64,000 bases of DNA from Eubacteriaceae bacterium CHKCI004 (GTDB lineage Bacteria; Bacillota; Clostridia; Lachnospirales; Lachnospiraceae): assembly GCA_900016875.1 (NCBI GenBank), contig FCNR01000040.1, positions 1 to 64,000 on the forward strand. Reading direction: 5' to 3'. The notes under the pieces were generated by a model that saw only the letters and a list, made by a program, of their open reading frames with translations, made no database searches and had not been told where the DNA came from. Position 1 is the first letter of the stretch; the number at the start of each line of letters is the position of its first letter. This document shows, piece by piece, positions 1 to 64,000 of this stretch. The translations under genes were made by a program, and so were the position numbers.

Positions 1-1214
1 GGGGTAACTTGGGGGGTCTCCTCTGGACCAACTCTCTCGACTGCAATTGGAGTCAACGGCACAATCGTGCGAAATATATCTCCTTCAATAAATTTAGGTG
101 TCCCACCGGAATAAAGCTGTGTATATTTATAAGTATTCCTCATCCCAGATCCCAATTCATCAGCCAATCCGATTTCTCGAAACACTTTAGAAATAGGTGG
201 ATTTTTAGCGTAAGGCTCAAATGAAGACAGCTGTAATACCCCATATCCATGGGAACGATTTGCATTTTCTGTATAGAGCCGATCCCTCTCAATAACAAAT
301 TTTGCCACATACCCACTGGAATAATCACGGTGTGCCAAGCTGTTTGAAAAAATCTCCCGTAAGATTCTGTCTCTTGCACTAACGCTATGAATTCCTTCCT
401 GTACAAAAGGATCGCTAAGATGCTTTTGACCAAACGCAATCAATCTATCATAAGTTTCCAAAAGATTTGTTATAATCACATCACGGTCATCATAACGATC
501 TATGTTTTTTATCCGAAAAATTGCGTCTGTTTTATGTTGTGGAAGGATGGACAAGATAGTAGAGTCTTTTCCAAAAAGTAGAATGGCTGCAAGAGTGATT
601 CCCTCAATCTGCTTTTCAACATCCTTCAAAATCAGGCCGGTACTACGCAGCATTTCTTCATCTGACATGGATTTCCATGGATGATTTGCTGTACGGCTGG
701 AAGTCATAATTCTGGCTCTTTCAATTAAATCGGAGCGTAAATCAGACAATTGAAAACGAGTTACTTTATTAACAAAGTAACTACCACTTTTCCTTGCATA
801 CAACTGATATACCATGTCTGAGTTATCTGTGATATCAATATCAGATTCATGATTGCGATCAAAAATACGCCCACGGTGACGGCATACTTGACTACTGACA
901 GGCACCTGAATAACAATAATCATATGACCATTGATTAAATATGTCTCCGGCTGTAAATAAAGTGGCGGATTAATTTTCCGCCCATTATTGATAGAAGTAA
1001 CAAAATCTTTTTTCATACGGTCAACCGCATCAGGAGCGACACCTAAAATTTCCCCATTGTCTTTAACACCCAAAATAATGATTCCGCCATCTCGATTTGA
1101 AAAAGAACAAACGGTATCATATACATCTTTCGTAATTTCATGAGTAGATTTTTTAAATTCTACTTGGATGTTTTCGCCACCTTGTATTATATTCAGAAGT
1201 TCTTCTTCTGTCAT
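1..1214 (-). CDS. AlbA_2/Schlafen-type ATP-binding putative transcriptional regulator, 3' end beyond window
   Basis: The frame is open from an ATG at 1214 to the window edge, giving about 404 residues with the C-terminus missing. A clear AAGGAGG lies just upstream of the ATG. The N-terminal part (about residues 10-130) has the AlbA_2 look: VEFKKS, then FSNRDGGIIILGVKDNG. Around residues 285-300 it carries LREIFSNSLAHRDY, matching the GHKL-like ATP-binding part of COG2865 'RecG-like' predicted regulators; the GSGMRN near residue 365 fits the same domain. These proteins are usually called DNA-binding or ATP-dependent regulators, but their targets are mostly unknown. It is the first of several leftward accessory genes. 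Family confidence is good; function is not known. Confidence 0.8.
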   Translation of the reverse strand, partial: MTEEELLNIIQGGENIQVEFKKSTHEITKDVYDTVCSFSNRDGGIIILGVKDNGEILGVAPDAVDRMKKDFVTSINNGRKINPPLYLQPETYLINGHMIIVIQVPVSSQVCRHRGRIFDRNHESDIDITDNSDMVYQLYARKSGSYFVNKVTRFQLSDLRSDLIERARIMTSSRTANHPWKSMSDEEMLRSTGLILKDVEKQIEGITLAAILLFGKDSTILSILPQHKTDAIFRIKNIDRYDDRDVIITNLLETYDRLIAFGQKHLSDPFVQEGIHSVSARDRILREIFSNSLAHRDYSSGYVAKFVIERDRLYTENANRSHGYGVLQLSSFEPYAKNPPISKVFREIGLADELGSGMRNTYKYTQLYSGGTPKFIEGDIFRTIVPLTPIAVERVGPEETPQVT

Positions 1215-1341
1215 AGGGGCAACAACCTCCTTTTACTTTATATTTGTATTTTTTATTATACGGGATTTCTCAGGCACTATCAAACTTATTTCTAGATGAT
1301 TTTTTCAATATATATTGGGCATGGCCAGTAACACCCCATAT

Positions 1342-1890
1342 TTATTTTATTTGCAAATCTTTAAAATCAATCATCAGATCTTCATAAATACCGCAGGAGA
1401 TAACATCGTCAAAACTATACTCACCGCCATTTTCTTCATCAAAATCATATACCGTTATACGATTTTTTTCCGGGTCAACAATCCAGTATTCCCGGACTCC
1501 TGCCGTGCGATATTTAAAAAGCTTAATTATATAATCCATGCGTCGGCTGCTTGGTGAAACAACCTCTATAATCCAGTCTGGCGCGCCGCTGCATCCTCTG
1601 TCATTAAGCTTGTCTTCGTCGCAGATGACACTGATATCCGGCTCGACATAATTATTATCATCTTCATTTAAGAAGACAGCAAACGGAGCAATATCTACTT
1701 CACACCTCCCGTTCTTCTTTTTAATATAATTATTGATTATCGTGTATAACTCCCCAACAATACGTTGATGCCCGCGGTTTGGAGGCGCCGCCATATACAT
1801 CTGTCCATCGATGATTTCTGCCCGCTTTCCTTACGGCAAACAACAGATATCATCTGTCGTATACTCTATAGTTCGTTTCGCTAATGCCAT
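1342..1890 (-). pseudogene. Uma2-family (DUF820) putative endonuclease gene with an in-frame nonsense codon
   Basis: Uma2 proteins have a restriction-endonuclease-like fold. From an ATG at 1890, preceded by AAGGAAGG, the frame reads MALAKRTIEYTTDDICCLP, then TAA at 1833-1831, then GKRAEIIDGQMYMAAPP and onward to 1342. The family normally reads LPEGKRxELIDG here, so the TAA replaces the Glu codon (codon 20), a single G-to-T change. The rest (PDIS, IEVVSPSS, YWIVDPE) is intact. Translation could restart at the ATG at 1800 to give 152 residues, but that would lose the N-terminal part of the fold. A sequencing error or readthrough is also possible. The downstream sequence shows no other lesion, so the mutation would be recent. 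Confidence 0.75.
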
Positions 1891-2055
1891 AAGCACACCT
1901 TCCTTTCACGATAAAACCAATACTACATATATTATACTTTAGGTTTTCTGCGTTATCAAACCTTTTACTAAGTAAGACAGAAGACAACCTTTACAAGCTC
2001 TTGTCCCATTTCAATACTTACGTCTTACTGCAAAATTTTTTCTGATTTATAACGC

Positions 2056-2457
2056 TTACTCCTCTTTAATTGTTTCAATGACTATCTCTTCTGTAGATAT
2101 CTGGTAATTTAAAGCATCTTTATAATCTAAATAGGCCAAATAAGAAATATATGTATTATATAATAACATTAAAACAATCAGTATACTAATAAATATTTTT
2201 ATAAACCGTGCTGTACGCAATTTTTTAAATAAGTATTTTTCATCTACTCCTAAAATATATTCGGCTGCTACATTGGATGGCGGACCAAATTCCCTAATAA
2301 TATCTTCATTAGATATTTCTGGATTATGATTCATATATTCATCAATATAAATATCCCAGTCTTTTAAATACTCCCGTTCTTTTTTTCCATAAATCGGAAA
2401 ACATTGTCGAATTTTTTTCATATAACTTTTCTTTATTTCTCTTTTCATATTTTTCAT
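2056..2457 (-). CDS. HAAS-domain (DUF1700-like) membrane protein, partner of PadR regulator
   Basis: A 133-residue protein. The N-terminal half is charged and helical and contains the HAAS-type signature (YLKDWDIYIDEYMNHNPEISNEDIIREFGPPSNVAAEYI), in which a short helical domain ends in a GxP motif. One transmembrane helix follows at about residues 86-108 (FIKIFISILIVLMLLYNTYISYL), with a short acidic tail. Its start overlaps the PadR stop as ATGA, so the two are translationally coupled. PadR-HAAS pairs are common in Firmicutes, and the HAAS protein often acts with the regulator in envelope-stress circuits. Its precise role here is unknown. Confidence 0.75.
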   Translation of the reverse strand: MKNMKREIKKSYMKKIRQCFPIYGKKEREYLKDWDIYIDEYMNHNPEISNEDIIREFGPPSNVAAEYILGVDEKYLFKKLRTARFIKIFISILIVLMLLYNTYISYLAYLDYKDALNYQISTEEIVIETIKEE

Positions 2458-2819
2458 ATCTTTTTCCCCTCATTATTGTCCATATTCACATGATTAATAC
2501 AAAATATTTTTTGGATACCGCGATGGACCTCCAGGTAATCTTGTATAAGAGATTTCATAAAAATTTCGCCGTCAGGCTCCAAGTGATAATAAACTCTTGT
2601 AAGACGTTTCCCTACTTGCTTTTTATAATCTGAAATATATCCCTTTTCTGCCAAACGATATAAAGCCGGATATAATGATCCTTCTGTAATACTTATGCTA
2701 TTTTCTGATTGTTCCTTTATTTTCTGGGAAAGTTCATATCCATAGCAATCCTCATTGTGAAGCAATATCAAAATCAGCATCTCCATAGATCCTTTTTTAA
2801 AAGAATTTCTTCTATGCAC
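2454..2819 (-). CDS. PadR-family transcriptional regulator
   Basis: A winged-helix repressor of about 121 residues. The DNA-binding domain contains GSMEMLILILLHNEDCYGYELSQKIKE and the wing region SITEGSLYPALYRLAEKGYI, both typical of PadR. I prefer the GTG at 2819 because AAGGAGG ends 6 bases before it; an ATG at 2858 has no such site and would add a basic extension. The stop overlaps the start of the HAAS protein (ATGA). Upstream, a perfect 16-bp inverted repeat covers the -35 box of its own promoter and that of the divergent LRR gene, so autoregulation and control of the LRR gene are likely (inference). Confidence 0.85.
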   Translation of the reverse strand: MHRRNSFKKGSMEMLILILLHNEDCYGYELSQKIKEQSENSISITEGSLYPALYRLAEKGYISDYKKQVGKRLTRVYYHLEPDGEIFMKSLIQDYLEVHRGIQKIFCINHVNMDNNEGKKI

Positions 2820-2891
2820 ACTTTTCCTCCTTCTTTTTGTTATTCGTATATCAAACAAACTAATAACTCTTCATCTTATTTCTATGTTCTA

Positions 2892-2921
2892 ATTATAAAA
2901 TGCACTGAATATAATAATCAA
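2892..2921 (-). promoter_or_regulatory. Predicted promoter of the PadR-HAAS operon
   Basis: Read on the minus strand there is TTGATT (2921-2916), an 18-base spacer and TATAAT (2897-2892). The -35 box lies inside the left arm of the large inverted repeat. Confidence 0.6.
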
Positions 2922-2949
2922 TACCTATAATTAATAGGTATTGATTATT
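2913..2949. promoter_or_regulatory. Perfect inverted repeat, candidate PadR operator between divergent promoters
   Basis: Two perfectly complementary 16-base arms, AATAATCAATACCTAT and its reverse complement, flank a 5-base centre (AATTA). The right arm ends on the first two bases of the TTGACA of the LRR promoter, and the left arm contains the -35 of the padR promoter. No T-tract follows in either direction, so it is not a terminator. That PadR binds it is inferred from location and symmetry. Confidence 0.65.
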
Positions 2950-2977
2950 GACAATGTATTTTTTGATATGATATATT
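2948..2977 (+). promoter_or_regulatory. Predicted promoter of the first LRR gene
   Basis: TTGACA (2948-2953), an 18-base spacer and TATATT (2972-2977), with the LRR start codon at 3028. It overlaps the end of the 37-bp inverted repeat. Confidence 0.6.
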
Positions 2978-3027
2978 CTAATCATCTTATATTGACACCA
3001 TAATCTATACAAAAAGGAGAAAGCATT

Positions 3028-4230
3028 ATGAGAAAATATCTGAAACCATTCATTTTCACCGCACTGGCTTGTACATTTCTGCTGAGCGCAGAGATTTCCA
3101 TCGATGCGGCATCCAAAGTAGCCATCAATGATACCAACTTTGCAAGAGCGGTAAAGGAATATGCGGAAGAAGCAGACACCAACAAAGACGGATATCTTTC
3201 CAAAAAAGAAGCATCCAAGATAACAAAAGTACGTTTTTTCTCTCAGTATAATGTTGATTCTTTTAAAGGAATCGAATATTTTACAGACATTAAAGAATTT
3301 TATTACCGGGCAGATTACGCCACCGACGATTATGATGACGTAAATATCTATGAGACTTCCACTGCTCCCGAGATAGATCTCAGCGGATTTCAAAAGTTAA
3401 GCCAAGTAACCATAGACAGCCGGAATCCGTATTTGAAAACAGTAAGTCTGCAGGATTGTAACAATCTAAAAAATGTAGTGATTGAAGGTCGTCGTGAAGG
3501 CTGTGTCGAAAACCTGAGCCTAAAGGGATGCACAAACCTGCGCACTCTCACACTGGACTGTATCAATGTAAAGAAATTAAATTTATCTGGTCTGAAAAAA
3601 TTAACAGATATTTCAGCAAGCGGAGATTATTTAGAAACACTAAATTTAAAAAAATGTTCCAGCTTAAAAACCGTTTTTGCCGGTGGTAACTGTTTAACAA
3701 AATTAAAATTAAAAGGCGCCAAAAATCTCGAAAATCTGACTGTGACAGGCAGCGCCCTTTCTTCTTTAGATCTCAGCACCAATACTAAGCTAAAGAAAAT
3801 ATATCTTGGCCAGGAAACCAAGCTGACTTCCCTGGACTTCAGCCATAACACAAACTTGACAACTATGGAGTGTTATCGAACAGAGCTTACCGCGCTGGAT
3901 TTCAGCCATAATAAAAATCTGGTAAAAGTTGACTGTCATAATAATAAAAATATCACGTCGATCAATGTAAAAGGATGCAAAAAATTAAAGAATTTCCGCT
4001 TTGACAATACCAAAGTAAGCCGAATTAATGTAAAGACTAATTCAAACCTGCAAAGATTACGCTGTGAAAATACGGCTCTTGAGAAATTAAACCTGAAGAA
4101 CAATGTAAATCTAAAAAAACTGCGCTGTGATAACACCGAATTAACCACTCTGGATCTCTCCAACACCAAAATCCGCAAGTCATCCGCTCTGCAATGCGAT
4201 CCAGATGTTACGGTGACCTACGCGAAATAA
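3028..4230 (+). CDS. Secreted leucine-rich-repeat protein with an EF-hand loop
   Basis: A 400-residue protein with ribosome site AAAAGGAG upstream. Residues 1-28 form a signal peptide (basic start, hydrophobic FIFTALACTFLL, cleavage near DAA). Residues about 50-61 read DTNKDGYLSKKE, a canonical 12-residue EF-hand loop, so calcium binding is likely. The rest is a run of roughly 21-residue LRRs (for example NLKKLRCDNTELTTLDLSN), which resemble internalin-type surface repeats. There is no LPXTG motif or transmembrane tail, so it is probably secreted. It is a clear paralogue of the gene at 16360-17568, with the same N-terminus, EF-hand and C-terminal CDPDVTVTYAK. AT-rich codon use differs from the nearby core genes. 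The ligand is unknown. Confidence 0.8.
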   Translation: MRKYLKPFIFTALACTFLLSAEISIDAASKVAINDTNFARAVKEYAEEADTNKDGYLSKKEASKITKVRFFSQYNVDSFKGIEYFTDIKEFYYRADYATDDYDDVNIYETSTAPEIDLSGFQKLSQVTIDSRNPYLKTVSLQDCNNLKNVVIEGRREGCVENLSLKGCTNLRTLTLDCINVKKLNLSGLKKLTDISASGDYLETLNLKKCSSLKTVFAGGNCLTKLKLKGAKNLENLTVTGSALSSLDLSTNTKLKKIYLGQETKLTSLDFSHNTNLTTMECYRTELTALDFSHNKNLVKVDCHNNKNITSINVKGCKKLKNFRFDNTKVSRINVKTNSNLQRLRCENTALEKLNLKNNVNLKKLRCDNTELTTLDLSNTKIRKSSALQCDPDVTVTYAK

Positions 4231-4305
4231 TTATCCGCCGTGGACACGAAAAAAACTGTTCCATAGTTTGTCCGTTGCTGCGCAATTAAAAGAGGAGGAA
4301 ACATT

Positions 4306-5421
4306 ATGAAAAAGCATCTCTCAACATTTTTTAGCTACACATTTTTTGCGGCAGTGTTTCTCTGTCTGTGTCTTTCATTTTCAATGAAAGCAAACGCAGA
4401 GGACAGCGCTATTGAAAAAGCAAAACTTTCTACCGAAGGTGTAGTCATTGATGGAGTACGCTATTATCTGGACACAGATTATGGTACTGCTGAAGCAACT
4501 ATCGAAACGACAATAACCCCGGAATCTTCAGATGGTTCAGATATCTCAGAAGTAACAGTCCATAATCAAATTACTTATGACGGCAAAACGTATACCGTGA
4601 GAAACTTTGATATAAGCCATGACGTCAACAGCGAAGTGGAAGGGATGATTATCCGGGAACCTAGCACACTCTGGTATCATCAGAAATATCTGAAAAGACT
4701 GACGATAGAATCCGGAATTTTTACTTTAAATATAGGATTTTCTAATTACATGTCACTGGAAGAAGTTATTTTTGAGGATCCGAAAGATATGGAAAGATGC
4801 GGATTATATTTCTATAATTGTCCGAATCTGAAAGATATTTATATCCCGACTGATATTGATGTGCTGCCGTGTCTGCGGAAATGTCCGAATACTACGGTGA
4901 CTTTCGCGCCGGATCATCCGAAATATCAGGTAATAAACGGAGATACCTACAGTAAGAATGGTGAGATTCTGTACGATGTATCAAACGGTTCAAAAGATTA
5001 TAAAGTTAAAAAGACAGTAAAACGAATCGGACTTTATGCTTTTTACGGAAATGATAATATCAAAAAAATCAAGTTGCCTTCTTCTGTTAAAAAAGTGGAA
5101 CAATATGCTTTTGGCGACATGAAAAAATTGAAATCTATCAAACTCAGCAAAAATATGAAGACAGCAAAACCTTACCTTTTCCGCCGTTCCAAGAAACTGA
5201 AAACTCTAACATTCCCAAAAAATATCCGTAAAATCTCAGCATATTATGGCGGAAACAGTTTAAGCGGACTAAAGAAAATCTACATCAAAACATCAAAGCT
5301 GAAAAAAATAGACTTAACCGGCATACCGTCAAAATGTACCGTCTATGTGAAAAATAATACCGTAAGAAATCAAGTAAAAAATTCAGGATATAAAGGGAAA
5401 ATTGTAGTACAACAAAAATAA
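4306..5421 (+). CDS. Secreted BspA-like leucine-rich-repeat (LRR_5) protein
   Basis: A 371-residue protein with ribosome site AGAGGAGG. The N-terminal signal peptide is hydrophobic through about residue 25 and is followed by KANAED. The C-terminal half has BspA-type repeats, for example VKRIGLYAFYGNDNIKKIKLPSSVKKVEQYAFGDMKKLKSIKL, and ends in a short basic segment. BspA-like LRR proteins occur in mucosal bacteria and protists and are thought to mediate adhesion. It lies 75 bases after the first LRR gene with no terminator between, so the two are probably co-transcribed. A strong hairpin terminator follows at 5532. It belongs to a different LRR class from its neighbour. Confidence 0.75.
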   Translation: MKKHLSTFFSYTFFAAVFLCLCLSFSMKANAEDSAIEKAKLSTEGVVIDGVRYYLDTDYGTAEATIETTITPESSDGSDISEVTVHNQITYDGKTYTVRNFDISHDVNSEVEGMIIREPSTLWYHQKYLKRLTIESGIFTLNIGFSNYMSLEEVIFEDPKDMERCGLYFYNCPNLKDIYIPTDIDVLPCLRKCPNTTVTFAPDHPKYQVINGDTYSKNGEILYDVSNGSKDYKVKKTVKRIGLYAFYGNDNIKKIKLPSSVKKVEQYAFGDMKKLKSIKLSKNMKTAKPYLFRRSKKLKTLTFPKNIRKISAYYGGNSLSGLKKIYIKTSKLKKIDLTGIPSKCTVYVKNNTVRNQVKNSGYKGKIVVQQK

Positions 5422-5531
5422 CTTTTTCACTAAATACTTCCCTCCGCTCTATAACAACAACATTTATCAAAGAACAAAGTAATATTTTTCTGTTAAACCA
5501 TTTTATGTTACAAGTCAAATATTACGTTACA

Positions 5532-5572
5532 AAAAGTCAGCAGATAATCCCGGCGATTATCTGCTGACTTTT
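5532..5572. terminator. Bidirectional rho-independent terminator
   Basis: A perfect 18-bp stem (AAAAGTCAGCAGATAATC and complement) with loop CCGGC. There are A-runs on the left and T-runs on the right, so it can end both the rightward LRR operon and the leftward spoIVB transcript. Confidence 0.9.
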
Positions 5573-5636
5573 CTGTCAATTAAATACTTCATATTCTATG
5601 AATTCCTATGGCTTCCCCTCCGACAGTTTTATCTCC

Positions 5637-6830
5637 TCACCTCTCCCCCGCTTCCTCCACCATCGTCTCCGCACAGATGCCGTACCCCCTGGTCGGGTCG
5701 TCCACGAACACGTGGGTCACGGCGCCAATGAGCTTCCCGTTCTGGATAACGGGGCTGCCGCTCAGTCCCTGGATGATGCCGCCGGTCAGGGCGATGAGGT
5801 CCGGGTCTGTGATTTTGATGCGGAGCGCTTTCTGGGCGTCTTTTCTTCCCAGGGAAATTTTTTCTATCTCGATGGTATAATCCCTGTTTTCTCCGCTGAT
5901 ACTGCTTCTGATAAAGGCTTTTCCTGTTTTGATGGATGAGGCGTCGGCCACTTCCATCAGAGGGCCGTTTTGGAAGGTCTGCTGCTGGTTTTCCATGACG
6001 CCGAAGATGCCGCAGGCGGTGTTGATACGGATGTTGCCCAGATATTTTTCGGGAACGTAGTCGATGGTTCCGATGACCTCGCCCGGGTCTTTGGCTTTTC
6101 CTTTGGTGATGGACGTAATATCTGTCTGGTAGACGCTCCCGCCGGAGATGTCCATCTGGACACCCAGGTCACAGTCGCTGATGCCGTGACCGAGGGCGGC
6201 AAAGTTTCCGTCTTCGGTGATATAGGTGACGGTTCCGATGCCCTGGGTGTCGTTGCGGATCCAGGCGCCGATCTGATAGCAGTCGTCTTCCTCCGAGTAT
6301 GCCGGCTGGATTTTTATTTTCTGCTTTTCCCCGTTTCTTTCTATCGTGAGAACTGCTTCCTTATCCTCATTTTTTTGCAGATAAGAGATGAGCTGCGGTT
6401 TGGATGTGACAGCCTCTCCGTTCACTGCGAGGATATAATCGCCCGACTCCAGTTTATGTTCTGCCGGTGAGCAGCTGCGGTTGTTCTCCGTTTTTACTTC
6501 CTGGGTTCCCAGAACGAGAACGCCCTCTGTTTTAATGTATATGCCCACCGGCTCTCCGGCGGCATACACCATGGTTTTTGTCTCCTTTTTATCCCCGCCC
6601 GACGCCAGCGTCTCCCTTATGTCCTCTTCCCCCGCCGATGCATTGTTGTTTACTGCCGCGGCATTTGCCATACCTGCAAGCCGTTCCTCCACATGAAACA
6701 GGAGGCCTGCCTGTGCGCCGGCGGCAAATAAAACTGCGGTCAGCAGTAAAAAATAGATTCTTCGCAGTCTGCTTCTCTGCTGTTTTTCTGTTATTCTCGT
6801 CTTTTGTGCCTTACATGAATTCTCTGCCAT
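5637..6830 (-). CDS. spoIVB: SpoIVB, sporulation signalling serine peptidase
   Basis: SpoIVB is made in the forespore and cleaves SpoIVFA, triggering pro-sigma-K processing. The chosen ATG at 6830 gives 397 residues; a GTG at 6890 lacks a ribosome site. A membrane anchor (IYFLLLTAVLFAAGAQAGLLF) lies at residues 23-43, followed by a PDZ-like region (SGDYILAVNGEAV) and the S55 peptidase domain. The catalytic His is in AALGHGISD and the catalytic Ser in GLSGSPVIQ. recN lies just upstream, as in other Firmicutes. spo0A, which often follows spoIVB, is absent: a terminator and convergent LRR genes come next. Confidence 0.95.
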   Translation of the reverse strand: MAENSCKAQKTRITEKQQRSRLRRIYFLLLTAVLFAAGAQAGLLFHVEERLAGMANAAAVNNNASAGEEDIRETLASGGDKKETKTMVYAAGEPVGIYIKTEGVLVLGTQEVKTENNRSCSPAEHKLESGDYILAVNGEAVTSKPQLISYLQKNEDKEAVLTIERNGEKQKIKIQPAYSEEDDCYQIGAWIRNDTQGIGTVTYITEDGNFAALGHGISDCDLGVQMDISGGSVYQTDITSITKGKAKDPGEVIGTIDYVPEKYLGNIRINTACGIFGVMENQQQTFQNGPLMEVADASSIKTGKAFIRSSISGENRDYTIEIEKISLGRKDAQKALRIKITDPDLIALTGGIIQGLSGSPVIQNGKLIGAVTHVFVDDPTRGYGICAETMVEEAGER

Positions 6831-6930
6831 AAAAAAATACCCCCATGCTAAAGTTCTGACCTTAGTATGGCGGGCATTTTCTGAATTCACACAGACAGAT
6901 TATTCTACATTTTTTTATTCGACAAAGTTC

Positions 6931-8622
6931 TTACGGTTCTGACACGGCGTGGGTAAGCCGCGCAGCGAACTTTTTCATTTCTCTGGCGTTGTCCAGGACG
7001 GTGCTGGTAATTTCTGCGCCTCCGAGCATTCTTGCCAGTTCTTCCACCGATTCTTCTTCGGAAAGCCGGTAAATCCGGCTGATGGTGGAATGGTCGTCGC
7101 TGGTTTTTTCAATTAAATAATGGGAATCTGCCATGGCGGCGATCTGCGGCAGATGGGTGATGGCGATGACCTGCCGTTTGCCGGCAATCTGCGACAGCCG
7201 CTCCGAGACTTTCTGGGCGGTTCTTCCGCTGATTCCCGCGTCGATCTCGTCGAAGATCAGCGTCTCCACCTGTTCCTCGTCGGCAAGAACGGATTTGATG
7301 GCCAGCATAATACGGGAAAGCTCGCCGCCGGAGGCGGTTTCCTGCAGCGGCCGAACGTCCATGCCCGGGTTGGTGGATATCATAAAGCATACATTGTCTC
7401 TGCCGTCCGCCCGGTAGGAGGCTGCCTCCGTAAAGGCAATCTCAAAACGAACCTGATTAAAGTTCAGATCAAGAAGCGCCTGTTTGATGGACTCCGCCAG
7501 CGGGCCGGCCGCTTTTTTGCGAAGCTCGCTGAGCCGGGCACATTCGCTGTCCAGCTTTTTAAGAAGATCGTCCCGCTTTGCTTTAAGCTCTTCCATCCGC
7601 TCGTCAAAATGCAGCAGCGCCTCCAGCCGGCTCTCTGCCTTTGCCTTATATTCCTTCACCGCCGGGATGGAATCACCGTACTTGGCTTTCAGCCGGTGAA
7701 TCAGGTCCAGCCGTTCCTCCGTGTTGACAAACGTTTCCTCGTCAAACTCCATGGAGGACATGTACTCGGACAGATCCCGGTTGAAGTCATTGAGCAGGCC
7801 GTCCACGGTGGACAGCTCTTCCATGAGACCGCCGACGCCCTCGTCGTAGTTTGTCACATCAGACAGGGAGCGGATGGCCTTTCCGAGAATACTCTCCGCG
7901 CTGGCGGCGCTGCCGCTGGTCATGTCGTAGACAGCAGAGCAGGCGGCAAGAATGTCTCTGGAATGGGAGATCTTCCGGAACAGCTCCTCCAGCTCCTCGT
8001 CCTCGCCGTCACGCAGGGCTGCGCTTTCAATCTCCTGAATCTCATATTTTAAAAATTCGATTTCACGGATACGCTCTTCCTCTCCAATGTTTTCCTCCGT
8101 GAGCTGCCGCTCGGTATCCTGATACTGATGATACAGGACGGCGACGGCGTCTTTCACCGGAGTGATCTTCGTTTTATCGTAATTGTCAAGGATACGCAGA
8201 TGATTCTGCGGCCGCAGCAGAAGCTGATTTTCGTGCTGTCCGCTCAAATCCAGAAGAAACGGCGACAGTTCTTTCAAACGCGCCGCCGTGATGCTGCAGT
8301 CGTTGACCTTGTTTATGACTCTATTATTTGTAATTCTTCTGGAAATAATGATTTCTCCGTCCTCAAACGGAATGTCAAATTCATCCATTTTTTGTTTGAC
8401 CACATCGCTCTCGGTGTGGAACACCAGCTCGATGAGCGCGCTGTCACAGCCGTTTCGAATCATATCCTTCGGTATTTTGCTGCCGAGGGCCGACTGGATG
8501 GAGCCGATCAGGATCGACTTACCGGCGCCGGTCTCCCCGGTCAGGATATTCAGATGACTGGTAAAGTCAATATCCGTTTCCTCAATCAGTGCAAGATTCT
8601 TTACATGTAAATTAATCAGCAT
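6931..8622 (-). CDS. recN: RecN, SMC-like DNA double-strand-break repair ATPase
   Basis: A 563-residue protein, about normal for RecN. Walker A is GETGAGKS near residue 30; a central coiled coil spans roughly residues 150-370; the C-terminal head carries the signature ETASGGELSR and Walker B TLIFDEIDAGISG. RecN binds DNA ends and helps recombinational repair. It lies between argR and spoIVB, the standard Firmicutes order. The short gap to argR suggests shared transcription. Confidence 0.97.
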   Translation of the reverse strand: MLINLHVKNLALIEETDIDFTSHLNILTGETGAGKSILIGSIQSALGSKIPKDMIRNGCDSALIELVFHTESDVVKQKMDEFDIPFEDGEIIISRRITNNRVINKVNDCSITAARLKELSPFLLDLSGQHENQLLLRPQNHLRILDNYDKTKITPVKDAVAVLYHQYQDTERQLTEENIGEEERIREIEFLKYEIQEIESAALRDGEDEELEELFRKISHSRDILAACSAVYDMTSGSAASAESILGKAIRSLSDVTNYDEGVGGLMEELSTVDGLLNDFNRDLSEYMSSMEFDEETFVNTEERLDLIHRLKAKYGDSIPAVKEYKAKAESRLEALLHFDERMEELKAKRDDLLKKLDSECARLSELRKKAAGPLAESIKQALLDLNFNQVRFEIAFTEAASYRADGRDNVCFMISTNPGMDVRPLQETASGGELSRIMLAIKSVLADEEQVETLIFDEIDAGISGRTAQKVSERLSQIAGKRQVIAITHLPQIAAMADSHYLIEKTSDDHSTISRIYRLSEEESVEELARMLGGAEITSTVLDNAREMKKFAARLTHAVSEP

Positions 8623-8638
8623 GTTTTCCTCCGCAAAA

Positions 8639-9097
8639 CTATTCCAATCCTTTTATGATCAAATGAATCTCATTGATGACGTCTGTGACCATGGACGCAT
8701 CCTTCACCACGCAAAGCAGCGTGTCGTCCCCGGCGATGCAGCCGATGACGCCCTTCATGGAGATAGAGTCGATGGCGGCTCCGCAGGCCATGGCCATGCC
8801 GGAAACCGTCTTGATGACCAGAAGATTTCCCGCGCCTTCCATATGTACGATGGCCTCGGAAAGCACGCGGCGGTATTTGTCAGAAACGTGAAGATCCTTT
8901 GTCAGAATCGGGGCGTACTTCTGTTTGCCGCCCTCTCCTGCCACCTTGGTCAGCTTCAGCTCCCGGATATCCCTGGAAATCGTGCCCTGCGTGGAAGGAA
9001 AGCCCTCCTCCTGCAGACGTCTGGTCAGCTCCTCCTGGGTTTCAATGTCATACGCCTCAATGAGTTCCAGTATTTTTTTCTGCCTTTTTCCTTTCAT
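8639..9097 (-). CDS. argR: ArgR/AhrC arginine repressor
   Basis: A 152-residue repressor starting at the ATG at 9097, with GAGAGG upstream; a TTG at 9115 is less likely. Residues 1-70 are the winged helix, including STQGTISRDIRELKL. Residues 80-150 are the hexamerisation and arginine-binding domain, with GVIGCIAGDDTLLC, where the Asp pair binds arginine. In this family it senses arginine and controls arginine biosynthesis and catabolism genes. It is encoded between nadK and recN, as in many Clostridia. Confidence 0.96.
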   Translation of the reverse strand: MKGKRQKKILELIEAYDIETQEELTRRLQEEGFPSTQGTISRDIRELKLTKVAGEGGKQKYAPILTKDLHVSDKYRRVLSEAIVHMEGAGNLLVIKTVSGMAMACGAAIDSISMKGVIGCIAGDDTLLCVVKDASMVTDVINEIHLIIKGLE

Positions 9098-9115
9098 ATC
9101 AACCTCTCTATACAA

Positions 9116-9952
9116 TCACAACAGTTTTTCTTTTAATATTCTAACGAAACTAACTTCCTTCATCTTAATGAACGGCGTGCTCTCCTCCGCCTTGTAAATG
9201 CGCACCTGATCGCCGGGGCGAAGCACCACGCCCTCCCGGCCGTCCGGCGAGATCACCGCTTCCTCTCTCTGTCCGTGGCGGATATTCTCCAGAGTGATGG
9301 TCACCACGTCGCTCTTGGCAAGCACCACGCTGCGGATAGCCAGCGAATGCGGACAGATCGGCGTCACCACAAAATTCTTGCAGGTAGGATTAATGATCGG
9401 CCCTCCGGCGGAAAGGTTATAGCTGGTAGAACCGGTCGGCGTACATACGATGACGCCGTCGGCGTGATACTGTTCAATGAGCACGTCGTTGATCTCAATG
9501 GACAGGCCAATCATACGGGAAAAGGAGCGGCGGCTGATAACGAAATCATTGAGCGCCGTAAAAGCGCCGGAACGCTCGCCGTTTCTGTAGACTTCTCCCC
9601 GGAGCATCATACGTTTTTCCAGTTCATATTTATCATCCACCAGATCTCTAAGCGTCTCCGGCAGTTCCTTGAGATCCACGTCCGCCAGAAAACCAAGGGT
9701 TCCGAGATTGATGCCAAGCAGCGGGATATTCTGTCCCACCAGCCGTCCCGCTGCCGCGAGAATCGTGCCGTCTCCACCGATGACAAGAATACACTCTGTT
9801 CCCTTCGGCACCTGTATGGGACTTACGTCATTATAATATCCGTCATAAATGTGACACTCGGCCCCCATGCCGATCAACGTGTCCTTGATGTGGCTGGTCA
9901 GGGCAAGCCCCGTATCCTTTTGTCTGTTTGGGATAATCAAAAAATTCTTCAT
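9116..9952 (-). CDS. nadK: NAD kinase
   Basis: A 278-residue enzyme that phosphorylates NAD to NADP using ATP or polyphosphate. The hallmark GGDGT appears in ILVIGGDGTILAA, and the second conserved block is TPTGSTSYNLSAGGPII. The order nadK-argR-recN is conserved in Firmicutes, and the 18-base gap to argR indicates an operon. The length is normal for bacterial NadK. Confidence 0.97.
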   Translation of the reverse strand: MKNFLIIPNRQKDTGLALTSHIKDTLIGMGAECHIYDGYYNDVSPIQVPKGTECILVIGGDGTILAAAGRLVGQNIPLLGINLGTLGFLADVDLKELPETLRDLVDDKYELEKRMMLRGEVYRNGERSGAFTALNDFVISRRSFSRMIGLSIEINDVLIEQYHADGVIVCTPTGSTSYNLSAGGPIINPTCKNFVVTPICPHSLAIRSVVLAKSDVVTITLENIRHGQREEAVISPDGREGVVLRPGDQVRIYKAEESTPFIKMKEVSFVRILKEKLL

Positions 9953-9991
9953 AATGTCTCACTCATCCTGTCTTTGTGAAATCGCATGACA

Positions 9992-10801
9992 TCAGTGATC
10001 CAGCGCGCCGTGGGAAGCCTGTACCACCGCCGGTATCGCCTGCGCGTCCACACTGCTCTCGCCTTCCACATTTTTAAGATGCAGCAGATATTCGATGTTG
10101 CCCTCCGGCCCTTTGATCGGAGAATAATCCAGATGCAGCAGAGAAAATCCGATGGACGCCGCGTAGTCCATCACCATGGCGATCACTTCCTCGTGTACCT
10201 TCGTATCACGAACCACACCCTTTTTTCCGACCTTATCCCGGCCGGCCTCAAACTGCGGTTTGATAAGGCAGACCACCTCGCCGCCCTCTCTCAGACACTG
10301 CTTCACCGGAAGCAGAATCTTTGTGAGGGATATAAACGAAACGTCGATGGAGGTGAAGTCCGCCGGTTCCCCGATATCCTCCGGCTTCACATAACGCATA
10401 TTTGTCTTTTCCATGCAGACCACCCGGGGGTCATTGCGCAGCTTCCAGTCAAGCTGCCCCCGGCCCACGTCGATGGAGAAGACCTTCGCCGCTCCGTTCT
10501 GAAGCATGCAGTCCGTGAAACCTCCCGTGGAAGCCCCCACGTCCATGCACACCTTTCCGTCAAGATCCAGGTCAAAACACTGCATGGCCTTTTCCAGCTT
10601 GAGTCCGCCGCGGCTCACGTATCGAAGCGTCGTTCCCCGGACCTCCACGGTCTCCGCCGCCTTCTCATCAAATGTACTGCCTGCCTTATCTTCTTTCTGT
10701 CCGTTCACGTAAACGATACCGGACATAATCATGGCCTTCGCCTTCTCTCTGGAAGGAGCCAGACCTTTTTGTACTATTATCATATCCAAACGCTGCTTCA
10801 T
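9992..10801 (-). CDS. tlyA: TlyA-family rRNA (cytidine-2'-O) methyltransferase / hemolysin A
   Basis: A 269-residue protein. The N-terminal S4 RNA-binding domain (MKQRLDMIIVQKGLAPSREKAKAMIMSGIVYVNG) is followed by an FtsJ-like methyltransferase fold with the SAM motif VCMDVGASTGGFTDCML. The ATG at 10801 overlaps the dxs stop (ATGA), which decides the start over an in-frame ATG at 10873 inside dxs. In mycobacteria TlyA 2'-O-methylates 16S and 23S rRNA and affects capreomycin sensitivity; that target here is inferred from the family. Confidence 0.92.
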   Translation of the reverse strand: MKQRLDMIIVQKGLAPSREKAKAMIMSGIVYVNGQKEDKAGSTFDEKAAETVEVRGTTLRYVSRGGLKLEKAMQCFDLDLDGKVCMDVGASTGGFTDCMLQNGAAKVFSIDVGRGQLDWKLRNDPRVVCMEKTNMRYVKPEDIGEPADFTSIDVSFISLTKILLPVKQCLREGGEVVCLIKPQFEAGRDKVGKKGVVRDTKVHEEVIAMVMDYAASIGFSLLHLDYSPIKGPEGNIEYLLHLKNVEGESSVDAQAIPAVVQASHGALDH

Positions 10802-12678
10802 AATTCTTTCACCTTTTCCAAAATGCGGCCGGCAATGGAAGCCGCGTCGATTCCCATTTGTTTTCTCTGCCATTCCACACTGCCATGCTCCACAAAGCAG
10901 TCCGGAATCCCGAAGGACAGCAGATGATTTTCGTAGCTGTTCTCATGAAGAAATGCAGAGACTGCCTCTCCGAATCCGCCGGAGAGTACATTTTCTTCCA
11001 CGGTGACAAGGAGCGGATAACGCTCCGCCAGCTCGTGAAGCATTTCCTCATCCATTGGACGAATGAACCGCACGTTGACCAGTCCCGGCTCCACGCCCTG
11101 TTCTTCTAATAATTCAACCGCTTTCAGCGCTTCATCCATCATGTTGCCCACGGAGAGAATGACCACGCCTTCTCCCTCCCGGATACTCTCGCTTCTGCCA
11201 AGCTCCACCGGAGGGCGGTGATCCTTCAGTCCGTCGAAGGCCTCTCCCCGCGGATACCGCATGGCCACAGGCCCGTCGTAATCCACGGCAAAGCGCATCA
11301 TGTCCTCCATCTCATCCTTGTTTTTCGGAGCCATCAGCACCAGATTCGGGATGTGAGACAGATAGGAAATATCAAAAATCCCCTGATGGGTCTCCCCGTC
11401 GGCGCCCACCAGCCCGGAACGGTCCACGCAGAAAAAGACCGGAAGCTTCTGGATACAGACATCGTGAAGAATCTGGTCATAGGCTCTCTGCAAAAAGGAA
11501 GAATACACAGCCACCACCGGCTTCATACCGGACGCCGCCATGCCCGCCGCAAATGTGACGGCGTACTCTTCCGCGATACCCACGTCAAAAAACCTCTCCG
11601 GACAGACTTCCTTAAATGCGTTGAGTCCGGTGCCGGACGGCATGGCCGCCGTGATGGACACCACATTTTCTTTCTCCCCGGCAATCTCTACAAGCGTCCG
11701 TGAAAATACATCCGTGTAACTGTCCGCCGTCTTCTTTTTAAGAGGCCGGCCTGTCTTTATATCGAACGGATCGATACCGTGGAACTTCTCCGGATTCTTC
11801 TCCGCGATGGGATATCCTTTTCCCTTTTTGGTCATCACGTGGATGAGAATCGGTCCCTCCATATGTTTGGCGCGATTGATGGCCTGGGTCATGGCAAAAA
11901 TGTCATGGCCGTCCACCGGGCCATAATAGGTGATGCCCATATTTTCAAACAACATTCCCGGGATGAGCAGCTGCTTGATGGAGTCCTTGGAACGCCTGAT
12001 GGTCCTTACCATGCTGTCTCCCACGCCAGGGATATTTTTGATGGCATTCTCCACGTTATCCTTGAACTCACCGTAGCTTTTCCGGTAACGGATGTCGTTG
12101 AGATACCGGCTCATGCCTCCCACATTTTCTGAAATGGACATCTTATTGTCATTTAAAATGACGATGATGTTCTTCTTTTTCTTCCGAAACAGCGCCAGAT
12201 TATTCAGCGCCTCGTACGCCATGCCGCCGGAGAGCGCACCGTCTCCAATGACAGCCACAATGGTCTCTTTCGTATTATTTAGATCTCTGGCCGCCGCAAA
12301 TCCCATGGCCGCCGCGATGGACGTGGAGCTGTGTCCCGTGCCGAAACAGTCGTACTCGCTCTCTTTCCGTTTCGGGAAGCCGCACATGCCGCCGCTTTTC
12401 CTCAGAGTGGCAAAGCCGTCCCGGCGTCCGGTCAGAAGCTTATGCACATAGGACTGATGCCCCACATCATAGATAATCTTATCTTCCGGCAGATGGAGAC
12501 ACAGATGCAGCGCCATCGTAAGCTCCACCACCCCCAGATTGGAGGCAAGATGCCCGCCGGTCTTACTGACATTTTCAATGAGGAAATCACGGATCTCCTG
12601 CGCCAGAACCGGATAGTACTTTGCCGGTATTTTCTTTATATCATTCGCTTTTTGTATTCTGTTTAAAATCTGACCCAT
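10798..12678 (-). CDS. dxs: 1-deoxy-D-xylulose-5-phosphate synthase
   Basis: A 626-residue thiamine diphosphate enzyme that joins pyruvate and glyceraldehyde-3-phosphate in the first step of the MEP isoprenoid pathway. The TPP-binding GDG...N motif is in VIGDGALSGGMAYEALNN near residues 145-160. The transketolase central domain includes VDRSGLVGADGETHQGIFD, and the C-terminal domain is complete. It sits directly after ispA, so isoprenoid precursor supply and prenyl chain synthesis are co-encoded. The enzyme also draws on the thiamine made by the thi operon in this window. Confidence 0.97.
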   Translation of the reverse strand: MGQILNRIQKANDIKKIPAKYYPVLAQEIRDFLIENVSKTGGHLASNLGVVELTMALHLCLHLPEDKIIYDVGHQSYVHKLLTGRRDGFATLRKSGGMCGFPKRKESEYDCFGTGHSSTSIAAAMGFAAARDLNNTKETIVAVIGDGALSGGMAYEALNNLALFRKKKKNIIVILNDNKMSISENVGGMSRYLNDIRYRKSYGEFKDNVENAIKNIPGVGDSMVRTIRRSKDSIKQLLIPGMLFENMGITYYGPVDGHDIFAMTQAINRAKHMEGPILIHVMTKKGKGYPIAEKNPEKFHGIDPFDIKTGRPLKKKTADSYTDVFSRTLVEIAGEKENVVSITAAMPSGTGLNAFKEVCPERFFDVGIAEEYAVTFAAGMAASGMKPVVAVYSSFLQRAYDQILHDVCIQKLPVFFCVDRSGLVGADGETHQGIFDISYLSHIPNLVLMAPKNKDEMEDMMRFAVDYDGPVAMRYPRGEAFDGLKDHRPPVELGRSESIREGEGVVILSVGNMMDEALKAVELLEEQGVEPGLVNVRFIRPMDEEMLHELAERYPLLVTVEENVLSGGFGEAVSAFLHENSYENHLLSFGIPDCFVEHGSVEWQRKQMGIDAASIAGRILEKVKEL

Positions 12679-12700
12679 ACGTTTTATCCTCCGGGCTCGT

Positions 12701-13597
12701 TTATTTTTTTCTTCCGCTCAGATACAGCAGGAGGTCACGAAGAAATGGATAATCCCGGTGCAGAGAATCAAAGGCGTCGATTGCCTCTTTGGTGTATTGT
12801 ATCACATCTTTGCCGGACTGCTCCAGTCCTTTCATGGACACGTAGGTATTTTTTTCATTTTTCTCATCGCTTCCCACCGGTTTGCCCAGCTCTTCCTGGG
12901 TGCTGGTCAGATCAAGGATATCATCCTGAATCTGGAAAGCGACGCCTGTTTTTCTGGCGATCTGCTCCACAGTCGCCACCTCTTCCTGAGACGCTCCCGC
13001 GAGCACTGCCCCGATCATCATGGCGCACTCGATGAGCGCCGCCGTTTTATTCTCGTGAATAAACAAAAGCTCCTCAAACGGAATCTCCCGCTGCTCGGAC
13101 TCCACGTCGGCCGTCTGTCCGCCGATCATGCCATATATGCCCGGTTTTCTTGTGAGGATGGCAAATGCTCTGGCCGTGCGGATATCCTCCTCCGTGCCGC
13201 GAAACGCCTTCGACGCCGTCTCAAAGGCATAGTTTAAAAGGGCGTCTCCCGCAAGGATCGCCATGGCCTCCCCGTAAACCACATGGGCGGTCTTTCTTCC
13301 TCTCCGGTAATCGTCGTTGTCGAGAGCCGGCAGATCATCGTGAATCAGCGAATACGTATGAATCATCTCGATGGCCGCCATAAACGGCTCGATCAGCGCA
13401 CGGTCGGTGCCGCCGAACATCCGGTACGTCTCGTCCATCAGCATGGGACGGAGCCGTTTGCCGCCCGCCCGCATGGTATAATTCATGGCGCTTATCACCG
13501 TCTTCTGATATCCCTCTTCCTCTGGCAGATAAGAATACAGAATCTCTTCCACCTCTTTTGTTCTTTTTTCAATCTTCTCCTTCAGGGATGCTTCCAT
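12701..13597 (-). CDS. ispA: Polyprenyl (farnesyl) diphosphate synthase, IspA type
   Basis: A 298-residue trans-prenyltransferase with both Asp-rich motifs: LIHDDLPALDND (first) and FQIQDDILDLT (second). It condenses IPP with DMAPP and GPP to make C10-C15 (possibly C20) diphosphates. The ATG at 13597 follows CAGGAGGG at good spacing and lies inside the end of xseB (29-base overlap), which suggests translational coupling. Chain length cannot be fixed without modelling the residues upstream of the first motif. Confidence 0.93.
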   Translation of the reverse strand: MEASLKEKIEKRTKEVEEILYSYLPEEEGYQKTVISAMNYTMRAGGKRLRPMLMDETYRMFGGTDRALIEPFMAAIEMIHTYSLIHDDLPALDNDDYRRGRKTAHVVYGEAMAILAGDALLNYAFETASKAFRGTEEDIRTARAFAILTRKPGIYGMIGGQTADVESEQREIPFEELLFIHENKTAALIECAMMIGAVLAGASQEEVATVEQIARKTGVAFQIQDDILDLTSTQEELGKPVGSDEKNEKNTYVSMKGLEQSGKDVIQYTKEAIDAFDSLHRDYPFLRDLLLYLSGRKK

Positions 13598-13790
13598 CTT
13601 TTCCCTCCTGTAATACAATAATCTCTTTCTCCGTTTTATCCAGGGTCTGACCGCATTTATCCAAAAGCTTCACACCCTTTTTATAATAATCCATGGAATC
13701 GGAGAGACTCAGCTCCGGATCTTCCAGCCGGTTCAGGATCTCATCCAGTTCCTCAAATGCCTTCTCTATGGAAAACTTTGTCTTTGCCAT
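13569..13790 (-). CDS. xseB: Exodeoxyribonuclease VII small subunit
   Basis: A 73-residue protein with the XseB core FEELDEILNRLEDPELSLSDSMDYYKKGVKLLDKC. It binds several copies per XseA to form ExoVII, which degrades single-stranded DNA. It starts three bases after the xseA stop and overlaps ispA at its 3' end. Confidence 0.95.
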   Translation of the reverse strand: MAKTKFSIEKAFEELDEILNRLEDPELSLSDSMDYYKKGVKLLDKCGQTLDKTEKEIIVLQEGKDGSIPEGED

Positions 13791-13793
13791 CGT

Positions 13794-15065
13794 TTATTCC
13801 TCTTTCTGCTCTGTGGAAATGTCTTCTCTGCGCTGCCTCGTCTTCGCCCCGGAAGGGATTCCCCTTCTTTTTGTGACGGCTACCGGCGTTACCTCCGCCT
13901 CACCGTCGGAAAAAATCAGCGAAAACGGCTCGTGCAGCGTAAGCTGTTCCACCGACGCCACCGGTCTCCCGGCCTTATCCTGCGCAAACACGTACCCGCC
14001 GGTCAGCCTGGCCGTCGGTGACAGTCCGTGGAGCCGCTCCGTCCGGAGCATCAGCTCATGCCTTGCCTCCCTGAGTCGCGCGTCCATGGTCTGATGCAGG
14101 CGCTCGCTCAGTGTCTGACAGAGCATCTTCTGTCTTAGAAGCTTCGTGCCGGGATGACGGGCCTCCAGCAGGCGCTGTGCTCCCAGCAATCGCTGCCGGT
14201 ATTCCTGCACCCGGTACAGCATCCTGCCGGCAAGCTCGTCCCTGTACCGGTCAAACTGCTGGATGATGGAATACACATCGGGAATCGCCAGCTCGCAGGC
14301 CGCCGACGGTGTGGCCGCCCGCACATCGGCGCAGTAGTCCGCGATGGTCATGTCAATCTCATGGCCCGTGCCGGATATAATCGGCGTCCTGGCCTCATAG
14401 ATGCTGTCCGCCACGATCCTCTCATTGAACGCCCACAAATCCTCGATGGAGCCGCCGCCCCGCCCGATAATGATAATGTCCACGCCGCTGTCGTCAAAAT
14501 ACCGGATGCCGCGGGCAATGCTCTCGGCCGCTCCCTCTCCCTGCACCTTTGCCGGGAAGAGATACAGCTGCACGAACGGATTCCTCCTGGCAGCGATGCT
14601 CTTGATATCCTCGATGGCCGCTCCCGTGAGCGCCGTGACGATGCCGATACGCTCCGGATAGGAAGGCAGCGGCTTCTTCCGCTCAAAATCAAAATATCCA
14701 AGCTCTGAAAGCTCCCGTTTCAGCTGCTCGTAGCGGACGTGGAGTTCTCCGGCGCCCGACAGCTCCAGCTCCTTTGCGTAAAGCTGATAGGAACCGTCCC
14801 GCTCAAACACGGAAATATTGCCCTGTACGATAACCATCTGTCCATTTTCCAGACGAAAATGAAGTCCTTTCGCCCTGTCGTTGGCAAACATCACACAGCG
14901 GATGGTGCTGTGCGCGTCCTTTAGAGTAAAATAAATGTGCCCCGAGGAATGGTATTTGCAGTTGGACACCTCTCCTTTTAAAAATATCTTTCGTAATGCG
15001 TAATCGCTGTCAAAAATCCGGCGAATGTATGAATTTATCTGTGAGACGGTAAATATCTGCTTCAT
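13794..15065 (-). CDS. xseA: Exodeoxyribonuclease VII large subunit
   Basis: A 423-residue protein. The N-terminal OB fold (KQIFTVSQINSYIRRIF...LKGEVSNCKYHSSGHIYFTLKD) precedes the catalytic domain with GRGGGSIEDLWAFNE and TGHEIDMTIAD, then a coiled-coil region that holds XseB. The ATG at 15065 matches the usual family start; a GTG at 15116 would add 17 unusual residues. An 8-bp GC-rich inverted repeat (15086-15093 with 15116-15123) lies just upstream, with no T-run, and may fold in the leader. The gap to nusB is about 190 bases, so a separate promoter is possible. Confidence 0.95.
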   Translation of the reverse strand: MKQIFTVSQINSYIRRIFDSDYALRKIFLKGEVSNCKYHSSGHIYFTLKDAHSTIRCVMFANDRAKGLHFRLENGQMVIVQGNISVFERDGSYQLYAKELELSGAGELHVRYEQLKRELSELGYFDFERKKPLPSYPERIGIVTALTGAAIEDIKSIAARRNPFVQLYLFPAKVQGEGAAESIARGIRYFDDSGVDIIIIGRGGGSIEDLWAFNERIVADSIYEARTPIISGTGHEIDMTIADYCADVRAATPSAACELAIPDVYSIIQQFDRYRDELAGRMLYRVQEYRQRLLGAQRLLEARHPGTKLLRQKMLCQTLSERLHQTMDARLREARHELMLRTERLHGLSPTARLTGGYVFAQDKAGRPVASVEQLTLHEPFSLIFSDGEAEVTPVAVTKRRGIPSGAKTRQRREDISTEQKEE

Positions 15066-15251
15066 GTTCTGTCCTGTACAAAAACAGGCGGCGCAAACCC
15101 CATATTCCGTTTTCACGCCGCCTGAAAGATTCTATCTTACTAAATTCAAAGTACCATTTACCGTGACCGCATCACCCGGGCGAACAGTCCGTCGTTCAAG
15201 ATTCAGCGAACTCCGCTCCCTGACCGGTCACTGCAAAGCATATGCGCAGGT

Positions 15252-15653
15252 CTACGCCAGCTTGGCAAGAACCCCGTTGATAAAACGCGGCGCATCCTCG
15301 CTGCAATATATCTTCGCCAGCTCCAGAGCCTCATTGATGGCCACTCCTTTCGGAATGTCCTCATCCTTTTCCATCTCATACACTGCCAGCCGGAGAATCG
15401 CAAGCTCCGTCTTTCCAAGTCTCTCCAGACGCCAGCCGGTACATATCTTCATGATCGTGCGGTCAATCTCATCCTGGATGTCCAGAATCGCATCTACCTT
15501 GTTCCGGATGTACGCGCTGTCTGCTTCGCTGATATCCGGCTTCTCTTCCAAAAACATCTCCGTCTGTTCCTGCAGTTCTTCTCTGGTATTAAATTCTATG
15601 CGGAAAAGCAAGAGGAAGATACTCTCCCTCAGCTCTCTTCTGCTCATTTTCAT
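15252..15653 (-). CDS. nusB: Transcription antitermination protein NusB
   Basis: A 133-residue all-helical protein with the typical start SRRELRESIFLLLFRIEF and end GVAINEALELAKIYCSEDAPRFINGVLAKL. NusB joins NusE (S10) at boxA RNA to support rRNA transcription. It lies between asp23 and xseA, a common order in Clostridia. Confidence 0.95.
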   Translation of the reverse strand: MKMSRRELRESIFLLLFRIEFNTREELQEQTEMFLEEKPDISEADSAYIRNKVDAILDIQDEIDRTIMKICTGWRLERLGKTELAILRLAVYEMEKDEDIPKGVAINEALELAKIYCSEDAPRFINGVLAKLA

Positions 15654-15723
15654 GTAGGAACCTCCATCTATCTTCCTTCGTGTCTATTTTATGCCGCCCG
15701 CTGTTATCGCGGGTCAATATACA

Positions 15724-15756
15724 GTCCGCCTGCCCCGTTTTGCCGGGACGGCGGAC
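15724..15756. other. GC-rich intercistronic hairpin between asp23 and nusB
   Basis: GTCCGCC (15724-15730) pairs with GGCGGAC (15750-15756), with an inner CCCG/CGGG helix. It begins 6 bases after the asp23 stop. There is no T-tract on the minus strand, so it looks more like an mRNA-stabilising or processing element than a terminator for this operon. Confidence 0.4.
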
Positions 15757-15762
15757 CTTTTG

Positions 15763-16143
15763 TTATTCGCTTTCTGTCTGGATACCCGCGATGCGGATAT
15801 TTACTTCATTTACCGTAAGTCCGGTCATGGTCTCAATGGCGCCCTTCACCTTCTCCTGCACTTCCTTGGAAGTCTTCGGAATGCTGACGCCGTACTGGAG
15901 GATCAGATTCAGATCCACATCCACCTGCTCGCCGTCGATGCTCACCTTCACGCCCTTGGAAAGGTTCTTCATGCCAAGCTTGCTGACGATCTCATTGGTA
16001 ATATTACCGGACATCTGCTGCACGCCGTCCACCTCGGTGGCCGCCAGACCCGCGATCACCGCGATGACTTCGTCTGCAATCTGCACCTGTCCCACATCCT
16101 CTATTTCATAACCGGAATGATTCACTTTATTCTCTTTATCCAT
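15763..16143 (-). CDS. Asp23/Gls24 family envelope-stress protein
   Basis: A 126-residue DUF322 protein with the family core VQIADEVIAVIAGLAATEVDGVQQM and VDLNLILQYGVSIPKTSKEVQEKVKGAIETMTGLTVNEVNI. Gls24/Asp23 proteins are membrane-associated through AmaP-type partners and are linked to cell-wall stress. It is the first gene of the run leading into nusB. The ribosome site AGGAGG precedes its ATG. Confidence 0.93.
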   Translation of the reverse strand: MDKENKVNHSGYEIEDVGQVQIADEVIAVIAGLAATEVDGVQQMSGNITNEIVSKLGMKNLSKGVKVSIDGEQVDVDLNLILQYGVSIPKTSKEVQEKVKGAIETMTGLTVNEVNIRIAGIQTESE

Positions 16144-16359
16144 GGAAACCTCCTTCTTGTGATACCTGCCATACCCATCTGTTTTCTATATATTTCTTCT
16201 TATAGTATAAACAAATGACATAGATTTATTTCCTATATTATAACAGACATCCCATGTTTTGCAACTTCTTTTTCCGGCGGGGAAAAGAGGGGCGCTGGCG
16301 GACAGAATGAGACACAGGGCACGCTGCCGCGCCCGGTCATGTGCGTCCTTGACGGATGG

Positions 16360-17568
16360 TTATTTTGCGTAGGTGACCGTGACATCCGGGTCGCATTCCA
16401 GTGCTGACGATTCGCGGATGCGGGTATTGGAGAGATCCAGCTCCGTTAAACGGGTATTTTCACAAAGTAATTTCCGCAAATTTACATTTCTCTTTAAATT
16501 TAATTTCTCAAGATTCGTATTTTTGCAGCGCAGTACCTGCAAATTGGTGTTTGTCTTTACATTTAACTTTGCTAAATTGGTATTCTCGAGACGAAGAGTC
16601 TTTAACTTTCTGCATCCTTTCACATTTACTTTCGTCAGATTCGGATTTTTGTGACAGTCTACTTTTGTGAGATTTGGATTATTACTTAAATCTAAAAAAA
16701 CCAGTTCAGTCCAGTGGCATCTCAAGGTCTCCAGTTTCTTATTTTTGCTTAAATCCGTCGAAGTGATTCCAGTCCTTCCTATTTCCCAGCCAAGATGCAG
16801 TGTCTTTAACTGCACATTAGTACTGAGGTCTACAGAAGTGAGAGCTCTGCCACCCACTCTCAGACTTTCCAGATTTTTTGCTTTCTTTAATTTTAATTTT
16901 GTCAGACTGTCGCTCCACACAGAAACTGTTTTCAGGCTGGAACATTTTTTCAAATTAAGAGTCTGTAAGCTGCGGGTGCTATCCGATATAGAAATTTCTT
17001 TCAAATGTTGAAAACCGGCAAGATTTAATTTCGTTATATTAAGGCCGCTAAGTTCGATGGCACGCAGATCGGTGCTGCCCTTCAGATTCAGAGCGTCAAT
17101 ACAACTATCAGGCCCGCCTGAGATATATACTTCTCTCAGATTAGTACAATCCCGAAGATTGATTGTTCTCAGATAGCCGGTGATGGTGTGAATCTGCACT
17201 TTTTTTAATTTCTTAAAATTACTGAAATCAATCACCGATGCAGTAGCCTTCTGATAAATACCCTCACTCTCATCGAAGAACATTTCATCATAGTCAAAAT
17301 CTTCCAGATTGGTGAAATTCTCTATTCCTTTGAAAGAATCAACATAATCGGAATGGCCAAAATGGATTTCCTTTACATTTGAAGCTTCTTTCCTAGAAAG
17401 ATATCCGTCTCTATTGGTATCAGCCTCCTCTGCATATGTTTTTACTGCTGAGGAAAAATTGGTGTCATTGATGGCTACCTTCGACGACGCCTCCGCAGAC
17501 ACGCCTGCACCAAATAAAAATGTACAGGCCAACGCGGTGAAAATGAATAGTTTCAGATGTTTTTTCAT
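16360..17568 (-). CDS. Secreted leucine-rich-repeat protein with EF-hand loop (paralogue of 3028-4230)
   Basis: A 402-residue protein starting at the ATG at 17568, after GGAAGGGGG. It shares with the first LRR protein the signal peptide (LFIFTALACTFLFGAG), the segment KVAINDTNF, the EF-hand loop DTNRDGYLSRKE, the ~21-residue LRR array and the C-terminal CDPDVTVTYAK. Between EF-hand and repeats the two diverge most, which suggests that ligand contacts have changed. No wall anchor is visible. The coding region is AT-rich compared with asp23 and nusB. A TGGTATAAT extended -10 lies upstream at 17641-17633. A role in surface interaction is inferred from the fold only. Confidence 0.8.
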   Translation of the reverse strand: MKKHLKLFIFTALACTFLFGAGVSAEASSKVAINDTNFSSAVKTYAEEADTNRDGYLSRKEASNVKEIHFGHSDYVDSFKGIENFTNLEDFDYDEMFFDESEGIYQKATASVIDFSNFKKLKKVQIHTITGYLRTINLRDCTNLREVYISGGPDSCIDALNLKGSTDLRAIELSGLNITKLNLAGFQHLKEISISDSTRSLQTLNLKKCSSLKTVSVWSDSLTKLKLKKAKNLESLRVGGRALTSVDLSTNVQLKTLHLGWEIGRTGITSTDLSKNKKLETLRCHWTELVFLDLSNNPNLTKVDCHKNPNLTKVNVKGCRKLKTLRLENTNLAKLNVKTNTNLQVLRCKNTNLEKLNLKRNVNLRKLLCENTRLTELDLSNTRIRESSALECDPDVTVTYAK

Positions 17569-17632
17569 AGTGTGTTCCCCCTTCCCATGATATAAAACTG
17601 CATACAACTCGAACCGTCATTCCGTTGCTTCC

Positions 17633-17641
17633 ATTATACCA
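17633..17641 (-). promoter_or_regulatory. Extended -10 promoter of the third LRR gene
   Basis: TGGTATAAT on the minus strand is a perfect extended -10 (TGnTATAAT), about 65 bases before the ATG. No good -35 is visible. Confidence 0.5.
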
Positions 17642-17760
17642 TAATAAATCGTCTGTGCCGCTTGTAGTGATAAATCAGACCATGTTTTTGTAATAATCAG
17701 ACTTCTCTTCGTAAGTCAGGCAGGAAAAGCTCGACAATTTAGTATTCATAGTCTAGTAGT

Positions 17761-18552
17761 CTAATCTAATATTCCAGACATATCTATATAATCTAAGATT
17801 ACCTCTTCTGGTTGGTCGGACATGAATCTAAACAAATATCCTTTTTGTTCATAAAAAATTGTATTTCTTCTTCCGTCAGAAATAGAGTACGCTTCTAGTT
17901 CATCTGTTAATTGAATTTGATGTTTATAGCCTTCTTTTTCATCGTAAGTGATGGATGATGTAAATAGTGAGGCATCATTTTGCATATAATCAATAAAATT
18001 GCCCTCGGTATTTTCGTAAGTAATAGTATAATAGCCAAATTCTGCATTCTCCTCCTCATACACCACCTGATACCCTTCTGGCACCTCCTTCCATTTGTAA
18101 GCATGAAATTCTTCACTGGCGGTGTTCGCACCTTCCTGTTCTGTGGTATTTTCCGGAGCGGATTCAATGGTGACATTATCGGAGAAAAACTGAAGGCTTA
18201 ACCGGCGCAGGCCTTCCCGGATATCATCGCTGGCAAGTGCAGCCCCGGATACTCCCAGCATGAGCAGAGCCACGATCGCGATATATCTGCGGTATGACCA
18301 GGGGGAAGGATGATTTTTTCGTTTATGATTCAGCTGTTGCAGAAAAGGTTCGTCTTCACTTTCGGCGTCCGATTGATTATGTACAGTAAATGCATCGGCC
18401 GATGCAAACACCCGGTTCATTTTCTCATGGAATTCCGGGCTGAAAATGTGAGGGGCTTTCGTTGCTTTTTCGTTCTGTTCCTGAAAGTCTTTTTCGACCA
18501 CCATGCGGGCCGCTTTTTCCAGAATGGCGTCCGTCAATCTTACCTTTCTCAT
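17761..18552 (-). CDS. DUF4367 membrane protein, probable anti-sigma partner
   Basis: A 263-residue protein. Residues 1-85 are charged and cytoplasmic (MRKVRLTDAILEKAARMVVEKDF). One transmembrane helix follows at about residues 89-107 (YIAIVALLMLGVSGAALA). The extracellular part ends in a DUF4367-like domain (YKWKEVPEGYQVVYEEE ... YLFRFMSDQPEEVILDYIDMSGI). It begins two bases after the ECF sigma gene stops. A cytoplasmic domain, single helix and outer sensor fit an anti-sigma factor or signal-relay protein. No classical zinc anti-sigma motif (HxxxCxxC) is visible, so the anti-sigma role is inferred from context. Confidence 0.7.
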   Translation of the reverse strand: MRKVRLTDAILEKAARMVVEKDFQEQNEKATKAPHIFSPEFHEKMNRVFASADAFTVHNQSDAESEDEPFLQQLNHKRKNHPSPWSYRRYIAIVALLMLGVSGAALASDDIREGLRRLSLQFFSDNVTIESAPENTTEQEGANTASEEFHAYKWKEVPEGYQVVYEEENAEFGYYTITYENTEGNFIDYMQNDASLFTSSITYDEKEGYKHQIQLTDELEAYSISDGRRNTIFYEQKGYLFRFMSDQPEEVILDYIDMSGILD

Positions 18553-18554
18553 GT

Positions 18555-19100
18555 TCAGATATACCCCCTTTCCCTTAACTGTTTTTTCAGCTGTTCCCTG
18601 GCACGCTTTGCGATCTGCCGTACATTTTCCGGTTTCAGATCCAGGGTTTCTGCAATATCCCTGCCTTTCATTTTATTGTAATATTGCAGCAGGAGAACCT
18701 GCTTGTAAGGGTAGTCCATCTGCTGGATCAGGCTTTTGACCTGTTCGGTCATCTCCTTTCCGATGAATTCCGATTCGATATCGTCGTCGGAAGCAGCCCA
18801 GGCATTTTCCAACTCCATATCACGAAGTATCGTTTTCTTTTGCTTTCGCAGTGAATCAATACAAAGGCAGCGAACAATGGTCGCAAGATAATTCCATGTC
18901 TTCATGGATTCCTGTTCATCTACTTTGTCTATATTGTCGATTAGTATCAAAAATGTTTCGTGCACGACATCCTCAGATGCGGCGTGATCTTTCAGCATCT
19001 CAAAGGCTGTACTGTAAAGTGGCTGGAAATGCCTTTGATAAAGTGCGACAAATTTATCTTTATCCTGTTGTGTATTTAATAATTGTAAATAATGTATCAT
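18555..19100 (-). CDS. ECF-type RNA polymerase sigma factor
   Basis: A 181-residue sigma-70-family factor. Region 2 spans about residues 15-85 (FVALYQRHFQPLYSTAFEMLKDHAASEDVVHETFL ... TWNYLATIVRCLCIDSLRKQK). Region 4 spans about 120-175 (PYKQVLLLQYYNKMKGRDIAETLDLKPENVRQIAKRAREQLKKQL). The ATG at 19100 follows CAGGGAGC and gives the usual ECF length; an ATG at 19184 lies within the promoter-like sequence. The downstream gene is the DUF4367 membrane protein. The upstream TGTCACAAAACC/CGTTTA pair looks like an ECF autoregulatory promoter. Confidence 0.9.
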   Translation of the reverse strand: MIHYLQLLNTQQDKDKFVALYQRHFQPLYSTAFEMLKDHAASEDVVHETFLILIDNIDKVDEQESMKTWNYLATIVRCLCIDSLRKQKKTILRDMELENAWAASDDDIESEFIGKEMTEQVKSLIQQMDYPYKQVLLLQYYNKMKGRDIAETLDLKPENVRQIAKRAREQLKKQLRERGYI

Positions 19101-19130
19101 AAGAGCTCCCTGATATATTTTCCCCTCTAT

Positions 19131-19163
19131 TATATAAACGGATGAGGAAGGGGTTTTGTGACA
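19131..19163 (-). promoter_or_regulatory. Candidate ECF-sigma autoregulated promoter
   Basis: On the minus strand, TGTCACAAAACCCC (19163-19150) is followed after a short spacer by CGTTTATATA (19140-19131). ECF promoters often have AAC-rich -35 boxes and CGT-type -10 boxes. Self-recognition is inference. Confidence 0.4.
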
Positions 19164-19221
19164 AAAAAATTGAATTTTTTTCAATAAATTTTTTTGATTG
19201 CAATACTTTATTTTATTAATA

Positions 19222-19252
19222 TTATTTTATATTTTTAATAAATATAAAATAA
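19222..19252. repeat. Perfect AT-only inverted repeat in a divergent intergenic region
   Basis: TTATTTTATATTT and its exact complement (13 bp each) flank a 5-base centre (TTAAT). It lies between the leftward sigma operon and the rightward DUF3791 gene. No T-run makes it a terminator. It could be an operator or a cruciform-prone spacer. Confidence 0.5.
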
Positions 19253-19390
19253 CCTTTTATCACCCACGCTGTTTATGATGCAGAGTGTATAATCCGAAGT
19301 TTTTATCAGAACTTTTTGACTTCCTGTAACTTCTGATATACAATTATGATAATTCCTATTATGAGTATGAATAATAGAGGAATCAGCGCC

Positions 19391-19630
19391 ATGTTAGAAG
19401 ATGCTAAAATTGAGAACACCAACCAGCTGGAATTTGCTGTTTTTTGTATCGAAAACATTGCAATCAGGCTTGAAAAAAATGCTGAAGAAATCTATAAAAT
19501 GCTAACAGAAGAAAGCAATATATTGTCCGGCTACATCATACCTGAATATGAAATGCTGCATACGCAGAGTAAAGACTACATTATTGATGACATTATCAGC
19601 TTAATGCGAGAAAGAGGTATTAAAGTATGA
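19391..19630 (+). CDS. DUF3791-family small protein
   Basis: A 79-residue protein starting at the ATG at 19391 after AGAGGAA. It has the family pattern LEFAVFCIENIAIRL ... EIYKMLTEESNILSGYIIPEYEMLHTQSKDYIIDDIISLMRERG. DUF3791 genes are usually next to DUF3990 genes, whose products are assigned to the ADP-ribosyltransferase fold clan as I recall, so the pair may be a toxin-antitoxin or effector module. Here the DUF3990 gene survives only as a C-terminal scrap. Function is unproven. Confidence 0.7.
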   Translation: MLEDAKIENTNQLEFAVFCIENIAIRLEKNAEEIYKMLTEESNILSGYIIPEYEMLHTQSKDYIIDDIISLMRERGIKV

Positions 19631-19634
19631 CAAA

Positions 19635-19751
19635 ATGGCGCAAAAAATTCAAGTAGTGCGAGTCAGATTTCATCCTAACTTGCAGCTCTGTTTCCGGACA
19701 CAGAAAGCGCTGGAAACTTATTTGCATTATGAAGGGAGTGAACAAATTTGA
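19635..19751 (+). pseudogene. C-terminal remnant of a DUF3990-family gene
   Basis: A 38-codon frame (RFHPNLQLCFRTQKALETYLHYEGSEQI, then TGA) resembles the end of DUF3990 proteins, where a PNxQ(I/L)CF-T-KAL block precedes a FxGSEEI-type tail. There is no room for the ~150 upstream residues, because the DUF3791 gene ends at 19630. The catalytic part of the putative ADP-ribosyltransferase is therefore gone. The stop overlaps the TTG start of the next gene, preserving the ancestral coupling. The family assignment is from memory of the motif. Confidence 0.5.
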
Positions 19752-19957
19752 CGGCTAATCCTGTTTTGCTGCAAAAAAAATATACTCGGATTATCGAGTG
19801 TTTTGCGAAAAAAGAAAAACTTTCTTTGAACGATGCCCTGAGCTTTTTTTATCACTCAAAAATTTACCGCTTAATCAGTGAAGGGGTATCTGACCTTCAC
19901 TGTATGAGTGATGAATATCTGACAGAAGAACTTATTTCTGAGTATAATGAAAAATGA
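19748..19957 (+). CDS. Second DUF3791-like small protein
   Basis: A 69-residue protein starting at a TTG at 19748, with AAGGGAG ten bases upstream. It contains KYTRIIECFAKKEKLSLNDALSFFYHSKIYRLISEGVSDLHCMSDEYLTEEL, a pattern I associate with small proteins encoded beside DUF3990. It overlaps the DUF3990 remnant by four bases. It may be an orphan antitoxin-like gene left after loss of the effector. It looks intact, with no frameshift or early stop. Confidence 0.6.
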   Translation: MTANPVLLQKKYTRIIECFAKKEKLSLNDALSFFYHSKIYRLISEGVSDLHCMSDEYLTEELISEYNEK

Positions 19958-20060
19958 CAAGTCATTGTCACTTATATCTCTCTAAATAATAAGTTTTCGA
20001 TAAGCGAAACCAAAAACCAGCTGTTATGTGGTATTTCCCCTGTCAGAAGAACAACAAAAG

Positions 20061-20108
20061 TAAAAAAGGAACCTCTGCTTCACAGATATCGTCTATGAAG
20101 CAGCAGAC
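20061..20108 (-). terminator. Rho-independent terminator after the vWA pseudogene
   Basis: CTGCTTCA (20075-20082) pairs with TGAAGCAG (20096-20103). Read leftward, AGGTTCC and a T6 run (20066-20061) follow. Confidence 0.6.
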
Positions 20109-20153
20109 CCCTTTTGTGAGTGTCTGGAGGACCATGGAACAGGATCGCTCCGG

Positions 20154-20648
20154 TCATCTCTTTCCTCCTCGTTCTCTGTAATCTTTATCAATCTTTTTTT
20201 CCAATCAGCTGACAGCGGCGCACCGTGTGTCCTTACATTGGTGATTGCATCGCTGATCACTTCATAGTTGAGGGCAGTTCCAGTCTTGTCACAGTGATAA
20301 TTTGCGGCCATTGATTCGTCAATGCCGAATCTGCCTGCTTCCGCTGCCGCGTCAATGTTGGCGCCGAGGAAAAGGAACTCCCATCCATAGCGTCGTTTTT
20401 GTCGTTCGATCATATGTCGAACCATATCGTAGGTGTAACGGCGACTGGCATTCTCCATACCATCAGTTTCTAATAGCTGTGCGGTTGTGGACAACCTGTG
20501 CTCTTCTGTTAAATAGCACGGTGGATACCAGGGCATCTCCCGGTTCTCTGCGCTGTTTTTCCAACATGGAGTTAAAGCCTCCGATGGTGTCTTTTTCCAG
20601 TCCTGACATGGAACCGCTTCGGTCTAAGATAAATACAAGTTCTGTCAT
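20154..20648 (-). pseudogene. vWA-domain protein gene with internal deletion and frameshifts
   Basis: The N-terminal part reads MTELVFILDRSGSMSGLEKDTIGGFNSMLEKQR, with an intact MIDAS DxSxS, up to VVHNR. The frame then breaks and resumes as TDGMENASRRYTYDMVRHMIERQKRRYGWEFLFLGANIDA. Relatives I know have about 55 residues between these blocks, including the rest of the metal site. Near the 3' end the poly-A stretch in DWKKR has lost one base; restoring it gives IDKDYRERGGKR and a stop at 20156-20154. So there are at least two frame-disrupting lesions. The ribosome site before the ATG (AATGGGAGGATT) survives. Confidence 0.8.
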
Positions 20649-20740
20649 TTTATAATCCTCCCATTTTTTTGCTGTTTCTTTATTGTTGGCTTCATTATAC
20701 ATAAAACAAGCAAAAAATCGGTCGCATGGCAGGCGACATT

Positions 20741-21397
20741 TTACGCGCCGATCAACGGCTGGTCAAAGGCAAACAGAACTTCATTCAATTCAAACACGTT
20801 GTAATTTCTGTTCACAAGGAAATATTCCACGATTACGTCAAATTTATTGCTATGGGAGAGGCAAGTCCTGCCCGGCCGATAAAGTCTTTTGTTTCATCAA
20901 TATCCAGTTCCAGCGCAAATGCAAATGCCAGCGCCGTTGTCTTCGACGGCTTGTAATCCATATTATTCCGGATTTTTGAAAACAGCTTCCTGTCCACATT
21001 GGCTTTTTTGTATATCTCAGAATCCTTTTTGCCCGTGCGGTCGATCAGCTTCAGGAGAGTTTCAGAAAATCCTGCGTCCAGATCTTCCAGCATTTTTTCC
21101 CAATCATCGGCATCCATCGAAGCCCCCGGACCGACGGCCCCGTCGAAACGTCCCGCCGACATCTGTGAGGAGCGGGCAGACTCACGGAGCCGGTTGCTCC
21201 ATCTCTGCCGGTGTGACAACGGCATCGCCGGGAGCAATACACCCGATTTTCTGCCGGGCTGCCAGCAGCTTCGCTCCGGCTGCCTTATGTATCCCGCTGT
21301 CAACGCCGGAGCCGATGACCGGGTCCGGATTCGCAGTATTTACTATTGCGTCCACCTGCATATTTACAATGTCATTTCGTACTATCTCAAAAGGCAT
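20741..21397 (-). pseudogene. Macrodomain (ADP-ribose-binding) protein gene with large internal deletion and frameshift
   Basis: The start reads MPFEIVRNDIVNMQVDAIVNTANPDPVIGSGVDSGIHKAAG ... GDAVVTPA, the first third of a macrodomain with the NTAN ADP-ribose loop. It then jumps into a linker (RESARSSQMSA) and the C-terminal helical domain (DAGFSETLLKLIDRTGKKDSEIYKKANVDRKLFSKIRNN ... FIGRAGLA). After GLA one base is missing; correcting it continues SHSNKFDVIVEYF ... FDQPLIGA to a stop at 20743-20741. I estimate about 140 residues lost, including the rest of the macrodomain. Enzyme function should be abolished. A small helical C-terminal product remains possible. Confidence 0.8.
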
Positions 21398-21510
21398 AGG
21401 CGGCCTCCTTATCTTTCTTTAGTGAATTAAATATAGCAAGATATCATGGATAATACAAGATAATCCCATTGCATTTTATCCTGTGAAAGGGACACAGTGA
21501 AAGGAGCAGG

Positions 21511-21562
21511 CAAAAGCAGAGCCCCCGCTTCACAGATTGAATTCTGTGGAACAGGGGCTCCG
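21511..21562 (-). terminator. Terminator at the end of the spoIIIA operon
   Basis: Read leftward, GAGCCCC (21560-21554) and GGGGCTC (21525-21519) pair, with an inner CACAGA/TCTGTG helix. The sequence TGCTTTTG follows. The T-run is weak but the stem is strong. Confidence 0.6.
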
Positions 21563-21603
21563 TCACTGTATGTGCTTCCCGTTTTATGTCAGAGACTATC
21601 GCA

Positions 21604-22221
21604 TCAACTTCCTGACACGTTCATCCGGCTGATGACAATCTGGCTGACAGTGCAGCCTGTTTTCCGGGTGACGATGTCTTCAATCTGCGCCCGGTCTGCC
21701 TGGCTGAGTTCGTTGTAGTTTAACACCACGTCCACGCTGTCTTCGCCGATGGAGACTACGGAGTCTCCGTACCCTTTGGTGTCCAGAAGCTGTTCGGCTG
21801 CCGCTTCTTTCTCGATAACTTCGGCCAGCTTGGTGAGTTTTGCCACGGCGTCTTCTTTTTCGCTGTCGCTTAAAGATTCATTTTCTATGATCTCGTTCAG
21901 AGAGTCCCGGGTCTTGGAGCGGGTCTGCTCCCGTTCCATCTTGGCTCCGGCCACGTATTCTCCCACCTGCGCCTGGGTCAGCACAGCGTCGCCGATGGTC
22001 TCGGTTTCTTCTGTGGGAATCTCATCGTCCACTTTTTCACTGATGAGGGAATCGCCGTCGGATATGTCCATGGTGTCGATGGTATCCAGGGATTCCTCCG
22101 CATTTTCGTAACTGGCGGTGGACGGCGCCTCTGATTTTGTGAAGTTCAGATACCCGGCTACGGCAATCATAATGGCCAGGGATGTGATCGCGATCTGATT
22201 GCTCTTAAATATTTTTTTCAT
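21604..22221 (-). CDS. spoIIIAH: SpoIIIAH, forespore-engulfment channel protein
   Basis: A 205-residue mother-cell protein. A single N-terminal membrane helix lies at about residues 9-26 (IAITSLAIMIAVAGYLNF). A helical, acidic stretch follows, and the C-terminal ring-building domain ends in QIVISRMNVSGS. It pairs with forespore SpoIIQ across the intermembrane space. It is the last gene of the operon and its start overlaps spoIIIAG. Confidence 0.93.
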   Translation of the reverse strand: MKKIFKSNQIAITSLAIMIAVAGYLNFTKSEAPSTASYENAEESLDTIDTMDISDGDSLISEKVDDEIPTEETETIGDAVLTQAQVGEYVAGAKMEREQTRSKTRDSLNEIIENESLSDSEKEDAVAKLTKLAEVIEKEAAAEQLLDTKGYGDSVVSIGEDSVDVVLNYNELSQADRAQIEDIVTRKTGCTVSQIVISRMNVSGS

Positions 22222-22793
22222 TGATGGACCTCCATTTTTAAAACCTTGATGCGATTAACAGATATTCCAAATAGAACCTGTGCGGCCTCGGTGACCGACG
22301 CGGCCACCGTGTTGTTGTCTGCCCCCTCGCAGGCGATGACTACGCCGGCGATCTCCGGTTCCAGCTCTTTAATCACGTACGGCGCTGATTCCCCGTTCTC
22401 ATCGGAGAGAACCGTTTCATTTTCACTTCTGCTGCTCTGCCGCTCGTTTTGTGTCCCATCGGAGGTTTCTGTCTCCGTTTCCAGTTCCTCCGTGTCATCT
22501 TTATTCAGAACTGATTCTCTGGAAGCTTGTAAAGTGATCATCACCTCCACCTGTCCCACCCCGTCAACATTTTCCAGGATATGTATTAATTTATTTTCGA
22601 GACTCTCAATATATGCTTCATTTTCGCTGACTGCCGCAGTATTTTGTGTCTCTGTGGTCTCATCCGGCGCAGCCCTCGCCCGCCATTCCGAAACATTGGT
22701 CACCAGGAGGATGACTCCGGCAATGGCAATGAGGAGAATCTTTTCCACACCAAAATCCTTCAGCGTTATTTTTCTGCGTTCTTTCTTTTCCAT
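22218..22793 (-). CDS. spoIIIAG: SpoIIIAG stage III sporulation protein
   Basis: A 191-residue protein. A membrane helix lies at about residues 14-31 (ILLIAIAGVILLVTN). A ring-building domain follows (LENKLIHILENVDGVGQVEVMITL ... PEIAGVVIACEGADNNTVAASVTEAAQVLFGISVNRIKVLKM). A Glu/Ser/Thr-rich insert of about 45 residues (residues 105-140) interrupts the domain, as in other Clostridia. The start overlap with AH on the 3' side suggests coupling. Confidence 0.93.
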   Translation of the reverse strand: MEKKERRKITLKDFGVEKILLIAIAGVILLVTNVSEWRARAAPDETTETQNTAAVSENEAYIESLENKLIHILENVDGVGQVEVMITLQASRESVLNKDDTEELETETETSDGTQNERQSSRSENETVLSDENGESAPYVIKELEPEIAGVVIACEGADNNTVAASVTEAAQVLFGISVNRIKVLKMEVHQ

Positions 22794-22884
22794 ACCGACT
22801 CCCGTCTTTCCTGTGCATGCGCCCGCAGGCGTGTGAATATTATCACCGGCAGTACCGGCGCTTTAATACCCGCCTCGCTTTATT

Positions 22885-23481
22885 TCAGTCACGTATCGTT
22901 ATATCTATATTCGAGGATTCCAGATTATAGAATTCCATCAACGCTTCCCGAAGATCATGAATCTGCGGCGTCTCCCCCTCCTCTCCTGTCTCCTTCCCTT
23001 CGACGTCAAGTTCCTTTATGGCGCTTCCGTCGGTTTCCCAGCGGACGCGGACTTCGGTCACCTCAATGAAAAAAGAAGCGGCGAGCTCTGTCACCTGCTT
23101 CTGTATCGTGTCGTCATATTCCTCCTGAATGTCCTTTTTCATGCCCTGCAAATCCTCCGACTGCTCGATAACCTGCCATTCGTTTTTCAGCTGATTGATA
23201 ATGTAGGAGGCGTCCATATACTGTCCGGCTCCCGCCAGGTCGATGAGGGGCTTCATCAGACAAAGCATCATAAGAAAGCCAGAGAAGAACCGGAGGTAGC
23301 TTTCATATTTTGTTTTCTGAATAAAGCTGTCACAAACAAGCAGGAGCACATTCATATAGAGAATAGTTTTCAGCCAGTCTTTAAAGTATTCCGTGGGATG
23401 CACCTCCTTTTTAGCGGGCCGATACAGCCGGCGTTCTCCTGTGCCGTGTTCCGTTGCCGCTCTTGCCGGCCGCCGGCTCAC
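22885..23481 (-). CDS. spoIIIAF: SpoIIIAF stage III sporulation protein
   Basis: A protein of up to 198 residues. Two membrane helices at about residues 38-52 and 65-82 (ILYMNVLLLVCDSF; FFSGFLMMLCLMKPLIDL) precede a C-terminal ring-building domain ending in NIDITIRD. The start is uncertain. A GTG at 23481 overlaps the spoIIIAE stop (GTGA) and gives a long basic N-terminus. A GTG 26 codons later matches the family start (EYFKDWLKTI), but its AAGGAG is immediately adjacent with no spacing. Confidence 0.88.
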   Translation of the reverse strand: MSRRPARAATEHGTGERRLYRPAKKEVHPTEYFKDWLKTILYMNVLLLVCDSFIQKTKYESYLRFFSGFLMMLCLMKPLIDLAGAGQYMDASYIINQLKNEWQVIEQSEDLQGMKKDIQEEYDDTIQKQVTELAASFFIEVTEVRVRWETDGSAIKELDVEGKETGEEGETPQIHDLREALMEFYNLESSNIDITIRD

Positions 23482-24680
23482 ACTTTGTTGGTCGCCAGAG
23501 ACGTGACCGCGATGGTGAGAATAAACAGCGCCGCGGTAATCCCTAAAGTATACACGAGAAGGATGCCGCTTTTTTGTGCCGCGCTGATACAGCGGATGAA
23601 ACGCTCGTCCGCCACCGGCTCCAGCAGGATGGACAGGAGCAGGTAGAACAGGCAGTACAGTAGCAGCTTGATGATGGGGATTGCCAGCAACAGAAGGATA
23701 AAAATAATCGCCGTGGCTCCCATGGTATTTTTTATCATGATGGAGGAGCCCACCACCGTTCCAGCCACGGACTGCACCACAGAGCCTGCGCCGGGAATCA
23801 TCCCCACAATCCGGTTGAACACCGCATTTTTTGTGGCGTCAAAGGAGGGAACCACCATGGTTTCCAGCAGATGAAAGCCGAAAAACAACACGAAAAGGAA
23901 TTTCATGCTCTTGGATAACAGCAGGTAGAGGCTCTCGCACAGTCTGGAAATGTTTTGTCTGGCGGAGAAATTATTGAGCAGCTCCAAGAGCAGATAATAC
24001 TGAATCATGGGGAGGATCACCGTCAGGCAGATCCAGTTCACCACAAGCACCACGATCACAAAGTATTCGTAAAACACCACGCCCACTGACAGGTTGCCGC
24101 TCAGAGTGACCGCCAGAGTGTACACGGGAATCACCATCTTCAAAAGTTTTGAGAGCGTCTCCACCGTATGTTCAAAAAGATTCGCCATGATGGTGAAGTT
24201 GGCAAAGATAATCGTAAAGGTTATAAAGTACGAGATGAGGAACCCGCTGTCTCCGATGGCAAACTGCCGGAAGGAGGAGGAAATGTTATTAAAGACGGCA
24301 GCAAATAATATGACGCCGATCAGCTCCCCCATCAACACCCAGGAAGTCGAAATCTCATAGGTCAGCGTTTCCACGAGCCACACGCCGGCTTCTTCCAGCG
24401 CGTCCACGAACCGGAAGTCCAGCAGCGCGTCAAAAATCGCGGAAAAATCCGGATATTCATACTCCTCCTCAAGACTTTCCATCTCTCTTTCCAGAGCGTC
24501 AATGTCCAGCTGGCTCTCTGCGGTCTCTTCGGATTCCTGACCGGTTGAGTTGTCCGCAGACTCTTCGGATTCTTGGCTCACCGGCAACACAGCTGCCTGC
24601 ACCGGCAGGCAGCCGCAGGTCATAAACAAAAAAACCGAAAAAAGAAGGGCGACCGGCAGCAAAGTTTTTTTTATTTTCAC
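23478..24680 (-). CDS. spoIIIAE: SpoIIIAE stage III sporulation protein
   Basis: A polytopic membrane protein of about 400 residues. The GTG at 24680 has a perfect AAAGGAGG six bases upstream, which decides it over the GTG at 24722. A signal-like N-terminus (LLPVALLFSVFLFMTCGCLPVQA) is followed by an acidic segment, then several helices to the C-terminus. SpoIIIAE is part of the mother-cell feeding channel and resembles permeases. Confidence 0.95.
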   Translation of the reverse strand: MKIKKTLLPVALLFSVFLFMTCGCLPVQAAVLPVSQESEESADNSTGQESEETAESQLDIDALEREMESLEEEYEYPDFSAIFDALLDFRFVDALEEAGVWLVETLTYEISTSWVLMGELIGVILFAAVFNNISSSFRQFAIGDSGFLISYFITFTIIFANFTIMANLFEHTVETLSKLLKMVIPVYTLAVTLSGNLSVGVVFYEYFVIVVLVVNWICLTVILPMIQYYLLLELLNNFSARQNISRLCESLYLLLSKSMKFLFVLFFGFHLLETMVVPSFDATKNAVFNRIVGMIPGAGSVVQSVAGTVVGSSIMIKNTMGATAIIFILLLLAIPIIKLLLYCLFYLLLSILLEPVADERFIRCISAAQKSGILLVYTLGITAALFILTIAVTSLATNKV

Positions 24681-24799
24681 AGCGGTCCTCCTTTCTCCCG
24701 GCAGCTGGCGGCAGGCTTTCACTGACGCGCCTCTTATCTGGAATACACATCTTGTCCAACAGATGCCGGCTCAGTTCCCGGCGGCCGGAAACAGTTCCG

Positions 24800-25183
24800 T
24801 CACATGACCGACTCGATGGTCTCCAGCAGTGAGTTGATGATTGGTATACTCAGGATAAAAATGGATATTTTCCCGATGATCTCCACCTGAAAGGAGATGG
24901 CCTGGTACCCCAAATCCTGACAGATGTTAGAGGCCACCTGGCAGATGAAGGCGATGGCCAGCAGCTTGAACAGTATTTTGATATAGGTGTCGCTGATGTG
25001 AATCTTTTCCCCCAGATTTTCCGCAAAGTCCACGATGACCGAGACATTTGAGGTGAGGTAGGCAATGAGGAACAGACAGACGGCCAGAAGGACAAATACA
25101 CTGTATTCTTTCTGAAACTGCCGGACCACCAGGGCGAGGACGGCTCCTCCGATGCCAATCAGCGCGATTTTTAAAATAACCAT
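24800..25183 (-). CDS. spoIIIAD: SpoIIIAD stage III sporulation protein
   Basis: A 127-residue membrane protein with about four hydrophobic helices. The start MVILKIALIGIGGAVLALVVRQF is typical. The ATG at 25183 follows GGGGGAA; a start at 25237 would overlap non-family sequence. It lies between AC and AE in the conserved operon order. Confidence 0.94.
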   Translation of the reverse strand: MVILKIALIGIGGAVLALVVRQFQKEYSVFVLLAVCLFLIAYLTSNVSVIVDFAENLGEKIHISDTYIKILFKLLAIAFICQVASNICQDLGYQAISFQVEIIGKISIFILSIPIINSLLETIESVM

Positions 25184-25237
25184 ATGGATTCCCCCGTAAC
25201 GTAAGCTTCGCCGGGACAGGCAGCGCTGTCCGTACAT

Positions 25238-25432
25238 TTACAGTTGAAACAGGCTGTATATCTGAGAAAACAGATCGTTGATGCACGGAATGATCCACGA
25301 CAGCACGATAAACAGCCCGGAAAGACTGATAAGGAAAGCCTGCTCCTCCCGTCCGGCGTGCTTCAGCACCTGATTTAAAATGGTCACGAGAATGCCCACG
25401 GCTGCAATTTTAAAAATAAGCTGAATGGTCAT
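25238..25432 (-). CDS. spoIIIAC: SpoIIIAC stage III sporulation protein
   Basis: A 64-residue protein with two membrane helices (LIFKIAAVGILVTILNQVL and AFLISLSGLFIVLSWIIPCI). This is the usual length, and it is paralogous to the first part of SpoIIIAD. Confidence 0.95.
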   Translation of the reverse strand: MTIQLIFKIAAVGILVTILNQVLKHAGREEQAFLISLSGLFIVLSWIIPCINDLFSQIYSLFQL

Positions 25433-25441
25433 ACGTCTCTC

Positions 25442-25954
25442 CTATATCAGAATAATAACAATCAGTGCGCTCATGGACAGACACAGAGCCTGGTATACCT
25501 TTTTCTGGCTGTCCAGCCGTTTTTTCATGCCGGAGACGTGTTCGCGGATCTCCCGGGAAAGCTGCTCCGATGTATTTTTGTGAAAAATCAGATCGTCGGA
25601 CAGGAGGTTTCGCCCCGCCCGCAGAAAAAGGAGCTGCTCTTCTTCCGTGAGGATTTCTGATAAATGAAATGTGAGCAGGCGTTCAAATTCATCCCCGAAA
25701 GCAAAATCCCCCTCTTCTTTCATCTCTTCCGACAGATCGGCAAAGAATCCTTTCCAGAGAGAGCCGGTGCGGCGGCTGATGTCCGCAAACAGCTCCGGCA
25801 GGGGAATCTTTGCGTTTCTGATCTCCGATTCCAGCAGGCGGAACAAATATTCCCCCTCTTCCAGCAGCTCCACATGCCTTATGCCGGGCTCCGCCAGGCG
25901 GCGGCTTAACAGATACCCGGAAACAAGAAGAAGAAATGCGCCGAACCACTTCAT
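25442..25954 (-). CDS. spoIIIAB: SpoIIIAB stage III sporulation protein
   Basis: A 170-residue protein with an N-terminal helix (WFGAFLLLVSGYLLSRRL), a helical middle like GspF-type proteins and a C-terminal helix (ALCLSMSALIVIILI). The ATG at 25954 overlaps the spoIIIAA stop as ATGA and has GGAGGGGG upstream. It is thought to work with the AA ATPase. Confidence 0.94.
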   Translation of the reverse strand: MKWFGAFLLLVSGYLLSRRLAEPGIRHVELLEEGEYLFRLLESEIRNAKIPLPELFADISRRTGSLWKGFFADLSEEMKEEGDFAFGDEFERLLTFHLSEILTEEEQLLFLRAGRNLLSDDLIFHKNTSEQLSREIREHVSGMKKRLDSQKKVYQALCLSMSALIVIILI

Positions 25955-26913
25955 GTTATCCCCCTCCACACCCGGTTCTGCCTGGCGTCAAAAATGTCAA
26001 CGCGGCGGCGACCGGTTTTCTCCGCCTGAATCTGCACATAACGCTCAAAAGGGTATTTTCTGAGGTATTCCCCCAGAAAGGGGCGCTCCAGAATGTCTCC
26101 CACATCTTTGCCGTGCACCGTCATCAGCAGACGGCAGCCGCAGTTTCGTATGTACCGGAGCGCTTCAATATCGCCCGCGTCTCCAATCTCATCGGCGGCG
26201 ATAATCTGGGGCGCCATGGTACGAAGCATCATGAGCATGCCGTCGGCTTTTGGACAGTGATCCAGAAGGTCGGTACGCCGCCCCAGATAAAATCCCTCCG
26301 AGAGCCTTGTCCGGTTTCCGATCTCGCTTCTTTCATCCACCACCGATACATTTTGCCCCGCAAAATAGTCGGTTCCGTCGGACAGCATGCGGATAATGTC
26401 CCGCAAAAAAGTGGTTTTTCCTCCACCCGGCGGCGAAATCAGCAGGGTGTTAAAAAAGCAGCCGTCCTCCGTGAGATAAGGGAAAAAGGTCCGGCAGCAT
26501 CCGGTGATCTGTCTGGCGATTCGTATATTCATGGAAGAGATCTGCTGCAGCTGCCGCTTCCCCTCCCCGTCATAATATACTTTACCGCAAAGGCCGATCC
26601 GATGGCCGCCCTTCAAGGTGATGAACCCCTCCCGCACCTCTTCTTTATAGGCAAAAAGAGAATACTGGCTGATTTTCTGAAAAATGATGCGGATATCCTC
26701 CGGGGTGACTATGTATGCATTTCCCGTCCCGCAGGATAGCTCCCCCTCATCCGTCAGATAATATTCCCGCCGGAGCGTCCGAATCATCAGAGGGAGATTC
26801 GCCCGCAGGCGGATTTCCGTCAAGTCCGGCCGGCACAGGATTCCCTCTATGCGTTTCCGGATACTGTCGGAAAAAATGTGCAGGATTTCTCTGGAAAGCT
26901 CTGTTTTCTCCAC
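25951..26913 (-). CDS. spoIIIAA: SpoIIIAA secretion-type ATPase
   Basis: A 320-residue ATPase related to type II/IV secretion ATPases. Walker A is in LLISPPGGGKTTFLRDI near residue 165, and AAQ/Walker B-like segments include PQIIAADEIGDAGDIEAL. It is the first gene of the operon and powers the SpoIIIA-SpoIIQ channel. All eight genes AA-AH are present in standard order. Confidence 0.96.
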   Translation of the reverse strand: MEKTELSREILHIFSDSIRKRIEGILCRPDLTEIRLRANLPLMIRTLRREYYLTDEGELSCGTGNAYIVTPEDIRIIFQKISQYSLFAYKEEVREGFITLKGGHRIGLCGKVYYDGEGKRQLQQISSMNIRIARQITGCCRTFFPYLTEDGCFFNTLLISPPGGGKTTFLRDIIRMLSDGTDYFAGQNVSVVDERSEIGNRTRLSEGFYLGRRTDLLDHCPKADGMLMMLRTMAPQIIAADEIGDAGDIEALRYIRNCGCRLLMTVHGKDVGDILERPFLGEYLRKYPFERYVQIQAEKTGRRRVDIFDARQNRVWRGIT

Positions 26914-27090
26914 TGGTTCTCCTCCTTCCTGCCTGGCATGCCGTCTTTTTTATATCTGCCATACTGCTTCTGGCAACCGTCGGTTTTCTGCCCGTACTGC
27001 GCCTCATAATCTGTCTTCTGCCGGCACGCGGATTTCTTATGCTTTATATATATGAGACAACCCGGGAGATATGATTCGCAATTTTTTCCC

Positions 27091-27119
27091 TTGTGACATG
27101 GGGATTTCCGTAGTATAAT
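27091..27119 (+). promoter_or_regulatory. Predicted promoter of the FAD oxidoreductase gene
   Basis: TTGTGA (27091-27096), a 17-base spacer and a perfect TATAAT (27114-27119), about 73 bases before the chosen start. Confidence 0.65.
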
Positions 27120-27191
27120 CAAAATTAATAACGATTACTGTTATCAAAAATGTGCGTTTCCCATAAGAAACGAAAAAAGGAGGAGACTATT

Positions 27192-28655
27192 ATGTATGAC
27201 GTATTGATCATCGGCGGCGGTATCGTCGGCACGACCATCGCCAGAAGACTGTCCCGCTATAAGCTTTCTGTCTGTCTCGTGGAGAAGTCCAACGACGTAG
27301 CCATGGGTTCCACCAAAGCCAACAGCGCCATCGTGCACGGCGGCTACGCCGAGGCCAACGCCAAGCTGAAAGGCCGGCTCTGCTACAAGGGGCGGGTACA
27401 GTATGAGCAGCTTAACAAGGAGCTGAATTTCGGATTCCGCAAAACTGGCAGCCTTGTCATCACCACCGATGAAAATAATCTGCCGAAGCTGGAGGCCATG
27501 CTGGAAAACGGTCAGAAAAACGGCCTTACCGATCTGAAGATCCTCAGTCACGATGAGATCATGGCCATGGAACCGAACATTAATCCGGACGTGCGTTACG
27601 CCCTGTACTGCGAGGGCGCCGGAGTCTGTTCCCCGTATGAGATGGCTATCGCCATGGCGGAAAATGCTGTTCATAACGGCGTAGAGCTGTTCCTGTTCTC
27701 CGAGGTTGTGGGAATTGATAAAGAAGAAGATCATTTTGTGGTTCATATGACAAACCGGGATTTCAAAACCCGTTACGTCATCAACGCGGCCGGACTTTAT
27801 TCTGACAAGATTGATCAGATGGTCAATGAAAAAACTTTTGAGATCCGCCCGCGCTCTGGCGAGTACATTTTATTTGCGCCGGGAACCGGCAAGGCATTGA
27901 ATACTGTCGTATTCCAGATGCCGTCCAAGATGGGCAAAGGTATTCTGGTCACCAGCACCTATCACGGCAATCTTCTGCTGGGCCCGGACGCCATCGACGA
28001 GGACGGCGGTGTAGACAGAAGCACCCATGTGGAACGGCTTTATAAGATTTATAAAGAAGGGCTTCTCACCACCGACAAAATGGACATCGAGACATTTATC
28101 CGCAGCTTTACCGGTCTCCGTGCCGTGGCAAGCACCGATGATTTCATCGTGGGCGCCACCGCGACGCCGGGATTCCTCAATGCCGCCGGCATCCAGTCGC
28201 CGGGTCTCACCTCATCTCCGGCCATCGCCGACATGATTACGGAGGAGCTGGCCGCTCAGGGACTTACTCTGGAAGAAGATCCGTCCTACGACCCTTACCG
28301 GGCGCCGATCATCGAGCGCAAGGAAGAAATGCGTCCATATTCCGAGATTGCGCCGCTCCTCGACATCCCGTCCTGTCCGGAAAAAATCATCTGCCGCTGC
28401 GAGCAGGTGGAAGAAAAGACCATCGTGGACTGTCTCCACCGGGGCATCCCTGTTCTCTCAGTGGACGGCGTCAAGAGACGGACCCGCGCCTCCATGGGCT
28501 ACTGCCAGGGAGATTTCTGCCGCCCGCGGATCAAAGCCATCATGGAGCGGGAATACGGCGTTCCTATTGATATCCGCACCGATATCCAGAAAGAGGGCGC
28601 TGCCCGGGTAACCCGCGAAGAATTTCTTGCTTACTGCCGGGAGCAGGAGAAATAA
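27192..28655 (+). CDS. FAD-dependent oxidoreductase of the GlpA/GlpO type with C-terminal [2Fe-2S]-binding domain
   Basis: A 487-residue protein starting at the ATG at 27192, after AAAGGAGGAG. The FAD Rossmann motif is DVLIIGGGIVGTT at residues 3-15. The DAO fold continues to about residue 375 (GIQSPGLTSSPAIADM). The C-terminus carries four cysteines in CRC and CQGDFC, as in BFD-like [2Fe-2S] domains. Relatives are annotated as anaerobic glycerol-3-phosphate dehydrogenases and usually sit in a three-gene set with a second flavoprotein and DUF1667. Here it stands alone, so the substrate is open; glycerol-3-phosphate or another 2-hydroxyacid are possible. Confidence 0.88.
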   Translation: MYDVLIIGGGIVGTTIARRLSRYKLSVCLVEKSNDVAMGSTKANSAIVHGGYAEANAKLKGRLCYKGRVQYEQLNKELNFGFRKTGSLVITTDENNLPKLEAMLENGQKNGLTDLKILSHDEIMAMEPNINPDVRYALYCEGAGVCSPYEMAIAMAENAVHNGVELFLFSEVVGIDKEEDHFVVHMTNRDFKTRYVINAAGLYSDKIDQMVNEKTFEIRPRSGEYILFAPGTGKALNTVVFQMPSKMGKGILVTSTYHGNLLLGPDAIDEDGGVDRSTHVERLYKIYKEGLLTTDKMDIETFIRSFTGLRAVASTDDFIVGATATPGFLNAAGIQSPGLTSSPAIADMITEELAAQGLTLEEDPSYDPYRAPIIERKEEMRPYSEIAPLLDIPSCPEKIICRCEQVEEKTIVDCLHRGIPVLSVDGVKRRTRASMGYCQGDFCRPRIKAIMEREYGVPIDIRTDIQKEGAARVTREEFLAYCREQEK

Positions 28656-28667
28656 AATGGCCTGCCA

Positions 28668-28696
28668 TTGAATTGTGTATTTGATTCATGTATAAT
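28668..28696 (+). promoter_or_regulatory. Predicted promoter of the toxin-antitoxin pair
   Basis: TTGAAT (28668-28673), a 17-base spacer and TATAAT (28691-28696), 50 bases before the antitoxin ATG. Confidence 0.6.
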
Positions 28697-28745
28697 ATTA
28701 GTCGAAGCATAGTATTCCAGTGTTACAATAAAAGGAGGGTTTCTT

Positions 28746-28988
28746 ATGAACACTTTAGATGCCACGGTATCCATGCTGGAAGCGATGCCAGAAGACGAAA
28801 GATTAAAAGTTTTTAAATATACACAACAGCTTTTTGTTTCCAACAAATCAGCGAATCCTTTTTTACCTGTTGATTCGAGGCAGGTACTTTCGGACCTTGA
28901 AATATCCCGGGAGCAGATATCTCGCGGAGAAGGTCTGAATATGGAAGAAGCGCTGATGAAACTGGGACAGGAACATGGATTCCTTTGA
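28746..28988 (+). CDS. Antitoxin-like small protein of a RelE/ParE-type module
   Basis: An 80-residue protein with AAAAGGAGGG upstream. It reads LDATVSMLEAMPEDERLKVFKYTQQLF in its first third and ends in a helical, acidic segment (DLEISREQISRGEGLNMEEALMKLGQEHGFL). This resembles antitoxins paired with ParE-type toxins in Lachnospiraceae, in which the N-terminus dimerises and the C-terminus covers the toxin. Its 3' end overlaps the toxin start by 14 bases, the usual layout. No clear DNA-binding motif is identifiable by eye. Confidence 0.65.
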   Translation: MNTLDATVSMLEAMPEDERLKVFKYTQQLFVSNKSANPFLPVDSRQVLSDLEISREQISRGEGLNMEEALMKLGQEHGFL

Positions 28989-29217
28989 TGTAATCATCTC
29001 TCCAAACGCTTTGTCCCAATTAAATCGTTACATTGATTATATTCAATATACTCTATTGAATGTATCTGCTGCCAACAACGTCTGGCAGGATGCCCTGGAA
29101 ACAAGAAAACGACTTTCTCTTGTAGCAGTAAATCTACCCGTTTATGTGGATGCAATATATCACCAGCTGCAAGATTATGAAAATACTTTTATAGATGAAT
29201 TTAAAATAACAGACTAA
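28975..29217 (+). CDS. RelE/ParE-type toxin with apparent internal in-frame deletion
   Basis: An 80-residue protein. It starts like ParE toxins (DSFDVIISPNALSQLNRYIDYIQYTLLNVSAANNVWQDALETRKRLSLVA) and ends like them (YVDAIYHQLQDYENTFIDEF). The central beta strands (typically ~30 residues with R-x-I-xFLxxRYFMLYR) are missing between NLP and VYVDAIYH. Full-length relatives are about 105-115 residues. The frame is kept, so a short protein could still be made, but the core sheet and likely catalytic or gyrase-contact residues are absent. The missing length is inferred from memory of the family. Confidence 0.65.
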   Translation: MDSFDVIISPNALSQLNRYIDYIQYTLLNVSAANNVWQDALETRKRLSLVAVNLPVYVDAIYHQLQDYENTFIDEFKITD

Positions 29218-29223
29218 CGACAA

Positions 29224-29265
29224 AAACTCCTGCCAAAGACCATTTGCAGTCTCTGGCAAGAGTTC
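29224..29265 (+). terminator. Terminator after the toxin-antitoxin pair
   Basis: AACTCCTGCCAAAGAC pairs with GTCTCTGGCAAGAGTT around an 8-base loop. The downstream T-run is short (CTTGATTT). Confidence 0.65.
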
Positions 29266-29383
29266 TTGATTTCATATGAAGTTCCGGTGGAATTCCTATA
29301 TTGACAAATCTGTTTGCAGGCCGTAGCCCGGGAAAGGCGTCCACCCACATATATTAGCTTTACTTGCTAAATGAAGATAGCCG

Positions 29384-30172
29384 TCAGTTTTCCAGCCCTC
29401 TCTTACGGAGCACTTTCTTTTCTATCGTGCGGAAGATCGCCTGGTCGATGAAGATACCCACCAGAACGATCACTACCATAACAAGCATAACCTGGTTGAT
29501 GTCCGCGAGGTTTCGTCCGGTGATCAGGGTCTGGCCCAGTCCGATGGAAGTGGTCATGACCTCGCCGCTCATCAGCGCTCTCCATGCAAAGGACCATCCC
29601 TGCTTCATGCCGGCGATGAGTTCCGGCAGACAGGCCGGGAATACAACCTTACGGTAGATCTGTTTCTGATTGGCTCCCATGGTCAGCGCCGCCTTCTTAT
29701 AAATCGGAGGCACATTGTTGATGGCATTATCCACGGCGATGGAGATGCTGAAGGCTGATCCCATCACAACAACGAAAACGATGGCTGTCTGGGTCAGGCC
29801 GAACCAGAGAATGGAAAACGGCACCCAGCAGACGCTCGGCAGTGTCTGTACGCCCATGACCAGCGGCCGGAGATTCCGGTGAAGGAATCCAAAATGGTTC
29901 ATTAAGATACCGAGGATTCCGCCAAGTACCAGCGAGATCGCATAACCGATGGCGCCTCTCAGGAGGCTGTAGCCGATGGCGGACAGCAGGCTGCCATCGC
30001 TCATCAGATCAACGAAGCTTTCCCAGACGCCGGCCGGCGACGGCATGGCGTAGGCTTTCCAGATGGACAGGCCGTCCACGCCGACCATATATATCAGCTG
30101 CCAGAGGACGACGATGGCCGCCAGAAATAAAAGTTCCTGTATGACTGTTGCTTTCAGACTTCTTTTTTTCAT
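29384..30172 (-). CDS. ssuC: SsuC/TauC-type ABC transporter permease
   Basis: A 262-residue membrane protein with about six helices. The permease EAA-type loop reads NVPPIYKKAALTMGANQKQIYRKVVFPACLPELIAGMKQGWSFAWRALMSGEV. It forms the channel with SsuB as ATPase and SsuA as lipoprotein receptor. It overlaps ssuB by four bases. The family imports aliphatic sulfonates, taurine, nitrate or pyrimidine precursors; the symbol here marks family, not proven substrate. Confidence 0.85.
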   Translation of the reverse strand: MKKRSLKATVIQELLFLAAIVVLWQLIYMVGVDGLSIWKAYAMPSPAGVWESFVDLMSDGSLLSAIGYSLLRGAIGYAISLVLGGILGILMNHFGFLHRNLRPLVMGVQTLPSVCWVPFSILWFGLTQTAIVFVVVMGSAFSISIAVDNAINNVPPIYKKAALTMGANQKQIYRKVVFPACLPELIAGMKQGWSFAWRALMSGEVMTTSIGLGQTLITGRNLADINQVMLVMVVIVLVGIFIDQAIFRTIEKKVLRKRGLEN

Positions 30173-30918
30173 GCGTTCTCATCCTCCCCCTGTATCTCAT
30201 CTAAAATTTTATGACGATACTCAATGAACTTCTCGTCATAAACATGTCTTGGCCGTTCCAGCTCCACATTTACAATGTTGCGGATGCAGCCTTTCGTGGC
30301 GGACATCACCGCGATGCGGTCGCCCAGGAAAACGGCCTCCTCCACACTGTGGGTAATAAAGAAAATGGTCTTTTGGGTCTGCATCCAGATCTCCTGCAGC
30401 TCCTTGCGCAGACGGTTGGATGTCTGCTTGTCAAGGGCGGAAAACGGTTCATCCATCAGAAGAATTTCCGAATCCATGGTAAACGCTCTTGCCAGAGCCA
30501 CTCGCTGGCGCATACCGCCGGAAAGCTGATGAATGGCGTATTCGCGATAATCGTTAAGCTGCATCATCTCCAGATACTTGTCTGCTCTTCTCTCCTGCTC
30601 TTCTTTCGGAACGCCGGTCATCTCCATACCGAACTTCACATTCTGGATGACGTTGAGCCAAGGGAACAGCGCATGTTCCTGAAACATGACCGTGCGGTCC
30701 GCTCCCGGTCCGGTGACCGGCTTTCCATTGAGAAGAATCTCTCCGGAGGTTGGCTTTTCCAGGCCGGCGATGAGATTCAGCAAAGTACTCTTGCCGCATC
30801 CGCTTCGTCCGACCACGCAGAGAAATTCGCCCTGTTTTATCTCCAAATCCACATTTTTTAACGTCGCCTGATTGGTGTCGTCAAAGGTTTTGCTCACATT
30901 TTTTAAAACTAATGACAT
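30169..30918 (-). CDS. ssuB: SsuB/TauB-type ABC transporter ATPase
   Basis: A 249-residue ATPase. Walker A is VVGRSGCGKSTLLN, the signature is QLSGGMRQRVALARAF, Walker B is ILLMDEPFSALD, and the H-loop is IFFITHSVEEAV. The ATG at 30918 follows AAAGGA at good spacing. It lies between the lipoprotein and permease genes of one operon. Confidence 0.88.
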   Translation of the reverse strand: MSLVLKNVSKTFDDTNQATLKNVDLEIKQGEFLCVVGRSGCGKSTLLNLIAGLEKPTSGEILLNGKPVTGPGADRTVMFQEHALFPWLNVIQNVKFGMEMTGVPKEEQERRADKYLEMMQLNDYREYAIHQLSGGMRQRVALARAFTMDSEILLMDEPFSALDKQTSNRLRKELQEIWMQTQKTIFFITHSVEEAVFLGDRIAVMSATKGCIRNIVNVELERPRHVYDEKFIEYRHKILDEIQGEDENA

Positions 30919-30992
30919 GGGATCGTCCTTTCTATCTTTTTTCATTAAAATCTCAGGACCGCATTATGCAATCCTGAGAATATCACTGTCTG

Positions 30993-31997
30993 TTATTCCG
31001 CCGACTGCTCCACGGTGACGATCAGATTATCTCCCGGCAGTTCATCGATAAATTCTTCATCAAGAGAAATCTGCGCGAAATCATTCATGGCGTCCTGATT
31101 AATGTCTGTGGAGACGATGATTTTCTGGAAGGCGCTGGTCAGCACATCAAGCTCCAGGGATTTGCCCGTGGCCGCGTTGATCTCATCGTTGATGGTCTGG
31201 GCTGCCGTTGTCATATCGGCGTTGATAGCTTCTGTTGCCGCTTCGTGCTGCGCGAGAAACTCATTGACAATGTCCGGATGCTCTTCCATAAATTCATTTC
31301 TTACTACCACAACTGCCACCGGATAGTCGCCGTTCATGTAAAGCTCATTATAATCGAGCACGATTTCCGCGCCGCCCTTTACAAGCTCTGAACCCCACGG
31401 CTCCGGCACAACGGCCGCGTCAATGTTGCCCTGGTCCATCATGTTCTGCACATCGGCGTTTTCCACGGCGGTGACTGTGACAGTGCCGCCCTCTTCCACG
31501 GTGGACAGGCCATTGTCAGACAGAAGTTTTAATAAGCAAAGATGCTGCGTGTTTCCAATCTGCGGAATGGCGACCGTCTTTCCGTCCAGATCAGCCACAG
31601 AGTGGATATCCGAACCGGCTGCTTTCACAAGAACCGCACCTGCCTGCGTTGCACCGGAGATAACAGAAACATCTCCTTCGGAATTGACATTGGCGCTGAT
31701 GGCCGGCACCGGTCCAATGTATCCGATGTCAATGTCACCGGAAAACAGCGCTTCCACCTCGGCAGGCCCCGCGTTAAAAGCGGTCCAGCTCACGTTAACG
31801 TCATCGCCCAGATTCTCTTCCAATGTTCCGTTGGCCTTCATATATAATGCCTGCGCATGGGTTACGTTATTGAAATATCCGATGTTCACATCCGTGCTTC
31901 CATCACTGTTTCCTCCGCCGCCGCATCCTGCCAGTCCGGCCATGGCTGCGATGATTGCCGCTGCTGCTACTATCTTTTTTAATCCTTTTATTCTCAT
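30993..31997 (-). CDS. ssuA: SsuA/TauA-type substrate-binding lipoprotein
   Basis: A 334-residue protein with GGAGG upstream. The lipobox is MAGLAGC (cysteine near residue 25), followed by a glycine-rich linker. The fold is NMT1/SsuA-like: NIGYFNNVTHAQALYMKANG, then FSGDIDIGYIGPVPAI and IPQIGNTQHLCLLKLL. It is the first gene of the operon; two LacI-type palindromes lie 80-190 bases upstream. The substrate is unknown. Confidence 0.85.
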   Translation of the reverse strand: MRIKGLKKIVAAAAIIAAMAGLAGCGGGGNSDGSTDVNIGYFNNVTHAQALYMKANGTLEENLGDDVNVSWTAFNAGPAEVEALFSGDIDIGYIGPVPAISANVNSEGDVSVISGATQAGAVLVKAAGSDIHSVADLDGKTVAIPQIGNTQHLCLLKLLSDNGLSTVEEGGTVTVTAVENADVQNMMDQGNIDAAVVPEPWGSELVKGGAEIVLDYNELYMNGDYPVAVVVVRNEFMEEHPDIVNEFLAQHEAATEAINADMTTAAQTINDEINAATGKSLELDVLTSAFQKIIVSTDINQDAMNDFAQISLDEEFIDELPGDNLIVTVEQSAE

Positions 31998-32078
31998 GAT
32001 AACCTCCACTTTTTTTGCAATGTTTTTAACTTACCTATATCTTATGCAAAAACAGTTTTTCTCACAACTGGCATTTTT

Positions 32079-32090
32079 GAAAACGTTTTC
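32079..32090. promoter_or_regulatory. LacI-family-type operator, site 1
   Basis: GAAAACGTTTTC is a perfect palindrome with the central CG typical of LacI/CcpA-type operators. It lies between the divergent ssuA and LacI-regulator genes. Confidence 0.65.
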
Positions 32091-32174
32091 TATTCATTTT
32101 TGTTGATTTTATAAGGTTTTTCCTGTATACTTAAACAAAATAAAATGTATTCCATCTTTTATATCGCATTTTTG

Positions 32175-32188
32175 TGATAACGTTTTCA
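32175..32188. promoter_or_regulatory. LacI-family-type operator, site 2
   Basis: TGATAACGTTTTCA keeps the central AACGTT and lies 20 bases before the regulator's ATG, overlapping its likely transcription start. Autorepression is inferred. Confidence 0.6.
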
Positions 32189-32207
32189 AATCCAACAGGA
32201 GGTTTCT

Positions 32208-33242
32208 ATGTCATTAAAAGAAATCGCAAAACGTGCGGGAACATCCGTCTCCACGGTCTCCCGCGTATTAAATAATGAAAATTATAAGTGCTCTGACGCC
32301 GAGCTGGAGAAACGCATCTGGCAGGCGGCGCAGGAGCTTCGATATCTTCCCAACGCGGCGGCAAGGGCGCTGCAAAAGGGCGGCGATCAGCAGGCCGCGT
32401 CCAAAGAACATACCTATTGTTTTGATATTTTTCTCACCCGTTTTCCTTCTCTTGACCAGGATCTGTTCTTCCGCGAGCTTTATGACGCGCTGAAGAAGGA
32501 GCTCTTGAAGCAGCGCTGTCTGCTGGGCAGGCTTCTGACCGTGCCGGACATCACCACCATGATGAACGCTTCCACGCCCTTCGCCGGCAACACTCCTCAC
32601 GCGGACGGACTGATTCTTCTTGGAAAATGTCCTTCGGAGCTGATCTCTCCACTGAAAAATTACTATCATCATCTGGTGGGCATCGACCGGAATCCGACGG
32701 ACTTTGACTACGACGAGGTGGTGTGCAGCGGTACCGCAGCCGCCGTGACCGCCATGAATTACCTGATCTCCCTGGGACATAAAAAAATCGCCTACATAGG
32801 AGACTGCTCCTATGAGGCGAGATATATCGGTTATTATCAATCATTGATCAATCACAATCTGCCGCTGGATTATTCGAACATTTATCCCACCAGCCAGACC
32901 AGGCAGGAGGGAATGCAGATGATGCAGGTGATCTTACAGAAAAAGGAACTGCCCTCCGCCATCTTCTGCGCCAATGACAGCACCGCCTTGGGCGTCTTTG
33001 ACTGCCTGAAAAAGCACCGCAAACGGGGATACATTCCTTCGGTGATCTCCATCGACAACATCCAGGAATCCGAGGAGACGAAGCCTATGCTCACCACCAT
33101 CGATATTCCCAAAAAAGAGATGGCCCATCACGCAGTCCTGCTGCTCCTTGACCATATCGGAGGCGGCCACAAAGACGCCGTGCGGCTGGAACTTCCCTGC
33201 CGGCTCATCGTCCGGGAGAGCTGTTCCTACTGCGCCGGATAG
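32208..33242 (+). CDS. LacI-family transcriptional regulator
   Basis: A 344-residue regulator with CAGGAGG upstream. The N-terminal helix-turn-helix and hinge read MSLKEIAKRAGTSVSTVSRVLNNENYKCSDAELEKRIWQAAQELRYLPNAAARAL. The ligand-binding domain follows (GLILLGKCPSELISPL, IAYIGDCSYEARYIGYYQSL, PSAIFCANDSTALGVFDCL). It is divergent from ssuABC, with two palindromes between them, so it probably controls the transporter and itself. LacI regulators mostly sense sugars, which raises doubt that the transporter is for sulfonates. Confidence 0.88.
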   Translation: MSLKEIAKRAGTSVSTVSRVLNNENYKCSDAELEKRIWQAAQELRYLPNAAARALQKGGDQQAASKEHTYCFDIFLTRFPSLDQDLFFRELYDALKKELLKQRCLLGRLLTVPDITTMMNASTPFAGNTPHADGLILLGKCPSELISPLKNYYHHLVGIDRNPTDFDYDEVVCSGTAAAVTAMNYLISLGHKKIAYIGDCSYEARYIGYYQSLINHNLPLDYSNIYPTSQTRQEGMQMMQVILQKKELPSAIFCANDSTALGVFDCLKKHRKRGYIPSVISIDNIQESEETKPMLTTIDIPKKEMAHHAVLLLLDHIGGGHKDAVRLELPCRLIVRESCSYCAG

Positions 33243-33263
33243 AAAAATACGTTAAACCGCCGC

Positions 33264-35876
33264 TTATCCATTGAACCTCCGCAGCCGTTCCACCACGCTC
33301 TCCTTCTTGAAGAACCGGAAGGAAATCGCCGGCACGAAAGCGCCGAGGATCAGCAGAACCGGGAATACACAAAGCATCGGCACGATGGTGAAATGGTATT
33401 TCATAAACCACAGACCTCCGGACAGTACCCGCAGCGCCGTGCAGGAAAACAGGCAGCCAAATACCAGAGAAAATGCAATGGTGGCAATGGCATAGTACAA
33501 CCCTTCCAGTATGAGCATCCGCCGCAGCTGCCGTTTCGTCATACCGATGGCTTCCAGCATGGCAAACTCACCCTGTCTGGTGACGATTCCCGTGAGGATG
33601 GAATTCACAAAGTTCAGCGCGCCGATAATTCCTATGACAAAGGACAATGCGCCGCCGATCAGAGTGAACAGACCGATCACGCCGTCAAACTGATCCAGCC
33701 AGTAGCCTTTGGACTCAAAGTCCATGGTCGGCTCTGCCTGTGAGGTGTATTCTTCCAGGGCAGATGCGATTGCTGCTTCTTTATCATCATCGGCATTAAA
33801 AGAAAAGCACATGAGGAACTGGTCAGACGCCATCTCCTTAAACACATCGGCAGGAACGTAATAACAAAACGGCGTCATAAAGCTGCGGTTGCTCAGCGCA
33901 TAACTATTGTCTTTGATGAGCGCCAGCACCTCAAACTCCCTGGTCCTTCCGTCGCCATAGGTGAGCGTCACTTTGTCGCCCGGCTGATGGACGATGGTTT
34001 CTTCCTCTACATTTCCATAATCGTCAGTCCCCACACTGACCAGCATATACTTTCCGGTCGCCATCTTTTCTTTCAGGGTCTCCAGATCGGACTCTCCTTT
34101 GTACACCTCTATAATAGAATAGAAGAAATCTTCCATGCCATAAAAAGACGTCAGCCAGTTCTCCTCATCTAAATGATTGAGCTCCACGATTTCTCCGCCA
34201 AAATTCTGGCCTGGCTGTCCATCTGCCGTTCTCGGGAAATAGTCCGGCGGCGTCCAGGAATCCTTGCGGAGCCCGATCATCTGCGTCATATACAGCCGGC
34301 CTCCGGTCTGGTAGCCATCCAGGGACTTGCAGTAATCCACAAACGTTTCTGTTACATTTTCTTCACTGATCGTCTCCTCATCCGCCCCTGAGTATCCGCT
34401 CATCACATTGAAATACGCCGCATTGGCCACCTGAAAGTCCGTCGAGACAAATCTCTTAAGATACGTGTCCAGATCAAAGGAATGGGTGAGCGTGAACACG
34501 CTGTTCAGCAGAATGATCGCCAGCGACAGAGAGCAGACCACCAGCACCGTCCGCTTCTTGTTCCGGCCCAGGTTGGACAGCGCCATCTTCGGAAGCTTCC
34601 CGCCGTTGGTGGAATTCTTGCTCTTCTTCCTGCCTCCGGCACTGTCGGTATATCGGACCGCCTCCACCGGAGAAACCTTCGCCGCAATGCGAGCCGGCTT
34701 TCCGGTGGATATCCAGACCGTAAAGAGCGTAAATACCGCCGAGCCGATGAAAATCAGCGGATGAATGGATACCGACACATCATTTCCCGTAAAAGAGGTC
34801 ATGGCCATCATCTGCGGCAGGATTCCCTTTCCGATCAGATAACCGAAAATCAGTCCGAACGGAATCCCCATGATGCCAAGCCGCAGCGCCTGACGGCGGA
34901 TGATCTTCTTGATCTGCCGTCCCGTGGCGCCGATGGTCTTCAGCAGACCGTAATAGTGAATATCCCGGATGACGGAAATCTGAAAAATGTTATAAATGAT
35001 CAGGTAGCCAGTCAGAATAATGAGCAGAAGTCCTCCCACGACAGCTCCGATGGTCATCGGGTCCGACTCGGCGCTTCCCGATACGTACGCCCAGTTTGCA
35101 TTGCTCGCCACATAATCGGGACTGGATTCGTCCGTGGAATAGCCGGCATTCTCGATGACTTTGTCAAGCTTCTCCTGAATGGAAAATGAGTTGGCAAATG
35201 TAATGTCCATGCGGATGGTTCCTGTGAGGGAATAATCCTGATCGTACGTGTAGACCAGTTCATCGGCGTGGGCGTCAAGATACGCTTCGGACACGATGGC
35301 AAAACCGACATCCAGGGCCGGGTCCGCTTTTGTCACACCGGCAATCGTAAATGTACGCTCGGTCACCTCCTGGTCCGTCGTTTTGACCCGGAGCTTCAGC
35401 GTCACCTGCTGCCCTGCCTTCGGCTCCATCCCCAGAAGCTCCATGGACATGTCATCCATCAAAATCTCATCGGCCGCCTCCGGCGCCCGTCCGTCTATGA
35501 TATCGACAAAACAGTGTTCATAATGATACTCCGGATAATACCAGGCCTCCATGTGCCGCTTCAGAAATTCTTCGTTCTCCACACCGTCGGCCACCAGTAT
35601 ACAGTCTGCCGCCTCCACGATGGAAGGATCCTGGCTCAGTTTCTCATACTGCTCTCTCGTGATATTTTTGATTACTCCGTGATTATCGCCGCCGGACTGT
35701 CGCATGGTTTCCCTCTGAAAGTTCTCCACCGTACCGATTCCCAGTGTAAACAACGTGGTAAACAGCATGGCTGTGAGGGCAATGGCTATGACCGCGATAA
35801 TATTTCTCGTCCTGGCCTCCCGGAAGCTTCTGTCCGACAGCCGCCGGATAACTTTCTTGTTTTTCACTTTACGCAT
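33264..35876 (-). CDS. FtsX/MacB-type ABC transporter permease
   Basis: A permease of about 870 residues. An N-terminal helix (NIIAVIAIALTAMLFTTLFTLGIG) is followed by a large extracellular domain, then two FtsX-type helix bundles (AVVGGLLLIILTGYLIIYNIFQISVIRDIHYYGLLKTIGATGRQIKKII; FTLIGGALSFVIGIIGALNFVNSILTGIVTRQGEFAMLEAIGMTKRQL) and a second outer domain. The ATG at 35876 overlaps the ATPase stop by 8 bases. Such exporters act on envelope stress, peptide antibiotics or lipoproteins. It is separated from the nearby sensor-kinase genes by an inserted block. Confidence 0.87.
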   Translation of the reverse strand: MRKVKNKKVIRRLSDRSFREARTRNIIAVIAIALTAMLFTTLFTLGIGTVENFQRETMRQSGGDNHGVIKNITREQYEKLSQDPSIVEAADCILVADGVENEEFLKRHMEAWYYPEYHYEHCFVDIIDGRAPEAADEILMDDMSMELLGMEPKAGQQVTLKLRVKTTDQEVTERTFTIAGVTKADPALDVGFAIVSEAYLDAHADELVYTYDQDYSLTGTIRMDITFANSFSIQEKLDKVIENAGYSTDESSPDYVASNANWAYVSGSAESDPMTIGAVVGGLLLIILTGYLIIYNIFQISVIRDIHYYGLLKTIGATGRQIKKIIRRQALRLGIMGIPFGLIFGYLIGKGILPQMMAMTSFTGNDVSVSIHPLIFIGSAVFTLFTVWISTGKPARIAAKVSPVEAVRYTDSAGGRKKSKNSTNGGKLPKMALSNLGRNKKRTVLVVCSLSLAIILLNSVFTLTHSFDLDTYLKRFVSTDFQVANAAYFNVMSGYSGADEETISEENVTETFVDYCKSLDGYQTGGRLYMTQMIGLRKDSWTPPDYFPRTADGQPGQNFGGEIVELNHLDEENWLTSFYGMEDFFYSIIEVYKGESDLETLKEKMATGKYMLVSVGTDDYGNVEEETIVHQPGDKVTLTYGDGRTREFEVLALIKDNSYALSNRSFMTPFCYYVPADVFKEMASDQFLMCFSFNADDDKEAAIASALEEYTSQAEPTMDFESKGYWLDQFDGVIGLFTLIGGALSFVIGIIGALNFVNSILTGIVTRQGEFAMLEAIGMTKRQLRRMLILEGLYYAIATIAFSLVFGCLFSCTALRVLSGGLWFMKYHFTIVPMLCVFPVLLILGAFVPAISFRFFKKESVVERLRRFNG

Positions 35877-36549
35877 CCTGCTCACCACCTTTAATCTTTC
35901 CGTCCTCAATACGCACGATTCGGTCGGCAAGCTGCGCGATCTCCTCATTATGAGTGATCATCACGATGGTCTGGCTGAATTTCTCTCCCGTAACCTTCAA
36001 AAGACTCAGCACATCCTGACTCGTTTTCGTGTCCAAATTCCCAGTCGGCTCATCACATAAGAGTATCGCAGGCTTCGTAGCCAGCGCCCGGGCGATGGCC
36101 ACCCGCTGCTGCTGCCCGCCGGAAAGCTGGTTCGGCATACTGTGCAGCCTCTCTTTCAGCCCCAGCACTTCCGCCACCTGCTCCACATACTCCGTGTCCA
36201 CCTCATTTCCATCAAGCTCAATGGGCAGCACAATATTTTCATAGACATTCAGCACCGGCACCAGATTATAGCTCTGGAACACAAAACCGATCTTCCTGCG
36301 CCGGAAAATGCACAGCGCATCCTCCTTCAGCCCGGAAATATCTTTCCCGTCCACAAACACGCTGCCCTCCGTAGGATAATCCAGACCTCCCAGCATATGG
36401 AGCAGCGTGGACTTTCCGCTGCCGCTGGTACCCACGATAGCCACAAACTCTCCCCTGTCAACAGTCAGATTCACACCGTCCAGCGCCTTCACCAGACTCT
36501 CCCCGCTGCCGTAATACTTTTTCAGATTCTCTGTACGCAAAACTTTCAT
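35869..36549 (-). CDS. MacB/LolD-type ABC transporter ATPase
   Basis: A 226-residue ATPase. Walker A is [11 protein letters not shown], the signature is [15 protein letters not shown], and Walker B is [12 protein letters not shown]. The ATG at 36549 follows GAAGG-rich sequence and starts the family's usual [14 protein letters not shown]; an ATG at 36654 would add a 35-residue tail without homology. It is coupled to the large FtsX permease downstream. Together they form a mechanotransmission-type exporter (family inference). Confidence 0.88.
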
Positions 36550-36783
36550 AACCTTCGCCTTCCCTTCCTTGCTTTCTTTACTCTGTACTAATTCTAACAT
36601 TTCATTCTTACCACAATCTTTCCGGAATCTAACAGATGTGAAAGAATGAGACATTCTTTATCGGAACCTTCCCACAGAAATCCCTTTCTTTTCCAATTAA
36701 ATCAAATTATAATATAAATAGATATAGACTTTATACTTATAATATGTTATAAATAATATCACAAATAAAAGGAGGTGAATACT

Positions 36784-37542
36784 ATGTCACTGACGAATGA
36801 TGACTTAAACACACTCCAGACAATGATGGAAACACTGCTCCATCGGGAACTGACACCAATGAAAGAAGACATCCGGTCGCTGAAAGAGGACGTGACAGAG
36901 CTTAAAACCGACGTCGCAGAGCTGAAGACTGATGTCACGGTTCTGAAATCCAATGTCGCGGAACTCAAGACTGATGTCGCAGTTCTGAAATCCGACGTCG
37001 CGGAACTTAAGACTGACGTCGCGGTTCTGAAATCCGACGTCACGGAACTCAAGACTGACGTCGCGGTTCTGAAATCTGATGTTGCAGAACTTAAGACTGA
37101 TGTCGCGGTTCTAAAAGCTGATGTGGCGGAACTTAAGGAAACTACCGAGATTCTGAAAGCTGACGTGGCGGAACTGAAATCCGATGTCATGGTTCTCAAA
37201 ACTGATGTCGCTGAACTCAAGGATACTACCGAAATTCTGAAAACTGACGTTGCTGAGCTGAAAACCAATGTCGCTGTTCTTCAAACTGATGTTTCAGAAC
37301 TCAAGGATACGTCCGATGTTTTAACACACGATGTCTCTGATCTAAACACTTTCTCCAGAGAGGCCAGAGAAGAGATGCGAAGGCTCAATTATAAAATCAC
37401 GCTGACCAATCAGAAAATAGACGACTTGAGACTGGATTTTGATATTTTCAAAGCCAGTGTAAAAAGAGAGTTCCATTCACTGAACGACAAAATGGATACC
37501 GTGATTGAAGTCTTGCGTGAAAGGGAGATGCTGCCACAGTAG
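36784..37542 (+). CDS. Heptad-repeat coiled-coil protein of unknown function
   Basis: A 252-residue protein with AAAAGGAGGTG upstream. From about residue 30 to 195 it is an almost perfect run of 7-residue repeats (ELKTDVA, VLKSDVA and variants), alternating in pairs so that the DNA repeats with a 42-base period. V and L fall at a and d positions, predicting a long parallel coiled coil about 25 nm long. The C-terminal 55 residues are less regular but still helical (REAREEMRRLNYKITLTNQKIDDLRLDFDIFKASVKREFHSLNDKMDTVIEVLRE). There is no signal peptide or membrane helix, so it is cytoplasmic. It is monocistronic with its own terminator. I do not recognise a specific function. Confidence 0.8.
   Translation: MSLTNDDLNTLQTMMETLLHRELTPMKEDIRSLKEDVTELKTDVAELKTDVTVLKSNVAELKTDVAVLKSDVAELKTDVAVLKSDVTELKTDVAVLKSDVAELKTDVAVLKADVAELKETTEILKADVAELKSDVMVLKTDVAELKDTTEILKTDVAELKTNVAVLQTDVSELKDTSDVLTHDVSDLNTFSREAREEMRRLNYKITLTNQKIDDLRLDFDIFKASVKREFHSLNDKMDTVIEVLREREMLPQ
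36886..37330 (+). repeat. Tandem coding repeats, 21/42-base period
   Basis: Degenerate units such as GCGGAACTTAAGACTGACGT and GCGGTTCTGAAATCCGACGT alternate. They encode the heptads of the coiled-coil protein. Copy number could change by slippage or recombination. Confidence 0.75.
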
Positions 37543-37572
37543 GCAGAGAAGAGGTACTTAATCAACATTAAG

Positions 37573-37626
37573 AATTGCGCTGTCCCTGAATGAAGAAGTT
37601 CTTTCAGATCAGGGCAGCGCATTTTT
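37573..37626 (+). terminator. Terminator of the coiled-coil gene
   Basis: GCGCTGTCCCTGA pairs with TCAGGGCAGCGC, with an inner GAAGAA/TTCTTTC helix; ATTTTT follows. Confidence 0.85.
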
Positions 37627-37638
37627 CAGTCCGGGCAA

Positions 37639-38628
37639 TCAGTCGATGGCTGTAACTTTCTTCCGGAAGACGACATACATGGCAATGGCCGTGATGAGTG
37701 CCGCCGCAGCAATTTGCCCGATGCTCTCCTGTATAAGAGAATCTTTGGAAAGCATCACCTGACGCAGGAAGAAAACGAGGAGGATGCTTATAATGGCGGC
37801 AGGGACAGATTTCTTGATCATGCCTGCGATAAATGACCAGAGAGATAAGATTGCGCAGGCTAAAATACTACTTCCCGCCGCAGAAGCAAATCGCGGCAAA
37901 AGTGCTGGTTGAAAGGAATCTTCCAGCATGTCAAAGGCCGCGTCTGCTCCGATGAGATACCCGCAGCATAGCAGATACCCGGCCGCCATGGCAGCTGCTG
38001 TAAATCCTGCTATGATGATGAGTTTTGCTGCAATCAGCTGCTTTTTGTTCAGCGGGCAGGCAAACAGAATCGTGATGGTTCTGGTATTATATTCTCCAAT
38101 TACAAAAGTGGCTGTGAGAACTGCCGCGTACACCAGAAACAGAAACGGTAGCAGAATGGATGTCATCTGAAACATGGAAGCAAAACTGTCTTTCGTCTGT
38201 TCCGGTTTTGTCAGAATTGCCCGCGCAATGGCGAGACGCTGCTTCATACCCAGAGAAAACTGTGAAACCGGCTTATTTTCCGCATGATGAAGACTCACTT
38301 CCTCAAGAACCTCCCCGATACGTTCCCGGTTATGATACCCCATATAATCACAGTACATTTCCAGATTCTGCCGTGCCGTCATCCTGTCGTAAAAATATGG
38401 ATTCTCGATGATCGATCCCATCCGTTTCAGACACTCATAACTGCGATCTGTGAGCTTTTCTCCAAAAAGATAAATCTCGCCGCTGTCCGCCGGAATCAGA
38501 TTGAGGAGCATCTTCATTATCGTGCTCTTTCCGGCTCCATTGGGCCCCACGCATCCATATATCTCCCCACGTTTTACGTGGAGGCTGACGCCGTCCACCA
38601 CGGTTTTATTCTTATAGGATTTTGTCAA
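37639..38628 (-). pseudogene. Deletion-fused ABC transporter remnant (ATPase N-half joined in frame to permease C-half)
   Basis: A 329-residue reading frame. Residues 1-143 are an ABC ATPase (Walker A GCVGPNGAGKST, signature FSLGMKQRLAIARAILTKPE). It stops just before where Walker B should be and passes directly into an ABC-2 type permease (residues 150-329, with helices such as ILLPFLFLVYAAVLTATFV). Walker B, the H-loop and the permease N-terminus are missing, so ATP hydrolysis is not expected. The only start is a TTG at 38628, preceded in frame by a stop, so the 5' end is also damaged: an ATG AAT AGA GTC nearby is out of frame. The neighbours are a response regulator and kinase, as in antimicrobial-peptide immunity loci. 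Confidence 0.8.
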
Positions 38629-38659
38629 ATGACTCTATTCATTTTATTGCAACATATTT

Positions 38660-39688
38660 TCACTGTTTTTCTGTCTCCTGCGCCGGAACTGATTTCCCTT
38701 CTCCTCCCGATGCGAATGTCAGCCGGAAAACGGTTCCTTCTCCCTTCTCGCTGCGAACTGTCAGGTCTGCCCGCATCTGAGCGGCAAGATTGCCGGCAAT
38801 GGCAAGACCGAGACCGCTCCCTCTTCCCTTTGTGTAGGCTCTGGCAAAGATCTTTTCCTGTTCTTCCGGAGCGATTCCTTCTCCATGATCCTCCACTTCC
38901 ACATAAACTTTTCCGTCCTGCCGGCAGAGGCGGAAGGCGAGGTACTGTCCTTCTTCTCCGTATTTTATGGCATTATCCAGCAGGTTTTTCAAAATCCGCT
39001 CCACAGCTCCTGCATCCGTCAGCACAGGGCAGGGCTCCTCTGTCATCCGAATATCCGCTTCAAAATGTTTTTTCTCCAGCAGATTATAATAATCAAGGAG
39101 TACTTCGTGGCAAATGCGGGAAAGATTGATTCGCTGTAAATGTAAAACCATATCTCCGGACTCCAGCTTGGACAAAGTGAAAAAGTCCTGCATGAGCACT
39201 GCAAGCTCGTCCGCTTTCTCAGAAATCTTTCCTGTCATCTCCCGGAGCCTTTCTTCTGAACTACTGCTTCTGACAGCAGGTTTGTCCTCGGTATCTCCTT
39301 TTGAAACATGTTTTCCCGAAATATGTTCTGCCATCTCCCTTTCCAGCATCTCGCTGTATCCTTTGAGAACGGTCAGCGGCGTCCTCAGGTCATGGGAAAT
39401 GTTTGTGAGAACCTGTTCCATGGAGCGCCGGGTACGCTGGTACTCCATTTGCTGCCGGTAAAAAACATCCAGCATCCGATTCAGGTCAGCCGTCATGTTC
39501 CTTATACCCGGATGTGCGGACGGCACCAGAATATACCCGCCTTTCTCTCCTGCAGCAAGATCCCGCAGCCGTTCATCCAGATAAAGGATTTCCCGGTGCA
39601 ATTCTTTATATTTATTTCTCTCCCAGACATACAAAGAAAAAAGGCAGAAGGATATAAACGCCCATCCTGCCATCATCCAGATATTCAT
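38660..39688 (-). CDS. Sensor histidine kinase
   Basis: A 342-residue kinase. One N-terminal membrane helix (WMMAGWAFISFCLFSLYVW) is followed by a short linker, the phospho-acceptor His in QVLTNISHDLRTPLTVLKGYSEML and the ATPase boxes KNLLDNAIKYGEEGQ, DHGEGIAPEE and GSGLGLAIAG. There is almost no extracellular domain, so it probably senses through a membrane partner such as the now-deleted ABC transporter. Its ATG directly abuts the response-regulator stop (TGA then ATG). Confidence 0.9.
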   Translation of the reverse strand: MNIWMMAGWAFISFCLFSLYVWERNKYKELHREILYLDERLRDLAAGEKGGYILVPSAHPGIRNMTADLNRMLDVFYRQQMEYQRTRRSMEQVLTNISHDLRTPLTVLKGYSEMLEREMAEHISGKHVSKGDTEDKPAVRSSSSEERLREMTGKISEKADELAVLMQDFFTLSKLESGDMVLHLQRINLSRICHEVLLDYYNLLEKKHFEADIRMTEEPCPVLTDAGAVERILKNLLDNAIKYGEEGQYLAFRLCRQDGKVYVEVEDHGEGIAPEEQEKIFARAYTKGRGSGLGLAIAGNLAAQMRADLTVRSEKGEGTVFRLTFASGGEGKSVPAQETEKQ

Positions 39689-40396
39689 TTATTCTTCCTC
39701 CATTTTATAGCCGATACCCCACAGAGTTTTAATATATACAATCTCGGGATTTGCCGGATTCTTAAGCTTTGCCCGCAGCCGATTCATATGGGAATTCAGT
39801 ACATTTTCTTCCCCATAATACGGCTCCTTCCAAACCAGCTCATAAAGAGCTTCTTTTGAAAACGCCCGGCCCGGATTTGCGGCGAGAAGTGAGAGAATAT
39901 CAAATTCTGTCCGGGTCAGCTGCAATGGCCGCCCGCTCTGGGTCACTGTGCGTTTCGAGATATTTATCTCCAGATCCTTATATGTGAGAATCCTGTCTTT
40001 TCTGACGGTGTTGTCATACTGCATCCTGCGGCGGATATTTGCTCGGATTCTCGCCGTAAGCTCAATCAGAGAAAAGGGCTTTACCACATAATCGTCCGCT
40101 CCCACATTCAGTCCCATCACTTTATCTGTATCCGTGTCTTTTGCCGTAATGATGATAATGGGAAGACTGCTGCTTTCCCGGATGGCACGAATGACTTCCA
40201 TGCCGCTCATATCCGGCAGCATCAGATCAACCAGAGCGAGAACGTAATCTCCGTCGGCAAAGGCCCGGAGGGCAGCTTCTCCTTTATGATATACGTCTAC
40301 CTGAAAAGATTCTCCTCTCAGATAATCACGTACCATCCCGCAGATTCCCTGGTCGTCCTCCACAAGAATTATTTTCTGTTCTTCTATTTCCTGCAT
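39689..40396 (-). CDS. OmpR/PhoB-family response regulator
   Basis: A 235-residue regulator. The receiver domain has the phospho-acceptor Asp in LALVDLMLPDMSG and the conserved Lys in VVKPFSLIEL. The C-terminal winged helix (LQLTRTEFDILSLLAANPGRAFSKEALYELVWKE) binds DNA. It forms a pair with the kinase downstream. Two tandem 16-base repeats start 27 bases upstream of its ATG and may be its own binding site. Confidence 0.93.
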   Translation of the reverse strand: MQEIEEQKIILVEDDQGICGMVRDYLRGESFQVDVYHKGEAALRAFADGDYVLALVDLMLPDMSGMEVIRAIRESSSLPIIIITAKDTDTDKVMGLNVGADDYVVKPFSLIELTARIRANIRRRMQYDNTVRKDRILTYKDLEINISKRTVTQSGRPLQLTRTEFDILSLLAANPGRAFSKEALYELVWKEPYYGEENVLNSHMNRLRAKLKNPANPEIVYIKTLWGIGYKMEEE

Positions 40397-40423
40397 TGTC
40401 TCGCTTCTCCTTATATATTCTCT

Positions 40424-40455
40424 CCATATATATGATAAACCATATATATGATAAA
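40424..40455. repeat. Two perfect tandem 16-bp repeats upstream of the response regulator
   Basis: CCATATATATGATAAA occurs twice without a gap (40424-40439 and 40440-40455), just before the ribosome site of the response-regulator gene. OmpR-type regulators usually bind direct repeats, so this is a candidate autoregulatory site that may also include the -10 region. Confidence 0.6.
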
Positions 40456-40535
40456 ACAGAACCTTTTACAGACTGTTTTCGCTGTTCTTTCTGCGATAAA
40501 ACATGCTATTTCACAGGCTGCCGGCGCTTCCAATG

Positions 40536-41396
40536 CTATCTCCCTTTATGGAGATAAATCATAAACTCTGCGCCTTCCCCCGGCTTCGACTTCACCTTGA
40601 CGTAGCCGTCCTCTTTTTTGAGGATCTCCCGGGTGAGATACAGGCCGATTCCCACGCCTTCTTCCTGGCTGACTTCCTCCGCCCGGTAGAGCCGGCCGAA
40701 AATCTTCGAGATTTCTTCCTCCCGGATTCCGATGCCCTCATCTTTGATGCTCACCGCCAGATACATCTCATACTCAGTGACAGAAATGGTGACCGTGCTT
40801 CCCGCCGGGGAATATTTCACCGCGTTGTCCAGTACATTTCCTACGGCCTCTTTGGTCCATTTAAAATCAAAAGAGGCGCAGGCTTCTCCCTCGTAGGTAT
40901 TATGAATGGTGATACGTTTTTGCTCCGCTTTGGCGACAGCCTCGTCGATCACTTCTGACAGCAGAGGGAGAATCAGCTGTTTTTCAGTGCGAACCTCCAC
41001 GATATTACTCTCCAGCCGGGACATTTTTGTGAGAGACTGGATGAGAAATTCCAGCTTCTCGGTCTGTCGCGTGAGTTCTTTTAACATCCCAAGCGCTTCC
41101 TCCTGCCGTGTCATTCCCGTCTCCGTCAGGAGCAGTTCTTCCAGCAGCGACACATATAGCCGGATGTTGGTCATGGGCGTCTTGGTCTGATGGGAAATGT
41201 CTGAAACAAGACTTTTTACATTTTCTTTTTCCCGGGTCAGAGCATCTCTGGACAGAGACGATGCGGTGAGGAAACGCTTCCATTTCGTTTCCAGCCGGGA
41301 AAGCTTTGTCTCGTCATAATCGCTCTCGCGAAAATCGCCGGTCAGCGCCGCGTCAAGCATCCGGTCCAGCCGGTTGATCGTTCTGTTTTCAAACAT
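40536..41396 (-). CDS. Sensor histidine kinase without transmembrane segments
   Basis: A 286-residue kinase starting at the ATG at 41396, after CAGGAGG. It has a helical N-terminus, the His box SDISHQTKTPMTNIRLYVSLL, and the ATPase boxes GNVLDNAVKYSPAG, DEGIGIREEEISKIFGRLYRAE and GVGIGLYLTREI. I see no membrane helix or sensor domain, so it should be cytoplasmic or rely on a partner protein. It follows its response regulator after 38 bases. A related arrangement controls FtsX-type ABC exporters in Clostridia, and one lies 4 kb downstream. Confidence 0.88.
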   Translation of the reverse strand: MFENRTINRLDRMLDAALTGDFRESDYDETKLSRLETKWKRFLTASSLSRDALTREKENVKSLVSDISHQTKTPMTNIRLYVSLLEELLLTETGMTRQEEALGMLKELTRQTEKLEFLIQSLTKMSRLESNIVEVRTEKQLILPLLSEVIDEAVAKAEQKRITIHNTYEGEACASFDFKWTKEAVGNVLDNAVKYSPAGSTVTISVTEYEMYLAVSIKDEGIGIREEEISKIFGRLYRAEEVSQEEGVGIGLYLTREILKKEDGYVKVKSKPGEGAEFMIYLHKGR

Positions 41397-41434
41397 GCGT
41401 AATCCTCCTGTCATCGGAATCAGTCCGGCGGTTC

Positions 41435-42211
41435 CTATTCTTCCCGCGTTCCGGCCTTACCGTCATTTTCCGACTCTTTCTTCTTTTTCTTCCATATATA
41501 GCCCTGTCCGTAAACGGTCTGGATATAGGATGCACCATCCTTTTTATTCTCCAGTTTCCTGCGCAGACGATTAATCGTCACCGACAGGGCATTCTCATCC
41601 ACATACTCCCCGCCGTCGCTCCACAGGCGGTCCACCAGCACATTGCGGGTCAGAATCCTTCCGGCATTCTCCACCAGAAGTCTCAGAAGCTTCTGTTCAT
41701 TGACACTGAGGGAAACAGCGCGTTCGTCCCGGAAAAATTCCAGCCGGTCAAAGTCAAACCGAAAAGTGTCTTCCTCATACACGGCGCTATCCGCCGCCTG
41801 TCTCTGCCGGATTCCCTGCTCATGTCCTCCGTCCTGCTGCGCGCCATTACGGGCCGCGATACGTTTCATAAAAAGCTGAATCCTTGCCCTGAGGACAGCC
41901 AGACTGAAGGGCTTTGTCATATAGTCGTCGGCTCCCAGCGTCAGTCCCATCACCTCATCCGTCTCCATATCGTTGGCCGTCAGAATAAGAACAAGGACGT
42001 CCGAGCGCTCCTTCACCCACTGCAGATAGTCGTAGCCACTGCCGTCAGGCAGATTAATATCAAGAATCACGATATCCGGCACATTTGCTCCGAAGTCTTC
42101 CTTCGCCTGCCGGACACTGCTGCTCTGGATAAATGTAATGCCATCTTCCCGAAGGGCCAGACGGATACCATCGCTCAGCGCTCTGTCATCCTCCACAATC
42201 TGAATCCGCAT
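41435..42211 (-). CDS. OmpR/PhoB-family response regulator
   Basis: A 258-residue regulator. The receiver Asp is in DIVILDINLPDGSG and the Lys in MTKPFSLAVL. The DNA-binding domain reads VSLSVNEQKLLRLLVENAGRILTRNVLVDRLW. Between them is a longer than usual linker (about 30 residues, NGAQQDGGHEQGIRQRQAADSA), probably flexible. The ATG at 42211 follows AGGAGGAG; longer forms are unsupported. Three TGCA words spaced exactly 9 bases lie 54-75 bases upstream. Confidence 0.92.
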   Translation of the reverse strand: MRIQIVEDDRALSDGIRLALREDGITFIQSSSVRQAKEDFGANVPDIVILDINLPDGSGYDYLQWVKERSDVLVLILTANDMETDEVMGLTLGADDYMTKPFSLAVLRARIQLFMKRIAARNGAQQDGGHEQGIRQRQAADSAVYEEDTFRFDFDRLEFFRDERAVSLSVNEQKLLRLLVENAGRILTRNVLVDRLWSDGGEYVDENALSVTINRLRRKLENKKDGASYIQTVYGQGYIWKKKKKESENDGKAGTREE

Positions 42212-42463
42212 GTTGTCTCCTCCTGTTCTGTCTGCATATCTCCCGTCTACTATAACACATCCTCTGCATTTTCTGCAAAAAATGCAAAAAATGTTTCCCG
42301 CGAATCGAATAATCGCGCTTGCCTTGTCGCCGGGGGTGTGATATATTGTATCGTATTGTAATATAGTAGTAAATGTACGGCACTGCGCCGCATTTGCTCT
42401 CCAAATCACAGTGTGCTTCCTGCTTCACTGTGTAAAATTATGCTATGAGAAAGGACAGATTTT

Positions 42464-43306
42464 ATGAAAAACAAGAATAACGGTGTGCTGCATCTGATTC
42501 TTCGTCTCCTTCAGGGAATGCTGATCGGTGTGGGCGCTGTGCTGCCCGGTATCTCCGGCGGCGTTCTCTGTGTTGTTTTTGGTATTTATAAGCCGGTCAT
42601 GGAGCTTCTGGGAAGCCCGTTCAAACGGTTCAAAACCCACGTTCCAAAGCTGCTTCCGGTCATCGTGGGCGGCGCCATCGGCTTTCTCGGCGTGGCAAAG
42701 ATTCTGGCATTTTTCCTGGAAAAATATCCGGAACCGTCCGTCTGCCTGTTTATCGGACTTATTACCGGTATGCTGCCATCCTTATTCCGGGAGGCAGGCG
42801 AGCAGGGACGGCCAAAAGGCTGCTGGATCGCACTGGTCGTTGCTTTCGCCATCATTCTGGCGTTGCTGATTTCCCTGAACCTGTTTTCCGTGACGATCAC
42901 ACCAAACTTCGGATGGTACATTTTCTGCGGATTCTGCCTGGCGCTGAGCGTGATCGCTCCGGGTATGAGCTTCTCCACACTGCTGATGCCCCTTGGCCTG
43001 TACACGCCGTTCGTTGACGGCATCGGCAATCTGGAGATGGGAATTATCGTTCCGGCCGGCATCGGCGCTGTGGTAACGGTCATCTGCCTGGCAAGAGCTG
43101 TGGACGCGCTGTTTGATCATTATTATCCATATGCGTTCCACGCCATCATCGGTATCGTCATCGCCGCTACCATCATGATCATTCCGGTTGACAGCTTTAC
43201 CGTTTCCGTCGGCTCCGCCGTCACAAATATCATCTGCATTGTGGTCGGCATCGTGGCTGCGCTGGCACTGGACGCCTTTAATTCAAAGATTCCGGTGGAG
43301 GACTAA
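42464..43306 (+). CDS. popT: DUF368-family undecaprenyl-phosphate flippase (PopT-like)
   Basis: A 280-residue polytopic membrane protein with about eight helices and AGAAAGGA upstream. The N-terminal signature is GMLIGVGAVLPGISGGVLCVVFGIYKPVMELL, and the second half-repeat is GFCLALSVIAPGMSFSTLLMPLGLYTPF. DUF368 proteins were shown to return the lipid carrier C55-P across the membrane for cell-wall synthesis (PopT). It stands alone between response regulator 42211 and a bidirectional terminator. The gene symbol is assigned by family. Confidence 0.85.
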   Translation: MKNKNNGVLHLILRLLQGMLIGVGAVLPGISGGVLCVVFGIYKPVMELLGSPFKRFKTHVPKLLPVIVGGAIGFLGVAKILAFFLEKYPEPSVCLFIGLITGMLPSLFREAGEQGRPKGCWIALVVAFAIILALLISLNLFSVTITPNFGWYIFCGFCLALSVIAPGMSFSTLLMPLGLYTPFVDGIGNLEMGIIVPAGIGAVVTVICLARAVDALFDHYYPYAFHAIIGIVIAATIMIIPVDSFTVSVGSAVTNIICIVVGIVAALALDAFNSKIPVED

Positions 43307-43425
43307 TCCTGCCGGGTGTATCTAATCCTACCGGATGTATTAAGCCTGGCAGATAAATGAAGACTGACAGGCAGCCCTCATTACAAAATAATGGGCAATA
43401 AAAAGACATAATCAAGAGCATAATA

Positions 43426-43518
43426 AAAAGAGTGAATGTTTCCGTGCATCAAAGAAAATTGACTCCCAAAGGAGTTCTCTGCTTCTTTGAATGCATATAG
43501 ACATTCACTCTTTTTTAT
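43426..43518. terminator. Long bidirectional terminator hairpin
   Basis: AAAAAGAGTGAATGT pairs with ACATTCACTCTTTTTT; inner helices TGCATcAAAGAA / TTCTTTgAATGCA and ACTCC/GGAGT extend it. It separates the DUF368 gene from the convergent HAD gene. Apart from this, I see nothing in 43307-43597. Confidence 0.85.
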
Positions 43519-43597
43519 AAATGAACTTTGCAGTTAAGCTTTAGGGTTTCCCGGCTATTTCTTAACTATTCATCTTTATTCGACAGACCGGCTTCTG

Positions 43598-44266
43598 TTA
43601 TACCTGCCCTTCTCTCAGCCGCTCCCGCAGATATTCTTTTACTTCGATCAAAGACGGCAGAATACAGCAGGCAAGCTCACGCATCTCCTCATCCGGCTGT
43701 TTGATATCTGGCACCATGATGCAGGAAAGCCCGGCCCTCGTGGCAGAACGGACGCCGTTAAAGGAATCTTCCACGGCGTAAGCGTTTTCCGGCTCCACAT
43801 CCAGCTGTCCGCAGGCTTTCAGATAGATCTCCGGGTCCGGCTTGCTTTTTGTGATGGTATCGCCGCAGACCATCACGTCAAAAAACGGCAGCAGCCCTGC
43901 CTCCCTGATCTCGTCATGGACGATGGCCTCCCTGGAAGAGGTGGCGAGGGCAATCTTAATCCCCTGCTCCTTCAGGAACGACAGAAGCTCCTCCACGCCT
44001 GCTTTCTTCTGAAGCTTGCCGCCGCTGGCCCGCTCACGGAACAGGCGAATCACTTCTTTTTCATAAGCATCGTACGGGAAATCCTGTCCGTACACATCAA
44101 GAAATATCCCTTTGGTCTCCGCATCATTGACGCCCAGACAAAGATAATTGGTATGTTCCACATCCGGAATCCCGTCTTTCTTTGTGACATCCACCCAGCA
44201 CTGTGTTAACAGAGTCTCGGAGTCAAAAATGACGCCGTCCATGTCAAAAACAACTGCCTGAATCAT
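43598..44266 (-). CDS. HAD-superfamily hydrolase, beta-phosphoglucomutase-like
   Basis: A 222-residue phosphatase or mutase with CAGGGAGG upstream. Motif I is FDMDGVIFDSE (nucleophile Asp at position 8), motif II ALATSSREA, motif III KPDPEIYLKACGQL and motif IV AVEDSFNGVRSA. A C1-type helical cap lies between motifs I and II. The substrate is probably a small sugar phosphate but cannot be read from sequence. Confidence 0.85.
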   Translation of the reverse strand: MIQAVVFDMDGVIFDSETLLTQCWVDVTKKDGIPDVEHTNYLCLGVNDAETKGIFLDVYGQDFPYDAYEKEVIRLFRERASGGKLQKKAGVEELLSFLKEQGIKIALATSSREAIVHDEIREAGLLPFFDVMVCGDTITKSKPDPEIYLKACGQLDVEPENAYAVEDSFNGVRSATRAGLSCIMVPDIKQPDEEMRELACCILPSLIEVKEYLRERLREGQV

Positions 44267-44458
44267 AGTATCCTCCCTGAAATAAATGTATCGTGATCAC
44301 ACTGCTCTCTTTTCGCCGCGCCGGATCTTCCGGCCGCCCAAAAATCGCAGTGTTTGCGCCTATCATATCGTGTTTTGGGGGAAAATACAAGACCCACGCT
44401 ACAATCCTCTCTTTCTCCTGACAAAAGGCAGTCTTTTGATGAAACGCACATTTTTTTC

Positions 44459-44487
44459 TTGACATTTCTTTAAAATACTTTTATATT
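44459..44487 (+). promoter_or_regulatory. Promoter of the thi operon
   Basis: TTGACA (44459-44464), a 17-base spacer and TATATT (44482-44487). Transcription would start about 15 bases before the TPP aptamer. Confidence 0.75.
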
Positions 44488-44504
44488 AGAAAACGTAAAT
44501 AAAT

Positions 44505-44592
44505 ATGGGGAGCTTGTAAACAGGCTGAGAGGAAGTTGTGAATTTCGACCCGGGAACCTGATTTGGATAATGCCAACGTAGGAATAAGATGA
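44505..44592 (+). ncRNA. TPP (THI-box) riboswitch aptamer
   Basis: It contains the conserved GGGGAGC, GGCTGAGAGG, GACCCGGGAACCTGATTTGGATAATGCC and AACGTAGGAATAAG blocks in order. It precedes thiS/F/G/H/E, so thiamine pyrophosphate should switch the operon off. Confidence 0.95.
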
Positions 44593-44598
44593 CAATTG

Positions 44599-44630
44599 CG
44601 GGAGATGGCAGATGCCACCTCCCGATTTTT
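44599..44630 (+). terminator. TPP riboswitch expression-platform terminator
   Basis: CGGGAGATGGCA pairs with TGCCACCTCCCG (one mismatch) and ATTTTT follows, only 7 bases after the aptamer. Confidence 0.85.
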
Positions 44631-44696
44631 GCTTATTATCAGGATATTTACACAATAACATAAGGTAGAACATGTGATTGAACGGAGACAATTTCT

Positions 44697-44749
44697 GGTT
44701 CATGAAGGGGTGCACCACCGCGGGTGTATTCTTTCGTGAACCTTTTTTT
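44697..44749 (+). terminator. Second terminator in the thi leader
   Basis: A 20-bp stem with G-U wobbles (GGTTCATGAAGGGGTGCACC with GGGTGTATTCTTTCGTGAACC), a short ACCGC loop, and TTTTTTT. It lies 67 bases after the riboswitch terminator and 125 bases before thiS. Its loop region resembles part of a T-box sequence (ACCGCGG), but no T-box stem I is visible. Confidence 0.75.
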
Positions 44750-44873
44750 ATAGGATTTTTACTACAATTCCTAAAGAAAGCTACGGCGCAGGTGCATACG
44801 TTATTCTACTGATTTTTTGTTTGAACCAACCCCTTCGGATCCAATCGCACTACCTCAGAAAGGAGGATTCTTT

Positions 44874-45071
44874 ATGATACGGGTCAACGGACAGGAAGAA
44901 GTCTGGGAAGAAAACCTGACCATTCAGGACTACATTTCCCGCCACGGCTACCGAACAAACCGTATTGCCGTGGAAAAGAACGGGAACATCGTGCCAAAAC
45001 GGGAATACGCGGATACCGTGATCGCAGACGGCGACCAGATTGAAGTCGTAAGTTTTGTGGGAGGAGGATGA
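44874..45071 (+). CDS. thiS: Sulfur carrier protein ThiS
   Basis: A 65-residue ubiquitin-fold protein ending in the required Gly-Gly (SFVGGG). The start MIRVNGQEE follows AAAGGAGG. ThiF adenylates its C-terminus, which then carries sulfur for thiazole formation by ThiG. Confidence 0.93.
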   Translation: MIRVNGQEEVWEENLTIQDYISRHGYRTNRIAVEKNGNIVPKREYADTVIADGDQIEVVSFVGGG

Positions 45072-45077
45072 TAGCAA

Positions 45078-45797
45078 ATGGCTGAGTATTTTGACAAATA
45101 TGAACGAGAAATGACGATTTCAGGGCGGCATCCGGGCAGTCCGGCGCCGATTCCCACCCGGGAAGAGCTTCATCAGGCTCTGGTCTGCCGCCATACCGGG
45201 GCGGTGCAGCGCCATCTTTCAAAGGCGTGGGTTGCCATGGCGGGACTGGGCGGCCTTGGCTCCAATATTGCCATCTTCCTTGCCCGCATCGGCGTGGGGC
45301 ATCTGCATCTCATTGACTTTGACCGGGTGGATATCACAAACCTGAACCGGCAGCAATATTTTATTCATCAGATAGGCATGGTAAAGACCGAGGCTCTGAC
45401 GGACATCCTTCTGGCCATCAATCCTTACCTGACCATCCGGAAGGATTGTGTCCGGGTCACAAGGGAAAATGTGCCGGAGTTGTTCCGGGATGACACCTAT
45501 ATTTGCGAGGCCTTTGACGTGCCGGAGAATAAGGCAATGCTGGCTGAAGCGGTGCTGGAGCATTTCCCGGAAAAATATCTCATCGCCGCCAGCGGTATGG
45601 CGGGCTACGGAGACAGCAACTCAATCCGCACAAGAAAAATCTCCTCGCATTTCTATCTTTGCGGAGATGAAACGGCGGAAGTCTCCGAGGGCCACAGTCT
45701 GATGGCACCCCGGGTGGCGCTCTGTGCGGCCCACCAGGCAAACCTGGTGGTGGAACTGATCCTGAAACAGGCAGGAACCCGGGGACAGGGATCATGA
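45078..45797 (+). CDS. thiF: ThiS adenylyltransferase ThiF
   Basis: A 239-residue E1-like enzyme. The ATP-binding region is [44 protein letters not shown]. It lacks the paired CxxC zinc motifs of E. coli ThiF; single cysteines remain (for example YICEAFD), as in the shorter Clostridial form. It starts 6 bases after thiS. Confidence 0.9.
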
Positions 45798-45853
45798 CAC
45801 CATCTCCACTCCGCCGGAAAACCATAAAAAACACTAAAAGAAAGGACGAAACA

Positions 45854-46624
45854 ATGACAAAGGATACATGGAAATTAGGGAACCACGAATTTACATCCAG
45901 ATTTATTCTGGGCTCCGGCAAATATTCCCTGGAGCTCATCAAAGCGGCTGTGGAGGAGGCTGGGGCGCAGATTGTGACCATGGCTCTGCGCCGGGCCAAC
46001 GAGGGCGGCCTCGCCAACATTCTTGACTACATTCCGGAAGATGTCACTCTTCTTCCAAACACCTCCGGCGCCAGAAATGCCGATGAGGCCGTCCGCATCG
46101 CCCGGCTTGCCAGAGAGGTCTGCGGCAGTGATTTCATCAAAATCGAGATCATGCGGGATACCAAATATCTCCTGCCGGATAATTACGAGACAGTTAAGGC
46201 AACGGAAATTCTCGCAAAAGAGGGTTTCATCGTCATGCCTTATATGTACCCGGACTTAAATATGGCCAGGGATATGACCGAGGCCGGTGCCGCCTGCATC
46301 ATGCCGCTGGGCGCGCCAATCGGTTCCAACAAAGGGCTGTGCACAAAGGAATTCATCCAGATTCTCATTGATGAAATTGATCTGCCGATTATTGTGGACG
46401 CAGGTATCGGCCGTCCGTCCCAGGCCTGCGAGGCCATGGAAATGGGTGCCGCGGCGGTCATGGCAAACACTGCCATCGCCACCGCCGGTGATGTGAAACA
46501 GATGGCCGGTGCCATGAAAAAAGCCGTGGAGGCCGGCAGAGCCGCTTACCTTGCCGGTATGGGAAATGTACGGGCCAAAGGAGCCAGCGCTTCCTCCCCC
46601 CTCACCGGCTATCTGAGAGATTAA
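45854..46624 (+). CDS. thiG: Thiazole synthase ThiG
   Basis: A 256-residue TIM-barrel enzyme. Family motifs include [33 protein letters not shown], the Schiff-base lysine region DFIKIEIM and MGLAAP-like [12 protein letters not shown]. It combines 1-deoxyxylulose-5-phosphate (the product of Dxs in this window), dehydroglycine and ThiS-thiocarboxylate. The ATG at 45854 follows GAAAGGA; the reading frame extends upstream into thiF without a ribosome site. Confidence 0.95.
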
Positions 46625-46641
46625 CAGCGAGGAGGATAAGA

Positions 46642-47859
46642 ATGAACACAGAAACTCATATCAACGAAAGTATTTTAAGCGACGAAATCCGCGAACATCA
46701 GAAAGAAAACCGCATCGACCACATGACCTATTTGCCGGATATGGAAGACATCGGTTCCGATGTGATGGATCAGGTGATTTCCGCCATGAACGCCTACAAT
46801 TATGACATTTACACCGAAAACGACGTGCGCCGCGCCCTCTCCCACGACAACCGTTCCCTGGAGGATTTCAAGGCGCTGCTGTCCCCGGCGGCGCTGCCTT
46901 TGCTGGAAGACATCGCCCAGGCGGCCCAGGCGGAGACCCGGAAACATTTCGGCAATTCTGTCTGCATGTTCACTCCGGCCTACATCGCCAATTATTGCGA
47001 AAATTACTGCATTTACTGCGGGTTTAACTGCCACAATCACATCAAACGGGCCCAGCTCAACGAAGAGGAAATCGAGAAGGAGTTTGCCGCCATCGCCAAA
47101 ACTGGTCTGCAGGAAATCCTCATTCTGACCGGTGAAAGCCGGAAACGTTCCACTGTGGAATATATCGGCCGGGCCTGTGAAATCGCCCGGAAATATTTCC
47201 GGGTGGTCGGTCTGGAAGTTTATCCGATGAACTCCGACGAGTACGCCCATCTACATCAGTGCGGGGCAGACTACGTCACTGTTTTTCAGGAAACATACAA
47301 CTCTGACAAATACGAAACCCTCCACTTAGCCGGCCACAAACGAATCTTTCCGTACCGGTTTAACGCCCAGGAGCGGGCTTTGATGGGCGGCATGCGGGGT
47401 GTGGGCTTCGCCGCTCTCCTGGGTCTTGATGATTTCCGGAAAGATGCTTTCGCCACCGGCATGCACGCCTGGCTTCTCCAAAAAAAGTATCCCCATGCAG
47501 AGATTGCCTTTTCCTGCCCACGGCTGCGGCCCATCATCAACAACGACAAGATCAACCCTATGGATGTACACGAAGCGCAGCTTTTACAGATTGTCTGCGC
47601 CTACCGGCTGTTTATGCCTTTCGCCAGCATCACCATCTCCAGCCGGGAATGTGCCAGGGTGCGGGACAATCTGGTGAACATTGCCGCCACCAAAATCTCT
47701 GCCGGCGTCAGCACCGGCATCGGTGAACACGGCGAGGAAGTGCAGGATAAAGGCGACGAACAATTTGAAATCTCCGACGGCCGATCCGTCCGGGAAGTCT
47801 ATGATGCCCTGGTGGCCGAACATCTGCAGCCGGTCATGGCGGAGTACATTTACGTATGA
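46642..47859 (+). CDS. thiH: 2-iminoacetate synthase ThiH (radical SAM)
   Basis: A 405-residue radical SAM enzyme. The cluster-binding CxxxCxxC is C119-ENY-C123-IY-C126. ThiH cleaves tyrosine to give dehydroglycine for ThiG, the anaerobic alternative to ThiO. It also has a biotin/thiamin-associated C-terminal domain (PFASITISSRE). GAGGAGG precedes it. Its stop overlaps the next gene by 4 bases. Confidence 0.95.
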   Translation: MNTETHINESILSDEIREHQKENRIDHMTYLPDMEDIGSDVMDQVISAMNAYNYDIYTENDVRRALSHDNRSLEDFKALLSPAALPLLEDIAQAAQAETRKHFGNSVCMFTPAYIANYCENYCIYCGFNCHNHIKRAQLNEEEIEKEFAAIAKTGLQEILILTGESRKRSTVEYIGRACEIARKYFRVVGLEVYPMNSDEYAHLHQCGADYVTVFQETYNSDKYETLHLAGHKRIFPYRFNAQERALMGGMRGVGFAALLGLDDFRKDAFATGMHAWLLQKKYPHAEIAFSCPRLRPIINNDKINPMDVHEAQLLQIVCAYRLFMPFASITISSRECARVRDNLVNIAATKISAGVSTGIGEHGEEVQDKGDEQFEISDGRSVREVYDALVAEHLQPVMAEYIYV

Positions 47860-48506
47860 GCGCCCCTCATACCCGGCAGCCGGAAAACCTCTCCGTCATC
47901 GCCGTCACTAACCGCTCCCTCTCCGTCCGTCCCTATGAAGAACAAATTGCCCGCATCTGCCGTTTTCACCCGGCGGCGGTGATCGTACGGGAAAAAGATC
48001 TGCCAGAAGAAGAATACGCCCGCCTGGCTGAAAAAGTGCTGGCCATCTGCCGTCAATACAGCGTGCGCTGCATTTACCACACCTATCCGGAAGCCTCCCG
48101 GGCCGCCGGTGTCAAAGAAATTCATCTGCCTCTCCCGGTTTTGCGGCAGTATGCCGGCGAGGCGGATTTGCAACCGGCGGATCCCCGCCGGCCAGACGTT
48201 TCCGGCGGGGCGGGAACACCCCTCTCCTTTTTCACTGCCGTCGGCACTTCCGTCCATTCCATGGCAGAAGCCGAGGAGGCGCTGCGGCTGGGCGCCACCT
48301 ATCTGACGGCGGGGCACATATACAGCACCGACTGCAAAAAAGGCGTGCCGCCCCGGGGACTTTCCTTTTTAGAAAAAATCTGCCGGATGTCCCCGGTGCC
48401 AGTTTATGCCATCGGCGGCATCCATCTGGGCACCGGGCAGCTCACAGAAGTGCTTTCCTGCGGAGCTGCCGGCGGATGCATCATGTCTGAGATGATGCGG
48501 ATATAA
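47856..48506 (+). CDS. thiE: ThiE/TenI-family thiamine phosphate synthase or thiazole tautomerase
   Basis: A 216-residue TIM barrel. VIVREKDLPEEEYARL and AGHIYSTDCKKGVPPRGLSFLEKICRMSPVPVYAIGGI fit the ThiE/TenI family. The STDCKKGxPPRG block is more like TenI (thiazole tautomerase) than classical ThiE, so the symbol is tentative. It overlaps thiH (ATGA). thiC and thiD are not in the window, so the pyrimidine part must come from elsewhere. Confidence 0.75.
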   Translation: MSAPHTRQPENLSVIAVTNRSLSVRPYEEQIARICRFHPAAVIVREKDLPEEEYARLAEKVLAICRQYSVRCIYHTYPEASRAAGVKEIHLPLPVLRQYAGEADLQPADPRRPDVSGGAGTPLSFFTAVGTSVHSMAEAEEALRLGATYLTAGHIYSTDCKKGVPPRGLSFLEKICRMSPVPVYAIGGIHLGTGQLTEVLSCGAAGGCIMSEMMRI

Positions 48507-48629
48507 TACAATTCTGTTTCGTTGATTTTTCAGACAGTTTTTACTTCAGAATCGGATGCCGCTCCCAATCCGATTTTCTAATTATAAAGAAACAATTGAA
48601 AATGATTATTATATGGAAGAAGCTTTTTC

Positions 48630-49991
48630 TCACACCGTCTCCCCCAGTACCTTCCGGCACCGCTTCCGGACGAAGAAAAAGCACACCGCCTGCATGACGA
48701 TGGTGGCGATCCAGGAACCCGGATAGGAAATGAACAGAAAATGTAAAGACCGATGATAAGGAAAGAAACCATATATCCAGAGAATTCTTGTGCCCACTGT
48801 GCCGATGATGGACAGCACCATGGGAACTGCCGAATATCCCATCCCCCTCATGGCGCCAGGAAACAAATCCATGATGCCGCAGAGGAAGTATGGGACGGTG
48901 GTGATGGAGAGTATCTCCAGTCCGCACTGGATCACGTCCGCTTCAGTTGTGTAGATTCTCAGAACCTGGGACCCAAAGGCCCAGGCACCAACGCCCAGAA
49001 TCAATGAAATTCCTGCGGATAAAAGGATACAGTCTAAAAGAACCCGGTCCATCCGCTTCGGTTTCTTCACGCTGTAGTTCTGACTGGTGAAGCTCATGCA
49101 CGCCTGAGTGACCGCATTGACAGACACATACAGAAAGCCGAGGATGTTGTTGGCTGCCGTGTAGCCGGCCATGGCGATGGAGCCGAAGGAGTTCACCGAT
49201 GACTGCAGCAGCGCGTTGGAGAAGTTTATGACCGTACTCTGAATGCCGGCCGGGATGCCCACCTGAAAGATGCGCTTCACATAGAATCCTTTGACAGAAA
49301 GCCTGGAGAATCTCACCTGATAGCTGCCTTCGGATTTATAAAGGCAGTGAAGCACAAGGATGCTCGATACCATCTGGGAAGCCACGGTCCCGATGGCTAC
49401 GCCGGCCACGCCCAGAGGGATAACGATGACTAACAGCAGATCAAGCGCCACATTTGCCATGCCCGCAAAGAGCAGAAAAAACAGCGGCCGCTTGGTATCT
49501 CCCACCGCGCGAAGGACTGCCGCCCCGTAGTTATAGAGCATAAAAAACGGCATTCCAAGGAAATATATTTTCATGTAGAGGGTGGACTGCCCGATGACGT
49601 CCGGCGGCGTGTCCATAAGCCCCAGCGCCCATCCGGCAGCCGCAAATCCCACCACTGCCATGAGGACGCCGCTGATCAAAGCGAGCGCGATGGCCGTATG
49701 TACCGATTCTGACATTTCCTTATCCTGCCCCGCAGCATAATACCTGGCGCACAATACATTTGCTCCCATGGAGATTCCGATAAACAGGTTGGTAAAAATA
49801 TTGATAAGCGCCGTGGTGGCCCCCACCGCCGCCAGCGCATCGCTGCCGCTGAACCGTCCCACCACGATGATATCCACCGCGTTGAACATCAGCTGCAGAA
49901 TACTGGTGACCATCAAAGGCAGCGAAAAAGAGACCAGCTTATCCATTATAGAACCATTTGTCATGTCAATTTCATATTTACTCTTTTGCAA
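48630..49991 (-). CDS. MATE-family multidrug efflux protein
   Basis: A 453-residue protein with about 12 helices. The start region MTNGSIMDKLVSFSLPLMVTSILQLMFNAVDIIVVGRFSGSDALAAVGATTALINIFTNLFIGISMGANV is typical of NorM/DinF-type MATE proteins. The likely start is TTG at 49991 after AGAGGGG. It faces the thi operon convergently. Substrates are unknown; cations or flavins are common in the family. Confidence 0.88.
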   Translation of the reverse strand: MQKSKYEIDMTNGSIMDKLVSFSLPLMVTSILQLMFNAVDIIVVGRFSGSDALAAVGATTALINIFTNLFIGISMGANVLCARYYAAGQDKEMSESVHTAIALALISGVLMAVVGFAAAGWALGLMDTPPDVIGQSTLYMKIYFLGMPFFMLYNYGAAVLRAVGDTKRPLFFLLFAGMANVALDLLLVIVIPLGVAGVAIGTVASQMVSSILVLHCLYKSEGSYQVRFSRLSVKGFYVKRIFQVGIPAGIQSTVINFSNALLQSSVNSFGSIAMAGYTAANNILGFLYVSVNAVTQACMSFTSQNYSVKKPKRMDRVLLDCILLSAGISLILGVGAWAFGSQVLRIYTTEADVIQCGLEILSITTVPYFLCGIMDLFPGAMRGMGYSAVPMVLSIIGTVGTRILWIYGFFPYHRSLHFLFISYPGSWIATIVMQAVCFFFVRKRCRKVLGETV

Positions 49992-50135
49992 TGTATTCTC
50001 ATCCCCTCTTATTTCTTTTGCACCTGCTCTATCTTACTCCTTTCTTTGATTCCGGTCAATCATCTTCCGGTATGGAATATGTAGAATGGAATGTGCAGAA
50101 ACGAAAAAAATCGTTATAATTATTCCTCACTATAA

Positions 50136-50177
50136 ATCAGGGACAAAGCCTGCCCATGCCGGCTCTGTCCCTGATCT
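50136..50177. terminator. Hairpin terminator after phnX
   Basis: ATCAGGGACAaAGCC pairs with GGCTcTGTCCCTGAT around a 10-base loop. The T-run is weak in both directions. It lies between the 2-AEP operon and the MATE gene. Confidence 0.55.
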
Positions 50178-50286
50178 TATAGTATTTCCCGCGAAATTAT
50201 ACAATATTCAAATAGATTAATTATGTCTGCGCTGCATTGATATTAGTGTACTGCCTCATCTCTTTTCAGTATAGTGACAAAATACA

Positions 50287-51051
50287 CTAGATCAACTCCA
50301 GCACGCCCCGGATATCCTGCACAACAGCATCGGCGCCGGCGTCCATGTAACGTTTTGTCACCTCCTGCACTTTCGCTTCCTTCTCTTCCGGAGTGAGCGC
50401 TTCATACTCTGCTTTGGTAAGCCCCATCTCAGAACTTCCTTCAATAATGCCTGCGGTGAAGACACCTGCGTTTTTACCTTCACGGATATCGGAGATGGTA
50501 TCTCCCACCTTCATGACTTTATCCACGCTGGTGATGTGCAGCGCTTCCATGTTCTTAAAGATCATGTATGGATACGGACGGCCGGCGTGTCCGGTGGAGT
50601 CCGGGCTGAACCAGCAGTCAGGTTCATAACCGGCTTTTGCCGCTTCTTTTGTGACAATGTCCATCATGGCGTCGGTGTAGCCGGTAGTGGAACCGATCTT
50701 CAGACCGGCGTCGCGGAGCTTTGCCACAGTTTCTACCACGTAGTCTTTCGGGTCAGAGAACTGATCGAGAATCTTCATGAGATTGGCGGCAAATTTTTCG
50801 TGCATTTCATCCACATCTTTGTCAGTAAAGTCCCTGCCATGGATACGTTTAAATTCTTCACGAATCCGCTCCATGGACAGCATGGTCTTGATGTGGTCCC
50901 ATTTTAACATTCCCATAGGTTTTCTTGTCTCTTCCATGCTCGGTGTGATACCGTATTCTTTGAATATTTCCATAAATGCCTGCACCGGCGCAAAGCATCC
51001 GTAATCTACTGTCGTTCCTGCCCAGTCGAATATCACTGCTTCATATTTCAT
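50287..51051 (-). CDS. phnX: Phosphonoacetaldehyde hydrolase (phosphonatase)
   Basis: A 254-residue HAD enzyme that splits phosphonoacetaldehyde to acetaldehyde and phosphate. The nucleophile Asp is in VIFDWAGTTVDYG (position 9), and the Schiff-base lysine specific to phosphonatase is K50 in PMGMLKWDHIKTM. GSTTGYTDAMM and KVGDTISDIREGKNAGVFTAGII complete the HAD motifs. It follows phnW by 41 bases in the same operon. Confidence 0.95.
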   Translation of the reverse strand: MKYEAVIFDWAGTTVDYGCFAPVQAFMEIFKEYGITPSMEETRKPMGMLKWDHIKTMLSMERIREEFKRIHGRDFTDKDVDEMHEKFAANLMKILDQFSDPKDYVVETVAKLRDAGLKIGSTTGYTDAMMDIVTKEAAKAGYEPDCWFSPDSTGHAGRPYPYMIFKNMEALHITSVDKVMKVGDTISDIREGKNAGVFTAGIIEGSSEMGLTKAEYEALTPEEKEAKVQEVTKRYMDAGADAVVQDIRGVLELI

Positions 51052-51092
51052 TGTTATTGTCTCTCTTTCTCCTGATATTGTTCTCCGTCCAT

Positions 51093-52196
51093 TTACGCTG
51101 CGGCTCTTTTTGCTTTAATGAACTCTTCGATGATGTCGCAGACTCTGTTGATATCTTCCGGATAGATTTCACCGATGTTACCGATGCGGAAAGTCTCCGC
51201 GTCTGTCACCTTGCCCGGATAGATGGCGTAGCCGCGCTCTTTGATGTACTGGTACATTTCCTGGAAGGTGTAATTCTTATTGGCCGGATAGAAAAATGTG
51301 GTGATAATCGGTCCCTGATATTCATCTCCCACGTAAGTTTCAAAACCAAGAGCACGAAGTCTGCTGGTAAGAAGCTTATTATTTTCTGTATAGCGTTTAT
51401 TTCTTGCCGGAATTCCTCCCTCTTCTTCCATTTCTTTTAACGCCTGGGCAAAAGCCAGAACGACATGGGTCGGGGAGGTAAATCTCCACTTACCGTCGGC
51501 CTGCATGGTCTCCCACTGGTCATAGAGATCCAGAGAAAGACTTCTTGCTTTGCCTTTGCTGGCCATAAGAGAGTCTTTTTTGCAAATGATGAAGGAAAAG
51601 CCCGGCACTCCCTGAATACATTTGTTGGCGCTGCTGATGATAAAGTCAATTCCCAGTTCACCCACAGGAATGTCTACGCCGCCGAAACTGGACATAGCGT
51701 CCACGATCATAGTTCTTCCGGCAGCCTTTACAACTTTGCTCACAGAAGCGATATCATTTAAGATGCCGGATGTAGTCTCGCTGTGAACCATGGAAACATG
51801 GGTTACTTCCGGATCTTCCTCCAGTATTTCAGCGATTCTTTTTGCATCAGGAATCTCATTATAATTAACCTCATATAATCTGTAATTGATGCCGGCATGT
51901 TCTGCGATATCTGCCATACGGCGGCCGTAAGAACCGTTGGCGGCGATGAGAAGTTTTTCATCACTGCCTACCGTGCTCGTAATCACAGATTCCACACCGA
52001 AAGTACCGCTGCCCTGCATGAGAACAACTGTATATTCCGGCTCACTGACATGAGCCAGCTCCAGAAGCTTGTCTCTGATCTCCAGCGTAATTTTTTTATA
52101 ATCATCATCCCAGGTGCAGTGGTCAAATAACATCTGCTCTTTTACAGTGTCGGTGGTTGTCAGCGGGCCTGGTGTTAAAAGTTTATAATTTTTCAT
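51093..52196 (-). CDS. phnW: 2-aminoethylphosphonate:pyruvate transaminase
   Basis: A 367-residue class V aminotransferase that moves the amino group of 2-AEP to pyruvate, giving phosphonoacetaldehyde and alanine. The PLP lysine is K192 in SSANKCIQGVPGFSF; other family blocks are KLLTPGPLTTT at the start and IVDAMSSFGGVDI. It lies 30 bases after the transporter gene and before phnX, so uptake and cleavage are one unit. Confidence 0.96.
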   Translation of the reverse strand: MKNYKLLTPGPLTTTDTVKEQMLFDHCTWDDDYKKITLEIRDKLLELAHVSEPEYTVVLMQGSGTFGVESVITSTVGSDEKLLIAANGSYGRRMADIAEHAGINYRLYEVNYNEIPDAKRIAEILEEDPEVTHVSMVHSETTSGILNDIASVSKVVKAAGRTMIVDAMSSFGGVDIPVGELGIDFIISSANKCIQGVPGFSFIICKKDSLMASKGKARSLSLDLYDQWETMQADGKWRFTSPTHVVLAFAQALKEMEEEGGIPARNKRYTENNKLLTSRLRALGFETYVGDEYQGPIITTFFYPANKNYTFQEMYQYIKERGYAIYPGKVTDAETFRIGNIGEIYPEDINRVCDIIEEFIKAKRAAA

Positions 52197-52226
52197 AATT
52201 GTATCTCTTCTTTCTTTTTTATTTTC

Positions 52227-54860
52227 TTACTCTTCAGCCAGCGCTTTGGCATTCTCAGAAATCTGCTGATGCTGTTCCAATAAATCAACTGTCAGTTTTT
52301 CCGGGAATACCTTTGGATTTGCAGACATATACGCAGAGTCTGCTGTTTCTCCCTCATAGATTGGCAGAGGATAGTATTCCTGTAATTTTGCTCTTCCTTT
52401 TGTAATAATACATTCAGCCATTTCCATGGCAAGATCCTTGCTTTCATCACCTTTATCCACAACAGCGATGGATTCTGTCAGAGAATAGTTGCCTTCTGTC
52501 GGGTCAACATAATCTACCGGAAGTCCGTCTGCTTTATCTGCCACTGCCTGATGACGGAGACCGAATCCGATGGCTACCTCGCCGGCACGCACTTTTTTAA
52601 GAGGTGCGGAACCTGAGCTCTCCACGTGAGGGCCTGCGTTTTTGTAAATGTCTGCCAGGATCTGGGTTGCCTCGTCTTCACCGTAATTGTCTACCAGCGC
52701 CTGTAACAGAAGCCATGCTGTGGAAGAACTTGCGATGTCTGTGACGGAGATAAATCCGCTGTATACCGGGTTAGCCAGATCTTTGATGCTGGTCGGAGTC
52801 GGCAGATTATTTTCTGCCATCACTTCTGTGTTCAGAAGGATTGCTCCTTCCTGAGCAGTGATCGGCGTATAGAAGGAAGGATATTCATCCATAGCGCCTG
52901 TCTCAAAAGTCAGATCCTTAAACATGTTCTGCTGTTCCTGGGCGCTGTCCAGATAGAAGGAACTCATGGTCACCAAGTCAGCTTCGATGTTGGTTCCTTC
53001 CGCCAGAAGCTTTCCGCCCAGCTCGGAAGTACCGAAGGACTGAATGATGTACTGTCCGGAATATCCGTTTTCATCTAAAGTGCTCTTCATGGCCTCGATG
53101 GCTTCGTCGTCGGCGTTGGTGTAAAGCACCACTTCATCGCTGGCGGAGCCGCCGCATCCGGTCAGGACTGCGGAGAGCGCCATGGTCATTGCTACTGCTG
53201 CTGCTAAAAATTTCTTTCTCTTCTCTTCCTTTACCTTACTTCTGTCTGTCGCAAAGTATCCAAAAATCAATTTAGCTGCCAGATTCGTAAATAAGATCAG
53301 AAGGGACAGAACAAAAATCTCATTGAACTTTGTATAATATTGAAGCTCTTTAATTTTTGTGGTAATAACCATGGTTCTTGCTCCTGCGATAAAAATAACC
53401 GCACTTACTGTTACCATCGCATTTACAAAATAATAGCTGAACACTTCAAGTATGGTTCCCATAGCGTTCGGAGTTACCACCCGCACGATAGTTTTAAGCC
53501 AGGTATCACCCATGAGCATGGCTGTTGTCTCCCAGGAAGCGTTCATCTTTGCCAGGGAATTCTTTATCATCAGATAAGGCGTCGAGAAGAAATGGATGAC
53601 GTTACAGATGATAATGATGGCCAGGGTATTCTGCAGCGGTGTGCCGGAGAAAATAAGCATGTAGGCGATACCAATTACCATACCCGGTATTGTATTTGTA
53701 ATTAATGAAATATTTTCAATAACCTGTTTTACTTTGCCCGGCAGTTTACTTCTCGCAGTCGTAAGTGCTGCTCCATAAGTGAGCAGGGAGCCGAGGAGCG
53801 CCGTGAGAACGGCTACCAGAAGGGAGTTTTCATAAACACTGATCAAGCTTCTGTCTGCGAAGACTGCCTGAACATGTTCCCAGGTAAAGTTCATCTGGTA
53901 CGGCCAGTTTTCCACCAACGGCACCGCAAAGATGACCAGGAAGACAGAGAGTACCGCCAGAAGCACCAGACCGCTGGCTCCTCCGAAAATCACATCCCGC
54001 AAAGTATTTTTCCGAATCTCAATATTGGATATTTTGTTATAGCGAATATTATATTTTTCCAGATAGTGCAGAAGCGCGATCGTCAGTACGGAAGGAATAA
54101 GCATCATCATAGCCACTGCAGAACCGGTATTAAAGTTCGGGATACTTCCAAGCATTTCGTTATAAAGTACTGTTGCCACCACATCGTACTCGCCGCCCAC
54201 CGACGCCGGAATACCGTAATCGGTAAAGCATAAGAAGAAACACTGTACAAAAGATGCAGCCAGCGTTCCAAGAAGTGGGCGTACCACCGTAGCCATAAAT
54301 GTGGTCAATGGTTTATCCCCCATAATGCGGGATACGATGGTAAACTTTTTGTCAATATATTCCATGGTATTTGACACAAGCAGGAAGGATATCGGCAGTG
54401 TATAAATAACATATCCTAACAGCAGGCCGTTAAATCCGTAGATTTCAAAAAGCTGACGTCCCACAAGCTGTGTGATCAGTCCCTGCTTTCCAAAGGAATA
54501 GATGATGGCAAAACCATACGTGATGGTCGGCAGCAGCATTGGAACTACAGCCGCCTTTCGAATGAATCCTTTATACGCTTTTGGAATATTTGTATAATTA
54601 ATTGTATATGCAAGCAAAAACGCTAACAATGTTGTAATGATCGCACTGGCGGAAGAAATAATCAGGCTGTGCCCGAAAGCGCTCATAAAGCCGTGGCTTG
54701 TCAATACCTCCACGTAGTTTCCAAGAGATACTCCTCTGGCCTGTCCCTCAAAGGACTTTAAGAGAAGCCGGAGAATTGGAATCATCAAAAATACGAGAAA
54801 CAACGCCGTGACGATAATAAAAATGCCTTTAATCTCTTTTTCTTTTCTCTGTGTACCCAT
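52227..54860 (-). CDS. 2-AEP ABC transporter: permease fused to its substrate-binding lipoprotein domain
   Basis: An unbroken 877-residue frame. Residues 1-538 form a two-unit permease with about 12 helices; both halves carry ABC inner-membrane motifs (for example RIMGDKPLTTFMATVVRPLLGTLAASF and AMLMGDTWLKTIVRVVTPNAMGTI). Residues 539-550 are a positive linker (DRSKVKEEKRKK). Residues 551-569 form a signal-type helix ending in the lipobox LTGC (C569). Residues 570-877 are a solute-binding fold (DEVVLYTNADDEAIEAMKS ...) like 2-AEP receptors. In relatives these are two genes. Where the receptor's start Met would be, K547 (AAG, 53222-53220) replaces ATG, and no stop separates them. Topology works: helix 13 would place the receptor outside. 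Confidence 0.85.
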   Translation of the reverse strand: MGTQRKEKEIKGIFIIVTALFLVFLMIPILRLLLKSFEGQARGVSLGNYVEVLTSHGFMSAFGHSLIISSASAIITTLLAFLLAYTINYTNIPKAYKGFIRKAAVVPMLLPTITYGFAIIYSFGKQGLITQLVGRQLFEIYGFNGLLLGYVIYTLPISFLLVSNTMEYIDKKFTIVSRIMGDKPLTTFMATVVRPLLGTLAASFVQCFFLCFTDYGIPASVGGEYDVVATVLYNEMLGSIPNFNTGSAVAMMMLIPSVLTIALLHYLEKYNIRYNKISNIEIRKNTLRDVIFGGASGLVLLAVLSVFLVIFAVPLVENWPYQMNFTWEHVQAVFADRSLISVYENSLLVAVLTALLGSLLTYGAALTTARSKLPGKVKQVIENISLITNTIPGMVIGIAYMLIFSGTPLQNTLAIIIICNVIHFFSTPYLMIKNSLAKMNASWETTAMLMGDTWLKTIVRVVTPNAMGTILEVFSYYFVNAMVTVSAVIFIAGARTMVITTKIKELQYYTKFNEIFVLSLLILFTNLAAKLIFGYFATDRSKVKEEKRKKFLAAAVAMTMALSAVLTGCGGSASDEVVLYTNADDEAIEAMKSTLDENGYSGQYIIQSFGTSELGGKLLAEGTNIEADLVTMSSFYLDSAQEQQNMFKDLTFETGAMDEYPSFYTPITAQEGAILLNTEVMAENNLPTPTSIKDLANPVYSGFISVTDIASSSTAWLLLQALVDNYGEDEATQILADIYKNAGPHVESSGSAPLKKVRAGEVAIGFGLRHQAVADKADGLPVDYVDPTEGNYSLTESIAVVDKGDESKDLAMEMAECIITKGRAKLQEYYPLPIYEGETADSAYMSANPKVFPEKLTVDLLEQHQQISENAKALAEE

Positions 54861-54887
54861 ATTCGTTCACCTTTTCGCTTCACTTTA

Positions 54888-55655
54888 TTACATTGCCATC
54901 TGCGGCTGCGCTTCCTGACTGAACAAAGTAAAGATGTTATTTCTTTTAATCACAAGCTGATTAAGAATAAACTCTTTGACAAAATCGTTGTCCGGTGTCT
55001 GGATGATCTCATCTGGCTTGCCAAACTGAGAAATAGTTCCATTATTGACAATCAGAACCTTATCAGATAAAGTCAGCGCCTCTTCCGGATCGTGGGTAAC
55101 GATGATGGTTGTCAGCTTAAATTCTCTCGCAATCTGTTTGATTTTATCTTTAATCGATTCTTTGATCACTCCGTCCAATGCGGAAAGCGGTTCATCCAGA
55201 AGAAGAATTTTCGGTTTCATGACCATGGTCCTTGCCAGAGCCACTCTCTGTTTCTGACCGCCGGAAAGCTGTTCGATCTTCTTATCCAGATGTTCTCTTA
55301 ATCCCAGCAGATCAATCATATCCTCCACTTCCTGCTGTGTGGAAATGTCCGGTTTGTTTTTTAATCCATATGTAATGTTTTTATAGACATTCAGATTTGG
55401 AAACAGGGCGTAATCCTGGAATACAATGTTGAATCCTCTTGCTTCCATCGGAATATCCAGCACGTTCTGTCCCTGGAAAATGATCTCTCCTTCATCGGCG
55501 TCAGTCAATCCAAGAATCAGATTCAACAATGTAGTCTTACCGCATCCGGAAGGTCCGAGAATCGAAACTATCTCGCCATCCTCAATACTGAGATTAATAT
55601 CGTGTAAAATTGTAACACCGTCATATGATTTTTTCAGATTTTTAATTTCAAGCAT
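54888..55655 (-). CDS. phnT: 2-AEP-type ABC transporter ATPase (PhnT-like)
   Basis: A 255-residue ATPase. Walker A is LGPSGCGKTTLLN, the signature QLSGGQKQRVALARTM, and Walker B ILLLDEPLSALD; IIVTHDPEEAL gives the H-loop. It is the first gene of the operon, before the permease-receptor fusion, phnW and phnX, which supports 2-AEP as substrate. GAGAACATT with AAAGGAG precedes the ATG. Confidence 0.9.
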   Translation of the reverse strand: MLEIKNLKKSYDGVTILHDINLSIEDGEIVSILGPSGCGKTTLLNLILGLTDADEGEIIFQGQNVLDIPMEARGFNIVFQDYALFPNLNVYKNITYGLKNKPDISTQQEVEDMIDLLGLREHLDKKIEQLSGGQKQRVALARTMVMKPKILLLDEPLSALDGVIKESIKDKIKQIAREFKLTTIIVTHDPEEALTLSDKVLIVNNGTISQFGKPDEIIQTPDNDFVKEFILNQLVIKRNNIFTLFSQEAQPQMAM

Positions 55656-55659
55656 AATG

Positions 55660-55900
55660 TTCTCCTTTCCCTTTCAGACATCTTCAAAATACCTAGGGGG
55701 TATTTTAAGGATTTATTCCAAACTAGAACTCCGGCAATCTGCGGCAGGCATGGAAAATCGTTTACCGCCTGCAAGAGCAGCAGGTACATCTCTTGTCCCG
55801 TCCCTTATGCCGGGTCCGCTCCGCGAAACAACCGCATGATAACACAGAGACAAAATGCCTTTCTATCATTTTCCCAAAAAAGTTTTGTAAATTAATTGTA
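55660..55900 (-). promoter_or_regulatory. Long structured leader of the 2-AEP operon
   Basis: About 240 bases separate the operator from phnT. On the minus strand a TTTACA with a weak TGATAG -10 is seen near 55890-55862. Two small hairpins follow (CAAGAG/CTCTTG; GCAGGC/GCCTGC). No known riboswitch is recognisable and no T-run marks an attenuator. Confidence 0.35.
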
Positions 55901-55907
55901 AAAAAGT

Positions 55908-55922
55908 TGTAGAAATTCTACA
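55908..55922. promoter_or_regulatory. TGTA-N7-TACA palindrome, candidate RpiR-family operator (2-AEP operon)
   Basis: TGTAGAAATTCTACA is a perfect odd palindrome of the TGTA-N7-TACA type known for HexR, an RpiR-family member. It lies upstream of the 2-AEP operon; a related site precedes the rpiR-type gene. Confidence 0.6.
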
Positions 55923-55953
55923 TAATTTTCTAGAAATCTTCTTTAGTTTTTAT

Positions 55954-55985
55954 ACAAAAAAAGGCGGAAATATTTCCGCCGTAAA
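55954..55985 (-). terminator. Terminator of the RpiR-type regulator gene
   Basis: Leftward GGCGGAAATATTTCCGCC is a perfect palindromic stem followed by T7. It separates the regulator from the 2-AEP operon, so the latter needs its own promoter. Confidence 0.9.
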
Positions 55986-56041
55986 AGATATTCTTTATTT
56001 TATTTTCAACCCTTTCATGGGAATTCTGTCTTAGAAACGTC

Positions 56042-56914
56042 CTACTTTTCAGACGGTTTCGCATCATATGCCTGTTTACGGATCGTATTACTGCTCCTGT
56101 CCAAAATCGCTGTGTATTTTTCATAATCGCTGAGGAGAATACCAGTATAGATCATATCCACCACCGCAAGCTGAGACACCCGGGAAAAAATAGCATCACC
56201 GTAAATAAAATGCTGTCCGCTTGTGATCAGAACAATGTCCGCATATTTTTCCAGCAGAGTATTTTCAAAATTGGTGATCGCAATGGTCCTCGCCCCCGCT
56301 TTTTTTGCAATCCGCATGGCATCTACCGTACTTATCGAGCATCCTGAATAAGAGATGCCGATGGCCACATCTTCTTTTGTCAGATTACCGGCACTGACAT
56401 TTTGCAGATAATAATCGGAATAAGAACAGCAGCTAAAACCCAGATAGGTAAGCTTTGTAACCAGATCGCTGGCCGTACATGAAGAGTTCTCCACGTAAAA
56501 TACCGCGATATTCCGCGCTCCAGTGATTGCCCTCACCGCCTTTTCCAGATTGTCAGCAGACAGATTTTTTAACGTGTCTTTCAGCTGTCCTACCGCAGTT
56601 CCGATCAGCTTGGCCGGCAGCTCCGCGATTTTATCGTCCTTTGATATGGACGATCCATACAGAAAATATCCTTTTTCTGTTCTGTCTTCTTCCCGCACCA
56701 GTTCATAGCGGAAATCTTTAAATCCCTGATATCCCAGCGCACGAATGAAGCGAAGTACCGTAGGCTGACTGACGCCTGCTCCGTCTGCGAACAGCTCAAG
56801 AGTCAGTTCACGGCCATCTCCCTGATAAGACAGAAGATAGTCAGCAGCTTTTTTTTCGGATTTTCGTAAAGAAGAATAATTCTCCCTTATGGTAAATTCC
56901 AGTTTTTCATTCAT
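56042..56914 (-). CDS. RpiR-family transcriptional regulator
   Basis: A 290-residue regulator. The N-terminal helix-turn-helix reads SLRKSEKKAADYLLSYQGDGRELTLELFADGAGVSQPTVLRFIRALGYQGFKDFR. The C-terminal SIS domain (residues about 125-260: NIAVFYVENSSCTASDLVTKLTYLGFSC, VAIGISYSGCSISTVDAMRIAKKAGARTIAIT) binds phosphosugars in characterised members. It is flanked by the 2-AEP operon and the sugar-phosphate operon. TGTA-N7-TACA sites precede both it and the 2-AEP operon. Confidence 0.9.
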   Translation of the reverse strand: MNEKLEFTIRENYSSLRKSEKKAADYLLSYQGDGRELTLELFADGAGVSQPTVLRFIRALGYQGFKDFRYELVREEDRTEKGYFLYGSSISKDDKIAELPAKLIGTAVGQLKDTLKNLSADNLEKAVRAITGARNIAVFYVENSSCTASDLVTKLTYLGFSCCSYSDYYLQNVSAGNLTKEDVAIGISYSGCSISTVDAMRIAKKAGARTIAITNFENTLLEKYADIVLITSGQHFIYGDAIFSRVSQLAVVDMIYTGILLSDYEKYTAILDRSSNTIRKQAYDAKPSEK

Positions 56915-57030
56915 TATTTTTCCTCCTGCTTACAGCAAAGCTTCCTCAGATATCGGCATCCATCCGCGGCAGATATCTTTTCGTCAGGCTTCTTCTGTAT
57001 GTTTTCTATTTTTTTCGCATTCAGATTAAA

Positions 57031-57045
57031 TGTAATTTTTCTACA
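57031..57045. promoter_or_regulatory. TGTA-N7-TACA site upstream of the RpiR-type gene
   Basis: TGTAATTTTTCTACA shares the outer TGTA/TACA and the right half TTCTACA with the perfect site at 55908. Its position 117 bases before the regulator's ATG suits autoregulation. Confidence 0.5.
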
Positions 57046-57061
57046 CTTTTTATTTTTTACA

Positions 57062-57115
57062 AAAACGAGGGGCTGCCTCATAAAGTAAAAATCTTTATGC
57101 AACAGCCCCATTTTT
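57062..57115 (-). terminator. Terminator of the FGGY-kinase operon
   Basis: Leftward GGGGCTG...CATAAAG pairs with CTTTATG...CAGCCCC, followed by CGTTTTTG. It separates the sugar operon from the regulator gene. Confidence 0.85.
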
Positions 57116-57152
57116 GTTCTATTCCGGTACCGCCGCCCTGGTTTCGGCCGAC

Positions 57153-58703
57153 TTATTTATTGTTATGATCAACAGTTTTATGTACGATCTCACGCATCTG
57201 CGGCCATGTCTCCATGTAGCGCTCCATATAGAACTGATATTCCTTATGAGCTTCCATATCCGGAATATATTCTTTATCAACACGAATCATGCTGTCTGCA
57301 GCTTCTTCAAAGCTTGGATAAACACCGATACCCTTTGCCGCAATGATACAGTCGCCCAGACATCCTGCACTCTGGTTCTCTACAGTTGTGTACATCGGTA
57401 CGCCGATGATATCCGCATGCATCTGCATCCAGAAATCAGACTGTGCCAGACCGCCGCAGGCATAGATTTCTTTTACGTCATATCCTGCTTCCTTCATGCT
57501 GACGATACAGTGATTTGCACCATAGGCAACGCCTTCGTAGATAGCTCTTGCCAGATGTGCCGTTGTGGTTCCGATGGAAAGTCCCCAGAACATACCTCTT
57601 GCTTTGGAATCAGAGTAAGGCGCACGATTGCCCTGGAAGTAATCCATCATAACAAGACCGTCACAGCCAATCGGAACAGTCTTTGCCTTTTCGGTGATAT
57701 AATCATAAATGTTCATATCCTTATTCATGGCTTCCTGTGCCCAGGTACCAGGAAGAAGGTTATTTCTAAACCAGGTCAGTATGGATCCGGCTGCGGTCTG
57801 TCCGCCTTCCAGAAGGCTGGTTCCTTCATACATACAGTTTGGATAAGTTCCGTTTACGCCATTTACATGGAAATCTTTCTCAGAAAGTCCCAGCAGACAG
57901 GTAGATGTTCCGCCGATTAATGTCATTCCGTTCGGTCTTACACCGCCGACACCGAACATACATGCATTACAGTCCGCCGTACCTTCCACAACGACTGTCT
58001 TGGTGCTCAGGCCAAAGATCTGCGCAGCTTCGCGGCTGACATTGCCGATCACTTCGCCAACTCTGTAAATATCTTTCGGGAACTTATCAATCACATCATC
58101 AAGGCCTACCGCATTGTAGAAATCTACCGGATATCCGCCATTCTTGTCATCGTAATTCCAGCGGAAAGCAGCGATGGACATACAAACGCTCTTCTTACCG
58201 GTGAGTTTCCAGTTCAGCCAGTCCTCAAACTCCATGATCGTCTTGGTCTTCGCCCAGTTTTCCGGCTCATGTTTCTTAACCCACATACACTTCGGCACCA
58301 TGGTGTCGGCACGGAAACTTGGTTTGTAGAATCTGGTCGCCTCATAATCTTCACGAATCTCGTCAATAAAAGAGGCTTCTTCTGTTGCACGAACATCCAT
58401 CCAGAGAATCGGCGGACGCACGGACTCATCATCTTCTCCCAGATAAACCAGGGTGTTGGTTGTGGCATCACAGGTAATGGCCGCAATATTGTCTGGCCCG
58501 ATACCAGCTTTTTTAATACATTCCGGGATTGCTTTGGAAAGCGCTGCCCACCAGCCTTTGTCATCCTGCTCTGCCCATCCGTTCCTCGGATAAGTGGTCG
58601 CGTACTCTTCAATATGATATGCACGGTTCTGTCCGCGGAAATCATAAAGCGCAACTCTCACACTGCCCGTACCTGCGTCGATACCCATTAAATATTCTGC
58701 CAT
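57153..58703 (-). CDS. FGGY-family carbohydrate kinase, ribulokinase-like
   Basis: A 516-residue kinase. The N-terminal ATPase lobe begins YLMGIDAGTGSVRVALYDFRGQ; the second lobe has LIGGTSTCLLGLSEK and GLSIGTTTAHLARAIYEGVAYGANH, the FGGY signature region. The GTSTC block resembles L-ribulokinase and other pentulose/pentitol kinases. It is the last gene of the operon after an RpiB-type isomerase, HAD phosphatase and AraM-like dehydrogenase. The substrate (L- or D-ribulose, a pentitol, or a C4 sugar alcohol) cannot be fixed by eye. Confidence 0.87.
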   Translation of the reverse strand: MAEYLMGIDAGTGSVRVALYDFRGQNRAYHIEEYATTYPRNGWAEQDDKGWWAALSKAIPECIKKAGIGPDNIAAITCDATTNTLVYLGEDDESVRPPILWMDVRATEEASFIDEIREDYEATRFYKPSFRADTMVPKCMWVKKHEPENWAKTKTIMEFEDWLNWKLTGKKSVCMSIAAFRWNYDDKNGGYPVDFYNAVGLDDVIDKFPKDIYRVGEVIGNVSREAAQIFGLSTKTVVVEGTADCNACMFGVGGVRPNGMTLIGGTSTCLLGLSEKDFHVNGVNGTYPNCMYEGTSLLEGGQTAAGSILTWFRNNLLPGTWAQEAMNKDMNIYDYITEKAKTVPIGCDGLVMMDYFQGNRAPYSDSKARGMFWGLSIGTTTAHLARAIYEGVAYGANHCIVSMKEAGYDVKEIYACGGLAQSDFWMQMHADIIGVPMYTTVENQSAGCLGDCIIAAKGIGVYPSFEEAADSMIRVDKEYIPDMEAHKEYQFYMERYMETWPQMREIVHKTVDHNNK

Positions 58704-58787
58704 AATTAAACTCCCTTCTCCGTTTTTCTTTACATTTTTATTTGCAAGACCCGCTTCACACAGGTCTTCCTTTCTCCTATAAAGCCT

Positions 58788-59228
58788 TTATTGTTCTTCG
58801 TTTTCAAAATCAAGAATTCTCTGTACCTTGTCTTTGGACCGGCTGTTCGGGTCATAAGTGCAGGAGAGATATTCTTTAACCATGCATTTTGCCAGCTCAA
58901 TACCAATCACCTGTGCCCCCATAGTGATAATATTGGCATGATTGGAGAGCTCTGCTCTCTGAGCCTGATAAACATCGTGGATACATGCAGCGTAAGCTCC
59001 CTTTACTTTGTTGGCGGCGATAGATACGCCAATACCGGTTCCGCATACTACGATGCCACGGTCAAACTCACCGGCTGCCACTGCCTTCGCACATTTGATC
59101 GCAACGTTGGCATAAATCGGGTCGTCACTGCCAAAATCAGCCACCTCATGTCCCAGTCCTTTTACATAGTCCATCAGCTGCAACTTAAAATCGGCCGCGT
59201 TCGGGTCACATCCAAATACAATCTTCAT
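58788..59228 (-). CDS. RpiB/LacAB-family sugar-phosphate isomerase
   Basis: A 146-residue isomerase starting at the ATG at 59228, after AAAGGAG. The catalytic Cys is C62 in GIVVCGTGIGVSIAANK. The usual DHAG near residue 10 is replaced by DPNA (CDPNAADFK), so the ring-opening His position of ribose-5-phosphate isomerase B differs. Some RpiB-like enzymes act on tetrulose or other sugar phosphates. It is likely a specialised isomerase of this operon rather than the housekeeping Rpi. Confidence 0.85.
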   Translation of the reverse strand: MKIVFGCDPNAADFKLQLMDYVKGLGHEVADFGSDDPIYANVAIKCAKAVAAGEFDRGIVVCGTGIGVSIAANKVKGAYAACIHDVYQAQRAELSNHANIITMGAQVIGIELAKCMVKEYLSCTYDPNSRSKDKVQRILDFENEEQ

Positions 59229-59327
59229 TGTCTTCTCCTTTCTCTTGAAGACGGGAACCCTTCCGGCTCCCGCCGCGATGTCTGCTATAGATAAGTATAT
59301 CACATCTTTGGTTATTTTGTACAATAT

Positions 59328-60122
59328 TTATAGATATTTTCTCATCTCTTTGAGCGAATCGTAAATACAGGTCGGTTCTACGTCAGATTCTGCTACCGTC
59401 TGCATGTCCGCTTCACCTGTAAGTACGAGAAATCCTTTTGCGCCGTTGTTGACGCCGGTCGCCACATCCGTATACAGGCGATCACCGACAAAAGCCATCT
59501 CTTCTGCTTTATATCCGGTAATCTCCGCCACCATATCCACGGTCTCTTTCCAAGGCTTGCCCAGAAAACGAGGCTTCACTCCTGTGGAATCTGTAATGAG
59601 ACTGCACATAGCTCCGCAGTCCGGCATGAAGCCGTACTCTGTCGGGCAATTGGTGTCCATATGAGTAGCGATAAACGGTACGCCGTTTCTCACATAATGA
59701 CAGATACGATCCAGCTTCTCATAGGTAAGGGTAGTATCAAAGCTCTGTACCGCCACATCCGGATCTTCTTTAACAAGATGAATACCTTTTGCTTTCCAGT
59801 TTTCTTCCAGAACCGGAGTGCCATTCAGATACACCTTTGCTCCCGGATAGTTTACTTTCAGAAACTCCGCACAGACATCTCCTGCTGTAACAACCTTGCT
59901 CTCATCCACATCAAGCCCCAGTTTATGAAGCTTTTCCACGTAGACCGACGGCACCCGGGAAGCGTTGTTGGTAAAAAAGATAAAATCCCGGTCCTCCGAC
60001 TGTTCCACGTCGTGGATAAAATCCAGCGCTCCGTCAATGAGCTGATCGCCCAGATACACAGTACCGTCCATATCGAGAACAAATAATTTTACACCATTAA
60101 GCGCTTCTTCTTTTTTCAGCAT
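59328..60122 (-). CDS. HAD-superfamily sugar phosphatase (NagD/AraL-like)
   Basis: A 264-residue class IIA HAD protein. Motif I is LFVLDMDGTVYLGDQL, motif II FIFFTNNASRVPS, and motif IV MAFVGDRLYTDVATGVNNGAKGFLVLTGEA. The ATG at 60122 follows AAGAGG. It resembles AraL, the phosphatase next to AraM in the Bacillus subtilis ara operon, thought to remove toxic sugar phosphates; a dephosphorylating housekeeping role here is inferred. Confidence 0.87.
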   Translation of the reverse strand: MLKKEEALNGVKLFVLDMDGTVYLGDQLIDGALDFIHDVEQSEDRDFIFFTNNASRVPSVYVEKLHKLGLDVDESKVVTAGDVCAEFLKVNYPGAKVYLNGTPVLEENWKAKGIHLVKEDPDVAVQSFDTTLTYEKLDRICHYVRNGVPFIATHMDTNCPTEYGFMPDCGAMCSLITDSTGVKPRFLGKPWKETVDMVAEITGYKAEEMAFVGDRLYTDVATGVNNGAKGFLVLTGEADMQTVAESDVEPTCIYDSLKEMRKYL

Positions 60123-60150
60123 ACATGTACCTCTTATTTCTTCTATATTA

Positions 60151-61329
60151 TTATCCGTAAATCTCTTTGGTGATCTTCTCTGCGATCTCTTCCAGACGTC
60201 CCTGATCCTTGGCAAACTGCAGGATAGAGTATCTCGGACGAACCGTATATCCTTTTAAGAGGCTCTGACGGAACAGCTCTCTGTCAATGCCGATCTCTTT
60301 TGGACTGGTCGGTGCGCCGCCTTTTTCCAGTAATGCCTTAATCTCATCTGCGGACGGACACAGTTCTTTTGTTCCTTCCGGCAGAATGTCCTCAAGTTCT
60401 TCAAAGAAACGGGCGATCACAGGAGTTGCCACGCCAACCTGAATACCGTGATGATTTGGGTTCAAACCGCGTGCGATGTAATCCATTTCCCAGAAATGAG
60501 AAAGCATATGCTCTGCGCCTGATGCAGGACGGGAAATATTAACAAGCGCCATAGCTACGCCTGTCAGCGTAAGAGCTTCCAGAAGAGCTCCCAGGGATTC
60601 TGCATCTCTGGTCTTTAATCCTGCCGCCTTGTCAAAACATTTATCCAGAGCTCTCTGAACCAGAGTCACACAGGTATCGCAGCGATAGTCACCGTTGGCT
60701 TTTACTGCAAGATCCCAGTCTGCAATGGCAGTGATCTTACCGATCACATCACCGTAGCCTGCCTGAATCAAATCCTGCGGTGCTGTCTGTAAAATATCTG
60801 TATCACCGATGAGACCGTAGGTCAGATGTGCAACCGGAGAATATTTGTATCCGTGAGAGATAATCGGAGCGCCATCTGCCACATAGCCGTCCATGGACGG
60901 TGCTGTCGCCACTATAATGTAAGGCAGATTGGTACGGGAGGTCACAAACTTCACAGAGTCGTTGATAACGCCGGAACCGACAGCAACCATCAGCTTCACA
61001 TCCAGATCCTGTTCCTGAAGAATTCTTCCCAGAGTCTTCTCATCCGGAATAAGAATGTCATCGCCAGTATCAAACAGCAGTTCTTTTACATTGAAACCAT
61101 CTGCTTTCAGCAATTCCACTGCCTTTTTGCCGGCTACCTTGTAAGTGTTATTATCAAATACTACAAGAATCTTTCCATCTTTGAATGGCGCGGCCATCTT
61201 TGGCAGTACTTCGATGGCTCCTTTGCGGATCTCCATATCATGGACACTGAAATTGTGATGGCGTCCACAGGAACAGTCAAACTCGGTCTGCGGCATCTCG
61301 TTAATGCTCATGTTAAGAATTTCGTTCAT
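60151..61329 (-). CDS. araM: sn-Glycerol-1-phosphate dehydrogenase-like protein (AraM/EgsA family)
   Basis: A 392-residue iron-type dehydrogenase related to bacterial AraM and archaeal EgsA. Conserved blocks are LMVAVGSGVINDSVKFVTSRTNLPYIIVATAPSMDGYVADGAPI (dinucleotide site) and the metal-binding HMLSHFWEMD and PNHHGIQVGVATPVI. AraM reduces DHAP to sn-glycerol-1-phosphate. The ATG at 61329 follows AAGGGG. It lies between a SorC regulator and an AraL-like phosphatase. Whether it makes G1P lipid precursors or acts on a sugar phosphate is unknown. Confidence 0.87.
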   Translation of the reverse strand: MNEILNMSINEMPQTEFDCSCGRHHNFSVHDMEIRKGAIEVLPKMAAPFKDGKILVVFDNNTYKVAGKKAVELLKADGFNVKELLFDTGDDILIPDEKTLGRILQEQDLDVKLMVAVGSGVINDSVKFVTSRTNLPYIIVATAPSMDGYVADGAPIISHGYKYSPVAHLTYGLIGDTDILQTAPQDLIQAGYGDVIGKITAIADWDLAVKANGDYRCDTCVTLVQRALDKCFDKAAGLKTRDAESLGALLEALTLTGVAMALVNISRPASGAEHMLSHFWEMDYIARGLNPNHHGIQVGVATPVIARFFEELEDILPEGTKELCPSADEIKALLEKGGAPTSPKEIGIDRELFRQSLLKGYTVRPRYSILQFAKDQGRLEEIAEKITKEIYG

Positions 61330-61348
61330 AATAATTGCCCCCTTATAA

Positions 61349-62299
61349 TTATTGTGCGACAGCCAGTGCATCTGCGCACTGGATATCAGTGATTAATATA
61401 TTAATGTAACCTCCTCTGACAGCGCCAAGAATTGCAGAAAACTTATCCATACCGCCGGCAACACCGATGGAATATGGAATATCCCGCAGTTTGTGAATGT
61501 CAATGCCGATTACATTATTATCTTTTTCAAAGCGGGAAGTATCTCCCTCAATGTCGTAAAACTGCATGCAGATATCTCCGACAGCATCTCTTTCCTTTAA
61601 CGACTCCTTCTCATTCTCCTTGAAATATCCAGTCGCCATAATAGATGAATTCACATAAGGACATCCGATGCCGATGATCGCCATATCCAGATTCTTTGAC
61701 ATACGAAGTGCCTCCGCGAGACTCTCTTCCTTCAAAAACTGCTCCCGAATCTTCATGCTTGACACCCTGGCGGGTGCATGAAGAGGAACAAATCTTCCGT
61801 CATAGATATAGGAAAGGGTCTCTGCAAGGTTATTGGCATGCAGATCCATCCGAAGCTGCCCCATCCCGCCGATCAGCGGTACAAAAGTCACATCCTCCGC
61901 CGCAGGCTGGTTAATGTGAGCGACAACCTCATACAAAGTGGAGCCCATGGAAACCCCCACAACACTGCCATCCTTGATCGTACTCTCAAGATATCGCCCT
62001 GCCGCCTTACCCAGCAGATCTTTCTGTCTGTCCGAATCATCTGAAGAATCCACGATCAGCACTTCCCGAAGACCGTACATCTCTTCCAGCCGTCTCTCCA
62101 TCTCCCAGTACTTGATCAGGCCAAGATTGGAAACGGAAATCTGCACAATCCCCTTTTCTCTGGCTGACGAAAGCAGCCGGGAAACCGTGGGTCTTGAAAG
62201 ACTGAGCATGCCGGCAATCTGCTGCTGGCTGACATTATGATTATAGTATAAATCACATACTTTAATCATCAGACGCATATCATCTACTACCTTCCTCAT
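61349..62299 (-). CDS. SorC/DeoR-family transcriptional regulator
   Basis: A 316-residue regulator with AGGAGGG upstream. The helix-turn-helix is LYYNHNVSQQQIAGMLSLSRPTVSRLLSSAREKGIV. The C-terminal SorC domain begins near residue 60 (DGSVVGVSMGSTLYEVVAHI, DMAIIGIGCPYVNSSIM, GVAGGMDKFSAILGAVRGGYINILITD) and binds phosphorylated sugars. It is the first gene of the operon, so it is probably an autoregulated local controller. Confidence 0.9.
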   Translation of the reverse strand: MRKVVDDMRLMIKVCDLYYNHNVSQQQIAGMLSLSRPTVSRLLSSAREKGIVQISVSNLGLIKYWEMERRLEEMYGLREVLIVDSSDDSDRQKDLLGKAAGRYLESTIKDGSVVGVSMGSTLYEVVAHINQPAAEDVTFVPLIGGMGQLRMDLHANNLAETLSYIYDGRFVPLHAPARVSSMKIREQFLKEESLAEALRMSKNLDMAIIGIGCPYVNSSIMATGYFKENEKESLKERDAVGDICMQFYDIEGDTSRFEKDNNVIGIDIHKLRDIPYSIGVAGGMDKFSAILGAVRGGYINILITDIQCADALAVAQ

Positions 62300-62322
62300 C
62301 CGACCTGCCCTCCTTTTTCTTG

Positions 62323-62351
62323 ATTATACGTCAGCGAGAGTGTGATGTCAA
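62323..62351 (-). promoter_or_regulatory. Promoter of the SorC-AraM-HAD-RpiB-FGGY operon
   Basis: Minus strand TTGACA (62351-62346), a 17-base spacer and TATAAT (62328-62323): a consensus promoter 24 bases before the regulator's ATG. Confidence 0.8.
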
Positions 62352-62507
62352 CAAAAACAAGGGATTATTTTATCATTTTTTCAATATTTATTTTTTTATC
62401 TTTAATTTTGCGGTAAAATTTATTATTATATTTACATTTGTAAAAATAATATGGTAATTCATTTGAATTTCCCACAGATTTCATCACATAAAAATACAGT
62501 TTGCTGT

Positions 62508-62560
62508 AAAAAAAAGCCTTCCGGCAGCCGGAGTATTCCGGGTCTGCCAAAAGACTTCCT
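62508..62560 (-). terminator. Terminator of the atp operon
   Basis: Leftward, AAGTCTTTTGGCAG and CCGG pair with CCGG and CTGCCGGAAGGCTT; a T8 run follows. Confidence 0.88.
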
Positions 62561-62588
62561 TACTTTATTATTATATGTTAATGTTATT

Positions 62589-63005
62589 TTAACTGTGGAA
62601 TCGTTTTGCCACCTTAAGCCTGGACATCGCACGGGATAAGGATGCATTGCTGCGGTAATATTCCTGAATGCTCTGCTTTTGCCGGAGCTGCTCCAGGGCC
62701 CGTTCTTTCGCCTCCTCTGCCCGGCGGATATCAATCTCCTCCGGACTCTCGGCAGTCTCTACCAACAGGGTGACACGGTTGTTGGCGATCTGTACAAAGC
62801 CTACGCCCACAACGCCATAAACCCACTCTTTGCTGTCCTCCGGACGAAACCGGATTTCGCCCTCGTGAACAGCGATAATCATATTCTCATGATATGCCTG
62901 AATCTCCCTCTCTCCGTCTTCCTCCTGAAAAATCAAAGATTCACAACGGCCAGAATAAAAGAGCCGATTCACAGACAATATCTGCATATAAAATGAATTG
63001 GCCAT
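62589..63005 (-). CDS. atpC: F-type ATP synthase epsilon subunit
   Basis: A 138-residue protein with GGGAGG upstream. The N-terminal beta sandwich (FYMQILSVNRLFYSGRCESLIFQEEDGEREIQAYHENMIIAVHEGEIRF) is followed by the C-terminal helical hairpin (RRAEEAKERALEQLRQ). It couples and regulates rotary catalysis and is the last gene of the operon. Confidence 0.95.
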   Translation of the reverse strand: MANSFYMQILSVNRLFYSGRCESLIFQEEDGEREIQAYHENMIIAVHEGEIRFRPEDSKEWVYGVVGVGFVQIANNRVTLLVETAESPEEIDIRRAEEAKERALEQLRQKQSIQEYYRSNASLSRAMSRLKVAKRFHS

Positions 63006-63026
63006 CCGGACACCTCCCAGTTTCCA

Positions 63027-64000
<974 letters not shown>

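Follow-up and report, generated by a model that had tools for sequence, protein, structure and literature searches.

A single ATG-started frame runs on the minus strand from position 54860 down to 52227 of the window, the stretch of 64,000 nucleotides from Eubacteriaceae bacterium CHKCI004 analysed here, and encodes 877 amino acids with no internal stop. NCBIfam matches divide this chain in two: TIGR03262 (PhnU2) covers amino acids 13-540, with a whole-protein E-value of 2e-107, and TIGR03261 (PhnS2) covers amino acids 556-830, with a whole-protein E-value of 8e-33. The first part (residues 1-540; 53241..54860) is a permease made of two fused units, which we take from knowledge of the family to have six helices each; its top solved structure in Foldseek is the permease of the ferric importer FbpBC (9j4r_A, TMt 0.85). 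The last part (residues 570-877; 52230..53153) is the receptor, a solute-binding domain that also matches Pfam SBP_bac_6 and for which Foldseek returned AfuA/FbpA-type binding proteins; the stop codon of the frame follows at 52227-52229. Between the two lie a positively charged linker, SKVKEEKRKK (residues 541-550; 53211..53240), the signal helix of the receptor, now internal (residues 551-568; 53157..53210; from hydropathy and the structure model), and the lipobox cysteine C569 (53154..53156), which ends the motif LTGC at residues 566-569 of the codon list. A previous inspection of the letters alone (hereafter, the sequence-only reading) had described exactly such a frame, with permease, receptor, signal helix and lipobox in 877 residues, and the codon list and the NCBIfam matches confirmed it.

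The structure model of the whole chain has a mean pLDDT of 82 and a pTM of 0.80. Permease and receptor are folded with confidence; for residues 541-573 the confidence is below 50, and the model places a helix at 548-568 with low confidence. The NCBIfam "lipo-invert" domain also gave a match, which at 19.8 bits against a cut-off of 37 we took as a chance match to helix and lipobox.

The neighbouring genes described here lie on the minus strand as well. Upstream is the importer ATPase (255 aa; 54888..55655), whose best NCBIfam match is PhnT2 (303 bits, cut-off 458). Downstream are phnW, encoding 2-aminoethylphosphonate-pyruvate transaminase (51093..52196; TIGR02326, 533.6 bits, cut-off 400.8), and phnX, encoding phosphonoacetaldehyde hydrolase (50287..51051; TIGR01422, 360.4 bits, cut-off 220). 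The 2-aminoethylphosphonate (2-AEP) name of the sequence-only reading is thus backed by two adjoining genes that both exceed their cut-offs, but not by the importer parts themselves, which stay below the curated equivalog cut-offs (360 of 593 bits for PhnU2 and 114 of 393 bits for PhnS2). 2-AEP is therefore the probable substrate as judged from phnW and phnX.

The junction and the nearest split relative

Among the relatives, Eubacterium sp. An11 (L061, with the same DNA as G002 across the 2764 bases compared) is the nearest; it is split, and each of its two parts shares about 95% identity with the window chain. In An11 the permease ends in a stop codon, followed by 98 nt and then by the receptor start ATG AGA AAA AAA TTT; the aligned window reads AAG AGA AAG AAA TTT. 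The AAG codon of residue 547 (53220..53222) therefore occupies the position of the An11 receptor ATG, which bears out what had been proposed from the letters. Start codon aside, the window signal equals that of An11 up to the lipobox in all residues but one.

The window codon list has no in-frame ATG, GTG or TTG at residues 532-557 (TTG occurs out of frame only, and residue 532 is an in-frame ATT), so the earlier statement that the junction carries neither stop nor start also holds. The next ATG codons after the junction are residues 558 and 560, both within the signal helix and both without a Shine-Dalgarno-like motif in the 18 bases ahead. The junction helix has a mean hydropathy of 1.95 over 19 residues and is preceded by 25 residues with a net charge of +5. 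Permease and receptor thus share one unbroken frame, with a 19-residue hydrophobic segment between the last permease helix and the receptor, as in a tethered receptor. The LTGC cysteine also follows a short hydrophobic helix, as in a lipoprotein; this helix is internal to the window chain and not an N-terminal signal peptide of its own.

Permease core and receptor core lie 240 nt apart in the window, against 380 nt in An11. The sequence-only reading had explained the fusion by loss of the receptor start plus loss of the permease stop. Both are indeed gone in comparison with An11, but because 140 nt are missing, one deletion would be a simpler origin than two point losses. An11 does not fix the ancestral spacing, since the core-to-core distance goes down to 232 nt in other split loci.

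Measured against An11, omega was 0.023 for the permease part and 0.025 for the receptor part, beside 0.030 for the ATPase, 0.026 for phnW and 0.028 for phnX. Both parts are under strong purifying constraint, like their neighbours. Over the genes dS was 0.74-1.5, and 1.2-1.5 for permease and receptor; because synonymous sites are near saturation, these values do not date the fusion, and part of the constraint possibly preceded it.

The permease-receptor boundary among relatives

We collected relatives from genome_contigs (77 loci) and from overlapping draws at the level of genus (24 genomes), family (397 genomes), order (392 genomes) and phylum (398 genomes). The permease match had to reach residue 525 or beyond over at least 300 columns, and the receptor match had to start at residue 12 or before over at least 140 columns. 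These filters reduced 160 loci to 118 with both parts, 91 of them distinct, and 84 after removal of seven same-genome repeats. The boundary between permease and receptor was open in frame in 30 of the 84, the window counted, and 54 were split; this is not a frequency, since the query is itself fused and loci were ranked by match. In the family draw, which was evenly drawn, 30 loci were fetched and 27 passed the filter, 13 of which were fused; the further two-piece matches of this draw, outside the 30 fetched, are probably split. With so many open boundaries, the earlier remark that these are normally two genes was too strong.

The other boundaries of the operon behave differently. ATPase and permease share one open frame in 1 of 80 loci, and receptor and phnW in 1 of 77, the locus being L053 in both cases (Fisher p 1.9e-9 and 3.1e-9, respectively, for the comparison with 30 of 84; both ignore relatedness and should not be taken as exact probabilities). 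The excess over ATPase-permease fusions is not accounted for by spacing, because the median is 4 nt between ATPase and permease (80 loci) and 3 nt between split permease and receptor (52 loci); that between receptor and phnW is wider (34.5 nt, 76 loci). A phnW match was found within 600 nt downstream in 77 of the 84 loci.

The locus L053 (L053:4236-7919, Sellimonas caecigallum SW451; L119 is the same locus) has one 1227-codon frame in which the ATPase, the permease and the receptor are joined to the final quarter of PhnW. This PhnW fragment was the sole PhnW match shown in a search of the genome, so the 2-AEP breakdown pathway may be lost there.

In a gene tree of 91 rows the fused or split state changes 13 times, at least 10 of these being forced by starred branches. 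A second gene tree of 80 rows under a mixture model, built without L137, L159 and L102 (long branches in the first tree or by distance) and likewise without L100, gave 14 changes, at least 10 on starred branches. The quick method used for the trees does not distinguish gain from loss of fusion. Judging from these topologies, the fusion in the window is one of many changes at the permease-receptor boundary among its relatives.

Eight fused loci have record titles that give a strain or isolate and contain neither "MAG" nor "uncultured" (L033, L048, L049, L051, L053, L055, L058 and L094), and one is in a single-contig genome (G058, L108). The frame is open over all sequence covered in 29 of the 30 fused loci, the exception being L123 (G266), fused at the boundary but with a TGA early in the permease; the fused frames of L050, L059 and L062 run to the contig end, and L060 is without its first part. 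Core-to-core distances within fused clades differ by multiples of three only, which the fused state itself implies and which thus shows just that length changes left the frame unbroken.

Six seemingly fused loci with deletions inside operon genes were left out of the 84. Their identical match figures assign L004, L025 and L056 to one genome of the same genus, and L005, L024 and L104 to another. In L056, from a chicken-gut MAG, permease is joined to receptor and receptor to phnW; in L104, also from a chicken-gut MAG, the permease breaks off at residue 106 and is joined to the final third of the receptor. These deletions probably reflect decay or assembly collapse.

We did not find a fused junction in a scan of viral_contigs, nor a 2-AEP permease-receptor fusion in the titles and abstract starts of the open-licence literature. 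Going by these titles and abstract starts, the fusion in a 2-AEP importer has no printed precedent; a bare fusion of permease and receptor is of an already known kind.

A parallel case is found in the same family. As a control, we searched the PotC of the window genome in the same draw of 397 family genomes, and 222 had a match; among the 150 PotC rows listed, 55 had frames of more than 500 codons. Twenty rows with long frames (L162-L181) and twenty shorter ones were picked by choice and fetched. All twenty long frames were PotC-PotD fusions without a lipobox match, and all 21 split PotC/PotD pairs (L161 and L182-L201, made up of the twenty with shorter frames plus the pair of the window genome itself) had one. 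Like the window chain, PotCD (spermidine/putrescine) is a fused permease and receptor; it differs in its substrate, in having its permease made of two subunits, of which PotC is one, and in the lipobox, missing from all twenty fusions fetched. PotC-PotD, a sister family, thus shows the finished state, and what look like the preceding steps are seen in the AEP importer. Since such fusions exist, and a potCD gene of the permease-and-receptor kind has already been named in Mycoplasma capricolum (PMC3177781), the bare fusion is less novel.

Receptor start, lipobox and helix in fused loci

The receptor ATG between the permease end and the signal helix is kept in 24 of the 30 fused loci, preceded in 21 by a Shine-Dalgarno-like motif (not in L114, L118 and L120). 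The six fused loci without it are L051, L094, L054, L055, L063 and the window. A lipobox is present in every one of the 54 split loci. Of the 24 fused loci that retain the receptor ATG, 23 have it, the exception being L120, whose ATG has no Shine-Dalgarno-like motif. By contrast, it is lost in five of the six fused loci without the ATG, the window alone retaining it. In all, six fused relatives lack the lipobox (L120 scored by hand). Loss of start and loss of lipobox are associated among fused loci (Fisher p 2.4e-4), and the window breaks this association.

In L120, an AAGC near the beginning of the helix was not scored as a lipobox, and a GTG with a weak Shine-Dalgarno motif in L054 was not scored as a start. 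With L120 scored the other way, the lipobox is lost in five of six loci without the ATG versus none of 24 with it. A looser motif list, applied to a broad region, gave 23 fused loci with both a Shine-Dalgarno-led start and a lipobox. On the tree, start loss takes four changes and lipobox loss three (taking the L120 start as kept); the independent tree pairs are too few for a comparison, with two going the same way, none the opposite way and one showing no difference.

The helices differ as well. Anchor hydropathy is 1.87-2.49 in the six lipobox-less loci (median 2.3; five at 2.28-2.49, L120 at 1.87) versus 1.51-2.08 in the 23 fused loci with both ATG and lipobox (Mann-Whitney p 0.0008, relatedness ignored). 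For L063, which is without a lipobox, a structure model of the chain reached a mean pLDDT of 80, the junction helix at 561-578 again being poorly placed. From their sequences, the lipobox-less fused relatives look like permanent membrane tethers.

We read the window chain as a fusion that stands between the loss of the receptor start and the loss of the lipobox. We put forward more tentatively, at somewhat below even chances, that fusion is a repeated and directional route in this family: the stop would be lost, then the start, then the lipobox, with the helix becoming an anchor. The window chain would then have passed the second step but not the third, and it may be a working polyprotein, the internal lipobox being lipidated and cut in the midst of a polytopic membrane protein. 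If this route is true, the stage with the receptor ATG kept would allow both a fused and a free receptor.

To our knowledge, free receptors turned into built-in domains of ABC importers are known mostly from finished cases. Here one importer family spans split loci, fused loci with the ATG, fused loci without it and fused loci without lipobox, over many species. Because these stages coexist over many species, it can be tested directly in which order the steps occur and what advantage a single, fixed receptor brings.

One chain, tethered or cut

We consider translational fusion in the window nearly certain, and the fused chain is likely to be functional, given the sequence data. The reading as a whole, that a 2-AEP-type ABC importer has its permease and receptor truly fused in translation, is in our judgement highly probable. 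In comparison with An11, the permease stop, the intergenic stretch and the receptor ATG are gone, probably through one deletion, and the signal helix is still in frame; the ribosome would therefore make one chain. Based on the topology of the family and on the positive linker, the permease would end inside the cell, followed by the linker, the old signal peptide as a further helix, and the receptor outside. The earlier suggestion that the fused chain would be topologically sound is therefore plausible. Because both permease units are on the fused chain, each importer would have one receptor, held near the docking site and replacing a pool of free lipoproteins.

Since the window lipobox is intact, Lgt and lipoprotein signal peptidase may still act, and the two alternatives given by the sequence-only reading, a tethered receptor or cleavage at the lipobox within the chain, are both upheld as candidates. 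We see about an even chance that the chain is a polyprotein, C569 being lipidated and the chain cut by lipoprotein signal peptidase; the products would be a permease carrying one extra helix and a normal lipoprotein, in a 1:1 ratio. The single-residue difference from the signal of split An11 argues for it, as does the hydropathy of the window helix, within the range of fused loci with ATG and lipobox and weaker than in five of the six lipobox-less loci. On the other hand, the lipobox is usually gone from fusions without a receptor ATG (five of six AEP loci and all twenty fetched PotC-PotD fusions), so cutting seems dispensable for function. That the lipobox stays unprocessed and the receptor is permanently and covalently held on the permease, as in OpuA, we rate as a real prospect, if one short of even. 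Such a tether is consistent with the loss of the lipobox at least three times on the tree in relatives with a similar frame and with its absence from the fetched PotC-PotD fusions. The intact lipobox of the window argues against it. Taken together, lipidation and cutting, in part or in whole, and a pure tether are nearly balanced, with a slight leaning towards the former.

The remaining explanations are far less probable. A separate receptor made through internal initiation may well occur in relatives, because the ATG ahead of the helix is kept in 24 of 30 fused loci and is led by a Shine-Dalgarno-like motif in 21; in the window it is very unlikely, as in-frame ATG, GTG and TTG are missing from residues 532-557 and the ATG codons 558 and 560 are inside the helix and lack such a motif. 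It is similarly doubtful that the locus is a pseudogene in progress. The operon deletions in the two same-genus chicken-gut MAGs (L056 and L104) would fit decay, but omega is 0.02-0.03 in both parts and in the neighbours, where recent decay would be barely visible, and the frame is open throughout. An assembly or sequencing error could be suspected because the nearest relative is split and AAG is one base away from ATG. One misread base would restore the ATG but not the stop, however, leaving the frame fused as in the 24 ATG-bearing relatives; the 140 nt missing beside An11 are hard to ascribe to read error, and fused frames also occur in isolate-titled records and in a single-contig genome. 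We thus give an error hardly any credence. The sequence-only reading had set a relative with a stop plus ATG as refuting the fusion; An11 is such a relative, and it fits a young fusion as well as it fits an error.

The window poses the question of whether a signal helix can undergo lipoprotein maturation when it lies within a polytopic protein. In the cytochrome b-c1 polyprotein FbcH of Bradyrhizobium, a membrane protein and an exported protein are joined by an internal signal sequence and cut; the proteins and the signal peptidase differ from those considered for the window. A working example of such a tether is OpuA (OpuABC), a glycine betaine importer in which a hydrophobic anchoring sequence and a linker of 11 residues hold the receptor domain covalently on the permease (PMC11065425). 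Each OpuA importer has two receptor domains, and its substrate is a different one, whereas the window chain has both permease units, hence one receptor, and retains a lipobox. The receptors of GlnPQ are also tethered to the permease (PMC8025302), but as two tandem receptors at its N-terminal side, with four binding sites per importer. The 2-AEP importer AepXVW of Pseudomonas and marine bacteria comprises a binding protein, an ATPase and a permease for 2-AEP (PMC8316502); by description it has the same three functions as those predicted for the window importer, and it differs in having three named components.

The ATPase of the window importer (54888-55655) has 255 amino acids against 353 positions of the PhnT2 model, and therefore lacks the usual C-terminal part; the An11 copy aligns along the full 255 residues. 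A gene for an RpiR-family regulator with a SIS domain (56042-56914) precedes the importer genes on their strand and may control them.
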